IMG/VR virus record: IMGVR_UViG_3300042923_000617
Coordinates: 1-41,918 of that record
Length of the DNA stretch: 41,918 nucleotides
Strand: one strand, 5' to 3'
Source: a virus
Of the stretch, positions 1 through 41,918 are shown piece by piece. Below the pieces are notes generated by a model, which was given only the letters and a program-made list of their open reading frames with translations, made no database searches and was not told where the DNA came from. A program made the translations under genes and the position numbers. Within the stretch, counting starts at the first letter, position 1, and every line of letters starts with the position of its first letter.

Positions 1-25
1 GACGCCCACCACGCACATACGTGTC
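1..25. repeat. Terminal direct repeat, left copy
   Basis: These 25 bases are identical to the last 25 of the window (41894-41918). A coding frame passes straight through the joined ends, so this is most simply the overlap left when a circular assembly or circularly permuted genome was cut open. It is too short to be a usual long terminal repeat, and it lies inside a gene, which argues against a natural cos end here. Confidence 0.9.
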
Positions 26-175
26 ACGCGGGCAAACCTCCGGACGGTCACACACGGACTCGTCGTCCATGTGCCGCCAGTGAGCAACGAACTGGGTTGT
101 GTCGAGATCCAGCATCACGGTCTCCATGTCTGCACTGTACTGGTTGTCGTTACGGTTCACAATAGGCTTTCCCAT
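1..175 (-). CDS. Junction-spanning hypothetical protein, N-terminal part
   Basis: A 66-residue protein starts with ATG at 175, runs to base 1 and continues at 41893 to a TGA at 41868-41870 once the 25-bp overlap is merged. It begins MGKPIVNRND and ends GRPNFGTFAE. It has two Cys near residues 42 and 48 (VCDRPEVCPR) and no recognised domain. It lies between the tail-fibre genes and the lysis genes, and its stop overlaps the GTG of the HTH gene at 41871. It is presumably translated in the late operon. The ribosome site in front of the ATG is weak. Confidence 0.65.
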   Translation of the reverse strand, partial: MGKPIVNRNDNQYSADMETVMLDLDTTQFVAHWRHMDDESVCDRPEVCPRDTYVRGGR

Positions 176-214
176 AACGCGTAGAGCACCCGCTAGGACA
201 CCTGATACATCCGG

Positions 215-367
215 CTACTGAATCGGCACCCACTCGCCGTCGCGGAGGATCAGCCGCTTCACCTCGACAGGCTCACCGCCGCCACCGCCGCGAGTGATCG
301 GGTCGTAGTCGGTCCCCACTCTGAATGGGGCGGACGGGATGAACGTCCCGGTTCCACGATCAGCCAC
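215..367 (-). CDS. Small tail-region protein, 50 aa
   Basis: This GTG-started frame of 50 codons begins 1 base after the stop of the tail gene at 369. The protein starts VADRGTGTFIPSAPF, has a Gly-rich centre (RGGGGGEP) and ends in a beta-like stretch, KRLILRDGEWVPIQ. I do not recognise the family. Position and tight spacing suggest a small virion or tail-associated protein. The next gene downstream starts 40 bases later, at 175. Confidence 0.55.
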   Translation of the reverse strand: MADRGTGTFIPSAPFRVGTDYDPITRGGGGGEPVEVKRLILRDGEWVPIQ

Positions 368-368
368 G

Positions 369-1307
369 TCACACCTGCGCGATCAGGATCGAACCGTTGC
401 TCAGCGTCGAGGACATCGTGTGCGCGACCCCATCGACCGTGAACACGTCGCCGCGAGACACTGTATCGGACCACACGCACTGGACGCCGATCAGTTCCCC
501 GATATGGGAGGCGAGCCCCGACGTCCAGTTGCCGCCACCCGCCGCGACGATGAACGGCGCCGCGGTAACTTGATTATCAAGCTCCGACGCAGCCGTCCCT
601 GCACGACCATTCATGCGCATGGTGTTCGGGCCGACGATGCAGTGCGACGACCATGAGACACTCGTCATCTTCGGCACTCGGGTCAGCGCCGCAGCGGTGG
701 ACCCTGCAGCCGTGCCCGAGTTCCGATCCGAGGTTCCGGCCATGCGGACGGTGATGAGCGGGAACAGGTCGGCGCCCGCGTGTGCGGCGTGTGCAGCGGT
801 TGGCTCGAAGAACCCACAGTACGACACCTGAGTGCCTTCCGTAGAAGACAGGAGCACCACCCGGTCGCGGGTAACCGACGCGTCGATAACGAATCCCGCC
901 GTCGTCAGCGGCGTGTCCAACTGCGTGTAAGTGCTAGAGTTCGCCCAGCCCGACTCGAGCCCGAGCGCCGTGGCACCAAACCGCGAATACGTTGTCGCGT
1001 CGAGGGTGGTGTTGCTCGCCGAGTACGGGCCGCGGGTGGCGAGGTCCGTTGCTGCGTCGTACCCCTCGAACGGCGTCAGCAGCAGACCCGTCGCGGTCCC
1101 GGTGGTCGGGTAAGAGATGTCGAGGAACCAGTCGAGGCTGTACGTGTTCCCCGCCGCGGCGGACTTGTACACCTTGTGCGTCCGCGCACCGATCACGACC
1201 GTGTCCTCGAGCGTCCAGCCGAGCGCGAGGAGCTTCGTCGCGAGCGCCGTGTGAACCAGCGGGCCGGGGTTCGCGTCCGCCGCGATCGTCTCTTCCCAGT
1301 ACGTCAT
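369..1307 (-). CDS. Minor tail / tail-tip protein
   Basis: This 312-residue protein starts with ATG at 1307, overlapping the stop of the collagen-like fibre gene (ATGA). The N-terminal third looks like a compact domain with many aromatic residues (residues 1-75, MTYWEETIAADANPG onward). The remainder is rich in Thr, Ser, Ala and Gly, as in beta-sandwich tail proteins. The place in the tail operon after the fibre gene suggests a receptor-binding or tail-tip role. No catalytic motif is visible. The function is inferred from context only. Confidence 0.7.
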   Translation of the reverse strand: MTYWEETIAADANPGPLVHTALATKLLALGWTLEDTVVIGARTHKVYKSAAAGNTYSLDWFLDISYPTTGTATGLLLTPFEGYDAATDLATRGPYSASNTTLDATTYSRFGATALGLESGWANSSTYTQLDTPLTTAGFVIDASVTRDRVVLLSSTEGTQVSYCGFFEPTAAHAAHAGADLFPLITVRMAGTSDRNSGTAAGSTAAALTRVPKMTSVSWSSHCIVGPNTMRMNGRAGTAASELDNQVTAAPFIVAAGGGNWTSGLASHIGELIGVQCVWSDTVSRGDVFTVDGVAHTMSSTLSNGSILIAQV

Positions 1308-2083
1308 GCGCTAATCCATTCGTCGCCGTCAACAGCGTTCGTCGGGTCATCGACACCGACCGTGCCCGCGTACTGCCAGAAGTTCTTCGGGAGGTCACTG
1401 TTTCGCACCGCACCCTGAGTCGTGTGCGGGTTGTTCGCGGACCCAGCCGCGATCGGTGAAACGGTGTCCGCGATGGTGATGGTGTCCGCGCCGTCGTTCA
1501 CAGTGACGGTGATGTTCGTCCCGCCGACGAGGGTGGTGCCGATGGTGTCCCGGACTGCTTCAGCGTCCAGCCCGCCACCCGCCGCCTCGACCCATTCCGT
1601 GTCGTAGTCGGTGTTCGAGATCTTCGCGAGTACCTGGCCGGTCGTGCCGCCTGTCGGGACGCCAACGCCGGGGGCACCATCTGCGCCGTCCGCACCAGGA
1701 GCGCCGTCGGCACCCGGGGCACCGTCAGCGCCAGGAGCACCATCGGCCCCATCCGCGCCCGCAGGACCAACCAGCGAATCAAGCCACGCCGCTTCAGTCC
1801 CTACGAACCCATTCGCCACCGCGATCTCGTAAGCCGACGCACCATCTGCTCCCGGTGCCCCATCTGCTCCCGGCGCCCCGTCCGCGCCGGGTGCACCATC
1901 TGCGCCAGGTGCGCCGTCCGACCCATCCGCACCCTGAAGCGACGCAAGCCACTCCGCCTCGGACCCAACAAACCCGTCCGCCACCGCAACGTCATACGCA
2001 GACGCCCCCGGTGAACCGGGCTGACCTGTAGGCACACGAACAACAACCGTCTCAACGACGGGAACCCTCACAACATCAGTCAT
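1304..2083 (-). CDS. Collagen-like tail fibre protein
   Basis: The start is taken at ATG 2083, which overlaps the previous stop as ATGA; an upstream in-frame start at 2104 is less likely. Two blocks of Gly-X-Y repeats (GADGAPGADGAPGADG type, roughly residues 50-80 and 105-140) would form a collagen-like triple helix. Each block follows a short helix motif of the form AVADGFVGSEAEWLASL. A C-terminal globular domain rich in beta residues (about 141-259) would be the trimeric tip. Such proteins form tail fibres or side fibres in siphoviruses. The GC-rich repeats could recombine and change fibre length. Confidence 0.8.
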   Translation of the reverse strand: MTDVVRVPVVETVVVRVPTGQPGSPGASAYDVAVADGFVGSEAEWLASLQGADGSDGAPGADGAPGADGAPGADGAPGADGASAYEIAVANGFVGTEAAWLDSLVGPAGADGADGAPGADGAPGADGAPGADGADGAPGVGVPTGGTTGQVLAKISNTDYDTEWVEAAGGGLDAEAVRDTIGTTLVGGTNITVTVNDGADTITIADTVSPIAAGSANNPHTTQGAVRNSDLPKNFWQYAGTVGVDDPTNAVDGDEWISA

Positions 2084-2505
2084 CGGGTCACATCCAGTCG
2101 CCACTTCGTCTTCGCGCGAGTGAGGGTCCGCACACTGGGAAGCGCCGCCTGAATATCGAAGACACCCGAGGCGCCCATCGCACGTGTCTGCGCCTCCGAC
2201 GCACCGAGGGTAATAACCCCAGTCGCCGCCGCGGTCGCGTCAACCGTCAAGCTGATAGCGAGGCTGTCCGCGGACTCCGCGGTGGGACGCCATTGCGAAC
2301 TCCACGACGACAGACCCGAAAGATCCTCCGCCACCCACGTATCAGCATTGGCGGGGTCCAGCGCAAGCCACTCCGCCACAGTCCCCGCATACCCCGCAGC
2401 TACAGCCGCCGTGTACCCCGTGTACTCCCCGAACTCAAAGGACTGCGACCACGCATCCCCCGCGTACACGTTGTACGGGGTGGGGTCGATGAACACTCCC
2501 GCCAC
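2080..2505 (-). CDS. Tail fibre-associated protein
   Basis: This 141-residue protein lies between the spike gene (2508-3254) and the collagen-like fibre. Residues 33-50 read AVAAGYAGTVAEWLALD, clearly the same short motif that precedes each collagen block in the next gene, so the two proteins probably share an attachment or trimerisation element. The N-terminus (IDPTPYNVYAGDAWSQSF) and beta-rich remainder fit a baseplate upper-protein-like domain, but this is not certain. It is co-transcribed and ends in an ATGA overlap with the fibre gene. Confidence 0.65.
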   Translation of the reverse strand: MAGVFIDPTPYNVYAGDAWSQSFEFGEYTGYTAAVAAGYAGTVAEWLALDPANADTWVAEDLSGLSSWSSQWRPTAESADSLAISLTVDATAAATGVITLGASEAQTRAMGASGVFDIQAALPSVRTLTRAKTKWRLDVTR

Positions 2506-2507
2506 AG

Positions 2508-3254
2508 TCAGCCCCTCTCCTCGAGCGCGACCAACCGCGCGTTCAACACCGCAACCTGCGCCACCAGCAACCCGATAATGTCGATCGCCTCCGCCCGCCC
2601 CTCCGCATCGGAGGTAACGAACCGCCCCGCATCAGTCCCCACAAGGTCATCCGCGATATAACCGATACGGCGCGCCCCGTCACCGTCGATGTACTCGTAC
2701 TCAACAAGGTCAGGGAACACGTCGCGCAGACTCGGCGCCGGGATGATGTCACGCTTCAACCGGCGTGCGGACGGGTTAGAGAATGTCCCGTTGACCACGA
2801 GGTTGCCGGGGACTGACACCTGCTGCCCCGACTTACCCAAACGAATCTGATCCGCCTGCGTCGTGACCGCGTTCTCACCAATCGCAGTCGACCGCAAATG
2901 CAACGCATCCGCGGACCACCCGATCGCCGTAGACGTCTCCCACTGTGCGTACGCACGCCCACCAACAGCCGTCGTCCCAAACCCGTCCGCCGTCGCCTGC
3001 GAACCAATCGCGATACCCTCACCGGACTCGTCATCGGTGATCGCTTGCGCTTTCGCGTCCGGGCCAATCGCTACCGACGAATACCAGTCCGCAGCGGCAC
3101 GCTCACCGATCTGCACGGACTCTTCACCCGAACCAGGATGGTTGCTACTGTCACCGCCACCGAACCCGGCACCCTCAGACCCCGACTGAGTCTCCAACTG
3201 ACGGACCCGCCGCGCCAACTTCCCGAGCTCGTTGCCACCGTCGATAGCCCCCAT
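2508..3254 (-). CDS. Tail spike with YadA-like repeats and S74 chaperone domain
   Basis: The 248-residue protein has a short N-terminal coiled-coil segment (about 8-24). It is followed by five YadA-head-like repeats (SVAIGPDAKA, GIAIGSQATA, TTAVGGRAYA, STAIGWSADA, STAIGENAVT; about 60-130) that form left-handed beta-rolls. From about 160 it carries a peptidase S74 / intramolecular chaperone domain (SNPSARRLKRDI and RRIGYIADDL), ending in a helix with Leu repeats. In this family the chaperone trimerises the spike and then cuts itself off. Here it is likely the adhesin or spike of the tail. Its ATG overlaps the preceding stop. Confidence 0.8.
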   Translation of the reverse strand: MGAIDGGNELGKLARRVRQLETQSGSEGAGFGGGDSSNHPGSGEESVQIGERAAADWYSSVAIGPDAKAQAITDDESGEGIAIGSQATADGFGTTAVGGRAYAQWETSTAIGWSADALHLRSTAIGENAVTTQADQIRLGKSGQQVSVPGNLVVNGTFSNPSARRLKRDIIPAPSLRDVFPDLVEYEYIDGDGARRIGYIADDLVGTDAGRFVTSDAEGRAEAIDIIGLLVAQVAVLNARLVALEERG

Positions 3255-4357
3255 CAGACGGCCTCCTCTTCAATCAGCAACGAGACCTCGAGGCCCACAT
3301 CCGCAGACAACCCGATCAGCCGGTATGTCTTCGACGCGTCAGGCAGGAACGGTTCATCCGCCTCGATAACCACAGTCACCGACGACCCCAACACCAGATC
3401 AGCAGGGGATACCACCGTCGCCATCACCCGAATGTCGGGCTGCACGGTCGGGTCCTTGAACGCCCGCACACGCTCCTTCGCCAACTGCGACGCGTGCTCG
3501 TTCGTCTTCACCATCTTCCACGCGACAACATCATCACGGGCCGGGATCGAAGCGACCGGAACCCCCGGGGTACCACCGACCACCATCTCGGCGCCGTAGT
3601 TCTGCCCCACCCCGAACACACCCGTAACCTGCTTCTGCGCGTTCTCATTCACCGTGTACGACGACACACCATGCGTCTTCGTCGTCAGATCGAACGTGAA
3701 CGAACCACCCGTCAACGCCCCAGCCCGCACCACCCACTCAAGCGTGTCCGTGCCAGACCATTGCGGAGAGAACTCCACATCCGGGCCACCGTCCATCTCC
3801 TGAATCTCGTCAAGGATGTCCGCGACCCGCTGGAAGTTGTAGTTCTCATACGTGGTCGAGAACGACCCCGCCGTGGACAGGGACGGGAGTACCAGTGGCA
3901 GGGAGTAGTCCGCGCCGCCCACCGGTCCCGTCGTGCCCGCCTCCAACACCAACCCCAGGGTTGACACCAGCGACTTGCTCGAGATCGTCAGCTTCCCCGG
4001 GATACCCGCCGACTCGTCCTCCCAATAGGAGTTCTCACCGAACGGCAACCGGTACAGGAACAACGCCCGCAGATCGACGTGCTGAACCGTCAACACCTTC
4101 GTGTCATACGAGTACGGGCGCCCCGTGATGAGCCCCGCATACACGGGTTCGTCATCCCAGCACACCACCAGTGTCCGGTCCCACGCGATCGTCGCATTCC
4201 GCCACTCAGCCCGCGTGTGCACCCCATCCCCGAGGGTGAACACGTGCTGCCCTGACCCCGCCGTATTCAAACGACGCGACCACGAACCACCAGCCGGCTC
4301 AACCTCAAGGATCTTCGCACCCGTGATCGTGTCGCAAAACCAATACGACCACGTCAT
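3254..4357 (-). CDS. Minor tail protein, ReqiPepy6 gp37-like (Tal-like)
   Basis: This 367-residue protein follows the distal tail gene and precedes the spike. Its start, MTWSYWFCDTITGAKILEV, and length match the siphovirus ReqiPepy6 gp37-like family of tail-tip proteins, which occupy the place of the tail-associated (Tal) baseplate hub. No peptidase or lytic domain is visible at the C-terminus. The ATG at 4357 overlaps the stop of the distal tail gene by four bases. Confidence 0.75.
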   Translation of the reverse strand: MTWSYWFCDTITGAKILEVEPAGGSWSRRLNTAGSGQHVFTLGDGVHTRAEWRNATIAWDRTLVVCWDDEPVYAGLITGRPYSYDTKVLTVQHVDLRALFLYRLPFGENSYWEDESAGIPGKLTISSKSLVSTLGLVLEAGTTGPVGGADYSLPLVLPSLSTAGSFSTTYENYNFQRVADILDEIQEMDGGPDVEFSPQWSGTDTLEWVVRAGALTGGSFTFDLTTKTHGVSSYTVNENAQKQVTGVFGVGQNYGAEMVVGGTPGVPVASIPARDDVVAWKMVKTNEHASQLAKERVRAFKDPTVQPDIRVMATVVSPADLVLGSSVTVVIEADEPFLPDASKTYRLIGLSADVGLEVSLLIEEEAV

Positions 4358-4791
4358 ACGTACTCCTCAGCAGACGGCCCATACCTGACCGGGTCAGGCG
4401 CCCACAACTGCAACTGGTACTCAGCGAGCGAACCCCACACGATCACGCGTGTGCGGGGCATCCCGTACCGGTACACCGTCGCCGTCGTCGCACCAACCCC
4501 GGTTGTCACCGTGAGGGTGGCCGACTCCCCATCCGCAAGGAGACCGGACAACGCGACGAGCGCCGCCTCAAAGTCCGCATCCGAAGACGCGTGCACCTTC
4601 CCCGAGAGAGTCACAATCCGACCCGACAGGAACCCGGGGGTAGCGAACTGCCCGTGCTGGTTGGGGCGGTCGACATACTCACGACGCATCGTCGCGGAGT
4701 TGACGAACCAGCCATCCAACTCCTCGAGCGTGTATGTCGCCGCCCCCGCGTCACCAACAAACGTGAGCGAACCAAGGGTTGCCTCAAGCAT
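4354..4791 (-). CDS. Distal tail (Dit-like) protein
   Basis: This 145-residue protein is encoded directly after the tape measure, the usual place of the distal tail protein. It is beta-rich; the stretch YVDRPNQHGQFATPGFLSGR followed by TLSGKVHASS is typical of the N-terminal Dit ring domain. It would form the ring that joins tail tube and tip. It is shorter than Dit proteins of lactococcal phages and seems to lack their C-terminal domain. The start at 4791 coincides with the last base of the tape measure stop. Confidence 0.75.
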   Translation of the reverse strand: MLEATLGSLTFVGDAGAATYTLEELDGWFVNSATMRREYVDRPNQHGQFATPGFLSGRIVTLSGKVHASSDADFEAALVALSGLLADGESATLTVTTGVGATTATVYRYGMPRTRVIVWGSLAEYQLQLWAPDPVRYGPSAEEYV

Positions 4792-7478
4792 CAGACCGCC
4801 CTCATCTCGAACTCAAGCGTCTTAGCCGCAGCGTGCCCGATCTGTTCCTCACTCATCCCCGGCTGAGGGTGAATGTCGACCTGGACGTTCCCGCCTCCAC
4901 CGCCCCCGAACGAACCGCCGCCATGCAGCGACTCCCGGAACGCGTACACGTTGTGCTGACCACCCATCGCAGCCACATCCGAAGCCGTCAACACGTGCTC
5001 ACCATTCGACAGGCGATACCAACCCGCCTCGTCATCCCGCGGACCACCAGGACCATAGATCGCGCCACCATCAGCACGACCCGGCCCCTCCCAATCCGCA
5101 GACCCACGAACCGGAACCGAGATCGACGTCCCATTCGCGAACGTGACAAGCCGACGCAACACCTCACGCGCCGAACCGTCATCCGCAGTAATCGTGATCG
5201 TCTGCGTGTCCGGGATCTGCTCGACGGCCGTCTTCACGCCCTGGAGGGCCTTCTCAACTTCCTTCGCAGACCCCAGGTTCTGGTCAGCCCACTTCTCCGC
5301 TTCCTCACGGGACTCACCCATCGCGATCCGCTGATTGATGACCGCTTCGCGACCCTTCTCCCACTCCGTACGAGCATCCTCAAGGGTGCCGCCGTTCTCG
5401 AGGATCGCCTGAGCGGCGTCACGGTGCGACTCCTCAACCTCACGAATCGCATCACGCAGAGCGATAGACGCATCATTCGTCCCGTCGAGGGTCGCACCCT
5501 CCTCCTCCGCAGCATCCTTAAGATCGTTCAGAGCACTGAGAGCCGAATCCTTCGCGGCCCCCATCTCCACCGCGGCACCAGCAACACCCCGCAGCGCCTC
5601 CTCCATATCGGACAGGTTCGACTCAGCCTCGTCCGCCTCATCCGCAATAGCCTTGAACGCGTCCGCCGCAGTCTTAGCCGGCGGCTCCGCATCCCGAAGC
5701 GCCTCATTCAACACCGACTGACGGTCAGCAGCGTCACCCGTCTGGATCAGGTTCTCGCGAATCGCATCCCGCAACCCAGGCAACTCATCAAGGAGCGTGC
5801 CCATCTGCGCCCGCGACAGGCCCAGCTCGTCACCCCACGTCTGGAACTTCCGCCGAGCATCATCCAGCGGAAGACCCTCAAGCCCCTTATCGAGCTCGGT
5901 GAGCGTGTCCCGCAGAACAAGGATGTCCGTGCCGACCGGACCCAGCACATCCCCAGACGCGAGAGCATCCAACGCACGCGCCACACCACCAGCGGTCGCA
6001 TCAGTCGTCGTCTTCAGCGACTCCATCGCCTCAAGGAACGTCTGGTTCGTGGTCGTCGCCTTCGCGACAGCCTCGTCCGTACCACGCACCTCACGCGCGA
6101 ACTTCACCGCCGCATCAGCAGCAATCGTCATCGCCGTAGCGACAGCCGCCGTGATACCGACACCCTTACCGATCAGAGCAAGCGCACGCCCCGCCCGCTG
6201 AGCATTCGGCCCCATCACTCCCAGGGCTTCGTTGTACTCAACGATCTTCGGAACCAGCAGCAGGTACGAACCGTAGGCGGTGAGCGCCGCAGCACCCACA
6301 GCACCGATCCAGAACACCGCCTGCTGGCCAGCCTCGGGCATCTCATTGAACATGTCGACAAGCCCCGTGAGGGACTGGATGAACGTCCGCAGAGGACCGT
6401 CCGCCGCCTCGCCCATCGAAATCAGGGCAGTGTCAACCGCACCCGACAGGGCCTCCCAGTCACCCTTCAGGTTGTCCAGACGAGTAGCCGCGGTCTCCGC
6501 CGCATAACCGGCGTCATCAACCTTGTTCGTCCACTCCTCGATACCCGCCGCGCCCTCCTCGTAGAGGATCGTCGCCGCACGAATCGCGTCCTGACCGAAG
6601 ATCATCGCAAGGTTGGTTTGCTTCTGCTCCTCAGTCATCCCCGCCAGGGACGATTCGAGCTCACCCGCAACACCCTTAAGGCCGATGAAGTTACCGGCGG
6701 CGTCATACGCCTCGAACCCGATCGCCTTCATGAGGTCCTTGACCTCTTCGGTGGGGTTCGCGAGACGCAGCAGCATCGTGCGAAGCGACGTGCCCGCGTC
6801 AGACCCGAGGAGGCCCTGTGACGCGAACGCCGCGAGACCACCCGCGGCCTCTTCAACGTCGATGCCGAACTGGTTAGCGACGAGACCCGCCTGGTTCAGC
6901 GCAGCGGCCATGTCAGTGACATCGCCCATTGCCTTGCCGGCACCCGCGGCGAGGATGTCCGCAACGTGGGTGGCCTTGTCACCCTCAAGGCTGAACTGCT
7001 GCATCGTCGTGGCGGCGATTTCCGCCGCTTCAGCAACACCCAGCCCACCCGCCGCGGCGAGATCCAGCGCACCCGTGAGCCCACCGGACAGGATGTCCTC
7101 AGTGGCGATACCAGCCTTCGCCAGTTCCTCGATAGCGTTCGCGGCCTCAGTCGCAGAGAACACGGTGGTAGCGCCCGCCTCGAGCGCCGCGTCACGCAGC
7201 AACTCCATGTTCTCGGTCGTCTCATGCGTCGCCGCCTGAACGTTCGACATCGCCTGGTCGAACTCCGCGAACTTCGCCACCGCGACCGCAAGACCAGCAG
7301 CCATCACGCCACCAGCGGTCACAGCCGTCCGCCCCAGTAGCGTGAACGCTTCCCGCTGCTGCGTCAGCTTTTGCGCCTCCGAAGCGGTCTCCCGCGTCGC
7401 CTTAGACGCCGCACGCATACCGTCCACGTACTGCTGCATCTGCAACGCCAGCGTGACCTTCGTCTGCCGATCAGCCAT
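4791..7478 (-). CDS. Tail tape measure protein
   Basis: This 895-residue protein is the longest gene in the window. It has a TP901-type tape measure core: residues 1-110 are helical with a hydrophobic run near 47-67, followed by Ala-rich helices (AKFAEFDQAMSNVQAATHE and FSATEAANAIEELAKAGI). Around 385-405 there is a transmembrane-like segment (AVFWIGAVGAAALTAYGSYL). The C-terminal 100 residues are Gly-rich (GGGSFGGGGGGN). It sets tail length and defines the phage as long-tailed. It lies downstream of the chaperone genes, but 266 bases away, with a plus-strand gene in the gap. Confidence 0.95.
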   Translation of the reverse strand: MADRQTKVTLALQMQQYVDGMRAASKATRETASEAQKLTQQREAFTLLGRTAVTAGGVMAAGLAVAVAKFAEFDQAMSNVQAATHETTENMELLRDAALEAGATTVFSATEAANAIEELAKAGIATEDILSGGLTGALDLAAAGGLGVAEAAEIAATTMQQFSLEGDKATHVADILAAGAGKAMGDVTDMAAALNQAGLVANQFGIDVEEAAGGLAAFASQGLLGSDAGTSLRTMLLRLANPTEEVKDLMKAIGFEAYDAAGNFIGLKGVAGELESSLAGMTEEQKQTNLAMIFGQDAIRAATILYEEGAAGIEEWTNKVDDAGYAAETAATRLDNLKGDWEALSGAVDTALISMGEAADGPLRTFIQSLTGLVDMFNEMPEAGQQAVFWIGAVGAAALTAYGSYLLLVPKIVEYNEALGVMGPNAQRAGRALALIGKGVGITAAVATAMTIAADAAVKFAREVRGTDEAVAKATTTNQTFLEAMESLKTTTDATAGGVARALDALASGDVLGPVGTDILVLRDTLTELDKGLEGLPLDDARRKFQTWGDELGLSRAQMGTLLDELPGLRDAIRENLIQTGDAADRQSVLNEALRDAEPPAKTAADAFKAIADEADEAESNLSDMEEALRGVAGAAVEMGAAKDSALSALNDLKDAAEEEGATLDGTNDASIALRDAIREVEESHRDAAQAILENGGTLEDARTEWEKGREAVINQRIAMGESREEAEKWADQNLGSAKEVEKALQGVKTAVEQIPDTQTITITADDGSAREVLRRLVTFANGTSISVPVRGSADWEGPGRADGGAIYGPGGPRDDEAGWYRLSNGEHVLTASDVAAMGGQHNVYAFRESLHGGGSFGGGGGGNVQVDIHPQPGMSEEQIGHAAAKTLEFEMRAV

Positions 7479-7527
7479 CGCACCCCCAGGGATGTATTAG
7501 GACCGGCGCTCCGGTACTCTGCTCGAC

Positions 7528-7842
7528 ATGAAGATCAAGAACCCAGCGCTGATCGCGCTCATAGCGGTGTCAGCGCTGGGGCTCCTAGTGGCGTTGGTAC
7601 TGTTCGCGTTGAACAACGCGGGCACGTTCAGCACCTACGACCTGATGACAGGCACCATGACAGGCGGGCTCCCCGCGATCGCGGTACTCGTCCCGCTCGG
7701 TATCGGTGTGCTCGCCGGGATAGCGGCGCTCGTCGTCTGGGGACTTACCGCTTCTCCACGGGGAACACCAGCGACGGATCACCCTTATCCTCGGGATGCG
7801 ACGCGAACCACGCCTTCTGCGCCTGATGCAGAGCGGCCATAG
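7528..7842 (+). CDS. Lone plus-strand small membrane protein
   Basis: This 104-residue protein is encoded against all surrounding genes. It begins MKIKNPALIALIAVSALGLL; residues 7-28 and about 50-72 are strongly hydrophobic, giving two membrane spans, with a Pro/Thr-rich polar tail. Its last 98 bases overlap the 3' end of the chaperone gene (stop at 7745). There is no good ribosome site before the ATG, and TACTCT at 7514-7519 could be a -10 of a nearly leaderless transcript. It is a candidate moron (for example a lysogeny or exclusion gene). A chance frame is possible but unlikely given the clean membrane topology. Confidence 0.6.
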   Translation: MKIKNPALIALIAVSALGLLVALVLFALNNAGTFSTYDLMTGTMTGGLPAIAVLVPLGIGVLAGIAALVVWGLTASPRGTPATDHPYPRDATRTTPSAPDAERP

Positions 7843-8538
7843 CCCAATCCCGCACAGGCTTGTCCGCCTTGAACGCGAACTGGTTATCCGGGTCCATCGC
7901 CTCGTTGAGCGTGTACCCGTGCGGGCCGCGCTTCACCCGCTGACGGCGCCGCGCCTCAATCAGCGTCGCAACGTCAAGGTCTGAGAACTCGGCCTCACGG
8001 ACGGTCACGGAACGCACCAGCCGCCCGTCTTCGTACTCGTATGTCGTCACCTCCGCCGGCTCCCACCCTGAGAGCCGACGCGGCGACACACCTATCTCGA
8101 GGGCTAGTTCCGCTTCTTCCTGGAACCGGCCCCCGAGGAAACTTTTCCCAGTGCCAACAGTTGCCGCGCCGGGCCGGACTGGTGAAGGTCGAACAGCTTC
8201 ATCTGCACGACGTTCCGCCACGGGGTTTCCATGAGCCCGTACAGTTCGGTCCACTCCTCCGCGGTCGGATGCTCACCCTCAACAGTGATGTGTGCGGCAG
8301 GGTACTTGCCCGCGACAGCGTCGAAATCGAATCCGACAGACGCGTCCGCGACGGAACCCTTTCGGGGAGGGTGGATGACCGTCAACGCGGACCACTCCGC
8401 CCCGAGCATCTTCGTGAACCCGAGCTGCACCTTCTGGCCGGCGATCACCACCGACGCGGCGGCGTACTTGCCGTTCTCCTCAGTCGGCGGGGCCTCTGCC
8501 TCCGCACGAGCCTGAGCGATCAAATCCTGAATACTCAT
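7745..8538 (-). CDS. Tail assembly chaperone, frameshifted long form (G-T-like)
   Basis: The upstream frame (start 8538) and the -1 frame ending at 7745 are joined by programmed slippage at GGGAAAA (8143-8149), giving 132 codons of the first frame followed by 132 of the second, about 264 residues. The second frame alone has no convincing start. The slippage-derived part begins SFLGGRFQEEAELALEIG and ends in a domain with DNQFAFKADKPVRDWAMAAL. In lambda and most siphoviruses the long form binds the tape measure during tail assembly. The position just before the tape measure supports this. Confidence 0.85.
8104..8538 (-). CDS. Tail assembly chaperone, short form (G-like)
   Basis: This 144-residue protein starts with ATG at 8538 and is the unshifted product of the chaperone pair. 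It opens MSIQDLIAQARAEAEAPP and contains the compact domain (EEWTELYGLMETPWRNVVQM) seen in actinophage chaperones. The C-terminus ends SSGAGSRKKRN in the zero frame after the slippery site. It is made in excess over the long form. Its ATG overlaps the stop of the preceding gene (TGATG). Confidence 0.85.
   Translation of the reverse strand: MSIQDLIAQARAEAEAPPTEENGKYAAASVVIAGQKVQLGFTKMLGAEWSALTVIHPPRKGSVADASVGFDFDAVAGKYPAAHITVEGEHPTAEEWTELYGLMETPWRNVVQMKLFDLHQSGPARQLLALGKVSSGAGSRKKRN
8143..8149 (-). other. -1 ribosomal frameshift slippery site GGGAAAA
   Basis: The minus-strand sequence reads CTG GGA AAA GTT in the zero frame, so the heptamer G GGA AAA fits the X XXY YYZ rule. Both tRNAs can re-pair after a one-base backward slip, and the ribosome continues AGT TTC CTC in the downstream frame. 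The site lies 39 bases before the zero-frame stop. Lambda uses the related GGGAAAG at the same place in its tail genes. Confidence 0.88.
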
Positions 8539-8861
8539 CAGGCGCCCCTTCTTCCGACCTGGCGCAGGGTCTCCATGGCGGCGTCAGCGAGCCGCTGAGC
8601 GTCCACGTATGTGCTGTCGCCAATCGCGAACCTGTAGGTCGGGTCTTGCCAGCCGCCGACCTTCTCAATGCGCCACAGCAGCGACGCCGCGCGCTTACGC
8701 TCTTCGGGGTGCTCAGCGAAATAGGCGTCCTGCGCCGCCTTCAGCGCGGCCTCGGCCCAGTCCCGAACGGGGAGGGGTGAAACCTGGAAGGCAAACTGGT
8801 TCTCGGGGTGCGTGGCGTCGGCCTGCGAATAGCCGTGCCGCTCTCCTGTGCGTACGTACAT
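8538..8861 (-). CDS. Paralogue of the chaperone C-terminal domain
   Basis: The gene encodes 107 residues if started at ATG 8861 (preceded by GAGGA about ten bases upstream); ATG 8879 is an alternative. Residues 8-45 (HGYSQADATHPENQFAFQ, then PVRDWAEAALKAAQDAYFAEHPE) match the end of the frameshifted chaperone (HGYTLNEAMDPDNQFAF, PVRDWAMAALHQAQKAWFASHPE). This is therefore a second, separately started copy of that domain, followed by about 50 extra residues. It lies between the major tail protein and the chaperone. A role in tail assembly is inferred. Confidence 0.75.
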   Translation of the reverse strand: MYVRTGERHGYSQADATHPENQFAFQVSPLPVRDWAEAALKAAQDAYFAEHPEERKRAASLLWRIEKVGGWQDPTYRFAIGDSTYVDAQRLADAAMETLRQVGRRGA

Positions 8862-8913
8862 TGTTGATGTGTTCCTCATCGTCGTCTGGAACGGAATCCA
8901 CCAGGAATGTGAA

Positions 8914-8950
8914 CCCGGCCCGAGGTGGGGTGGAGCCACCTCGGGCCGGG
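8914..8950 (-). terminator. 15-bp perfect hairpin after the major tail gene
   Basis: CCCGGCCCGAGGTGG (8914-8928) pairs perfectly with 8936-8950 around a 7-base loop. It sits just downstream of the major tail protein stop (8956). There is no U-tract, so it may be an actinobacterial-type terminator, or an RNA-stabilising or attenuating structure that keeps major tail mRNA in excess over the chaperone genes. Confidence 0.7.
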
Positions 8951-8955
8951 GGGTG

Positions 8956-9438
8956 TTACGCTGCGACCGCGACGTCATCCTCAGTCGTGTCGATCACGAA
9001 CAGCGTCTGCGTAATCGTCTGGACACCGTTCTCAACCGGCGAGTCCTTACGCTGCTTGCCACACTCAACCGTGATGACATCCACGATCTGAGCCGCAGCC
9101 CACGCCGTCGCGTTCGGAGTCGAATACCGGAGCGTCAGGTGACCCTTCGTGCCCTGCACGAGCGTCGCCGCAGCAACATCACCCGCGTCACCGAACACGT
9201 ACTGCACCTCAACCTGCTCCGTCACCTTGCCGGGACGCTCAAGGATCTGCTTGAGAGTCAGGCGCGGGTCCTCGATGCGGGCCTCGTTGATCGTGCGCGT
9301 CAGGGACTTCAGCGAGTACGTCAGGTCGACGCCCGCGATGAGGTCAGCGGCCGACTTCGGGTCCTCCGCCTCCGCAGTCCACGTGATACGCAGGTTGTCG
9401 TCCCAGTTGACACTCTGGGGAACGGCTTCTGCTGCCAT
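8956..9438 (-). CDS. Major tail (tube) protein
   Basis: The start is ATG 9438, preceded by GAGGAGAACTGAA, which decides against the longer frame from 9477. The product is 160 residues, MAAEAVPQSVNWDDNLRITW onward, beta-rich with a central helix-containing stretch (YSLKSLTRTINEARI). Size, position between tail-completion genes and chaperones, the strong ribosome site and the hairpin behind it all fit the abundant tail-tube subunit. Confidence 0.8.
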   Translation of the reverse strand: MAAEAVPQSVNWDDNLRITWTAEAEDPKSAADLIAGVDLTYSLKSLTRTINEARIEDPRLTLKQILERPGKVTEQVEVQYVFGDAGDVAAATLVQGTKGHLTLRYSTPNATAWAAAQIVDVITVECGKQRKDSPVENGVQTITQTLFVIDTTEDDVAVAA

Positions 9439-9439
9439 T

Positions 9440-9598
9440 TCAGTTCTCCTCTGTCTTGTCGCCCGTGGGCGGCTCAATGGACCCGGTCAGGTCCGGTGTC
9501 TCCGCCACGGGGCGGAAGTTCTCTCTTACGGACGGCCACCGCCGCCAATACGCTTCGGTCACCGTCACCCGGTTACCGTTGGCGTCCTCGATCTCCAT
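9440..9598 (-). CDS. Small protein upstream of the major tail gene, 52 aa
   Basis: The start is ATG 9598 with AGGGGG seven bases upstream. The protein reads MEIEDANGNRVTVTEAYWRR onward and has an acidic, Pro-rich tail. It resembles the short proteins that many actinophages encode beside structural genes, with an opening beta-hairpin and a WRRW motif, but I cannot name a function. It ends two bases before the major tail start, so translation is probably coupled. Confidence 0.55.
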   Translation of the reverse strand: MEIEDANGNRVTVTEAYWRRWPSVRENFRPVAETPDLTGSIEPPTGDKTEEN

Positions 9599-9660
9599 GC
9601 GGACCCCCTTAACTGGCGAAGCCCCCGCACGCGGCGAGGGCTCCAACGTCGGCTTGCGGG

Positions 9661-10065
9661 CTATTCAGGGTCGGCGGACCAACCCACCTCAACCACCCCG
9701 TAGATCACCGTGGGCTGCGGGTCGGTCGACACCTGAATAGGCAGGGGGGACGAGAACCAGACCGGCTTAGACCGCTCCCCCGCCACGGTCAGGGTGATTC
9801 CCCGCCCGCCTGGGACCAGCAGTTCCTCGAGATCGTCCATGAGGTCTTGCACCTCGTTAGCCGACCTTCCGACGATGTGTCCCGTGTACCGCGGGTTACG
9901 CCGCACCTTCGGACCAGTGACCGCCGTCTGCCCGTTCTCCCCCCGCGCCGGATGCCACACGATGTACGGGGCAACCGCCCCAGGGGCAACGGTGATGAAC
10001 GTCTTCGACGCGAACGCGGGGATCTCCTGCGTCTTCGCTTTCAGGGCGTCAGTGTGTTTCTTCAC
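9661..10065 (-). CDS. Tail terminator (gpU-like) protein
   Basis: This 134-residue protein opens with a helix (MKKHTDALKAKTQEIP), followed by strands (KTFITVAPGAVAPYIVWHPA) and a helix containing NEVQDLMDDLEELL. This is the arrangement of DUF3168/gpU-type tail terminators that cap the tail tube. It lies just before the major tail gene and overlaps the preceding tail-completion gene by four bases. The assignment is by fold pattern and order, not by a catalytic motif. Confidence 0.7.
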   Translation of the reverse strand: MKKHTDALKAKTQEIPAFASKTFITVAPGAVAPYIVWHPARGENGQTAVTGPKVRRNPRYTGHIVGRSANEVQDLMDDLEELLVPGGRGITLTVAGERSKPVWFSSPLPIQVSTDPQPTVIYGVVEVGWSADPE

Positions 10066-10478
10066 AGCCCCGCCTTCCGACGTGCGTCTTCCTCAGCCCG
10101 CTCGATGCCGTACACGAAATCCGCCTCGTTCTCACGCAGTGACGACGCGAGTTCGTGCCCAGGGGTGAGCGCGTTCGGGGAGTTCGGGGCGCCGTACTCG
10201 ACGAGGTTTCCGAGCAAGGCCCCAGCACCACGCCGCTTGTCGTACCCGATGTCGGAGAACAACCCGCCGCGGCGGGCCTCCACGTCGAACGTGATCGCTC
10301 GAGCCGCCTGCCGGAAATGCCGGCGCCGCCCGACCTTCGTCTGCGCCGCCCGCTTCACCTTCAGTGAGGTCACGTTGAGCGCCGACTTCAGGAACGGTTC
10401 GATACTGTCCGCGACCTTCACGAGGTCTGCGGCGAGGCGGTCCAGTTCGGAGAAATCGAAACTGATACCGTCAGTCAT
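10062..10478 (-). CDS. HK97 gp10-like neck / tail-completion protein
   Basis: This 138-residue protein contains a long helix (LDRLAADLVKVADSIEPFLKS), a basic stretch (KVKRAAQTKVGRRRHFRQ) and the late segment GNLVEYGAPNSPNALTPGHEL. That pattern (V-EYG followed by a P-H-turn) is characteristic of HK97-gp10-like head-tail joining proteins. It follows the connector genes and precedes the tail terminator, the expected order. Confidence 0.72.
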   Translation of the reverse strand: MTDGISFDFSELDRLAADLVKVADSIEPFLKSALNVTSLKVKRAAQTKVGRRRHFRQAARAITFDVEARRGGLFSDIGYDKRRGAGALLGNLVEYGAPNSPNALTPGHELASSLRENEADFVYGIERAEEDARRKAGL

Positions 10479-10596
10479 CCTCGCCGTCCCGTTCCTGGGT
10501 CAAGTTCCAAAGACGCTCAAGGAACTCACGACCGCCGAGTGCCGCGATCTGCGCCGAACTCAGCACGTACTCGCGTGCATAGATGGGGAACCGCAT
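10471..10596 (-). CDS. Small head-tail region protein, 41 aa
   Basis: The protein is MRFPIYAREYVLSSAQIAAL onward, with ATG at 10596, ending in DGEDD. Its stop lies inside the start of the next gene (eight-base overlap), so coupling is likely. It fills the only gap between two neck genes and has a Tyr-rich N-terminus followed by an amphipathic helix. I do not recognise a family. Confidence 0.55.
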   Translation of the reverse strand: MRFPIYAREYVLSSAQIAALGGREFLERLWNLTQERDGEDD

Positions 10597-10597
10597 T

Positions 10598-10993
10598 TCA
10601 GCTCGCCTCCACCGGGTAACGGTGCGCGGTCACATTCCCCGCCTGCGGGAGACCCTTCGTGCGAAACACGCGCCCCACCAGCGACGCATCCGACGTCGAA
10701 GCCGTCACCCGCCAAAACGTGTTCACCGCAACATTCGGGGTAGCCCCCACAGCCACCTTCACGACCACGTCCTGAACCGCCGGCACCTGCCCGCCCTGGT
10801 CCCGCTCACGCACCGTCAACGTCGGGAACTTCACCTCACCCGCAACACCCGAATACACGACCGTTTCCGTCTCCGTGTACCCGTCCTCACCGGGCTCGTC
10901 ACTCAACGCGACCGTGAACGCCGTCAACGTCTCAGTGAACCGGGCCTCCGTCTGCGCACGCCCAAACGACCGGGCGCCGCTCAACAGACTCAT
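10598..10993 (-). CDS. Head-closure-like protein (DUF6093-type)
   Basis: This 131-residue protein begins MSLLSGARSFGRAQTEARFT and contains YSGVAGEVKFPT. These features are common in the DUF6093-like proteins encoded after the head-tail connector in actinophages. The likely role is the head-closure or stopper ring. It overlaps the connector gene by four bases. The family name is from pattern recognition and would need a profile search to confirm. Confidence 0.65.
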   Translation of the reverse strand: MSLLSGARSFGRAQTEARFTETLTAFTVALSDEPGEDGYTETETVVYSGVAGEVKFPTLTVRERDQGGQVPAVQDVVVKVAVGATPNVAVNTFWRVTASTSDASLVGRVFRTKGLPQAGNVTAHRYPVEAS

Positions 10994-11550
10994 CGGGTCT
11001 CCACCACATGCACGTCACCACGCCCGAACTGACGGCGGATGAGTTTCTGCTGCGGCTCCGGGAGCACCATCCCCGACGCCGCCCCACCCTCCGCGAACGC
11101 AGCCCGGAAATCATCAAGAGCGATCGACGACAACCCGCCGAACGTGAGCCCCGAACCGGTCTCCACCGCAAGGATCGCCTGCGACACCAACACCGCCGCG
11201 AGGGACACCAGGAGTTCCGGTGCCGTCGCAACACCCCACGTGAACGTCACATCCACCGGGTCATCACAATCCACCGTCAGGTACCCGGGCCGGTACGTGT
11301 AATCCACGGCCACCGAATCCCGCTCAACCGCGCCCACGGACACGACCGGATACTGAGGCAGATCAACCCGCCCAGCATCCGGCCATGCCGTGAACGTCGA
11401 GGTGGTGGTCGGGTAAACGTCCTGCCCGATCACCGACCGGAGGTACGCGGAAGCGTCCACCAGCAGAGCGGTAACCCACTCATCCTCAGCGCTCGTAAAC
11501 GTGCGCTTCAGTCGCGTAGCGACCTCATCGGAACTGGTGAACGCTTCCAC
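10990..11550 (-). CDS. Head-tail connector (adaptor) protein
   Basis: This 186-residue protein starts MEAFTSSDEVATRLKRTFT and has a helix of the gp6/gp15 adaptor type (EDEWVTALLVDASAYLRSVIG). A beta-rich centre (WPDAGRVDLPQYPVVSVGAVE) and a second helical block (ELLVSLAAVLVSQAILA) follow. It is encoded directly after the major capsid gene. It would sit below the portal ring and link it to the stopper. Confidence 0.78.
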   Translation of the reverse strand: MEAFTSSDEVATRLKRTFTSAEDEWVTALLVDASAYLRSVIGQDVYPTTTSTFTAWPDAGRVDLPQYPVVSVGAVERDSVAVDYTYRPGYLTVDCDDPVDVTFTWGVATAPELLVSLAAVLVSQAILAVETGSGLTFGGLSSIALDDFRAAFAEGGAASGMVLPEPQQKLIRRQFGRGDVHVVETR

Positions 11551-11567
11551 GATTCCTCCTCTATGAC

Positions 11568-12428
11568 TTACGCGGTGGCGTCGAACTCGACAACAGCGAG
11601 AGCGGTCGGACGGACCACCTTCGCGCCGTACACGTGGAGACCCTTCAGGCCATCCGCGAAACGGTTCTCGAGACGCACAGCCTCAACCGACGTGATCTGC
11701 TCAGCGAACGTGGTCGCCATCGAGTGACCAGCGATCGCGAGACCACCAGTCGCCGCAACATCAGTCACAGCGGGAAGGTTGTTCGACTTGTAGATGTCGA
11801 GACCCGCGATCGAACCGATGTACCCGTTCAGACGCGCGGCAGGCGCGGCCTGGTCACCGGGGGTGATGAACGTGTCCAGCTTGAGGAGACGCCCGTGCAG
11901 AGCCGGCGAAACGACAGCCCAACGGCCCTCCTCCGGGACGTTGTCGACGTCAAGGGTGACGGCGAGGTCCACGAACGAGTCGTACAGGTTCTTCGCGGTC
12001 GTGTGGATCGCGACAGTCCCGAGGTCGTTCGCGGTGCCCTGGATCGCGTCGTTCATCGCGTCGAACAGGAACGCGTCAGCGATGTCGCGAAGCTGGTACG
12101 TGGCGTTGTCAAGCGCCTGGTTCAGCACCGCACCACCGTTGACAGCCTGCGCACGCTCAATGTCGTCGATCTCGAACGCGAAGTAACGCTGCTGGTCGAT
12201 CACGAGCGCGCGGGTCGCGTCGTCGATGTCTTCCCAGGTGATGTTCGTGTGAGCCGAGTACGTACCGATCGTCACGTCATTGATCGACGTGATGTTGACC
12301 GTGTTACCGGCCTTCTTGATCTCGCCCTCGTAATCACGGTTCACAAGCTGACCGGCAACGGCCTTCTTGCGGAGCGCGACGAGGATCTTCGCCGTCCAGA
12401 GCTCCGGAATGAAATTGGTAACAGCCAT
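11568..12428 (-). CDS. Major capsid protein
   Basis: This 286-residue protein begins MAVTNFIPELWTAKILVALR and includes the stretch NITWEDIDDATRALVIDQQR, as in the actinophage P22-coat-like or HK97-fold capsid family. It is preceded by a scaffold gene and followed by the connector, the standard order. The gene starts with ATG behind GAGAGGCC. No protease or delta domain is visible, which fits a separate scaffold. Confidence 0.9.
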   Translation of the reverse strand: MAVTNFIPELWTAKILVALRKKAVAGQLVNRDYEGEIKKAGNTVNITSINDVTIGTYSAHTNITWEDIDDATRALVIDQQRYFAFEIDDIERAQAVNGGAVLNQALDNATYQLRDIADAFLFDAMNDAIQGTANDLGTVAIHTTAKNLYDSFVDLAVTLDVDNVPEEGRWAVVSPALHGRLLKLDTFITPGDQAAPAARLNGYIGSIAGLDIYKSNNLPAVTDVAATGGLAIAGHSMATTFAEQITSVEAVRLENRFADGLKGLHVYGAKVVRPTALAVVEFDATA

Positions 12429-12449
12429 GATTGGCCTCTCTTGGTTTGG

Positions 12450-13070
12450 TTAGCCCCGCCCGCCGAGGAGGTCGTCAAGCTGCCCGTTCTCATGGGCCTT
12501 GATTCGCGCCTCGGGGGAAAGTGCTGCGAGTTCTTCACGGGAAAGCTGGTGCGGTCGGGAAGCCTTGCCCTTCGCGCCCTGATCTGCGGTGCCGGTGAAC
12601 TTCTTCTGATCCATCGGCTTCAGCTCCGGGTACTGCGAAAGGGCTGCTTCGATCGCGTCCGTCACGGACTGCGCGTCAACCTCACCGTTGGCGTCAACGT
12701 CAATCTCTGAAACGTCGATCACCTTCATTGCCAGGGCGGGGTTGTTCACCGCGCCCTTCAGTGCGGCCTTCAGTTCGGCCTGCACAAGTCGCTGGTTGAA
12801 AGCCGTCTGGGCTTCCTCGCGTGCTTCGCGTCGGGCCTGCTCGAGAGCCTGCTCAGCCGGCTCCTTGTTCGCGTCAGCGCGTGCCGCCTCCAGGTCGCGG
12901 GCCTTCTTTTCCGCGTCCCTGCGTGCCTTACGCTCCGCTGCAAGAGCCTTCTTCAGTCCTGCGGTCGGGTCTTCCTGCTCCGACGCCTCTTCTTCAGAGG
13001 TATCGGTGTCGGCTCCGTCGACTGCGATCTCTTCCGCGTCCGTCGTCTCAACGTCGTCGGTCTCGTTCAA
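12450..13070 (-). CDS. Capsid scaffolding protein
   Basis: This 206-residue protein is acidic at the N-terminus (ETDDVETTDAEEIAVDGADT) and has a long charged coiled coil (about 40-100, KALAAERKARRDAEKKARDLE). It has a small C-terminal domain ending ENGQLDDLLGGRG. This build is typical of scaffolds that guide procapsid assembly. The start is a TTG at 13070 behind GGAGTGATTCCA. A terminator-like hairpin lies just upstream. Confidence 0.85.
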   Translation of the reverse strand: MNETDDVETTDAEEIAVDGADTDTSEEEASEQEDPTAGLKKALAAERKARRDAEKKARDLEAARADANKEPAEQALEQARREAREEAQTAFNQRLVQAELKAALKGAVNNPALAMKVIDVSEIDVDANGEVDAQSVTDAIEAALSQYPELKPMDQKKFTGTADQGAKGKASRPHQLSREELAALSPEARIKAHENGQLDDLLGGRG

Positions 13071-13097
13071 TTGGAATCACTCCTATGGATGGGATAG

Positions 13098-13124
13098 AAA
13101 AAGGCGACCCGTCACAGGTCGCCT
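13098..13124 (-). terminator. Intrinsic terminator between MuF-like and scaffold genes
   Basis: Read on the minus strand, AGGCGACC and GGTCGCCT pair around a 7-base loop and are followed by five T residues (13098-13102). A second, smaller hairpin (CACCCC-ATAC-GGGGTG, 13128-13143) lies just upstream. The pair sits inside the late operon, so it should be leaky or overcome by antitermination. It may set the ratio of packaging to capsid mRNA. Confidence 0.78.
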
Positions 13125-13166
13125 AGACACCCCATACGGGGTGATTCACCGCTTCACGCGGGAAAC

Positions 13167-14207
13167 TCAGTGGAGGTAGCCGTACCTCTGCAACAGTTCG
13201 CGGGCACGCTCCGGGGAAGTCGCCTGGCTAAGAATCTGCTCCGGCATGAGCCGCAGGGTTGAGGTGCGCCGGTAACGGTCATTACCGATCCGGTTCGCGT
13301 TCAACACTTGCGACCGACCCCACACGCCACGGGACGTCGTACCCTCCTGCGTCGCGTACACCATCAACGGGGAACCGTCACGCGACGTCCCAATCTGGAT
13401 GGGCCGCAACCGTGCAGGGGAGAACGTGCCGTCCGGGTGCTTCTTCGCATACGTGTACATGCCACGACGCGCATTGACAACCTTCACCGGGTCAGCACCC
13501 AGCCGGATCGCCTCAGCACCAGCCTTCGTGAACACCCGCTCCTGCTCCGCCGCCGACAGTGACTCGAAATAGTCGCCCGTGTCACGGTGGAACCCGTCAG
13601 GCACCTCGTCATCGAACAACCACATCGACGTGCACTTGCACCCAGGGTGACGGTCGAAATCGACCCGGTACCCCTTCACCCCGGCGAGGATCGCGCACCT
13701 CGAGCACGCCCCCGGTTGGATCACACGCACCGAATACCGGGCGCCCCGCCCGACGCTCAACGTGCCGTCAGCGGCCCGCCCAGCATCCCGCACCAGCGTT
13801 GACGCCATCACGGACATGAACGCCGCGCCAGTGCGGAACGCCTGCCCAACGCCCACGCCACGCCCGATCAGCGTCTTCGTGGTCGTCACAGCCGCATACA
13901 ACTCCGGGGCGATGCTCCGCCCCTCACGCGTCGCACCACCGAACGCTTCCGGCACCAACGACGCGGGCTCCATGTCGGCACCCAGCAGCCCGCCAGCCTC
14001 CCGCACATACGCCGAAGACTGACGAGCCGCCGCAACCTGCGCCAACGTGACAACCCGCTCCACCTGCGGGGCAATCACGTCCCAGCCGGCGTCAAGGTCA
14101 CCGCCACGGGTCCGATTCCACAACCGCAGAACGAGCCGTGACGCCCCATTGGACGTCGCTACCAGCCGCGCCTGCCTGTCACTCGCCAACCTCGTCAGAG
14201 CCGTCAT
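13167..14207 (-). CDS. MuF-like minor capsid protein
   Basis: The start is placed at ATG 14207 (MTALTRLASDRQ), which overlaps the portal gene by 29 bases; ATG 14243 is an alternative. The 346-residue protein is helical at the N-terminus. Near residues 179-208 it has a Cys/His cluster (ACSRCAILAG ... DRHPGCKCTSMW), the metal-binding signature of MuF-like head morphogenesis proteins. It is expected inside or at the neck of the capsid, linked to portal function. No toxin domain is seen at the C-terminus. Confidence 0.8.
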   Translation of the reverse strand: MTALTRLASDRQARLVATSNGASRLVLRLWNRTRGGDLDAGWDVIAPQVERVVTLAQVAAARQSSAYVREAGGLLGADMEPASLVPEAFGGATREGRSIAPELYAAVTTTKTLIGRGVGVGQAFRTGAAFMSVMASTLVRDAGRAADGTLSVGRGARYSVRVIQPGACSRCAILAGVKGYRVDFDRHPGCKCTSMWLFDDEVPDGFHRDTGDYFESLSAAEQERVFTKAGAEAIRLGADPVKVVNARRGMYTYAKKHPDGTFSPARLRPIQIGTSRDGSPLMVYATQEGTTSRGVWGRSQVLNANRIGNDRYRRTSTLRLMPEQILSQATSPERARELLQRYGYLH

Positions 14208-15636
14208 CAAAGGCCCCCTGAACCGCCGCCTGCACCCCAGCACCCAACGCCTCGTCGAGTTCCTTCTGACGCAGCTTCATGATCCGCCGAATCTCCGCAG
14301 GGGAACGCCCGTCAAGTTCCAGCAGGTACTCGAACGGGTAACCCATCTGCGACTTCTTCACCAGAGCATCCGCCAACTGTGCTTCAGACCGGATCTCCGG
14401 GGACTCCCAAACGATCTTCGCCAGCCGGGTAGCCTGCGCCGTCTTCGAGTCACCCTTCACGAGAGCCACCAGCCGCAGCACCTCCCGCAGTTGCGGGTCC
14501 GTGAACGTGATGAACTCCCCAGCCTTCTTGTTCAGACCAATCTCAGCGGACTTCAGCGCATCACCGGACAGGTTCGAGATCCCCTTGTTCGCGACTAGGT
14601 AGTGCGGGGGTGTGCGGGTCTGCGCCGCAATGTGCCCTACCGCAATCTCGATCGTGTCCGTGAAGATGTCGAGGCTCGCAGCCTTCCACGAGTCGATCTT
14701 CGCGTTGTCCCCAGTGATGGTGATGAGGCGCCGTTCCCGGAGATCCTTCATGTCCACCGGGCGCTGACCGATCGGCTTACCGTCCGCGTCCAGGATCGGG
14801 ATCATGGGCGGCTGCGTGCCGAGCATCACCCGCGCATCCATCGACGCGTAATCCGCCGCCAGGAACAGGTACGCCCACAGCAGGTTGATAGCGTCCTGCA
14901 TGGGCATGACACCCTGAATCTCCGACAGGGGGTCACCCTTCAGCGTCGGCCGGTTCTGGATTTCCACCACCGGCACAACACCGAGCTTGTTAGGGATGGG
15001 CCACGAGTCGTCGGCCGCACCCTCACGCGGCTCCCACCCACCGGACGCCGCGTACTCTTCCCGCTGCTGCTCCGACATCGACTCGAGCTCGTTAGCCGGC
15101 GTCACCCGCGGGCGAATCCACTTCCACACGTCATCCGCCGTGTAAAGGGTCGCGTACTCGTCATCCTCATCCACCCACGTCTTCAACGCAGCCGTACGCA
15201 GACGCGGATTCTCCCAGTCGTACTCAATCTCAACCGACGACGGATGCTCAAACGTGACAATCGGCTCCCCCGAAGAGTCACCCCACACAATCACGAAACA
15301 CCGCTTCGCCGTCAACGCCGTAACCGCACCCTGCGAGAACTGAGCATCAAACTCATTCATCTGCAACGCATCCCACAGCTTCGACGCCGCACCCTTCGGC
15401 ATGTTCGTCACACCAATAGGCTTCAGACGCTCCGCCTCAGCATTCACAACCGTCCCACACCAGTTGTCGGAGAAATCCGCATACCGGGACGCGTTCGCCT
15501 TCTTCCACTCCTCAGTCGCAAAATTGAGAGGCTGATCCCCCTCGTAATACGACTCCGCCCGCTCAATATCCGGGCGACGGTTGTTCAGGCGGGTGTAAAT
15601 CCGCTGAGTCAGTTTCCGGGCCGCATCCGCGTCCAT
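14179..15636 (-). CDS. Portal protein (SPP1 gp6-like)
   Basis: This 485-residue protein opens with RIYTRLNNRRPDIERAESYY and YEGDQPL, a hallmark of SPP1 gp6-type portals in actinophages. Its middle contains strands and the helical crown follows (DAINLLWAYLFLAADYASMD). The acidic tail ends DDGSDEVGE. It would form the dodecameric DNA channel at one capsid vertex. It directly follows the large terminase gene and overlaps the MuF-like gene. Confidence 0.9.
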   Translation of the reverse strand: MDADAARKLTQRIYTRLNNRRPDIERAESYYEGDQPLNFATEEWKKANASRYADFSDNWCGTVVNAEAERLKPIGVTNMPKGAASKLWDALQMNEFDAQFSQGAVTALTAKRCFVIVWGDSSGEPIVTFEHPSSVEIEYDWENPRLRTAALKTWVDEDDEYATLYTADDVWKWIRPRVTPANELESMSEQQREEYAASGGWEPREGAADDSWPIPNKLGVVPVVEIQNRPTLKGDPLSEIQGVMPMQDAINLLWAYLFLAADYASMDARVMLGTQPPMIPILDADGKPIGQRPVDMKDLRERRLITITGDNAKIDSWKAASLDIFTDTIEIAVGHIAAQTRTPPHYLVANKGISNLSGDALKSAEIGLNKKAGEFITFTDPQLREVLRLVALVKGDSKTAQATRLAKIVWESPEIRSEAQLADALVKKSQMGYPFEYLLELDGRSPAEIRRIMKLRQKELDEALGAGVQAAVQGAFDDGSDEVGE

Positions 15637-15651
15637 GCGCCCTCCAAAGGC

Positions 15652-17310
15652 TCAGTAGTAAATGAAGTTGTCCGGCTTCGCAGCCAGAGCACCGTCCGCG
15701 ATCGCATCCATGACCGCCTCATGCGCGAGAACCGACGACATCGCATAGTCGAACTTCTGATGCTCCTCGGGCTTCCCGAGGATGTACTGCCGCTCCTTCG
15801 TGAGCGGATTCAACGCACGAGACCGCACAATCGCGTTACGCACATGCGTCGTCGTCACCGGGTCACCGTCATGCCGGAACGGGGAATCCGGGTTGTACAC
15901 GTCCCCACGGAACCGCTCGAGCGCGGCGTGCATCTGCGTCACACGGTTCGTGCGCCACCCGATGAACACCTTCTCCCCATACAGGGACGCCCACGTGTCA
16001 ATCTCCGACTCCCAGAACATGACGTCGCAGTACGCACGCACGATCTCGAACCGGTTAGCGAGCTCGTCGACCGCAGCGTTCACCTCAGACTTCGGGATAC
16101 GCCCGTTCCAGTCCCCCGGCTCCCACAACGTCGGACGGCTCGCGTCCCCATACGTCGGAGTGAACTGGTACTGATCCAACGTCTCCAACCGGATACCCGT
16201 GAAGTCGTTGTTGTCCGACCCGTCGAACCCGAGACACACCCGCGTCCGCGGCGCCACCACCACCGGGCCAGGACGACCGTCCTTACCGTCGTGGTTCTTC
16301 GCATCCCACTTCGGCATGTCAAACCACGCGCCAGACCCCGACACGATCCGGTTACCGAAGAACCGCTCCGCATCAGCCGGCGACGTCTCCAACATCTCCG
16401 CCGCTTCACCCTCAATCGCGGTCAGCGACACCCAAGGGGCTGCACGATAGTTGAACGCGAAAATCTTCGCCCGATCCGCCTTCTTCTTGAAGTCAAGATC
16501 CGCGGGAGGCTGCTCGAAATCCTTGTTGACGTCCTTCGACTTCGACTCATACGTACGCTGCGCCACCGAGTTATCGGCAGGGTTCCACGCGTTCGTCGTC
16601 TCGATCGCACGACCACCCATACCAGCCAAACCCTGACGTTGCTTCTTCGCCAGGTTCCAGCCGCCGTTCGTCTCGAGCCACAACCCCGTCTCATCCTGAA
16701 CAACGAACGTGACACGCTGACCCAGACGCGAATTACCCTTCGACGTCACCGCATCAATACGGCCACCGTTCGGAAGCCTGATGAACTCCTCACCCGTCTT
16801 CGGGATCACCTCAGACAACGGCCCGAGCTCGATCATCGGCCGCAACGCGTCATACGTGTTGTCAGTCTGATCCTCGGTCGTCGCCGTGATCTGGATAAGC
16901 GGAGTCACCCACGGCTTACCCATCGGCTCACCGGGCTCATACTCGTACACCCACCCACACGGGCACCCGAAGTCGCGGCAGTCGTACACGTCACCGAGCT
17001 CAGCGAACCCCGCGAACGTCGCCGGCCCCACACCCTCGAGGCACACGAACGCCGACACCAGCGGCGACTTGCCCCACTTCTGAGCGCGCACCAACTGCGA
17101 ACGCCGGTACAGGAAAGCATCAGCAGGCTTCACCCGCCGCCCCGCCACCATCGCACCAGCCGGCAGCGCATCAAGCTTCACCGAATAGTGAGACAGCACA
17201 AACCGCAACTGGTCATCACCCAACAGGAACGGCTCACCCCGCGACTCCTGGTCAGGAATCACACAATGAGCCTCAATCCACTCCGCCGTAACAAACATCG
17301 GCTTACCCAT
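15652..17310 (-). CDS. terL: Terminase large subunit
   Basis: The 552-residue protein has an ATPase with Walker A-like RRSQLVRAQKWGKS (69-82) and Walker B VVQDE (203-207). A nuclease domain follows, with acidic residues in CLGFDGSDNNDF (near 363-369), YCDVMFWESEID and the C-terminal FDYAMSSVLAHEA. It pumps DNA into the procapsid and cuts it. It overlaps the small subunit gene by eight bases. The length is normal and no intein is present. Confidence 0.93.
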   Translation of the reverse strand: MGKPMFVTAEWIEAHCVIPDQESRGEPFLLGDDQLRFVLSHYSVKLDALPAGAMVAGRRVKPADAFLYRRSQLVRAQKWGKSPLVSAFVCLEGVGPATFAGFAELGDVYDCRDFGCPCGWVYEYEPGEPMGKPWVTPLIQITATTEDQTDNTYDALRPMIELGPLSEVIPKTGEEFIRLPNGGRIDAVTSKGNSRLGQRVTFVVQDETGLWLETNGGWNLAKKQRQGLAGMGGRAIETTNAWNPADNSVAQRTYESKSKDVNKDFEQPPADLDFKKKADRAKIFAFNYRAAPWVSLTAIEGEAAEMLETSPADAERFFGNRIVSGSGAWFDMPKWDAKNHDGKDGRPGPVVVAPRTRVCLGFDGSDNNDFTGIRLETLDQYQFTPTYGDASRPTLWEPGDWNGRIPKSEVNAAVDELANRFEIVRAYCDVMFWESEIDTWASLYGEKVFIGWRTNRVTQMHAALERFRGDVYNPDSPFRHDGDPVTTTHVRNAIVRSRALNPLTKERQYILGKPEEHQKFDYAMSSVLAHEAVMDAIADGALAAKPDNFIYY

Positions 17311-17761
17311 TGAGAGCCTTCAACCGGTCCCGGGCAGACTGCCGGGCAGCAGGCGCATTCGCCTCCCCGCGCCGCTCAGCCACCTCATCCGCCGCGATCC
17401 GCCACCGCAACTGCCCCATACCAACCGTCGACAAACCCAACTCCGCCTCCATGCGAAGCACAGCCGTCTTCAACCCAGCAGAAGCCTTCTCCTGAACCGA
17501 CTCAAGAAACGCGCGCACATACGCCGCCACCTGAAACTCAAGCCCCAGACGCGCCCACATCACACCCTGCGGCTTCCGCCACAACTTCCCCCACAACGCC
17601 ACCTCAGCAGACAACGCATCAGGCAACGGGAACTCAGGAACCTCACCCTGAAACCCCTCAGCAGGCAGAGTCGCCCACTCCCTATCACCCGCACGATCAC
17701 GCCGCAAAGCATTCGGATCAGCAGGCGGACCACTACGAGCCCGAGCACCACCAGAAGTCAT
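17303..17761 (-). CDS. terS: Terminase small subunit
   Basis: This 152-residue protein begins MTSGGARARSGPPADPNALR and then EWATLPAEGF, the usual opening of small terminase proteins in actinophages. Residues 40-80 hold LWGKLWRKPQGVMWARLGLE, and a helical C-terminus follows. It recognises the packaging site and regulates the large subunit. It is the first gene of the packaging operon, with two HNH genes just upstream. Confidence 0.82.
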   Translation of the reverse strand: MTSGGARARSGPPADPNALRRDRAGDREWATLPAEGFQGEVPEFPLPDALSAEVALWGKLWRKPQGVMWARLGLEFQVAAYVRAFLESVQEKASAGLKTAVLRMEAELGLSTVGMGQLRWRIAADEVAERRGEANAPAARQSARDRLKALNG

Positions 17762-17812
17762 GTGACATCACGTCCTAAGCATCACGCTCGGCCGCATCAC
17801 GCGACCACGGAA

Positions 17813-18322
17813 CTAGGCCACTCGAGCGCCCTTCGACACGTTGCATCGGAGGTGCGCCAGTTGGCAGTTATCGGCGGAATGCGCGCCGCCGCGCGAGAGT
17901 GGGACCACATGGTCCAGAGACTTGGAGTAAGGGTTAGGGTGGCGAAGTGTCAGGTCGACGTCCACGCCGCAGATCCCGCAGCAGACTCCGTCGCGAGCGA
18001 TGACATCCGCTAGCGTGAAGGGCTCGACTGCGGCGCCGAGCTTGAGCGCCCGCCTTGCCTGCCAGTTAGCACGCCTCCGCTCATCCCACGGAGACGCCAA
18101 CTTTCCCTCGCGCCGTAGCTCGCGCTTGTAGTGCATGTTGCACACGCCGCGCGCCCGTACCGGACGGTCGCAGCCATCCTCTACGCATATCTGCGACCGG
18201 CTGTCCATCTGCTGCACGCGCTTGACTTCGCGGCGATGCGCTTCGCACCACTTTGGGTTCCGCCCCGAGCCCGACTTCCGCTCGAGCGCGACCGTGCACG
18301 CCGGCCACTGGCACGCAAGCAT
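17813..18322 (-). CDS. HNH endonuclease upstream of the small terminase
   Basis: The start is taken at ATG 18322 (MLACQWPACTVALERK), eight bases after AAGGGA; the frame extends further, to 18364. The protein of about 169 residues has two Cys/His clusters (CQWPAC..WCEAH and CVEDGCDRPV..CNMH). They are followed by an HNH core: CCGICGVDVD, then SLDHVVPLSRGGAHSADNCQ and HLRCN. HNH proteins beside terminase genes help packaging cleavage in several siphoviruses; a homing role is the alternative. The long N-terminal zinc region favours a DNA-targeting, homing-type enzyme. Confidence 0.8.
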   Translation of the reverse strand: MLACQWPACTVALERKSGSGRNPKWCEAHRREVKRVQQMDSRSQICVEDGCDRPVRARGVCNMHYKRELRREGKLASPWDERRRANWQARRALKLGAAVEPFTLADVIARDGVCCGICGVDVDLTLRHPNPYSKSLDHVVPLSRGGAHSADNCQLAHLRCNVSKGARVA

Positions 18323-18451
18323 CCGAACATCCCTTCGATGGGCAACACTTTGAACCCGGCGCACCTGACGCAGCCCTCCCCGGCGGTACTTTGCCAGGTG
18401 GGTCGGATGGGGTCTCCCCCACCCCTTGGTGACGGACGTTCGAACATCCGT

Positions 18452-18799
18452 TCAGGTGTGCCAGCCTCCGGGCTGGTGTTCTGCTGTGGATGTGTCGTGA
18501 CAGGGCTTACACAGGCCTCGGCCAGCAGCAGGGTCGTTGGGGTTGAGACCGAGCTCGATCAACTCTTTGCGTGACCGTGGGTAGTGGTCCGCTACGGTGG
18601 CGAATGCGCGGCTGCAGAGGACGCAGATGGGGTCTCGTGTGAGTACGGCTGTGCGGAATGCCTGGTGTCCTGGGGTTGTGTAGCCCCGGTCTCGTGCCGT
18701 GCCGCGTGCCCTGTCCGCTTGGCGTCGGTGTTGGGCGCATCGTGTCCCCTCGGATGTGGGGTAGATGGTTGGGCATCCGGGTTGTGAGCACACGCGCAT
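18452..18799 (-). CDS. HNH endonuclease (packaging-type)
   Basis: This 115-residue protein starts MRVCSQPGCPTIYPTSEGTR behind GAGGTACAC. The core has CVLCSRAFATVADHYPRSRK, then DPAAGRGLCKPCHDTSTAEH, the common short actinophage HNH nuclease encoded next to terminase. In HK97-like phages such an HNH protein is required with terminase for DNA cutting. Of the two HNH genes here, this is the better candidate for that role. Confidence 0.85.
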   Translation of the reverse strand: MRVCSQPGCPTIYPTSEGTRCAQHRRQADRARGTARDRGYTTPGHQAFRTAVLTRDPICVLCSRAFATVADHYPRSRKELIELGLNPNDPAAGRGLCKPCHDTSTAEHQPGGWHT

Positions 18800-18828
18800 G
18801 TGTACCTCGGGGGTCGAAAGGGAATGTG

Positions 18829-18902
18829 CGATCCTGACCGGACTTGAACCGGCGACCTCTGCCGTGACAGGGCAGCGCTTTAACCAACTGAGCTACAGAA
18901 CC
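18829..18902 (-). tRNA. tRNA-Asp (anticodon GTC)
   Basis: The 74-base minus-strand gene folds as a cloverleaf. The acceptor GGTTCTG pairs with CAGGATC (two G-U pairs), the anticodon stem CTGCC/GGCAG holds the loop CTGTCAC with anticodon GTC, and the T-arm GCCGG-TTCAAGT-CCGGT is regular. The discriminator base is G, and CCA is not encoded. It lies between the HNH genes and the early-region boundary. It could supplement host decoding of GAC codons. Confidence 0.93.
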
Positions 18903-19059
18903 AAGGGGGCGTCGGATTCTCCATCCTCGATTAAGCAGGCAGCGCACCTGCGCCCCAAAATGTCAGCGTCCCCTGCAAGGGCTGGTAGCTGACCGTGTGC
19001 CCTACACCTCGCATCGGCACCTTGTCGTGAACCCCGTTTGCAGGCGGGAGCGAGGTATG
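18903..19059. other. Spacer between tRNA-Asp and the tRNA-like RNA
   Basis: The 157 bases between the two RNA genes contain no convincing reading frame, no further cloverleaf and no clear promoter. Together with both RNAs it forms a non-coding stretch of about 430 bases (18800-19229) at the boundary of early and late regions. A packaging site or late promoter could be here, but I see no sequence that proves it. Confidence 0.5.
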
Positions 19060-19149
19060 TGGAGCTGCCGGTAATCGAAACCGGTGTGTCCGTATTAGAG
19101 AAAACGCGAAACGCGTGGACTCTAATATCGGGCCTTTCCTGTCAGCCCC
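19060..19149 (-). ncRNA. tRNA-like RNA with alanine identity ends and no anticodon arm
   Basis: On the minus strand GGGGCTG (19143-19149) pairs with CAGCTCC (19061-19067), including a G3-U70 wobble. It is followed by A73. Directly before the 3' strand is a perfect T-arm, CCGGT-TTCGATT-ACCGG. G3-U70 with A73 are the alanyl-tRNA synthetase identity elements, and both ends match tRNA-Ala and tmRNA ends. The D and anticodon arms are replaced by a rod: an 8-bp stem TATTAGAG/CTCTAATA, a 3x3 internal loop, and ACGCG-TTT-CGCGT. This is how the tRNA-like domain of tmRNA looks, but no tag frame is present. CCA is not encoded. Confidence 0.6.
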
Positions 19150-19180
19150 GTGGTGTGGTTTGTGTCGTCACCGCGATGTG

Positions 19181-19207
19181 ATCCCGGTTACAGCACCTAA
19201 CCGGGAT
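19181..19207 (-). terminator. 10-bp perfect hairpin at the end of the early region
   Basis: ATCCCGGTTA and TAACCGGGAT pair exactly around a 7-base loop, 22 bases after the stop at 19230. There is no U-run. The position between the last small early gene and the RNA genes suggests a terminator or an RNA-processing barrier. Confidence 0.6.
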
Positions 19208-19229
19208 TAACACGGGCGAGTGTTCCCAG

Positions 19230-19478
19230 TTAGTCGTCGTCGTCTTCGCCTACGTCCACGATCCGTGCAGCCTGCCTGCGTGCCGCGTACTCGATGAGTC
19301 CACAGGTGATGTGCAGGGGTTGATCGTCTGTCCAGGAGGTGAGGTAGTAGCCGTCGCTCGTGTCGATACGTTGCCCGTACGCCTGCAACACCCAGGAGGA
19401 CGCGACAGCACCGTCGAACTCGTCAGCGAAGTGGGCTGCGATGGCGGCTTCGAGAGCATCCTTTGTGGTGTCGCTCAT
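19230..19478 (-). CDS. Small acidic protein, 82 aa
   Basis: The start ATG 19478 follows GAGGTGATCCG and overlaps the stop of the previous gene. The protein begins [20 protein letters not shown] and ends in an acidic tail (VGEDDDD). The middle, DGYYLTSWTDDQPLHITCGL, looks beta-rich. No known family is recognised. It is the last gene of its operon before the hairpin at 19181-19207. Confidence 0.6.
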   Translation of the reverse strand: MSDTTKDALEAAIAAHFADEFDGAVASSWVLQAYGQRIDTSDGYYLTSWTDDQPLHITCGLIEYAARRQAARIVDVGEDDDD

Positions 19479-19621
19479 CGGATCACCTCGTACTGCCAAT
19501 AGAACACGCCTTGTTCGCCCCGGTCTTTGTGGGGGCCGGCGTGACCATCGGGCAGGTAACACGTCAACGAGTCGTAGTCGAGTACCAGGGTTGAGGTGCA
19601 CGGCTTAAAGTCTTCAGGCAT
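19475..19621 (-). CDS. Small GHxGPH-motif protein, 48 aa
   Basis: ATG at 19621 follows AGAGGTTCCG. The protein has two Cys and the motif [19 protein letters not shown]. The C-x-GHxGPH-W pattern recurs in many small actinobacterial and actinophage proteins and may bind zinc, but its function is unknown. The 3' end overlaps the next ATG (ATGA), and the 5' end overlaps the HNH gene by eight bases, so it belongs to that operon. Confidence 0.6.
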
Positions 19622-20042
19622 CGGAACCTCTGATCTCCGCGATGGCCGCTAGGACCGCGTCGGCGTGGAACTCAGCGACATACTTGATGAGGTCTCGCAC
19701 CCGCTGCCCGGAAGGTTGCGGCACCTTCCACAGCTCAAGGTTTTCGATCCGGTTGTCGTCGCGGATGCCGTTGATGTGGTGGACGTTCTCGCCACGCACG
19801 AGCCTGCGCCCGAGGGCATCTTCCATGACCAGGGTGTGTTCGCATACATGACCATGGCCCGTGGGCACCATCACGTAACCACCGGCATTGATGTACTTGC
19901 GGTCGAAGTCGGTCGCAACGACGAGCGGGTCCGCCCACGTCTCGTAGGTTCCTTCTCTGACGGTCGCGACAACGCAGGTGCTGCAAAGTCCCCTGGGCAG
20001 TCGCCCGTTCTTCGGGGGCTTCTGGCAACGCTTGCAAGTCAC
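19614..20042 (-). CDS. HNH homing-type endonuclease
   Basis: This 142-residue protein uses a GTG start at 20042. It has an N-terminal zinc ribbon (CKRCQKPP ... RGLCSTC, residues 3-23). An HNH core follows, with [18 protein letters not shown] and then [20 protein letters not shown], the HHING-N-NLE signature of homing HNH enzymes. It is free-standing, not inside an intron. Its start codon falls within one arm of a 15-bp inverted repeat, so expression may be controlled by RNA folding. Confidence 0.88.
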
Positions 20043-20136
20043 GCCATTCGCCCCCTGTATGGGAATCCCGGATGCTTGAGGTACGCCTCAACGACGGCCT
20101 ACGGCCTTGAGGGAGCCACCCGGCGTGACTTGCAAG
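20031..20136 (-). promoter_or_regulatory. 15-bp inverted repeat sequestering the HNH start
   Basis: CTTGCAAGTCACGCC at 20122-20136 (read on the minus strand) is an exact reverse complement of 20031-20045, with 76 bases between. The downstream arm contains the GTG start and first codons of the HNH gene at 20042. A transcript starting upstream would fold and hide the start. Inside the loop there is a smaller hairpin (TTGAGG-CGTA-CCTCAA). Confidence 0.6.
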
Positions 20137-20143
20137 AGACTGT

Positions 20144-20206
20144 TCAGTTGTCTTCGGCCTGCGGCGGGTCGGCTTGCTCGGACACAAGGTCTTCGATCCG
20201 GCTCAT
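20144..20206 (-). CDS. Possible 20-aa leader peptide
   Basis: ATG at 20206 overlaps the stop of the DUF7455-like gene as ATGA. The frame encodes MSRIEDLVSEQADPPQAEDN and stops at 20144, seven bases before the inverted repeat that guards the HNH start. It could be a genuine micro-protein or a leader whose translation changes folding downstream. Evidence is limited to the overlap and the codons. Confidence 0.35.
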   Translation of the reverse strand: MSRIEDLVSEQADPPQAEDN

Positions 20207-20400
20207 GCGTCTTCTTCGAGGAGGAACCGGAAGTCCCAAATGCGGGTCGCCAACGTCACGAGCTTTGCTTCACCGGCCCGGTAGTCGTGGGCGCACCAGA
20301 GCATGTCGGTCCCGTTGATGCGGGTCACGACGTAGGCTTGCGCGGAGCATTGGTCGCACCGGTCCTGCGCAGTCGGGCGTATCCATTCCCGGTCGTCCAT
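20203..20400 (-). CDS. DUF7455-like zinc-binding protein
   Basis: The 65-residue product from ATG 20400 reads DRCDQCSAQAYVVTRINGTD, then MLWCAHDYRAGEAKLV. The pattern DRCDxCxAQAYV...WCAH is that of a small zinc-binding family conserved across actinobacteria and their phages. Its role is unknown. A longer frame exists upstream to 20610 but lacks family resemblance, and GGTGG precedes the chosen start. Confidence 0.78.
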   Translation of the reverse strand: MDDREWIRPTAQDRCDQCSAQAYVVTRINGTDMLWCAHDYRAGEAKLVTLATRIWDFRFLLEEDA

Positions 20401-20410
20401 GAGCCACCGC

Positions 20411-20629
20411 CTATTCGGGTTCCCACTCGCCCTGCGCAACAGCCCGCACCCACGTGTACGGGCGGGGAAACCGTGGCGGGAAACACATGGCACACTCGGG
20501 GATCGCGTTCCGGGTGATCGCGATGTTCGCTTCGTCGACGTAGTAGCGGGTGTCGGTGGGGCAGATATCCGCACCGCATTTACCGCACCGCCTGTCAGGC
20601 TTGTTCCCACAGATCCAACACGTCGCCAT
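20411..20629 (-). CDS. Small zinc-ribbon protein, 72 aa
   Basis: The protein starts MATCWICGNKPDRRCGKCGA and has Cys pairs CWIC and CGKC, a further Cys at 23 and CAMC near 48, enough for two zinc sites. It is encoded just upstream of the DUF7455-like protein, so the two form a pair of tiny zinc proteins. The function is not recognisable. Regulation of transcription or a nuclease-inhibitor role would be guesses. Confidence 0.65.
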   Translation of the reverse strand: MATCWICGNKPDRRCGKCGADICPTDTRYYVDEANIAITRNAIPECAMCFPPRFPRPYTWVRAVAQGEWEPE

Positions 20630-20656
20630 GACGCACCGCCCTTACGCGGTAGGGGT

Positions 20657-20698
20657 GAGGGCGGCGTAACAACCTTGTGGGTTCGTTACGCCGCCCTC
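20657..20698 (-). terminator. 14-bp perfect hairpin after the metallophosphoesterase
   Basis: GAGGGCGGCGTAAC and GTTACGCCGCCCTC pair exactly; the 14-base loop can add an AACC/GGTT pair. It lies in the 166-base gap between the phosphoesterase stop (20796) and the next gene (20629) and has no U-tract. It most likely terminates transcription or protects the 3' end of the upstream message. The rest of the gap shows no gene. Confidence 0.65.
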
Positions 20699-20795
20699 AG
20701 TAAGATCCGATCCGCCGCCCTCGTCCCCGCGTTCCAAAGGGTCAGGCTCGAGGCCCGTAGTGTTCTGTGCCGGGGGTTTGGCGGATGGAAGATGG

Positions 20796-21938
20796 TTACG
20801 GTTCCACGAACTCCAGCGCGTAAACGCCTGAGTCCTTCACCGTGAACGTCGTAATCGACGGCTTCGAGTGCTCACCGGTCTTGTTCTCGAACCACGCGGA
20901 ACCCGCGTCGAACATCGAACACGACACGATCGCCCGACCACGCGACTCCCGATAACCGGGCTGATGGAAGTGACCGTGGCAAACGATCCGAGCATCAGCC
21001 ATCGGAGACCGTGTCGACGCAGCCTGATTCGCAACCCACTGCGGGATGCGGTCATACGCTCCCGCGTGGTGTCCGTGAGTGAACGCCACCACCGTCCCGT
21101 CAACGTCGACATACGTCACGACGTCGTACTTCGACGGGGGGTAGTGGAACGTCAGGTTGAACCGGTTGGGGGCGAGGAGCGCGAACGCTTCCTCCACGGT
21201 CTTGGCGATGCCGATCCCGTGGTCCCCGTAGCCGACCTTCCCAGACGCGTTCCGAACCTCGCCGTGATTCGACGGGACCGCCGCCACATGCGTTTCACCC
21301 GCGTAGGGGGCGAGGGTCAGGATCGCCTGCGTGAGGCGCCGCTGCCAAGCCTGCAACTGCTCCGGGAACTCGAGCGTGTTCGTTGCGATCTGGTTCGGCG
21401 CCGACGACGTGATGCCCTCCACCGGGTCACCGTTGTCAGCGATCACCAGGACGCTAGGACGCTGCTGCTTGACCTTCCAAGCCACCTTCGCAAGCGCCTG
21501 ATGATACTTGTTGTCAAGGTCGTCCGGTCCGGTGGAGTCCGGGCCGTCCTTACCGAGCTGCGCATCCGCGAGGCAGACCACCATGGGCAGTCCTGCGGTC
21601 TTGGCGGGCTTGATCGGCTTGGCTGGGCGGATCAGTGATGCAAGCCACTCCGCGCCGGGCGATTCCTCATCGGGCGTGTTCCGCTCGAACTGGAAGAAGA
21701 AACTGTAGGTGTCTTCCCGGTCGTGGTGTGTCTTGGACCACTGGCTGACTTTCCCGACGATGCGGAACGCGTCAGGGTCTAGCCCGGCGAGCGTCAGCAG
21801 TTCCCGATAGTCGGTAACCATCTTCCGGACAGGCCCGGTGGCAGCGGTGCCACCGTTCTCGTCGAACTCGGCATGCTGCTGAAACTTCTTCGGCGGCGTC
21901 GGAACCGTCAACGCATCAAGATCATCAGCTAGCGTCAC
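20796..21938 (-). CDS. Metallophosphoesterase (Mre11-like fold)
   Basis: GTG 21938 is chosen as start because GGAGAAG precedes it and it overlaps the previous gene by 14 bases. The 380-residue protein has an unrecognised N-terminal third, then calcineurin-type metal motifs in order: CLADAQLGK, ADNGDPVEG, PSNHGEV, THGHHAGAY and CHGHFHQPGY. The first motif has Gln where His is usual (D-x-Q). It could be a DNA-repair or phosphodiesterase enzyme of replication. Similar proteins are common in actinophages, with undefined substrates. Confidence 0.8.
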   Translation of the reverse strand: MTLADDLDALTVPTPPKKFQQHAEFDENGGTAATGPVRKMVTDYRELLTLAGLDPDAFRIVGKVSQWSKTHHDREDTYSFFFQFERNTPDEESPGAEWLASLIRPAKPIKPAKTAGLPMVVCLADAQLGKDGPDSTGPDDLDNKYHQALAKVAWKVKQQRPSVLVIADNGDPVEGITSSAPNQIATNTLEFPEQLQAWQRRLTQAILTLAPYAGETHVAAVPSNHGEVRNASGKVGYGDHGIGIAKTVEEAFALLAPNRFNLTFHYPPSKYDVVTYVDVDGTVVAFTHGHHAGAYDRIPQWVANQAASTRSPMADARIVCHGHFHQPGYRESRGRAIVSCSMFDAGSAWFENKTGEHSKPSITTFTVKDSGVYALEFVEP

Positions 21939-22146
21939 GGTACTTCTCCACCGTCTCCCGCGTAATCGGGATATCGTTCTTCCGCAACTTCGCCACCAAA
22001 GGGTCAATCATCACCGATGTGTCAGTGATGTACTCCATGACGAGATCCCGGGTTACGGGGTCGGTGGTTTCCAACCATGCCGCGAACGTTGCGGGCTTCT
22101 GTCGGCGCGCTTCTTCGAGGTCGGCGCGGAGCTTGTCGAGTGCCAC
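21925..22146 (-). CDS. Small helical protein, possible HTH
   Basis: The GTG start at 22146 follows GGGGGT. The 73 residues are entirely helical in appearance; the second half (LVAKLRKNDIPITRETVEKY) resembles a helix-turn-helix with a recognition helix. A role as regulator or partner of the metallophosphoesterase is inferred from overlap with it. No closer family is recognised. Confidence 0.6.
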   Translation of the reverse strand: MALDKLRADLEEARRQKPATFAAWLETTDPVTRDLVMEYITDTSVMIDPLVAKLRKNDIPITRETVEKYRDAS

Positions 22147-22164
22147 GGTTACCCCCGTGATTGG

Positions 22165-22186
22165 GCTTCCCCGACGCAGGGGAAGC
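22165..22186. other. 8-bp hairpin upstream of the small HTH gene
   Basis: GCTTCCCC-GACGCA-GGGGAAGC forms a perfect stem. It lies 19 bases upstream of the gene starting at 22146. It may be a leader structure or a protein-binding site. The surrounding non-coding stretch 22147-22460 otherwise holds only the promoter/terminator pair annotated separately. Confidence 0.45.
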
Positions 22187-22343
22187 GACGGAAAGAAGGG
22201 GTCGGCCCGCCAACGGCTTTACCCGGCTCGGGCCTGTGTGGAGCTCGCGCAGTCTGCGGTCTTGGCTCACTGTTGTGCCGGCGCGCTCCTGGGCGTGCCA
22301 TCCTGCAACCCGGTTATGCCGCGCACGACTACCGAGGAGGTGT

Positions 22344-22380
22344 AAAGAAAATCCCCATCAGGCCCGGAGGACGATGGGGA
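22344..22380 (-). terminator. Intrinsic terminator in the 22.3-kb gap
   Basis: On the minus strand TCCCCATC and GATGGGGA pair around 13 bases and are followed by TTTTCTTT. It is a good U-tract terminator. It lies 81 bases downstream of the stop at 22461 and splits the early operon in two. Confidence 0.78.
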
Positions 22381-22425
22381 GCAAGGTGTGGCCGTTTTTT
22401 TGCGCGCGAGAGCGACCTAGAACGA

Positions 22426-22455
22426 ATGGTAGCACGAACGAACGGTCGTACGCAA
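22426..22455 (-). promoter_or_regulatory. Candidate leftward promoter TTGCGT-N18-TACCAT
   Basis: Read on the minus strand, TTGCGT (22450-22455) is 18 bases from TACCAT (22426-22431). The spacer contains GTTCGTTCGT, a short direct repeat that may bind a regulator. The predicted start near 22419 is only about 40-75 bases from the terminator at 22344-22380. The promoter would therefore make a short RNA, or would need readthrough to express the genes below 22146. Confidence 0.4.
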
Positions 22456-22460
22456 GCTTT

Positions 22461-22793
22461 TCACTCTCCCTTGTACCGGTCGTCGAACTCCGGGTGTTCC
22501 GTCATGAACACGATCAGCCCCATGAGGTGAAAGATCGCGTTTCCGAGGTGCAGGGTGCCGAGCTCGGGATCGCGATCCTCGCCGCTCCAGAACGCCTGTA
22601 GGTGGCGCTGTGCGGCGGCGTAGGACTTGGACCATTCGTACCCGCGGCGCCAGTTGTGGGCGGCGTACTTCGCCGCGCCCAGACCGTACACGCGTGCCAC
22701 TTCAGCGAGAGCTTCCACAGGGACGAGGTCATGACGTTCGGGCTTGACGCCCTTCTCTCCGCCCGTGATGCTGACGGTTCGTACCTCGGTCAT
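22461..22793 (-). CDS. dATP/dGTP diphosphohydrolase-like protein (DUF5664 type)
   Basis: This 110-residue protein has the family features in order: GVKPERHDLVPVEALAEVAR, then GAAKYAAHNWRRGYEWSKSY, HLQAFWSGEDRDPE and THE-like HLGNAIFHLMGLIV. Related MazG-fold enzymes hydrolyse dATP or dGTP to the monophosphate. It overlaps the 5'-nucleotidase gene (ATGA), suggesting that the two act in sequence on host or damaged nucleotides. No PurZ is present, so a Z-DNA pathway is not indicated. Confidence 0.78.
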   Translation of the reverse strand: MTEVRTVSITGGEKGVKPERHDLVPVEALAEVARVYGLGAAKYAAHNWRRGYEWSKSYAAAQRHLQAFWSGEDRDPELGTLHLGNAIFHLMGLIVFMTEHPEFDDRYKGE

Positions 22794-23329
22794 GCGATTA
22801 CCTCCGCGAAATGGAGCAGGTCATCGACCCGCTGGGCTTCTGATACGTGAGAGTTCCATGCGCGGGTGAGCAGGTAGGCATCCACCCCTGCCGCGCGCAG
22901 AGCCTCGTAGTTGCTGGGCTTGTCGTCCACCATGACGTCGAGTTGCGCCACCGTCTTGTCGGCGCTGAACGTGATGGAGTCGTAGGGCAGGTCGTGGCGA
23001 GCAAGCCAACCGATCGTCGCGGCTGCGGACGCGCCGGGCTTACCGAACGTGCGATCGGTCACGATGTGGATGGTGTGTCCGTTTGCCTTTATCAGCTCGA
23101 AGGCTTCGCGGACGTTCGTGAAGGGTTCGCCCGCCGCGAAGATGATCCCGTCATCGACGCCTGCATGGCAGGCGCTAAGGAATCCCTTGAGGTCAAGTCC
23201 CCAGTCCTCGTAGAACTCCCATCGCATCGGCTCGGGGTATGCGCGTAGCCCACCAAGTGAATCCAGGTAGGCCCGTAGCGATCCTGCGAAGTCGTAGCAC
23301 ACGCCATCCAGGTCGATTCCAACTCTCAT
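22790..23329 (-). CDS. HAD-family 5'-nucleotidase
   Basis: The start ATG 23329 follows AGAGGTGTACGG; upstream codons to 23380 do not look coding. The 179-residue protein has HAD motifs: DLDGVCYDF at residues 6-14 (nucleophile D6, acid D8), IVTDRT near 90, and DDKPSNYEAL in the second half. This resembles the 5'(3')-deoxyribonucleotidase type. It would remove phosphate from dNMPs released by the neighbouring diphosphohydrolase. Confidence 0.8.
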   Translation of the reverse strand: MRVGIDLDGVCYDFAGSLRAYLDSLGGLRAYPEPMRWEFYEDWGLDLKGFLSACHAGVDDGIIFAAGEPFTNVREAFELIKANGHTIHIVTDRTFGKPGASAAATIGWLARHDLPYDSITFSADKTVAQLDVMVDDKPSNYEALRAAGVDAYLLTRAWNSHVSEAQRVDDLLHFAEVIA

Positions 23330-23958
23330 CCGTACACCTCTTTCTGTTCGAGTTCGTAGGCGAGTTCTCTTGCTCCCCAACGCCTGTCGCAGGCACGACA
23401 GGCCGCGGTGGACTCGTCAATCAACGACACCTCCGGGTTCCTGGGGATCTCCAACACCAACGGTTTTGGGAGTCGTTCACCATCCCGCCAATACTCCGTT
23501 GCACCGCAGGCGGGGCAGGGTTCGGGGATTTCGCGTTGCCTTGGCGGGTCGAGTTCCCTCCGGATGGACGCAGCCCACCCGTGCAACAGCTTGACCCGTG
23601 CCGTGACCTCCCCCGCCTCCCGCCGTGTCTGCGACCACGCCACATACCAGGCCCTGAGCGTCCGCCCCGGATCACCCTTATACACAGCCGCTTTGGCCCC
23701 GTGTGCCCAGTCCGTGATCTGGCTACTGATCCGCATGAACAACATGAGCGCACCAGAGTTGATCGGTACCCGCTGATTCGGCAGGCTCTTGGCCCCCTCA
23801 CGGCTGAGCGAGAACCGGATTTCGGACTCGAGGCGTTCAAGGAGGGACTGGTCGAACACGACACACGTGAACCGGGACTCCGCAACGGTCTGATGCAGCA
23901 CTACCCGTTCCGTGAGTTCGTCGACCGCCCCCAACAGTTCGTCCTGTTCACCCGACAC
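23326..23958 (-). CDS. Zinc-ribbon-ended hypothetical phage protein
   Basis: The 210-residue protein has a helical N-terminal part (to about 130) and a C-terminal zinc ribbon with CPACG (148-152) and CRACDRRWG (near 190). Proteins of this type occur in actinophage early regions, but their role is unknown. It overlaps the nucleotidase and the methyltransferase genes, so it belongs to the same transcript. It could be a DNA-binding accessory factor. Confidence 0.65.
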   Translation of the reverse strand: MSGEQDELLGAVDELTERVVLHQTVAESRFTCVVFDQSLLERLESEIRFSLSREGAKSLPNQRVPINSGALMLFMRISSQITDWAHGAKAAVYKGDPGRTLRAWYVAWSQTRREAGEVTARVKLLHGWAASIRRELDPPRQREIPEPCPACGATEYWRDGERLPKPLVLEIPRNPEVSLIDESTAACRACDRRWGARELAYELEQKEVYG

Positions 23959-24646
23959 TAGAAACCCCCTCCAAGTGGGCGATGAGTTGCCCGCCCAACC
24001 ATTCGGTGTACGCGGGCGGGATCGCCTGCGCCAGCTCGTGCTCGTTCATCCAGTCGATGCCCATCAGCGCGCCCCGGACGGTGACGTGGGGCGTGTACCC
24101 TCCGCGCCTGCCGGGATTATCCCGGTGCTCCGGTTTGCGGTGCCTGGACCCCTTGTAAGACCCGCCGACCGGTGCGGCGTCGTGGAAGCACGGCGCCGGA
24201 GCCAACGGGACCGGGAACGACGTCTCGAACAGGCGGTGTCGTTCCATCCGCAACTCAACACCGTCCACGTCTGGAGCTCGCAGCCCGAACATCGAACCGC
24301 ACAACACCACCGGGTCGATCAGCGGGGCACCCTCAACGTTTTCGATGATGTACGGGCGCCCGGTGGCCTTCAGCGCTTCCCTTGTCGGCTCGAGAAGGTC
24401 CGGGTGTTCAACGGTGTGCGCGTTCGCGGTGATGCTGTACCGCTGACAGGGGGGGGACGCGTGGATCACGTCGAACTCGTGACCGTGCCCTGCTACGTAT
24501 TCGAGAGCGTCCGCCTGGACGAACTCGAACGGGTACCTCGGCTGTGGCGTCAGATCTACCCCGACAACGTCGAAGCCGGCACGGTGGTATCCCATGCCGG
24601 CTCCGCCCGCGCAACTGAACAAGTCCAATATTCGTGGTCTGGACAC
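23948..24646 (-). CDS. C5 cytosine-specific DNA methyltransferase
   Basis: This 232-residue Dcm-type enzyme starts at GTG 24646. Motif I is ILDLFSCAGGAGMGYHRAG (6-24), motif IV with catalytic Cys is HASPPCQRYS (62-71), motif VI is IIENVEGAPL (101-110), a motif VIII-like stretch MERHRLFETS follows, and motif X is EWLGGQLIAH. It is short for the family, with little room for a large target-recognition domain. No restriction partner is adjacent, so it is probably an orphan enzyme protecting phage DNA from host restriction. Confidence 0.88.
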   Translation of the reverse strand: MSRPRILDLFSCAGGAGMGYHRAGFDVVGVDLTPQPRYPFEFVQADALEYVAGHGHEFDVIHASPPCQRYSITANAHTVEHPDLLEPTREALKATGRPYIIENVEGAPLIDPVVLCGSMFGLRAPDVDGVELRMERHRLFETSFPVPLAPAPCFHDAAPVGGSYKGSRHRKPEHRDNPGRRGGYTPHVTVRGALMGIDWMNEHELAQAIPPAYTEWLGGQLIAHLEGVSSVG

Positions 24647-24832
24647 TTAGTGGCCACCCGTCCTGTGGCATCCGCATTCGGGGACGTGGCAGAACCGGTC
24701 CCCACCGAACTGCCGCCCCGGATGACACCCCTTGCACCGCCCGCACACGTCACGCGGCTCAGGGGCCTCCAGAACCGCTTTCAACATCGCCCGTGTCTCC
24801 TTAGACGGGTCCGACCAATGACGCTTACCCAT
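24647..24832 (-). CDS. Cys-rich small protein, 61 aa
   Basis: This protein (MGKRHWSDPSKETRAMLKAV) ends in a Cys/His-rich segment (DVCGRCKGCHPGRQF, then CHVPECGCHRTGGH) that could bind one or two zinc ions. The stop directly precedes the methyltransferase GTG, so translation is coupled. I see no known family. A partner of the methyltransferase or of SSB is possible from position alone. Confidence 0.6.
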   Translation of the reverse strand: MGKRHWSDPSKETRAMLKAVLEAPEPRDVCGRCKGCHPGRQFGGDRFCHVPECGCHRTGGH

Positions 24833-24835
24833 CGG

Positions 24836-25291
24836 TCAGAACGGGGTTGAGTCGTCCCCGAACGTGCCGGGGCTCGTCCAGGAATCAGCCGGTTCCGCCG
24901 CGCGCTGAGACCCAGAGTTTCCCGAACCAGCAGCACGGGTAACCTGAGCCGTCGCATACCGCAGCGAGGGTCCGATCTCGTCCACCTCAAGCTCGATCGC
25001 GGTGCGCTGGTTGCCCTCACGGTCCTGGTAGGAACGCTGCTTCAGGACACCGGACGCGATGACCCGCATACCCTTGGTCAGCGACCCCGCCACATGCTCC
25101 GCGAACTCACGCCACACGCTCGCGCGGAGAAACAGCGCCTCGCCGTCCTTCCACTCGTTGCTCTGACGGTCGAAGTTCCGAGGGGTGGATGCGATGGTGA
25201 AGTTCGCGACGGGGAGCCCGTTCTGCGTGTACCGGAGTTCCGGGTCCGCGGTGAGGTTCCCGATAACGGTGATGATCGTTTCGCCTGCCAT
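24836..25291 (-). CDS. ssb: Single-stranded DNA-binding protein
   Basis: Taking ATG 25291 as start gives 151 residues: [20 protein letters not shown] begins the OB fold, [10 protein letters not shown] and [17 protein letters not shown] follow, and the tail ends GDDSTPF. The C-terminal acidic D-D-x-x-P-F tip binds partner proteins. It coats ssDNA during phage replication and recombination. The start overlaps the small membrane-protein gene by one base. Confidence 0.92.
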
Positions 25292-25446
25292 TAGTCTTCG
25301 TCTCCTGTGTTGTCGTCTGGTTCGTAGTCGCCCCGCGCCTGGCGGAGCAGAAACACCCAACAGAAAGCCCCCACCGTGACTAGGACGGTGGAGGCTAACC
25401 CGAGGGTGATGAGGAGCGGGAGTAACCCCGCAAGGATTGGGTTCAT
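25291..25446 (-). CDS. Small membrane protein, 51 aa
   Basis: [20 protein letters not shown] and the following [14 protein letters not shown] form one long or two short membrane spans. A polar tail follows ([17 protein letters not shown]). The stop TAATG overlaps the SSB start and the ATG overlaps the RusA stop (ATGA), which strongly supports real translation. The function is unknown. Confidence 0.65.
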
Positions 25447-25805
25447 GGGATCTGCCTGACCTCGAGCCGCACCGCCGGGGTACTGCCCTTCTCGTAACGG
25501 ATGACAGGCATGTGTTTCACCATGTACTCGGGGGTGTCGTCGGGGACTATCCCGGCGTCCACGAGCCCGTCGCAGAGGGCTTTGAGGGTTGCGACGGGGT
25601 TTTCCGCGTCCCTGCGGCGTCGGTCAGCGACTTCCCATGTCATCGTCACGTCCACCCGCTGTGAGGGTGGGAAGGTGGCGAACGCGTTCGCTGCGGCCTG
25701 CCTGACCATGGCGGTGAGTTTCGCTTCCTGCATCCGGTGGAGGCGTTGGTTCATTGACAGGGGTGGGCGGGGCCAGTCGAACGTGACCAGTTGGTACGCG
25801 GTCAT
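25443..25805 (-). CDS. rusA: RusA-like Holliday junction resolvase
   Basis: This 120-residue protein has the RusA pattern: an N-terminal strand with [13 protein letters not shown], then [20 protein letters not shown], then [13 protein letters not shown]. The Asp residues in RDAEN, DGLVDAG and DD bind the catalytic metal. It cuts Holliday junctions made by ERF recombination and helps resolve branched DNA before packaging. Confidence 0.85.
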
Positions 25806-25848
25806 GCGCTGGTTCCGGCTTGGCGGGCAGTACGCCTACTACGAGTCA

Positions 25849-26070
25849 TCACGAACTCCCGTCCGCGTAGTCCGGGTGGTTCGCCCGATGATCCCAGCAG
25901 AAGTCCCTGCCCCGGTCATCGGCCACCCAGTCGTAATCGCGTGCGGCGGCGCGGGCCTCTTCCGGCGTGTCGTAGAGCCACGCCCCGCCGTAGTCGCCGT
26001 CTAGTTCGGCTGAGCAGCCTCCGGGGTGGTCGCATCGCATCGAGTACATGAAACGTCCGAGCGCAGTCAT
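25849..26070 (-). CDS. Small hypothetical protein with Cys pair, 73 aa
   Basis: ATG 26070 follows AGGAGCGGAAC and overlaps the previous stop. The protein contains MRCDHPGGCSAELDGDYGG and later RDFCWDHRANHPDY, so a zinc site made of C, C, C and H is possible. The arrangement resembles small actinobacterial proteins of unknown role. It is followed by a 43-base gap to the RusA gene. Confidence 0.6.
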   Translation of the reverse strand: MTALGRFMYSMRCDHPGGCSAELDGDYGGAWLYDTPEEARAAARDYDWVADDRGRDFCWDHRANHPDYADGSS

Positions 26071-26222
26071 GTTCCGCTCCTGTTCGTGTGGTTGGCGCAT
26101 TCGTCGCGCGCGAGGTGTTCTAGGAGTTCCCATAGGCCGGGAGGGTTACCGTGCAACCCGTGAACCGTCCCAGCCGAGGTGAATGGGGTGTGGCATGTGG
26201 GACACGGAAAAGGACCGTTCAC
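26067..26222 (-). CDS. Small zinc-ribbon protein, 51 aa
   Basis: A GTG start at 26222 overlaps the previous stop (GTGA). The product reads GPFPCPTCHTPFTSAGTVHG and ends HLARDECANHTNRSGT. The CPTC and C/H near the end could form a single zinc site. The function is unknown. The start was chosen because the frame has no other start near this ribosome-coupled position. Confidence 0.55.
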   Translation of the reverse strand: MNGPFPCPTCHTPFTSAGTVHGLHGNPPGLWELLEHLARDECANHTNRSGT

Positions 26223-26506
26223 GCATCCCTCGCCGCCTTGAGAGCGGCGCGGGCGTAGGCAAGCCTCACGTCGTCTACCGTGTCGTGACGCCAGAGCGAT
26301 TCGGCTGCGGCTTCCACCTGTGCGTCGGTGATCGGCCCCTGTCGGCGGAAACCAGCAGCGAGGATGTCGTGAGCGAGCTGCATGTCGCCCGCACTCGGCT
26401 CCGGCATCTCCCATGCTTCGGTGGGCTGGTATCCCGCTTGCATCGCGTAGAACGAGTCGGCGATCACCTGAGCCAGCGCCTCGCGCTCGTTTTCGATAGC
26501 GGTCAT
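26219..26506 (-). CDS. Small helical protein, 95 aa
   Basis: ATG 26506 overlaps the WhiB stop (TGATG). The protein (MTAIENEREALAQVIADSFY onward) is helical, with DMQLAHDILAAGFRRQGPIT and DAQVEAAAESLWR in the middle, like many short phage proteins without a known domain. Its acidic and aromatic composition fits a soluble protein. It is co-transcribed with WhiB and the zinc proteins. Confidence 0.6.
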   Translation of the reverse strand: MTAIENEREALAQVIADSFYAMQAGYQPTEAWEMPEPSAGDMQLAHDILAAGFRRQGPITDAQVEAAAESLWRHDTVDDVRLAYARAALKAARDA

Positions 26507-26748
26507 CACGCAACCTTCCTTCTACGTCGTTCCGTGGCAGTCATCCCACCCCTGATAGAGAACCGATCCCACACCGGGGTATCCGCCAAACACTGACGTT
26601 GCACCGAACACCCCGCACAAATCCGTTTCGCCTCCCGTGTAGGACGCCACGGCCCCGACTCGTCATCCCCCTCCGTGGGGAACCAGAACTCAGGGTCGGT
26701 GTTCGCGCACGCGGCGTCGTCCTGCCAATCACGGTTCACGCTGCTCAC
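26506..26748 (-). CDS. WhiB-family iron-sulphur regulator
   Basis: Starting at GTG 26748 (GTGA overlap) gives 80 residues with WQDDAACANTDPEFWFP, Cys at 14, 44, 47 and 53 (CAGCSVQRQC) and the WhiB turn GGMTATERRRRK. The four Cys bind a [4Fe-4S] cluster, and the C-terminal basic helix contacts DNA. Phage WhiB proteins such as that of TM4 dampen host WhiB2 and can give superinfection exclusion. Here it lies within early genes. Confidence 0.9.
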   Translation of the reverse strand: MSSVNRDWQDDAACANTDPEFWFPTEGDDESGPWRPTREAKRICAGCSVQRQCLADTPVWDRFSIRGGMTATERRRRKVA

Positions 26749-26918
26749 CGCCACGCCTCCTGCTCCGCCGCGGACATCGTTGCCCGACAATCCCTACACA
26801 GCCCCCACTTTGAGCCGGGGCCTCTCGTGCCCTCACAGCCGCACCGGTCACACCGGACCTGTTCGGGCCAGGCGGTGCAGCCTGCGCGGGTGAGGGTTGC
26901 GTCAACACCACTCGTCAT
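26745..26918 (-). CDS. Small zinc-binding protein, 57 aa
   Basis: ATG 26918 starts MTSGVDATLTRAGCTAWPEQ. The next section, VRCDRCGCEGTRGPGSKWGL, is followed by CRDCRATMSAAEQ, giving CxxC...CxxC for a zinc ribbon. The end overlaps the WhiB GTG, so the two are translationally coupled. It starts five bases after the helicase gene ends. Confidence 0.65.
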   Translation of the reverse strand: MTSGVDATLTRAGCTAWPEQVRCDRCGCEGTRGPGSKWGLCRDCRATMSAAEQEAWR

Positions 26919-26922
26919 GCCC

Positions 26923-28119
26923 TCAGATCCATTCCTCGTCGACCAGCCATGGCCAATCCCCTACCTCCCAGTTCCCACGCCTCAAAGCGGTGGGCCACTG
27001 TCTCGTCTCTCTCGCACCACGCCAGGCCACAAACTCGAACCTGTTCGCGGGTGCACCATCAGTTGTGTCTTTGCGGATGCCGTACCCGAACTCCGGCCAG
27101 CCGAGCAGCGCCGACGAACCACGCGGGCGAACATCACGAATCCCGTTGACCCCGACCGCGTGGCCGGCGTGAGCTTCAATCACCAACGCGACGCCCCGGT
27201 CACGGATCGAATCGAGAGCCGCGATCACCGGGGCGATCTGTTCGTCCGTGTTCATCTGCAACGCCAACCGGTACAACGGGCCAATGAACACCAGGCCCGG
27301 TTTGTGCTGGTCGATGAGCCGGTGCACATCCCCCAGCACAGTCGGGTCCAGCAGGTTGATCCGCCCCGACAGGGACATGTGAATCCGACGCGACGGGTCC
27401 GTCTGCGTTGTGCGGACGGCTTGTTTCACCATCCACCGGGTAGCGCGCATCCACTGTTTCGCCGTGTTCTCCGCATCCACCACCAGGGCGGTGACGGGTT
27501 CGATCGGCTCGAACGTGAACGGGTGAATCCCCGCAGCAGGCAGGATCAGCAACTGCCGAACCAGCGTCGTCTTCCCGAGCCCTTCATGCCCGGTCAGGAT
27601 CAACCGGTCCTTCCGCTCCAACAGTCCGGGGACGATCCAGTCCTGATCGTCGGGGGTCTCGAGGACATCCGCGAGCGTCACCGACGACAGTTCGCCGCGC
27701 GACTCACTGACTAGCCCCCGCTGCACCCGCTCGATAACCTCTGCCGGGTTCTGCCCCGGGTCGTGGAGCTCGTCGAGCGCCTGCTTCATGACCGTCTCGC
27801 CGCGGCGCCGCAACGACCCGGCCCGGACTACCTGCGCCGCCTTCCCGACAACGTGCGGGTATGGTGCGGCGTCCAGCCAATGCCACGGGTCAGCGGAACT
27901 CAGCCCCCGCACACCCCACTCGGGGAAGTGCAGTTCGACCGTGACGGCGTCTACCGTCTCCCCCGTTGCGATGAGGCGTCCGAGCCCGTCGAACACGGCC
28001 CCGAGGGACGGGTTCTGGAAGTCGGACCCTGCGATGTGGTGGGCGGCTTCCCGGTAGACGCTGTTGCTTCGGAGGATCGCGCCGAGGACGGTCTGTTCCG
28101 CGTTCACCGGTACATCCAT
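26923..28119 (-). CDS. DnaB/RepA-like replicative helicase
   Basis: With ATG 28119 as start the protein has 398 residues. The N-terminus is a DnaB-like domain (VPVNAEQTVLGAILRSNSVY), followed by a RecA-like ATPase with Walker A GHEGLGKTT and a Walker B-like stretch (PGLVFIGPLYRL). The C-terminal part resembles the AAA_25/RepA hexamer. It probably unwinds the phage origin. GTG 28107 is an in-frame alternative that overlaps the initiator stop. Confidence 0.8.
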   Translation of the reverse strand: MDVPVNAEQTVLGAILRSNSVYREAAHHIAGSDFQNPSLGAVFDGLGRLIATGETVDAVTVELHFPEWGVRGLSSADPWHWLDAAPYPHVVGKAAQVVRAGSLRRRGETVMKQALDELHDPGQNPAEVIERVQRGLVSESRGELSSVTLADVLETPDDQDWIVPGLLERKDRLILTGHEGLGKTTLVRQLLILPAAGIHPFTFEPIEPVTALVVDAENTAKQWMRATRWMVKQAVRTTQTDPSRRIHMSLSGRINLLDPTVLGDVHRLIDQHKPGLVFIGPLYRLALQMNTDEQIAPVIAALDSIRDRGVALVIEAHAGHAVGVNGIRDVRPRGSSALLGWPEFGYGIRKDTTDGAPANRFEFVAWRGARETRQWPTALRRGNWEVGDWPWLVDEEWI

Positions 28120-28925
28120 TCGTCGTTCGCGGGAACCTTGCGGGTCTGCTTCGGCGCCGAGGGGCGCGCCTTCTTCAGCCACGTGGTGAACGCGGCATTC
28201 CAGTTCGCCGCGTGCCGATCGTGGGTCTCCGCGTGCAGGCGGAAGTTGTCGGCCTCAGCGACCACGTCCACACCGAGATCCTTCGCCCGTTTGATGTGGT
28301 CTGCGGTTGGAGCCCAGTCCTTCGGAAGTCGAAGCTCAGGCTTCTTCGCCGCAGAATGCGAAGCATTCGTAGTAGTAGAAGTAGTAGTAGTAGTAGAGGC
28401 ACCCCTAACCGATGGGTTAGCCGTAGGGTCAGGCGATGGGTCAACCGATGGGTCAGCCTTAGCGTTGACCCCAGCCGTGCCCAGAAGCGTCTCGAGCTTC
28501 GGATTCGCCCAGATCGTCCAGTCCGGGAACCGCGCCCGGATCTTCTGCACCTCGAACGCGACTACAGCCTGCAACCGCGTGGAAGCGATACCCGTCCAGT
28601 CGTTCACCATCGTGACCGTCATGTTCGGCTGCTTCAGTACACCGTCGTACTTCACGAACGAACGGATCAGGACTTCCTCTGTCTCCTCGTCGATGACGAT
28701 GAAGTGGCGGCCTGCGAGCTCGGCGGCGATGCTGCGGACGTCCTGGGCGGTGATGCCGTGCGCCAGTTGCGCAATCCTCCCGGCACGCCAGTCAGACACG
28801 CCGGCCCGGTTCGTCTTTGGGTGCGTGAGCAGGACCATGTACAACCACTGAGCGGACGGCGTGAGCGCTTTCCAGTCCTTATCGCCCCACATGTCGAGTC
28901 GGACGTTTGCGTGTTCCCTCGCCAA
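28104..28925 (-). CDS. Replication initiator / helicase-loader-like protein
   Basis: The 273-residue protein begins MAREHANVRLDMWGDKDWKA, the opening of the helix-turn-helix replication proteins of actinophages. A winged-helix-like domain spans residues 1-125. A low-complexity linker follows (DPSVDPSPDPTANPSVRG and a run of Thr), then a C-terminal helical domain (near 200-260). It is encoded directly upstream of the helicase and likely binds the origin and loads it. The linker is encoded by a trinucleotide repeat. Confidence 0.75.
   Translation of the reverse strand: MAREHANVRLDMWGDKDWKALTPSAQWLYMVLLTHPKTNRAGVSDWRAGRIAQLAHGITAQDVRSIAAELAGRHFIVIDEETEEVLIRSFVKYDGVLKQPNMTVTMVNDWTGIASTRLQAVVAFEVQKIRARFPDWTIWANPKLETLLGTAGVNAKADPSVDPSPDPTANPSVRGASTTTTTSTTTNASHSAAKKPELRLPKDWAPTADHIKRAKDLGVDVVAEADNFRLHAETHDRHAANWNAAFTTWLKKARPSAPKQTRKVPANDEWMYR
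28369..28393. repeat. (GTA)n trinucleotide repeat
   Basis: A run of GTA triplets, interrupted once by GAA, encodes the Thr-rich linker of the replication protein on the minus strand. Slippage here would change linker length in steps of one residue without breaking the frame. Confidence 0.85.
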
Positions 28926-29120
28926 TTAGTCCTCCTCGAGAAGTAGTGCCTGGACGTGTTCGATGGGCAGTCCGGAGTGCTTCACGATGTCCGGCACTTC
29001 GACGCCGTACTGGTACGCGAGTTTCACGTAGTACCGCTCGAGGGACCGGGTGCGGTCGTTGTCTTCGCGGAGCAGGACTAGGAATCGTTCGGCGGTGAAT
29101 GCGCGGGACATAGACTGCAT
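28926..29120 (-). CDS. Small HTH protein, 64 aa
   Basis: ATG 29120 follows AAGGGGACTGTC. The sequence begins MQSMSRAFTAERFLVLLRED and contains LAYQYGVEVPDIVKHSGLPI, a helix-turn-helix-like pair in which the second helix would contact DNA. It ends one base before the initiator gene, so it is coupled to it. It may regulate replication. The gene lies between the DnaA box region and the initiator. Confidence 0.6.
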   Translation of the reverse strand: MQSMSRAFTAERFLVLLREDNDRTRSLERYYVKLAYQYGVEVPDIVKHSGLPIEHVQALLLEED

Positions 29121-29157
29121 GACAGTCCCCTTCCAGTTGTTGCGACGGAGTGGATTA

Positions 29158-29195
29158 GAGACGGCCCGGTGTTGGCGCACCTGTTGGGCCGTCTC
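29158..29195. other. 10-bp perfect hairpin near the DnaA box
   Basis: GAGACGGCCC pairs exactly with GGGCCGTCTC across 18 bases that themselves hold a smaller GGTG/CACC pair. It lies 37 bases upstream of the small HTH gene and 46 bases from a perfect DnaA box. A leader structure, terminator or part of the replication origin are all possible. Confidence 0.5.
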
Positions 29196-29241
29196 GTCTC
29201 TTCGAGTCTTTCGGGGGGCCTACGACACCCGCCGTTTCCGT

Positions 29242-29250
29242 TGTGGATAA
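29242..29250 (-). promoter_or_regulatory. Perfect DnaA box (TTATCCACA)
   Basis: The minus strand reads TTATCCACA, the exact DnaA-binding consensus. I see no second full copy in this stretch. It is in a 148-base non-coding gap beside the replication genes, so it may mark the phage origin or a DnaA-dependent control site. One box alone is not proof. Confidence 0.5.
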
Positions 29251-29268
29251 CTGTGTGAAGAAATCCGC

Positions 29269-29463
29269 CTAGTCGGTTCGGATGATGGGTGCGTGTAGCA
29301 GCGCCCACCGGATAACACCCAAATCCACGGAACACACCTCATTGATCTCTTCCACCGTGAACCCGTGATTCACCCAGAGGGCGCGGATTGCTGCGTCACG
29401 TGCCGGGATACCAGCACCGGACGCCATACCGATAAGGTTCATCACCCACGGCGACTCATTCAC
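29269..29463 (-). CDS. Small hypothetical protein, 64 aa
   Basis: The protein (MNESPWVMNLIGMASGAGIP) has a helical middle (ARDAAIRALWVNHGFTVEEI) ending with LLHAPIIRTD. VEEINEVCSVDLGVIRWAL looks like a helix-turn-helix, so it may bind DNA. It lies at the start of the replication module after an HNH gene. No family is recognised. Confidence 0.5.
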   Translation of the reverse strand: MNESPWVMNLIGMASGAGIPARDAAIRALWVNHGFTVEEINEVCSVDLGVIRWALLHAPIIRTD

Positions 29464-29475
29464 GACCGCCCCCTT

Positions 29476-29820
29476 TCAGAAGTTCGGCTCGAGTCCGGAA
29501 GGTTCAACACGCCCATCAGTGGTGAGCCACGACATCCCACCCCGCCACAACACAGGCGTCAACGCGGGGTCGGCCCACGAGTTCACGGACCATCCGAGCT
29601 CGTGCCCTTCCGCGGAATGCGCGGTCCCATGGCATCCCGTATGGTTGCCCCACCCACACAGAAAAATGAGGTTGGTGACTTCGTGTCCACCGCCACGGGA
29701 CCGGTATTTTCGGTGGTGCAGTTCGGTTGCTTCCCGTTGCCCGCACCCCTCACAAAAACCGCCGCACCGTTCCTCAACGATGCGGCGGTTTTTCGCGGGG
29801 ACCGGTGTAGCACGGCCCAT
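29476..29820 (-). CDS. HNH endonuclease with embedded terminator
   Basis: This 114-residue protein (MGRATPVPAKNRRIVEERCG) has a zinc-type knuckle with GGFCEGCGQREATELHHRKY, then SRGGGHEVTNLIFLCGWGNH and GCHGTAHS, a standard HNH core. The coding sequence for residues about 10-23 contains a 13-bp perfect inverted repeat ending in five T residues. It is a free-standing homing-type or mobile nuclease inserted in the early operon. Confidence 0.85.
   Translation of the reverse strand: MGRATPVPAKNRRIVEERCGGFCEGCGQREATELHHRKYRSRGGGHEVTNLIFLCGWGNHTGCHGTAHSAEGHELGWSVNSWADPALTPVLWRGGMSWLTTDGRVEPSGLEPNF
29754..29793 (-). terminator. Intrinsic terminator shape inside the HNH coding sequence
   Basis: AAAAACCGCCGCA (29754-29766) is the exact complement of TGCGGCGGTTTTT (29781-29793), with a 14-base loop. 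On the minus strand the 3' arm ends in T5, so it has full intrinsic-terminator form, about 27 bases after the HNH start. It is equally good on the plus strand. Coding use of the same bases (codons for KNRRIVEERCGGF) is compatible. Confidence 0.7.
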
Positions 29821-30068
29821 CAGATCGGCCTCAGATACCAGCAGTCACCGGCGGGTTGGTGGCATCCGGAACACGTTGCCCCGTTCTCCATCCGGTACCG
29901 GGTGAGCTCCGCGGCCGCAGCGCACACGTTCCCCTGCTGTCGGCAGGCGATGACACGGTGGGTGACGTCGTCGGTGCAGGGGAGGGTGGTGCCGTGCCGG
30001 AATTCGCAGGCTGGTCCTTCCCCGTTGAGGATGAGGATTTCGAGGTCACTGTCAGTCGTCGTCGTCAT
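29820..30068 (-). CDS. Cys-rich small protein, 82 aa
   Basis: ATG 30068 (MTTTTDSDLEILILNGEGPA) gives 82 residues with seven Cys, including CSGCHQPAGDCWYLRPI at the end. The spacing suggests one or two zinc sites. The frame overlaps the 3' end of the previous gene by 17 bases, where the two share a GAC-rich segment. The stop shares its last base with the HNH start, so these genes are coupled. The function is unknown. Confidence 0.6.
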   Translation of the reverse strand: MTTTTDSDLEILILNGEGPACEFRHGTTLPCTDDVTHRVIACRQQGNVCAAAAELTRYRMENGATCSGCHQPAGDCWYLRPI

Positions 30069-30213
30069 CGTCGTCTCCGTGTGTTCCGCAGGTGGGGAGC
30101 ATGGTCCCGTCAACATCCGCCGCTGTCCCCACCATCGGGTTCACACCGCACCATGCGCACGTGAACGTGGAGAACGCCATAGAACGAACCGCATCACCAA
30201 TAGGGGAAGTCAT
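30052..30213 (-). CDS. Small protein with poly-Asp tail, 53 aa
   Basis: ATG 30213 gives MTSPIGDAVRSMAFSTFTCA, then WCGVNPMVGTAADVDG, and a tail of seven Asp. C19, C22 and a later Cys/His could bind zinc. The tail is written by a GAC-rich run that also contains the start of the following gene in another frame. The start overlaps the previous gene (ATGA). Confidence 0.6.
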   Translation of the reverse strand: MTSPIGDAVRSMAFSTFTCAWCGVNPMVGTAADVDGTMLPTCGTHGDDDDDDD

Positions 30214-30428
30214 GAGCACTCCTGGGTTATCTCGATGACTGCGAATGGGATACGCGCAACCGTGTACGCGTGCAGGTACGCCTCTCCCCATGTCGGGAAC
30301 GTGCGACGGTCATGCGGCCCGAACGTGAGGACCGTCCAATCCGTGTCCCCCGGCTCCTTGAACACGATGGGACGGTTGGTTTCGTCGAGTTCTGCTAGGG
30401 CGTCTCCGAGACGTTCCAACGGTTCCAT
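30210..30428 (-). CDS. Small hypothetical protein, 72 aa
   Basis: ATG 30428 follows the ERF stop with overlap (TGATG); GTG 30431 is an in-frame alternative. The protein (MEPLERLGDALAELDETNRP) has strands around IVFKEPGDTDWTVLTFGP and a helix EAYLHAYTVARI. Its domain is unrecognised. It is a small soluble protein of the recombination operon. Confidence 0.6.
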   Translation of the reverse strand: MEPLERLGDALAELDETNRPIVFKEPGDTDWTVLTFGPHDRRTFPTWGEAYLHAYTVARIPFAVIEITQECS

Positions 30429-31051
30429 CACGACCCCTCCGGGATAGGTGCAGCGGCCCAGTGGTCGGTGAGGCTCGAGCCGAGCTCGGAACGCTTCGCG
30501 TCAAGCGCCGCGCTCACCTCAGCAACCCCCGCGATACCGATCTGCTTCGCGTGCGTCTCGATCACGTCCAGACGCTCCGCCGTCGCCGCAATAGAGATCG
30601 CTTGTAGGGCGTCAGCGATCTTCGACTTGGGGTCAGCAACACGGGTAGACCGTTGACGGGGCGCCGCACCAGGACCGGACGATGCCGCGTTCCCGTCGTC
30701 GTCATCATCCGGTGCGATACCCGTCACCGCCGACAACGCATACCGCTTCGCATACGTCACGGCCGAACCCATCTGCTGCGGGGTAGCTTTCTCCGGGTCC
30801 GGGAGAGGCCACGAACCCGTCACCGACTCCCCCGACGTGTGCCGCAACTCGTACTCGAGCGTGAACCCGTCATCCGACACGCGGGGGGTGGTGATCCACG
30901 CAAGCCCCTGCTTCGCGAGGGCCGGCAGGACCACGGACACAATGTCGGCAAGGTCCGCGTACTTCGACTTGAAGGCGGGGTTGGTTGATCCCTTCCCAAC
31001 CTTCGGCAGATCCGCATGGAACGCGGCCAGAGCCTTCGCAAGCTCACTCAT
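30428..31051 (-). CDS. erf: ERF-family single-strand annealing recombinase
   Basis: The 207-residue protein begins MSELAKALAAFHADLPKVGK and then GSTNPAFKSKYADLADIVSV, the ERF signature. It continues LPDPEKATPQQMGSAVTYAK and RYALSAVTGIAPDDDDDGNA, also diagnostic. It anneals complementary ssDNA for phage recombination and circularisation, working with SSB and RusA. The Asp run near residue 118 precedes a linker and a helical C-terminus. Confidence 0.9.
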   Translation of the reverse strand: MSELAKALAAFHADLPKVGKGSTNPAFKSKYADLADIVSVVLPALAKQGLAWITTPRVSDDGFTLEYELRHTSGESVTGSWPLPDPEKATPQQMGSAVTYAKRYALSAVTGIAPDDDDDGNAASSGPGAAPRQRSTRVADPKSKIADALQAISIAATAERLDVIETHAKQIGIAGVAEVSAALDAKRSELGSSLTDHWAAAPIPEGS

Positions 31052-31611
31052 TTCATCTCCAACTCATGCTTGATGTGCTTATGGCGCCGCAGGTTCCCTA
31101 CGCCGCGGTAGCTCTTGCCACAGAACTCGCAGAGCCGTGGCGCGTTGCGGCATGTCGGACACCGCCTGCGCCCGTTGGCCTGCCTCGGCCCGAACTCGTG
31201 GCCGCGGTGGCAACGCTCCTGATTCGTCGGCGGGTGGTGCCCGTTGCGTACACAGTCCGCTGCGTTATCGCGCGGCGTGCCCCAGGCCAGATTCTCTAGA
31301 CGGTTGTCGGTGGGGTTGTCGTTTAGGTGCCGAACAACCGGCAGGCCGTCAGGGTTCGGGATGAACGCTTCGGCCAGCGCCCGGTGGATTAGGACCGCCA
31401 CGCTTCGCCCCGAGTGCGAGACGTTGACGCGGAGGTAGCCACTGTTCATGTGGATCGCAACGACCCGACCACGAATCGTCTGCCGGTGCCCGTTGCTGCG
31501 CGTGATGACACGTGGCGACGAGCGGACGACACCCGCCAGGTTGATGACGTATGCTCCTTCGAGGCCGGGTACGTCGACCCATTCATCGGCAAAATTCGTA
31601 TCCACAGGCAT
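31048..31611 (-). CDS. NUMOD4-HNH homing endonuclease with C2H2 finger
   Basis: This 187-residue protein opens with WVDVPGLEGAYVINLAGVVR (NUMOD4-like), then GYLRVNVSHSGRSVAVLIHR, and an HNH_3-type core VVRHLNDNPTDNRLENLAWG. After a Cys/His region (CHRGHEFGPRQANGRRRCPT) the C-terminus is CEFCGKSYRGVGNLRRHKHI, a C2H2 zinc-finger pattern. Its ATG overlaps the 3' end of the previous gene by 29 bases. It is a likely mobile nuclease beside ERF. Confidence 0.88.
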   Translation of the reverse strand: MPVDTNFADEWVDVPGLEGAYVINLAGVVRSSPRVITRSNGHRQTIRGRVVAIHMNSGYLRVNVSHSGRSVAVLIHRALAEAFIPNPDGLPVVRHLNDNPTDNRLENLAWGTPRDNAADCVRNGHHPPTNQERCHRGHEFGPRQANGRRRCPTCRNAPRLCEFCGKSYRGVGNLRRHKHIKHELEMK

Positions 31612-31939
31612 CGCAAAATCCCTCCACGCCGACCGTCACCCGACCATCCAGGGGGCAGTCAGCCCACAGGCGAGGGTCCAGGTGGAAGAGGGGGTAGTAA
31701 AGACTCCCGCTCCCCTTGCGGAGTTCTTCGATCGCTTCCCCCTCCGTGAGGGAATCCCACAACGCTTGCTGTTGAAGGACGTACAGGACCCCGTCCCAGA
31801 ACCCGCGTCGGTGACCTGTCTTGTAGGAGACGCCCATGCGGGTCCGGTCGTAAGCGCGGGACTCTGCTGCGGCTTGCGCTAGTCCGTGGTCCGTGCGTAG
31901 ACGGTCGGAAGCATCCGAAACCATCGCGTTCCAGTTCAT
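31583..31939 (-). CDS. Small hypothetical protein, 118 aa
   Basis: The protein (MNWNAMVSDASDRLRTDHGL) has a helical N-terminal half and the segment MGVSYKTGHRRGFWDGVLYV, and ends in DACGYEFCR. The start overlaps the previous stop by four bases. The 29-base overlap at its end with the HNH gene may reflect insertion of the HNH gene. No family is recognised. Confidence 0.6.
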   Translation of the reverse strand: MNWNAMVSDASDRLRTDHGLAQAAAESRAYDRTRMGVSYKTGHRRGFWDGVLYVLQQQALWDSLTEGEAIEELRKGSGSLYYPLFHLDPRLWADCPLDGRVTVGVEGFCDACGYEFCR

Positions 31940-32154
31940 GGTCGGTGTCCGCCTTCCTCAGCGATGGTGAGTTCCCTCAAGACCCGTTCCCGGTCCTCAA
32001 CCCACCGCGTTGTCGCCGCCAGGTGTGACTGTGCGGTTTCGAGGTTGCGGGTGGTGACCCAGTGTGCGGATTCCGCTCGGGCCAACATGCGTTGCGCGTC
32101 GTCCCGGGCTCGTTGTGCTTCGGTGACAGCGTCCTCAGCCTCACCAACGTTCAT
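31936..32154 (-). CDS. Coiled-coil small protein, 72 aa
   Basis: Residues 4-65 (VGEAEDAVTEAQRARDDAQR onward) form one long amphipathic helix with heptad spacing, so it is a coiled coil. Nothing else is visible. The ATGA overlap with the following gene supports translation. It may be a scaffold or inhibitor peptide. Confidence 0.6.
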   Translation of the reverse strand: MNVGEAEDAVTEAQRARDDAQRMLARAESAHWVTTRNLETAQSHLAATTRWVEDRERVLRELTIAEEGGHRP

Positions 32155-32163
32155 GTCGTGGTC

Positions 32164-32298
32164 CTATCCGGTGATTCCGTAGATGAGGGCTGCGGTTATG
32201 AGTAGCCCGGTGATGAGTGCGCGTCCGAGGATGCGTTTACGTTCGCGTACAGCCCACGGGGGGCGATTACCAACCCAAGCCAACGGGTCACGAGGCAT
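32164..32298 (-). CDS. Small membrane protein, 44 aa
   Basis: ATG 32298 follows GAGAGGGGCGACG. The product is MPRDPLAWVGNRPPWAVRER, followed by a hydrophobic segment KRILGRALITGLLITAALIY. One membrane span near the C-terminus is clear. The role is unknown. It is encoded with the coiled-coil gene, nine bases away. Confidence 0.6.
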   Translation of the reverse strand: MPRDPLAWVGNRPPWAVRERKRILGRALITGLLITAALIYGITG

Positions 32299-32380
32299 CG
32301 TCGCCCCTCTCGATTGATGTGTGATGCGCGCCCTGTCGTCGACTCGCACGACGATGTACCGTCCCAGGGCCGTACCGCTC

Positions 32381-32683
32381 CTAGCGGCACTTGATGAGGT
32401 ACACAGGTGCACCCCACACCGGCATAAACCCGCCAGACACACGCGCCCACCGGTAGAACGTGCCCTGATCCGCAACCCCCGACGCACACTTCGACGTCGA
32501 CACAACCGTCTTCCGACCGTTGTGGTACCACGGCGCCGTCAACACCTTCGGGGACACGACCGACGAGGATGCGGGGAACGTGTTGACGACGATCCCACGC
32601 GGGTTCGCTGTCACCGCGTACGCGGGTGTTGCGGTGAGGACCAGCCCGACAGCGAGCAGGGCGGCGGTGAGTGTTCTTTTCAT
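32381..32683 (-). CDS. Small secreted protein
   Basis: ATG 32683 is preceded by AAAGGAGAAACAC, a strong ribosome site. The first 23 residues (MKRTLTAALLAVGLVLTATP) are a signal peptide, probably cut after AYA at 21-23, leaving about 77 residues with two Cys (CASGVADQGTFYRWARVSGG in the middle). It would be exported by the host Sec system. A phage-coded secreted protein at the end of an early operon could act on the cell surface or in superinfection exclusion. The function is not established. Confidence 0.7.
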   Translation of the reverse strand: MKRTLTAALLAVGLVLTATPAYAVTANPRGIVVNTFPASSSVVSPKVLTAPWYHNGRKTVVSTSKCASGVADQGTFYRWARVSGGFMPVWGAPVYLIKCR

Positions 32684-32713
32684 GTGTTTCTCCTTTGTTG
32701 GGTTGACCCCCAC

Positions 32714-33163
32714 GGTGCGCTTCCACGGCTCGAACGTGGATGCCTGCCAGCAGCGCGGGACTCGAGCCGTTCCTGAACGATCAACCGTGCGCCTCTACGC
32801 ACGTACCGTCCGTGTAGCAACCACGTCATCCCTTACGGGCATGAGGAAACGTGGTCCCCGTAGCTCTCGAATCCGAAACTTTTATGTATCAGGCGTCATA
32901 GCGCCTGACTCTTGAGCAGGTGACCCGTCAAAGTCACTCCTGCTCTTCCCTTCGACCCCGCGATCACCACGCCAACCCAACGGCCAATGCGAACGGGAAC
33001 CCATTCCTGCTTCTGTGTAGTTATGAACCCCACCTGTTTGCGGTCCGTCCGCGCGCGCCTCGGGTAGAGGGGGCCAGGTTTGGTTATGGGATTTCGTGCA
33101 TTGCTCCGCCGTGACGCGGGTGTCGGACTACTCCGAGGCAATGCCTGAGTTGGTTCGCGGCGG
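32714..33163. other. 450-base stretch with hairpins, mostly non-coding
   Basis: Upstream of the secreted-protein gene, this stretch holds inverted repeats and one weak frame. CAGGCG-TCATAG-CGCCTG lies at 32890-32907, and a longer hairpin with GAGCAGG/CCTGCTC and TGAC/GTCA arms lies at 32914-32945. CGGCTCGA and TCGAGCCG form a further inverted repeat near 32730-32775. I see no good promoter or tRNA. An RNA regulator or leader for the secreted protein is possible. Confidence 0.45.
32896..33033 (-). CDS. Possible 45-aa protein
   Basis: A GTG at 33033 gives GFITTQKQEWVPVRIGRWVG then VVIAGSKGRAGVTLTGHLLK, a sequence that looks more protein-like than chance. There is no good ribosome site, and the hairpins at 32890-32945 fall within it. 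It may be a genuine small gene or a decayed remnant. Confidence 0.3.
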   Translation of the reverse strand: MGFITTQKQEWVPVRIGRWVGVVIAGSKGRAGVTLTGHLLKSQAL

Positions 33164-33289
33164 CTACGCGTCCGGGCACGGATCGGACAGCCCGCTACCG
33201 TCGTGGCAGGTGCACTGCCAGCAGGCGGCGCACTCCTCGGCGTTGTTGACGGGAACGGCGACCATGTGGTGCGTGACGTGGATGTTCAT
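33164..33289 (-). CDS. Cys-rich small protein, 41 aa
   Basis: ATG 33289 follows AGGAGGAGACGCC, the best ribosome site in the region. The product MNIHVTHHMVAVPVNNAEEC continues AACWQCTCHDGSGLSDPCPD. Five Cys and paired His suggest metal binding. It is the first gene after an 81-base gap to the next gene upstream. The function is unknown. Confidence 0.65.
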   Translation of the reverse strand: MNIHVTHHMVAVPVNNAEECAACWQCTCHDGSGLSDPCPDA

Positions 33290-33370
33290 GGCGTCTCCTC
33301 CTACTCCTCTTGCTTGTTTTTGGGTGTGCTGTAGCCAAGCCACCGACGAATCGGCAGCAGAGCTACGGGG

Positions 33371-33634
33371 TTATTCGAGGTCGGGTGGGGTTCCCCTCAA
33401 ATCGGGTTCCTCATCCCCCACCACGAACGCAGACAACGTGTGAACGTCCGCGATGTACCAGTCCGGGTCGTCCCACCGGATCGTGTGCACAGTCCCCCGC
33501 GACTCGACGACCGCCCCGACCGTGTTGGTTCCGAGGTAGGTGACGTGTTGGGGTGCGACACGGTCGTGTGCGTGGTCCGGGGTGTTGTGAACCAGATACA
33601 CGCGGGCACCAGCGGTGAGAGTCGAGATGTTCAT
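33371..33634 (-). CDS. Small hypothetical protein, 87 aa
   Basis: ATG 33634 gives MNISTLTAGARVYLVHNTPD with beta-rich segments (VTYLGTNTVGAVVESRGTVH and TIRWDDPDWYIADVHT). It resembles small SH3-like beta-barrel proteins of phages, but this is not certain. It overlaps the next upstream gene (ATGA). Confidence 0.6.
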   Translation of the reverse strand: MNISTLTAGARVYLVHNTPDHAHDRVAPQHVTYLGTNTVGAVVESRGTVHTIRWDDPDWYIADVHTLSAFVVGDEEPDLRGTPPDLE

Positions 33635-33807
33635 GACACCACCGGGCACATCTCGGTCTTGTATGCGTCCGAGCAGTGTTCACACCACGTCTCGAAGCAG
33701 CGCTCGCAGCCGGGGCCGTTGTGGTAGCCCGCGTCCAGAATCCACACGTCGATGGAGCCGTACCGCTCATAGAACACGTGACCACCAGGGACAAGCTGAA
33801 TGCTCAT
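33631..33807 (-). CDS. Small Cys-rich protein, 58 aa
   Basis: ATG 33807 follows AAGGAAGTGCAGTC. The protein starts MSIQLVPGGHVFYERYGSID and ends with GPGCERCFETWCEHCSDAYK, giving CxxC...CxxC for zinc. It overlaps both neighbours by four bases. The role is unknown. Confidence 0.6.
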   Translation of the reverse strand: MSIQLVPGGHVFYERYGSIDVWILDAGYHNGPGCERCFETWCEHCSDAYKTEMCPVVS

Positions 33808-33929
33808 GACTGCACTTCCTTTGCGTCCCAGCCGGCGTTGAAGATGCACTGCGCCAGTTCGGTCGCCAGTTCACCCATCGGCTCAAGGGTCGTCAGGAAC
33901 TGACCGAACGCCACCTCACGATCACTCAT
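33804..33929 (-). CDS. Small helical protein, 41 aa
   Basis: The product is MSDREVAFGQFLTTLEPMGE with ATG at 33929, then LATELAQCIFNAGWDAKEVQ. The frame is framed by ATGA overlaps on both sides, which is the main support. It looks helical and soluble. It has no family match by eye. Confidence 0.55.
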   Translation of the reverse strand: MSDREVAFGQFLTTLEPMGELATELAQCIFNAGWDAKEVQS

Positions 33930-34159
33930 GACCAGTCCTCCAGGTAGTCGGGGTCGACCGGTGTGATAGGGGCACGCTCATTCAGCGAACGTTCCTCCAA
34001 TACCCAGTCGACGAACGCCAACCCGACACCGATTGCGGCGAGCAGCCACCACCCGTTCGGCGCCCACAACTCCGGGTCCGTGTTCGCCCACGTCATGAAC
34101 GAACCCACACCACCCGCCAACAGCAGCACCACCGCGGTCAGAGCAATCAGGCCACGCAT
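33926..34159 (-). CDS. Two-span membrane protein, 77 aa
   Basis: ATG 34159 overlaps the excisionase-like stop. The protein has two hydrophobic helices, MRGLIALTAVVLLLAGGVGS and WWLLAAIGVGLAFVDWVL, and a polar tail. It could be a holin-like or membrane-signalling protein, but it sits in the early region, so a role in exclusion or host takeover is as likely. Confidence 0.65.
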   Translation of the reverse strand: MRGLIALTAVVLLLAGGVGSFMTWANTDPELWAPNGWWLLAAIGVGLAFVDWVLEERSLNERAPITPVDPDYLEDWS

Positions 34160-34341
34160 CACGCCACCTCCCCGCCGGCAAGGATCGCGTCAACCGACTC
34201 ACGCCGATAACGAACCATCCGCCCGATCTTGATAAACTCCGGGCCGATCTTCTGCCACCGCCACTTCGCCAGAGTCCCCACCTCCACACGGAAGATGTCG
34301 GCCACCTCCTGCGGTGTGAGCAGGTCACTGGGCTCAGTCAT
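34159..34341 (-). CDS. xis: Excisionase-like HTH protein (MerR/HTH_17 type)
   Basis: From ATG 34341 the 60 residues MTEPSDLLTPQEVADIFRVE, VGTLAKWRWQKIGPEFIKIG, RMVRYRRESVDAILAG are a textbook winged-helix of the excisionase/BldC type. Such proteins bind attachment-site arms and drive excision. It is encoded early in the leftward operon, separate from the integrase. Its assignment as excisionase is by family and location, not experiment. Confidence 0.82.
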   Translation of the reverse strand: MTEPSDLLTPQEVADIFRVEVGTLAKWRWQKIGPEFIKIGRMVRYRRESVDAILAGGEVA

Positions 34342-34766
34342 GACGCCACCACCCGCGCTCGGGTCTCGATACACGTGCGGCAGGCGCGGCCGTTGTCGTC
34401 TGCGTAAGTGTTCTCGTCGGTAAGGTCGTGTCCCGCGGCGCACTGTCCGGTGCGGGCTCGGTGACCACGTATCCAGTTCTCACGCGGGGTCACCGCCTCA
34501 AGGTGAGCCGGGTTCACGCAGGCGTGGTTCCTGCACAAGTGGTCGACGTGATACCCAGCGGGGATGCTTCCGATGACCGACTCGTACGCGTAGCGGTGTG
34601 CGTATTCGGGTCCGCTGCCAGGGCGCCCGTTGTTCGGCTTACCGGGTTTGCGCACCTGACCGTAGCCAATCGTTAGCTTCGCGCCCGTCCACACCCAACA
34701 GTCGGTGGCGGTCGAGAGGCGAACCTTGTTGCGCATGTTCGGCGGGAGGTCCCAGACAGTAGCCAT
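34338..34766 (-). CDS. HNH endonuclease (HNH_3 type)
   Basis: This 142-residue protein (MATVWDLPPNMRNKVRLSTA) has an HNH_3 core: CWVWTGAKLTIGYGQVRKPG, AHRYAYESVIGSIPAGYHVD, then HLCRNHACVNPAHLEAVTPR. A small zinc tail follows (CAAGHDLTDENTYADDNGRA then CRTC). It overlaps the Cro-like and excisionase-like genes on both sides, so it has been inserted neatly between the two. It is free-standing. Confidence 0.88.
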   Translation of the reverse strand: MATVWDLPPNMRNKVRLSTATDCWVWTGAKLTIGYGQVRKPGKPNNGRPGSGPEYAHRYAYESVIGSIPAGYHVDHLCRNHACVNPAHLEAVTPRENWIRGHRARTGQCAAGHDLTDENTYADDNGRACRTCIETRARVVAS

Positions 34767-34975
34767 CACGCCACCTCCACGGGGACGCCGGTGGCATCAG
34801 AGAGCGCTACGGCACGGTTGAAAGGGATGATGTTGGGGCGCTCGAGGTACCGGCGAACCGTGTTCTCGGGGATGCCCGCTCGCCGGCCCAGCCAGGCAGG
34901 CGTACGATCCTCCTCATCGAGGAACGCATTCACCTTCTGAACGAAGGACTCTGCGGGAGTCGAGGTGGTTGTCAT
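34766..34975 (-). CDS. Cro-like HTH repressor, leftward
   Basis: The 69-residue protein (MTTTSTPAESFVQKVNAFLD) contains WLGRRAGIPENTVRRYLERP, a helix-turn-helix. It is the first gene of the leftward early operon and is divergent from the HTH gene at 35094. It starts 13 bases downstream of the GGTGGAGA palindrome. A Cro-like role in the lytic switch is probable. Confidence 0.75.
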   Translation of the reverse strand: MTTTSTPAESFVQKVNAFLDEEDRTPAWLGRRAGIPENTVRRYLERPNIIPFNRAVALSDATGVPVEVA

Positions 34976-34987
34976 GACTCCACTCTA

Positions 34988-35005
34988 GGTGGAGAAATCT
35001 CCACC
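34988..35005. promoter_or_regulatory. Operator palindrome GGTGGAGA-AA-TCTCCACC
   Basis: The 18-base perfect palindrome has 8-base arms about a central AA. It lies 13 bases from the Cro-like start. Partial copies occur in the same intergenic region: GGTGGA at 35030-35035, TCTCCA at 35066-35071 and TGGAGA at 35083-35088. It is a good candidate for repressor binding at divergent promoters. Confidence 0.7.
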
Positions 35006-35093
35006 CGCAAGAGTGAAAACTATTTTTCTGGTGGATGTATCAGAGCCCGGGGACCAGACTCCTCATCTCCAGACACACCGAATGGAGACTCCG

Positions 35094-35378
35094 ATGAACG
35101 CCGAACCGACTAACATCGACCGGGTGCCTACGACTGATGAACGCGTAGCGGCAGCCCTCAAGCGCCTACGTGTAGAGATTGAAGCGCAGTACGGTTCGGT
35201 ATCCGCGATCGCCCCGCACCTCACGACAGTGAAGAAGCACGCACTCCTCGACAACCTCAACGGAACGTCGATGCCGAAGTTCAACGTCGTGATGGAGATT
35301 CTCGAGCTGTTGGGGCTCCCCTATGACGAGCTCATGCGGCGCGCTGACGCCGATCTTCAGGCACAACATAGGTCGTAA
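35094..35378 (+). CDS. Repressor-like HTH protein, rightward
   Basis: ATG 35094 is preceded by GGAGACTCCG and gives 94 residues. The HTH is VSAIAPHLTTVKKHALLDNL and NGTSMPKFNVVMEILELLGL. It is divergent from the Cro-like gene across the operator palindrome and in the same direction as the integrase, so it is the likely immunity repressor. It lacks a LexA-type cleavage domain, as in many actinophages. An upstream in-frame start at 35082 is possible. Confidence 0.75.
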   Translation: MNAEPTNIDRVPTTDERVAAALKRLRVEIEAQYGSVSAIAPHLTTVKKHALLDNLNGTSMPKFNVVMEILELLGLPYDELMRRADADLQAQHRS

Positions 35379-35874
35379 GCGCTACGGCATGGTCGAAGCT
35401 GATGCACGGCTTCCCTACCCGCACGAACGGGCACGCCTTCGCGCACGGCTCCCCTACCCCACAGACTTTGACGTCGTCGTCGTCCTTAAACATGCTTCCC
35501 CCGAGAAAATGGCTTGCCTTGCCTCCGGGGCTATATCACTCGTGGGGAGTGCCGGCGCAAGGGCTTGACGCGAGGGTACGTGATCCTGCCGACATTCGGG
35601 CGAGCGATTTCCCCCGCTGAGTGGGATTTGTCCCCCTTAATCCCTACAAACTGCACCGCGTGGACTGTAACGATTAGGTAACGGGGCGTGAGGATTTCGT
35701 ATTGCTAGCCGTCGGGCGGTTGTTGCGTACGGTATGAGGTACTATCGCGCGCCGGGCTACAGTGTTTTCTCCCCCTTGCGTGGAGGTTCCTCAACCGGTG
35801 ATAATGGGGGTAGAGAGATGCCCCGCACCTGCTGGTACAGGCCGGGGCGACGGCCGACTAACAGAGGAGTCGAC
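35379..35874. other. 496-base stretch without a clear gene
   Basis: No frame here has both a ribosome site and protein-like sequence. It has two similar segments (GGCTTCCCTACCC and GGCTCCCCTACCCC) near 35407 and 35448 and a promoter-like site at 35776-35805 in front of the small-gene cassette. I see no strong terminator after the repressor. Confidence 0.5.
35776..35805 (+). promoter_or_regulatory. Candidate rightward promoter TTGCGT-N18-GATAAT
   Basis: TTGCGT at 35776-35781 and GATAAT at 35800-35805 are 18 bases apart. The predicted start is about 60 bases before the ATG at 35875. The -35 is the same hexamer as in the leftward promoter candidate at 22426-22455. It would drive the cassette genes and integrase. 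Confidence 0.4.
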
Positions 35875-36114
35875 ATGACAGAGTCTACCGAAGTCCAGTT
35901 CCAGATCGTGGCGCACGTCATCTCATCGGCGGTCCGCGACTGCGGCTGCACCGAGAGCGTAACGGCGCGTCTCGTATTGCGAGACAGCGATGGCTACAAC
36001 CGCGCGGTGCTGGCCGTGGGCGACCCGGAGCGCACTTTCGACGCGTCCGTGGAGTCTGCCCTGCGCCGATTCGAGTCATCGGCGCGCGCCCTCGCCGCCG
36101 AGGGGAGTGAGTAA
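35875..36114 (+). CDS. Cassette protein, 79 aa
   Basis: ATG 35875 follows AGAGGAGTCGAC. The protein begins MTESTEVQFQIVAHVISSAV and ends in FESSARALAAEGSE. It appears to have an alpha/beta fold with two Cys near 22-24. Its last codons belong to the repeated GGAGTGAGTAA junction. No family is recognised. Confidence 0.65.
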   Translation: MTESTEVQFQIVAHVISSAVRDCGCTESVTARLVLRDSDGYNRAVLAVGDPERTFDASVESALRRFESSARALAAEGSE

Positions 36115-36543
36115 ATGAGCGAGCGCGACCTGGCGCTGGCGGCACGCATCCGCCTGGCGATGACAGATGCGAGGCTCACGCAGGCGGAACTCGCGCACAT
36201 GGCCGAACTCACACCCGACAAGCTCTCTAAGGTGTTCGCCTGCAAGCGACGCGTGTCGTCGCTGGAACTGGCGCTCATCTCCCAAGCGACGGGTTGGAGC
36301 GTCGAGAAACTGTTGGGCATCAGCATTGATGTCACCGGGTACCGCGACGGTTACCGTGACGCGATCAACGACGCCGCCCTCGCATTCAGACAGGGGCGCT
36401 TCTCGGCGTTTCTCAGAGATTCGTCGCCCCTCGCTCACCCCAGCGAGGGTTCGTGCGAACGTCCGCCTGCCGGATGGACGTGCAACTTGGAACGCGGTCA
36501 CGAGGGTCCCTGTCCGACCCGCACCGCCGCCGATAGGAGTTAG
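36115..36543 (+). CDS. XRE-like HTH protein with GHxGPC tail, 142 aa
   Basis: Residues 10-60 (IRLAMTDARLTQAELAHMAE then LTPDKLSKVFACKRRVSSLE) are a Cro/CI-type HTH. After a helical middle, the C-terminus has GSCERPPAGWTCNLERGHEG and PCPTR, resembling the GHxGPH-type zinc knuckle at 19475-19621. It may be a second regulator of lysogeny. It begins two bases after the repeated junction. Confidence 0.72.
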   Translation: MSERDLALAARIRLAMTDARLTQAELAHMAELTPDKLSKVFACKRRVSSLELALISQATGWSVEKLLGISIDVTGYRDGYRDAINDAALAFRQGRFSAFLRDSSPLAHPSEGSCERPPAGWTCNLERGHEGPCPTRTAADRS

Positions 36544-36545
36544 TA

Positions 36546-36698
36546 ATGAACGAGGAAAGGGACCGGCTGATCCGTGACGCTGAGGAGCACGTGACCAAGC
36601 TTCTCGCAGCAACCGAACTGGTCGACAAGGCGTGGCACGCGCACGAGGCTGCTGTCTTCTACGGCCTAGCGCTACGCGCCGCCGATAGGAGTGAGTAA
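36546..36698 (+). CDS. Cassette protein, 50 aa
   Basis: The frame encodes MNEERDRLIRDAEEHVTKLL then AATELVDKAWHAHEAAVFYG and ends ADRSE. It is helical, with no Cys and no family. The junction motif (GGAGTTAGTAATG) lies at its start and (GGAGTGAGTAATG) at its end, so its boundaries are clear. Confidence 0.6.
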   Translation: MNEERDRLIRDAEEHVTKLLAATELVDKAWHAHEAAVFYGLALRAADRSE

Positions 36699-36955
36699 TG
36701 AGCGCACGACAGTACGAGTACAAGCGCGAACAGGCGAAGATCGCACGACGGCAGGCGGAGGAACTGCGCAAGCTTCACACGATCGCGAACTGCGGACTCG
36801 ATATTCGCATCAACTACGGCACGAAGTACGTACCGCAGCACATCGCAATGCGGATCGCTGACCAGTTCCCGATCTGGGCCGACGAGTACGACACCGTAGC
36901 GGACCGTCTCGAATCGGAGATGGCCGCGATGTTCGCCAGCAGGAGTCAGCAGTGA
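36698..36955 (+). CDS. Cassette protein, 85 aa
   Basis: The protein MSARQYEYKREQAKIARRQA, EELRKLHTIANCGLDIRINY, continues to an Ala-rich helix. It is basic at the N-terminus and helical. The following gene starts inside its stop (GTGA). The function is unknown. Confidence 0.6.
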   Translation: MSARQYEYKREQAKIARRQAEELRKLHTIANCGLDIRINYGTKYVPQHIAMRIADQFPIWADEYDTVADRLESEMAAMFASRSQQ

Positions 36956-37095
36956 GCGAGTTCTACAGGTGGTGGGTGGAGAAAACGTCGGGCGGGTTCG
37001 GTGTGCTGAAGTCGCACGAGCCGATGCCAAAGAAGGCCGGCCTGGTGCGTCCAACTAGTGATGCCGATGCCGCCGCTGGGTCCGTTGATGCCTAG
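36952..37095 (+). CDS. Cassette protein, 47 aa
   Basis: The GTG at 36952 gives MSEFYRWWVEKTSGGFGVLK then SHEPMPKKAGLVRP and an Asp/Ala-rich end. It overlaps the integrase start and includes a GGTGGAGAAA sequence (36975-36984) that matches one operator half-site. The frame ends at 37095, eight bases after the chosen integrase ATG. It may be translated or may serve as a leader. Confidence 0.45.
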   Translation: MSEFYRWWVEKTSGGFGVLKSHEPMPKKAGLVRPTSDADAAAGSVDA

Positions 37096-38248
37096 GCCTC
37101 CGTTGCCTCTTGAGACGTGGGGGGAGATCCGTGAGTTCACGCATAACGGGAAACCCGCAGCAAGTGCGTATTTCCGGGATAGTGATGGGCAGCGGCGTCG
37201 GATGATGCGGACGGGGAAAACGCGGACGGCGGCGCGGAATAATCTGACGGCGGCGATTCGTGCCCGTATCGGGGTTAGTGATGATGACGAGCTGTTGACT
37301 CCGGATACGACGTTGCGTGTGTTGTCGGGGCAGTGGTTTGCGGAGAAGTCTGCGGAGGGTGTGAAGCAGGGTACTTTGCGGACGTACCGGGTGTCGTTGG
37401 ATTCGCACATCATCCCGGAGGTTGGTGAGGTGCGGTTGTTTGAGGCGACGGTGCCGAGGATTGACCGGTATTTGAAGGCGCTGATCAGGTCCAGTGGGCC
37501 GGGGACTGCGACGACAGCCCGTGTGGTGTTGAAGGGCATGTTTGGGTTGGCGGTGCGGCATGGGGCGATGAAGTCGAATCCGGTTGCGGGGACGGCTGCG
37601 GTGACGGTGAAGCGTGGCCGGCCGGTGGCGCCGGATAAGGCGCAGGTGGTGGGTATCCGCTCCAGGTTTCATGAGTGGGATCAGATGTTGGACGGGCGGG
37701 GGAACCCGAAGACCACCCAACTGTCGGATGCGTGTGACTTCCTCACTGGGACGGGGATTCGTACCGGGGAGTTGTTGGCGTTGAAGTGGGAGGACGTTGA
37801 CCTGTTGGGTTGTACGGTGACGATCCGGCGGACGGTAGCGATCGGTGAGAACGGGAAAGCGTTCGTGCAGGATTTGCCAAAGACGGGTGATTCGGAGCGG
37901 ACCCTGTTGCTCCCTAACCCGGTGGTGCAGATGCTCACCCGCCGTCCCCGGTTCTCCGAGTTCGTGTTCCCCTCGTCTACGGGGACGTTTTGGCATCCGG
38001 CGAATTTTCGTGCGAGGTGGCGTGAGGCGTTGAAGGGTACCCCGTTCGAGGGGATCACGCCGCGTGCGTTCCGGAAGCTGGTTGCGACGACGTTGCAGCG
38101 GGCGTTGGGGTCGCGGGCGGCGGGGGATCAGTTGGGGCATGCGTCGGAGCGGACGACTGAGGCGCATTACATTATGCCGACTCGGTTGGGGCCGGTGACG
38201 GCGGTGTTGGACGACCTATTCAGCTTACAAATCACAAGGAGTGAGTAA
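37088..38248 (+). CDS. int: Tyrosine integrase
   Basis: Using ATG 37088 the protein has 386 residues; upstream ATG/GTG at 37058-37067 are alternatives. It has an N-terminal arm/SAM-like core (about 10-160). The catalytic domain has R225 in TGTGIRTGELLALKW, K265 in DLPKTGDSERT, R326 and R329 in ITPRAFRK (first position Arg instead of His), H351 in QLGHASERT and Tyr361 in AHYIMPT. It recombines attP with the host tRNA gene. It is plus strand, and attP lies about 750 bases downstream. Confidence 0.92.
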   Translation: MPRPPLPLETWGEIREFTHNGKPAASAYFRDSDGQRRRMMRTGKTRTAARNNLTAAIRARIGVSDDDELLTPDTTLRVLSGQWFAEKSAEGVKQGTLRTYRVSLDSHIIPEVGEVRLFEATVPRIDRYLKALIRSSGPGTATTARVVLKGMFGLAVRHGAMKSNPVAGTAAVTVKRGRPVAPDKAQVVGIRSRFHEWDQMLDGRGNPKTTQLSDACDFLTGTGIRTGELLALKWEDVDLLGCTVTIRRTVAIGENGKAFVQDLPKTGDSERTLLLPNPVVQMLTRRPRFSEFVFPSSTGTFWHPANFRARWREALKGTPFEGITPRAFRKLVATTLQRALGSRAAGDQLGHASERTTEAHYIMPTRLGPVTAVLDDLFSLQITRSE

Positions 38249-38526
38249 TGAGCCACCTAGACGGAAAGCCTTTCATCGACGGCGCGACGGTTCGCGCGGA
38301 ACTCCGGTACCCGCGCAACGCCGGCAACCCTACCGAGGTGCGGGTGGGGCTTGTGGACGTTCGCGCGGCGGATGACCTTGTGCTCCGGTACGACTTCGAC
38401 CGGGACGGGTGGGCGATCTTCCAGGACGAATCGTGCGAGACGGACTGGGGATTTGAGACGGTGCGCGAGTTGGTGGAGGTCGCGTTCATTCCCGCGTGGA
38501 ACCTCGCCGTCGAGGGGAGTGAGTAA
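38248..38526 (+). CDS. Cassette protein, 92 aa
   Basis: The protein MSHLDGKPFIDGATVRAELR continues with VGLVDVRAADDLVLRYDFDR and DGWAIFQDESCETDWGFETV, a beta-rich fold. It begins at the last base of the integrase stop and ends in EGSE at the next junction. No family is seen. It is part of the cassette downstream of the integrase. Confidence 0.6.
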   Translation: MSHLDGKPFIDGATVRAELRYPRNAGNPTEVRVGLVDVRAADDLVLRYDFDRDGWAIFQDESCETDWGFETVRELVEVAFIPAWNLAVEGSE

Positions 38527-38900
38527 TGCCAAGCGCAATTATCAAACCGAAGCGACACGAGGACTTCTACGTCCGCTACTCGACTGTCGTGGACAGCCCA
38601 TGCGAGTTCGGCACCCGCAAGGACATGATCCGGTTCGGCCATGAGATCGAACGCCTCGATCGCGCTGACGAAACGGGCACCTCCGCGCTGTGGGGATACA
38701 CCGACGACGCCCTCTGGCTTGGGTGGCAGGACACCACCGTCCACGTGCGCGAAGGCATCAGCGATCCGACTGCGCCCGATGACGCGTTGTGGGGCACGGT
38801 CGAGCGCGGTGATCTGCGCGCCTTCTGCGAGACGCTCGGGGACGACGGCAACTTCCACCCGCCCGCAGGCATGGTCACGTGGGAGACATGCCCTGAATGA
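38526..38900 (+). CDS. Cassette protein, 124 aa
   Basis: It starts MPSAIIKPKRHEDFYVRYST and ends in VTWETCPE. The middle has DTTVHVREGISDPTAPDDAL and LWGTVERGDLRAFCETLGDD. It is beta-rich with three Cys. The stop lies at the beginning of the left integrase arm site, so it marks the boundary between coding and attP. No family is recognised. Confidence 0.6.
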   Translation: MPSAIIKPKRHEDFYVRYSTVVDSPCEFGTRKDMIRFGHEIERLDRADETGTSALWGYTDDALWLGWQDTTVHVREGISDPTAPDDALWGTVERGDLRAFCETLGDDGNFHPPAGMVTWETCPE

Positions 38901-38922
38901 AAGTAGCCACTAAGTAGCGACT
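38901..38922. repeat. attP left arm: paired 11-bp repeats
   Basis: AAGTAGCCACT and AAGTAGCGACT lie head to tail. The same pair, in the opposite order, is at 39162-39183. Both pairs are preceded by TGA or TTGA. The spacing about the tRNA-like core is that of arm-type integrase binding sites in L5-like phages. Confidence 0.75.
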
Positions 38923-38929
38923 ACGCACG

Positions 38930-38966
38930 AAAAAGGCCCCCGCCGAGCTTTCGCTTGACGGGGGCC
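38930..38966 (-). terminator. Terminator between cassette and attP
   Basis: GGCCCCCG (38935-38942) pairs with CGGGGGCC (38959-38966), with a further AGC/GCT inside. On the minus strand it is followed by five T residues. It faces leftward readthrough but could also end rightward cassette transcription without a U-tract. Confidence 0.75.
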
Positions 38967-38993
38967 GATCCCTTACGGGAGTAGGTGACTGCC

Positions 38994-39033
38994 TGGTGCA
39001 CCCCCTGGGACTCGAACCCAGAACCCACTGGTA
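38994..39033 (-). other. attP: attP core (40 bases of a tRNA 3' half)
   Basis: The minus strand reads as the end of a tRNA: part of the anticodon stem (ACCAGT), variable region GGGTT, T-arm CTGGG-TTCGAGT-CCCAG, acceptor GGGGTGC, A and CCA. The upstream half of the tRNA is absent. The integrase presumably recombines it with the host gene and rebuilds its 3' end. The host tRNA might be tRNA-Lys, but the anticodon is not contained in the phage sequence. Confidence 0.82.
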
Positions 39034-39161
39034 AAGGGTGAAAGTTGGACTGACCTGGATATTTATGGCCTGACCGGAGGTTTGTGGACACTAGCGCCCG
39101 AGGGTCAGGTAGACCGAGATTTACCGAGATTCCGCGGGAGTCCGCTCGTTGGACGGATTGA

Positions 39162-39183
39162 AAGTAGCGACTAAGTAGCCACT
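39162..39183. repeat. attP right arm: paired 11-bp repeats
   Basis: AAGTAGCGACT and AAGTAGCCACT repeat the left-arm pair in swapped order. The distance from the core end is 128 bases, against 71 from the left arm to the core. Between core and right arm there is also a tandem ACCGAGATT. The whole attP region is about 290 bases. Confidence 0.75.
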
Positions 39184-39200
39184 AGACCACCCCAACGACG

Positions 39201-39242
39201 AAAAACGCCCCGCGCCCCACCCGAAGGTGAGACGCGGGGCGT
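39201..39242 (-). terminator. Terminator of the lysis operon
   Basis: CGCCCCGCG pairs with CGCGGGGCG, with an inner CACC/GGTG pair. The minus strand continues with TTTTT. It is 86 bases after the last holin-like gene stop (39328), in the correct direction to end the late transcript before attP. The bases 39243-39327 contain no gene. Confidence 0.85.
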
Positions 39243-39327
39243 CAGTCATGTCAGAACCAGGACAGGAAAATTCGGAGCCAACCCGGCAGGATCGGGGCAG
39301 ACCGGCTGTTCGTACGTGCGTGAGGCA

Positions 39328-39564
39328 TCAGGCACCCGTGTTCGTGTTCGCAACCGCAAGCGTCCCCACCGGGACACCCAGATACGCGAGAACCGCGAGC
39401 GAAGCGGTCAGCCACTCAGGCTGCGCGTACTCGAGCGACGCGAACCCAACCTGGGCGGCACCAGCAACGATGATCGCGATGACGTAACCGCCATAGATCA
39501 CCGCACGAGCCTTCGCGTTCTTCACGATCACGCCAAGGTGCGACGCGTTAGGGACATCAGACAT
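39328..39564 (-). CDS. Holin-like two-span protein
   Basis: ATG 39564 follows GGAGGAAGCA. The 78-residue protein has spans at about 22-41 and 52-73 (VIYGGYVIAIIVAGAAQVGF and LTASLAVLAYLGVPVGTLAV) and short termini. This fits a class II holin. It is the last gene of the lysis cassette and is separated from the gene upstream by a strong hairpin. Confidence 0.75.
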   Translation of the reverse strand: MSDVPNASHLGVIVKNAKARAVIYGGYVIAIIVAGAAQVGFASLEYAQPEWLTASLAVLAYLGVPVGTLAVANTNTGA

Positions 39565-39582
39565 TGCTTCCTCCAATAGGAA

Positions 39583-39602
39583 AGCCACCCCGCGGGGTGG
39601 CT
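39583..39602 (-). terminator. 20-base perfect palindrome between two membrane-protein genes
   Basis: AGCCACCCCG pairs with CGGGGTGGCT without a loop, and the minus strand continues TTTCCT. It is 16 bases downstream of the stop at 39619 and 18 bases upstream of the holin start. It could terminate part of the transcripts and so lower holin expression. Confidence 0.6.
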
Positions 39603-39618
39603 AGATGAGTTCGCGGGG

Positions 39619-39963
39619 TTACCGCGGAAGGTTGATAGGCCAGATCGGCCGGGGGCGCTCAGGGGTCTCCACATACCCGCCCCACTCGTGCAGGACGTGA
39701 GCGTGGGACCGGTACGCGTCCCGTTCGTTCTCCAACATCGACACGCGCGACTCGAGCTTCTTCACGTCATCGCGTAGCCCGGTCGCGTACTCGAGCGCGA
39801 GTTGGCCGGCGTCGACCTTCGCGTTACGTCGGTTGGTGAGCCATGTTCCGAACGCTGTGCCTGCCGCCGCGCATACAGCAGCACCAATCACACCTAGCGC
39901 GCCCCACGCGGCCACTGGGAGGCCGATTACGGCGTCCCAGAACCCAGGGTCTACCGCGGTCAT
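39619..39963 (-). CDS. Membrane protein with coiled coil (holin or spanin-like)
   Basis: The 114-residue protein has one span at about 14-38 (PVAAWGALGVIGAAVCAAAG), a basic patch (LTNRRNAK) and a coiled coil at 62-85 (GLRDDVKKLESRVSMLENER). It ends PRPIWPINLPR. A single-span holin, or a lysis partner, fits its position between the lysin and the second holin. It overlaps the lysin by four bases. Confidence 0.7.
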   Translation of the reverse strand: MTAVDPGFWDAVIGLPVAAWGALGVIGAAVCAAAGTAFGTWLTNRRNAKVDAGQLALEYATGLRDDVKKLESRVSMLENERDAYRSHAHVLHEWGGYVETPERPRPIWPINLPR

Positions 39964-40913
39964 GCGCCGTCGTCCAGCACGTCACGGAGGTGCGCCTGCA
40001 CCTCACGGGCGCGGAGCAACTGCGCCGAGATCGACGCCGACGCGTCCACGATCTTGTCGATGACATCCGTGATTGTCGCCAGGTCCGCCTCGAGCGCGAG
40101 CCTGTCCGTCACCACCGGAGGGATAACCGGGTTCTGCCCGTACTCCCCCACCATCGCCCGGGTGAAGTCAACCGACCCGCCCCACTGACCGTTCGACCAC
40201 TGCTGCAACTGTGCCCGCGAATCCCAGGCACCACCGGACCATGCGTAGGTCTGGAAGCCCCACCGGATCTTCCCCGCATCGAACGCAGCCTTCAACGGGC
40301 CAAGCCCGGCGTACAGGCCAGTGCGGTCCAGGCCGATCACCGATGCGATGCCGTCGAGCGCGGCGAGGATCTTCGGCATGTCCGTAGCCGGCGCGTCATA
40401 GTCCACGTTGAAGTAGATGGGGAACCACCGCAGCCCCAGCCTGTTCAGGAACCCCTCAGCGGCCTTAGCGACCCGAACCCCGGCGTCGAACCCGCCCAAC
40501 AGTTCCTTGCCGTCCTCCTCGTAGATGAAGAACACGTCAATGCCAGCAGCGGTGAGCGCGGCGAGCTCGGAGGGTCCGATGCCCTTGTTCGTGCGCCCGT
40601 CCTGGTACTTCTCCGCCCACAGGTACCGGCCCGCAAGCTTCACCCCACGGGACGCGAGCATGGCAGGGTCGGGACGGGAGAACGAATAGTCGACGCCGTG
40701 GGTGGACCCTGCCGGCGGGAACGCGAACCCGTCTGTCGTGATACCCCAGATCCCATCCGCAACGATGAACTTCGACTTCTGGTAGGCGATGACAGCGGCG
40801 TCGGTCATCGGACCCCAACGCCCATCAATCGCACCCGCATACAGCCCCAGGGCCTTCAGGAACGTCTGAATCTCAACAGTGGTGCGCGTCCCGTGGATCG
40901 CGTTGTAACCCAT
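39960..40913 (-). CDS. Lysin with peptidoglycan-binding and Rv2525c-like domains
   Basis: The 317-residue protein has an N-terminal peptidoglycan-binding domain (VEIQTFLKALGLYAGAIDGR and AVIAYQKSKF). A glycoside-hydrolase-like (Rv2525c/DUF1906) domain follows, with GVDYSFSRPDPAMLASRGVK at its start, EDGKELLGGFDAGVRVAKAA in the middle and a late LQQWSNGQWGGSVDFT. A helical tail follows. It probably cuts or binds the cell wall. It is the second lysin of the cassette, coupled to the first. Confidence 0.8.
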   Translation of the reverse strand: MGYNAIHGTRTTVEIQTFLKALGLYAGAIDGRWGPMTDAAVIAYQKSKFIVADGIWGITTDGFAFPPAGSTHGVDYSFSRPDPAMLASRGVKLAGRYLWAEKYQDGRTNKGIGPSELAALTAAGIDVFFIYEEDGKELLGGFDAGVRVAKAAEGFLNRLGLRWFPIYFNVDYDAPATDMPKILAALDGIASVIGLDRTGLYAGLGPLKAAFDAGKIRWGFQTYAWSGGAWDSRAQLQQWSNGQWGGSVDFTRAMVGEYGQNPVIPPVVTDRLALEADLATITDVIDKIVDASASISAQLLRAREVQAHLRDVLDDGA

Positions 40914-41596
40914 CAGTACGTCCCCAGCGCCACGGCACGGTCGTACCAGTACGTCGACACCATGTGCACCGGCATGGGGAGGGTCGGGTCAGCGCCACGC
41001 TGGAAAGCGCGCAGCATGTCCCACTCCGCCTTCGAGATGTTGCGGGACTTCCCCCGGGCCTGATTGAAGAACATGAACGGCTTCGAGCCGTCACCGTAGT
41101 AGAAGCCCATCTCGTCCTCCTCGGGTTCGGGAATGATGGGGAGTGGTCTGATGTTGATCGCCGCGAACTGCGGGACCGTCCACGGGTCACGGTCCCCGAT
41201 GTGCCACAGCTCTTGCGGGTTGACAAAGTCGGTCCAGAACCCGACGATGCGGCAGAGGGCGGAGAACCTGGCCCAGCCGAGGTCGCCCCAGTTCTGAACG
41301 TCGATCGCGCAGCACACACGCCCCTGATACTCGCCACCGTGGGAGGACGTGCCGGGGACTGCCGCCCACACCCCCAGGTCGCGCCGGTAGGCGTACTGGA
41401 TGCGGAGGGGACGGTAGATGTTCCACCCTGGGGTGACCCTGAGCGTTACGCCGTACTTCTCGCGGGCGAGGCGCACAAGCTCCTGCCAGCGTGCCGCGGT
41501 CCCGGGAGGGGCAAGGTGGAACCACTGCCCGTACTTATCCCACCCTGACCCGAGGTTCACCATCGTGGACTCGTCTAGCCGGCCGTTCGCGATCAT
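40913..41596 (-). CDS. Endolysin, VanY/M15-like peptidase
   Basis: ATG 41596 follows GGGAGGGAGCGGTC. The 227-residue protein has the zinc motif GTSSHGGEYQGRVCCAIDVQ (H86 and D99) and LWHIGD (H132), as in D,D-carboxypeptidase/endopeptidase M15. The C-terminal third resembles a small helical cell-wall-binding segment (FNQARGKSRNISKAEWDMLR). It cleaves peptidoglycan peptides. It overlaps the second lysin by one base. Confidence 0.85.
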   Translation of the reverse strand: MIANGRLDESTMVNLGSGWDKYGQWFHLAPPGTAARWQELVRLAREKYGVTLRVTPGWNIYRPLRIQYAYRRDLGVWAAVPGTSSHGGEYQGRVCCAIDVQNWGDLGWARFSALCRIVGFWTDFVNPQELWHIGDRDPWTVPQFAAINIRPLPIIPEPEEDEMGFYYGDGSKPFMFFNQARGKSRNISKAEWDMLRAFQRGADPTLPMPVHMVSTYWYDRAVALGTY

Positions 41597-41618
41597 GACC
41601 GCTCCCTCCCCCGGGCAT

Positions 41619-41667
41619 GCGAAAGGCCCCGGGTCACCTGGGGAGGGGACTTACCCGGGGCCTTCGC
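41619..41667 (-). terminator. Strong hairpin upstream of the endolysin
   Basis: A 15-bp stem with one bulged A (GGCCCCGGGT and ACCCGGGGCC at its centre) spans an 18-base loop. It lies between the HTH gene stop and the endolysin ribosome site. It has no U-tract, so it could be a terminator with an undetected lysis promoter behind it, or a stabilising leader. Confidence 0.65.
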
Positions 41668-41676
41668 GGCCTACTG

Positions 41677-41871
41677 CTACATGGATTGTCGACGCCACCT
41701 GACGATCGTGTCAGGACTGATACCAGCTACTTTCGCGGCTTCACGGATACTGGACCGCTCCGCTAACGCGAGAACCGCAGTCTGCCAGTCAGCGTCCGCG
41801 GTTTCCTTCGCCACACGCACCTGTTCGATGCGGGCGATGTCGTCTTCGGTCACAGCGCCACGTCGGGTCAC
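41677..41871 (-). CDS. Small HTH protein before the lysis genes
   Basis: GTG 41871 (overlapping the previous stop) gives 64 residues. The end, SSIREAAKVAGISPDTIVRW followed by RRQSM, is a resolvase-type helix-turn-helix. The first half is a helix with charged residues. It could regulate lysis or late transcription. It is the first complete gene of the lysis side. Confidence 0.7.
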   Translation of the reverse strand: MTRRGAVTEDDIARIEQVRVAKETADADWQTAVLALAERSSIREAAKVAGISPDTIVRWRRQSM

Positions 41872-41918
41872 TCAGCAAACGTACCGAAGTTCGGACGCCC
41901 ACCACGCACATACGTGTC
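41868..41918 (-). CDS. Junction-spanning hypothetical protein, C-terminal part
   Basis: This is the continuation of the gene at 1-175. After the overlapping 25 bases it encodes NFGTFAE and stops with TGA at 41868-41870. Its last bases form the GTG start of the HTH gene. In a circular map this is one gene of 66 codons, so the split is an artefact of where the sequence was opened. Confidence 0.65.
   Translation of the reverse strand, partial: DTYVRGGRPNFGTFAE
41894..41918. repeat. Terminal direct repeat, right copy
   Basis: The last 25 bases equal bases 1-25. Removing one copy gives a circle of 41,893 bp in which the gene starting at 175 reads through intact. Confidence 0.9.

Follow-up and report, generated by a model that had tools for sequence, protein, structure and literature searches.

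What is an RNA that carries the acceptor end of a tRNA-Ala or tmRNA, has no anticodon arm, and is encoded by a phage? The question is raised by positions 19060 to 19149 (minus strand) of an IMG/VR virus record, which is 41,918 bases long and is called the window here. The window carries tailed-phage genes (terminase, portal, tape measure, endolysin), and the nearest named phage by terminase is Streptomyces phage Kromp (52%).

Sequence and Predicted Fold of the RNA

The RNA is 90 nt long and reads, from 5' to 3' on the minus strand (19149-19060), GGGGCUG ACAGGAAAGGC CCG A UAUUAGAG UCC ACGCG UUU CGCGU UUU CUCUAAUA CGG ACACA CCGGU UUCGAUU ACCGG CAGCUCC A. A first-pass annotation, made from the letters alone, had described ends of the tRNA-Ala or tmRNA type, and these are present (all positions on the minus strand): the acceptor strand GGGGCUG (19143..19149) pairs with CAGCUCC (19061..19067), placing G3 (19147) opposite U70 (19063), A73 lies at 19060, and the T-arm CCGGU-UUCGAUU-ACCGG (19068..19084) is canonical. 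CCA is not encoded; the next letters are ACAU. The D-loop counterpart ACAGGAAAGGC (19132..19142) is without a D-stem; it has GG in common with tmRNA, but UUCGAC is missing.

Neither the D-stem nor the anticodon arm of a tRNA-Ala was found in this RNA by ARAGORN, Rfam or folding, upholding the earlier description, and a rod (19090..19131, minus strand) is all that lies between the acceptor and T-arm parts. In the predicted fold the rod consists of 3 bp (CCG/CGG), a bulged A, 8 bp, a 3x3 internal loop, 5 bp and a UUU loop. The 8 bp, internal loop and 5 bp had been described as such; the CCG/CGG pairs and bulged A at the start have to be added, making the tmRNA-P2-like helix 11 bp long. The minimum free energy of the 90-nt RNA is -37.8 kcal/mol (z -4.91), and none of 200 shuffled sequences was equally stable. 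The rod sits where helix 2 of tmRNA and all beyond it would be: the 42 nt from the D-loop to the junction are entirely rod, and the resume codon, tag frame and pseudoknots PK1-PK4 are absent.

Relation to tmRNA

ARAGORN, and Rfam at gathering score, reported the tRNA-Asp at 18828-18902 alone in the window. At E <= 10, the sole tRNA- or tmRNA-type Rfam match at 19060-19149 was a weak, partial one to permuted tmRNA (13.2 bits); the Rfam tmRNA model RF00023 gave no match there, so its gathering score of 47 bits is not reached. While the window copy is undetected by the full-length model, other class members are matched with the interior deleted: RF00023 spans model positions 1-374 on L210, L212, L222, L236, L254 and L257 with 53-69 bits. 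The window's sister L106 (29 bits, E 2e-10) and L313 (32 bits) are likewise spanned over 1-374 but remain below the threshold, and in both cases RF00023 is the top model of the tRNA/tmRNA clan. The 5' end of L106, GGGGCUGAUCUGGAU, agrees with the tmRNA consensus. BLASTN searches with the RNA returned only tmRNA-type 3' ends from phages and no match from plasmids.

A class model trained on 14 short phage members, with the window branch excluded, picks 19060-19149 as the top site of the window (28.1 bits, E 6e-6); the next site scores 15.4 and the tRNA-Asp 11.6. The same model gives 27-30 bits, about as much as for the window copy, to loci of L323 that resemble tRNA-Ala and that we take to be ordinary tRNA-Ala genes. 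Because of these scores, the tmRNA origin of the window copy taken by itself is argued through the chain via L106 and L313.

With tmRNA the RNA shares the acceptor stem, G3-U70, A73, the T-arm, the missing D-stem and a P2-like helix; however, tmRNA has about 350 nt with resume codon, tag frame and pseudoknots, and the class RNAs have 77-108 nt without these. The likeness to a tmRNA tRNA-like domain without its message, as first described, is thus borne out, and a relationship to ssrA is supported by the end-to-end matches of the Rfam model to L106 and several class members. Judged by these comparisons, the RNA is on balance probably a derivative of tmRNA reduced to the tRNA-like domain (TLD), an estimate that covers this origin jointly with the role as a charged competitor discussed below.

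Relatives in Viral Contigs and Cultured Phages

Viral contigs were scanned with two patterns. The first, in which the acceptor was fixed (GGGGCTGA-N48..78-T-arm-CAGCTCCA), found 54 contigs, all without D-stem and anticodon arm and 78 to 108 nt long; the ARAGORN parse of these matches was checked against a real tRNA-Ala control. The second pattern, rod motif plus T-arm with the acceptor stem left free, likewise found 54 contigs, nine of them in common with the first scan. Together the scans comprise 99 viral contigs, with RNAs of 77-108 nt. Unannotated copies lie within the tRNA arrays of the cultured Streptomyces phages BRock, Tomas, Alone3 and LuckySocke, and Microbacterium phage Quenya has an unannotated copy that adjoins a tRNA-Gln and an HNH gene and thus repeats the order seen in the window. 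GiJojo and pSt2308 match along the full 78 nt. One scan of the genome_contigs collection with the fixed acceptor pattern, which is blind to bacterial copies with other acceptor stems, yielded L313 as the single clear copy, lying in a phage region inside a Chloroflexota MAG; L323 and L363 were not counted as clear.

Several matches were rejected as class members. Those in Nocardioidaceae chromosomes are, as we take them, 3' ends of ordinary tmRNA with a coincidental GGGGCTGA upstream; in L312, L327, L339 and L355 the pattern starts ahead of a tRNA-Ala; and the matches in Mendera and X1 look like the acceptor piece of a permuted two-piece tmRNA. Salinibacter phage SRUTV-1 (L365) has a tmRNA-like acceptor/T-arm end at 1437-1529, scored at 31.7 bits by the class model, which may belong to a two-piece tmRNA or to another TLD-type RNA.

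Conservation of the Alanine Identity Elements

A G-U at the third pair confers alanine charging (PMC8363625), and G3-U70 is the alanyl-tRNA synthetase (AlaRS) determinant of tmRNA (PMC8363625, PMC3985003). The acceptor-free set contains 30 distinct sequences. Eleven different acceptor stems occur among them, and each sequence is paired at seven of seven positions. G1-C72, G2-C71, G3-U70 and A73 are each found in 30 of 30, and pairs 4, 5, 6 and 7 each show two to four Watson-Crick types. In the gapless subset (n = 14), double changes were found in 14 of 22 pairs, with a covariation score of 0.643 compared to 0.141 in shuffles; covariation was counted on sequences of equal length only, as differences in D-loop length otherwise misplace the acceptor. 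Since pairs 4-7 covary while G1-C72, G2-C71, G3-U70 and A73 never change, alanine charging appears to be selected in the class. CCA is encoded in only 3 of the 30 sequences, and therefore a host enzyme would need to add it in most cases.

The Rod in Close Relatives

In the branch that includes the window the head of the RNA is fixed and the rods are hypervariable. Contig L128, whose terminase is 96% identical to that of the window, has both RNA ends identical letter for letter, with a rod that is unrelated yet pairs with itself. Across 16 distinct relatives of this branch, cognate rod halves pair with a mean of -17.0 kcal/mol, compared to -9.2 kcal/mol when combined with the halves of other members, and none of 20,000 permutations of the halves was as good as the cognate pairing. 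Between L218 and the window an A-U pair of the rod is exchanged for G-C in a compensatory manner. The exception is L250, where the RNA (3370-3460, minus strand) has rod halves from two different relatives that do not pair; this copy is perhaps a recombinant, an assembly chimera or a decaying copy. The acceptor GGGGCUG/CAGCUCC was found in 11 of 11 contigs of the branch retrieved without using the acceptor; in L127 it is altered to GGGCCGC/ACGGUCC, with G3-U70 retained.

Compensatory change in related phages, on which the first-pass annotation had proposed to judge the RNA, is strong both in the covariation of the class and in the pairing of the rod halves. Two of the findings named there as fatal, lack of conservation in relatives and a disrupted ordinary tRNA gene, were looked for and not seen. 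The RNA at 19060-19149 is neither a chance product nor a decayed tRNA.

Two Branches Differ in the Counterparts of tmRNA Bases That Contact SmpB

The tmRNA bases that contact SmpB are U17, G19, A15 and A334 in E. coli numbering (PMC8363625). Class I RNAs, which are 77-80 nt long, have a GGnUYGA D-loop in 29 of 30 sequences, either GGnUUCGAC itself or something close to it; the counterparts of U17 and G19 are kept in 29 of 30 and that of A334 within GGAC. The D-loop of the window branch reads GGAAAG (the tmRNA consensus of the region being GAucuGGaUUCGAC), and here the U17 and G19 counterparts are missing, so that only those of A15 and A334 are kept. Going by these bases, class I quite likely binds SmpB; for the window branch such binding is uncertain.

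The RNA Is Part of a Variable Cassette

The RNA is preceded by a conserved leader (19150..19177, minus strand) consisting of a hairpin and CAAACCACACCAC, which in relatives is followed by this RNA, by a tRNA-Thr, or by a variant cassette that has a tRNA-Leu. After the leader follow, in the window, the tRNA-like RNA, a second structured RNA (18962..19059) directly 3' of A73, and a tRNA-Asp (GUC; 18828..18902; ARAGORN, Rfam) as the final RNA; just past the cassette lies an HNH endonuclease gene (18452..18799; PHROGs), all on the minus strand. The same leader is followed in L127 by a variant of the tRNA-like RNA, the second RNA and a tRNA-Asp, in L126 by a tRNA-Thr in place of the tRNA-like RNA and then the second RNA and a tRNA-Asn, in L128, L216, L224 and L252 by the tRNA-like RNA without second RNA and without tRNA-Asp, and in L129 by a different stretch with a tRNA-Leu. 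L106 has both the tRNA-like and the second RNA behind a leader different from that of the window. From this arrangement, the leader-flanked site is taken to be a swap-in cassette.

The second RNA is 74-77% identical to an intergenic stretch in the Microbacterium phages Lyell, Fork, Musetta and Erenyeager. Both of its hairpin stems covary, and the complementary loops CUGCAA and UUGCAG are invariant; because the loop pairs never vary, the data suggest a loop-loop contact rather than establish it. This RNA of about 100 nt is seemingly undescribed; copies are found in the window (18962-19059, minus strand), in L002 (3663-3760), in L106 (8347-8444), and in L126 and L127. In the Lyell group of Microbacterium phages it has no annotation and occurs by itself, preceded by a promoter-like sequence.

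Further non-coding modules recur at the cassette site: CAATGCGAGTGCCTGGGTTGTGCAAGCC..., CAGCGGTCGCGTGACTCTGCAAAAGCC... and TTTGCCGATAC...GGTCGGCTGA... They are located just past the tRNA-like RNA in L227, L237 and L243, also occur in L232, L250 and L255, and lie further downstream in L106, L126 and L214. The site seems to collect structured RNAs. In L227 the tRNA-like RNA and the module are followed by a short tRNA-like stretch (824-881, minus strand; GGCTGGTCAGAGTGGGAACCGCG...GGGTTCGAGTCCCGGCTGACCA). At about 60 nt, this stretch may be one more tRNA-like RNA of the armless type. Elsewhere in the window (38994-39040, minus strand) there is the 3' half of a tRNA, ending in GGGTTCTGGGTTCGAGTCCCAGGGGGTGCACCA, without its 5' half, which suggests an attP core derived from a tRNA gene and a temperate phage; no integrase was found among the window ORFs tested.

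Possible Functions

A decoy in trans-translation, one of the roles first considered for this RNA, has become the leading idea through the class comparison and the precedent of a TLD-only RNA of mycobacteriophage DS6A. We lean towards a TLD-only tmRNA derivative that would act as a charged competitor and dampen trans-translation. The RNA would be transcribed on the minus strand together with the neighbouring RNAs and trimmed in tRNA fashion, with CCA added by the host. Charging by AlaRS would be followed by binding of EF-Tu and, at least for the commoner form, of SmpB; the SmpB step is the least certain for the window branch, because most of the D-loop bases contacting SmpB are lost there. As resume codon, tag frame and pseudoknots are all missing, the charged RNA would compete with host alanyl-tmRNA for SmpB, for EF-Tu and for the ribosomes that stall on broken mRNA. 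Trans-translation would then be damped during infection, and phage proteins would be spared tagging, or stalled phage mRNAs spared decay.

The location of class copies within tRNA arrays of cultured phages provides supporting context. Together with SmpB and EF-Tu, a truncated tmRNA binds ribosomes (PMC8363625), and expression of the DS6A RNA in E. coli is reported to inhibit the tmRNA of the cell (PMC11915505). For a molecule similar to the DS6A RNA, inhibition is reported not to depend on charging and may come from titration of SmpB (PMC4131195). This independence of charging may be held against a charged competitor, and a pure SmpB sponge would not require G3-U70; because G3-U70 is invariant, we favour the charged ribosomal competitor over a passive sponge.

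The main rival is rescue without tagging, in which the alanyl-TLD with SmpB and EF-Tu would enter the stalled ribosome and take over the peptide, with release by other factors. We know of no release step for such a rescue by a TLD, and on the whole consider it unlikely. It would fit the invariant G3-U70 and A73 beside covarying pairs 4-7, which imply that charging matters, as it would not for a sponge, and message-less organelle tmRNAs have been suggested to be still helpful (PMC11915505), tagless rescue being proposed for the mitochondrial ones; however, the RNA of the DS6A type is reported to inhibit tmRNA in E. coli (PMC11915505), and the window branch retains only part of the SmpB pocket bases.

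Less probable again is a tRNA-like processing signal, cut by RNase P and the 3' tRNA nucleases to free the ends of the adjoining structured RNA. In the window as in L106, L126 and L127, A73 is followed immediately by the second RNA, an ordinary tRNA-Thr takes the position of the tRNA-like RNA in L126, and the second RNA of Lyell has its own promoter-like sequence, all of which would agree with such a signal. Yet the tRNA-like RNA occurs without the second RNA in L128, L216, L224, L252 and in the tRNA arrays of other phages, and processing alone leaves the invariance of G3-U70 unexplained.

The tRNA cassettes of phages are often linked to counter-defence, and a hypervariable rod on a fixed head could likewise be expected of a decoy whose targets are host defences or toxins aimed at tRNA or tmRNA, and not trans-translation as such; no host defence was identified in the present analysis, and we regard this as improbable.

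Phages often carry the 3' ends of tRNA and tmRNA genes as attP. That the RNA is a tRNA-Ala decaying after loss of its anticodon arm, or the attP remainder of a gene for tmRNA or tRNA, is highly improbable: actinobacterial tRNA-Ala has the identical acceptor stem GGGGCUG/CAGCUCC (L339) and a T-arm like it, and 25-base BLASTN matches in mycobacteriophages may be attP, but tRNA-Ala has a D-stem and anticodon arm whereas the window RNA cannot decode, divergent relatives maintain both acceptor strands, T-arm and paired rod with compensatory change, attP copies retain the 3' part only while here the 5' acceptor strand is present and paired, and tmRNA is the best match of the Rfam clan for L106 and L313.

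Known TLD-Only RNAs and Biological Meaning

The RNA had at first been thought a wholly new type, which is not supported, since the TLD-only phage tmRNA of DS6A, with its reported inhibition of tmRNA in E. coli, is already published (PMC4131195, PMC11915505). Both RNAs are phage-borne, contain little beyond the tRNA-like domain of tmRNA and have no tag frame. By description they differ in that DS6A was reported as a single case whereas the window RNA has many phage relatives, and in the 11-bp helix with an extra hairpin, the divergent D-loop and the hypervariable rod of the window RNA. The message-less tmRNAs of organelles (mitochondria, and plastids of Mallomonadaceae with about 65 bp; PMC11915505) also have a TLD without coding part; in contrast, it is the organelle that encodes them, and their proposed part is to help rescue, not to block it (PMC11915505). 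In Rfam 15 no family covers the TLD-only form, and one phage example of it was found in the literature available without subscription. The TLD-only kind is thus known; its breadth, the evidence for selected alanylation and the divergent long-rod branch were not found in that literature and appear to be new.

A wider picture, judged less likely than not, is drawn tentatively: a large overlooked phage family in which tmRNA has been cut to its chargeable head, its members acting on the ribosome as alanyl-RNAs, as a dead end or in tagless rescue, and not as SmpB sponges, with the long-rod branch of the window independent of SmpB or served by a rod-bound partner. The ribosomal role is proposed because the alanine identity pair is fixed while pairs 4-7 vary.

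Trans-translation is a conserved and often essential quality-control system of bacteria. The DS6A case, known for years, has passed for an oddity; the present data indicate that phages commonly carry TLD-only RNAs, which ARAGORN misses and which are left blank in the annotation even of cultured phages. A natural minimal alanyl-RNA would serve as a tool for studies of AlaRS, EF-Tu and SmpB, and the class makes it testable whether phages manipulate trans-translation by RNA rather than by protein.
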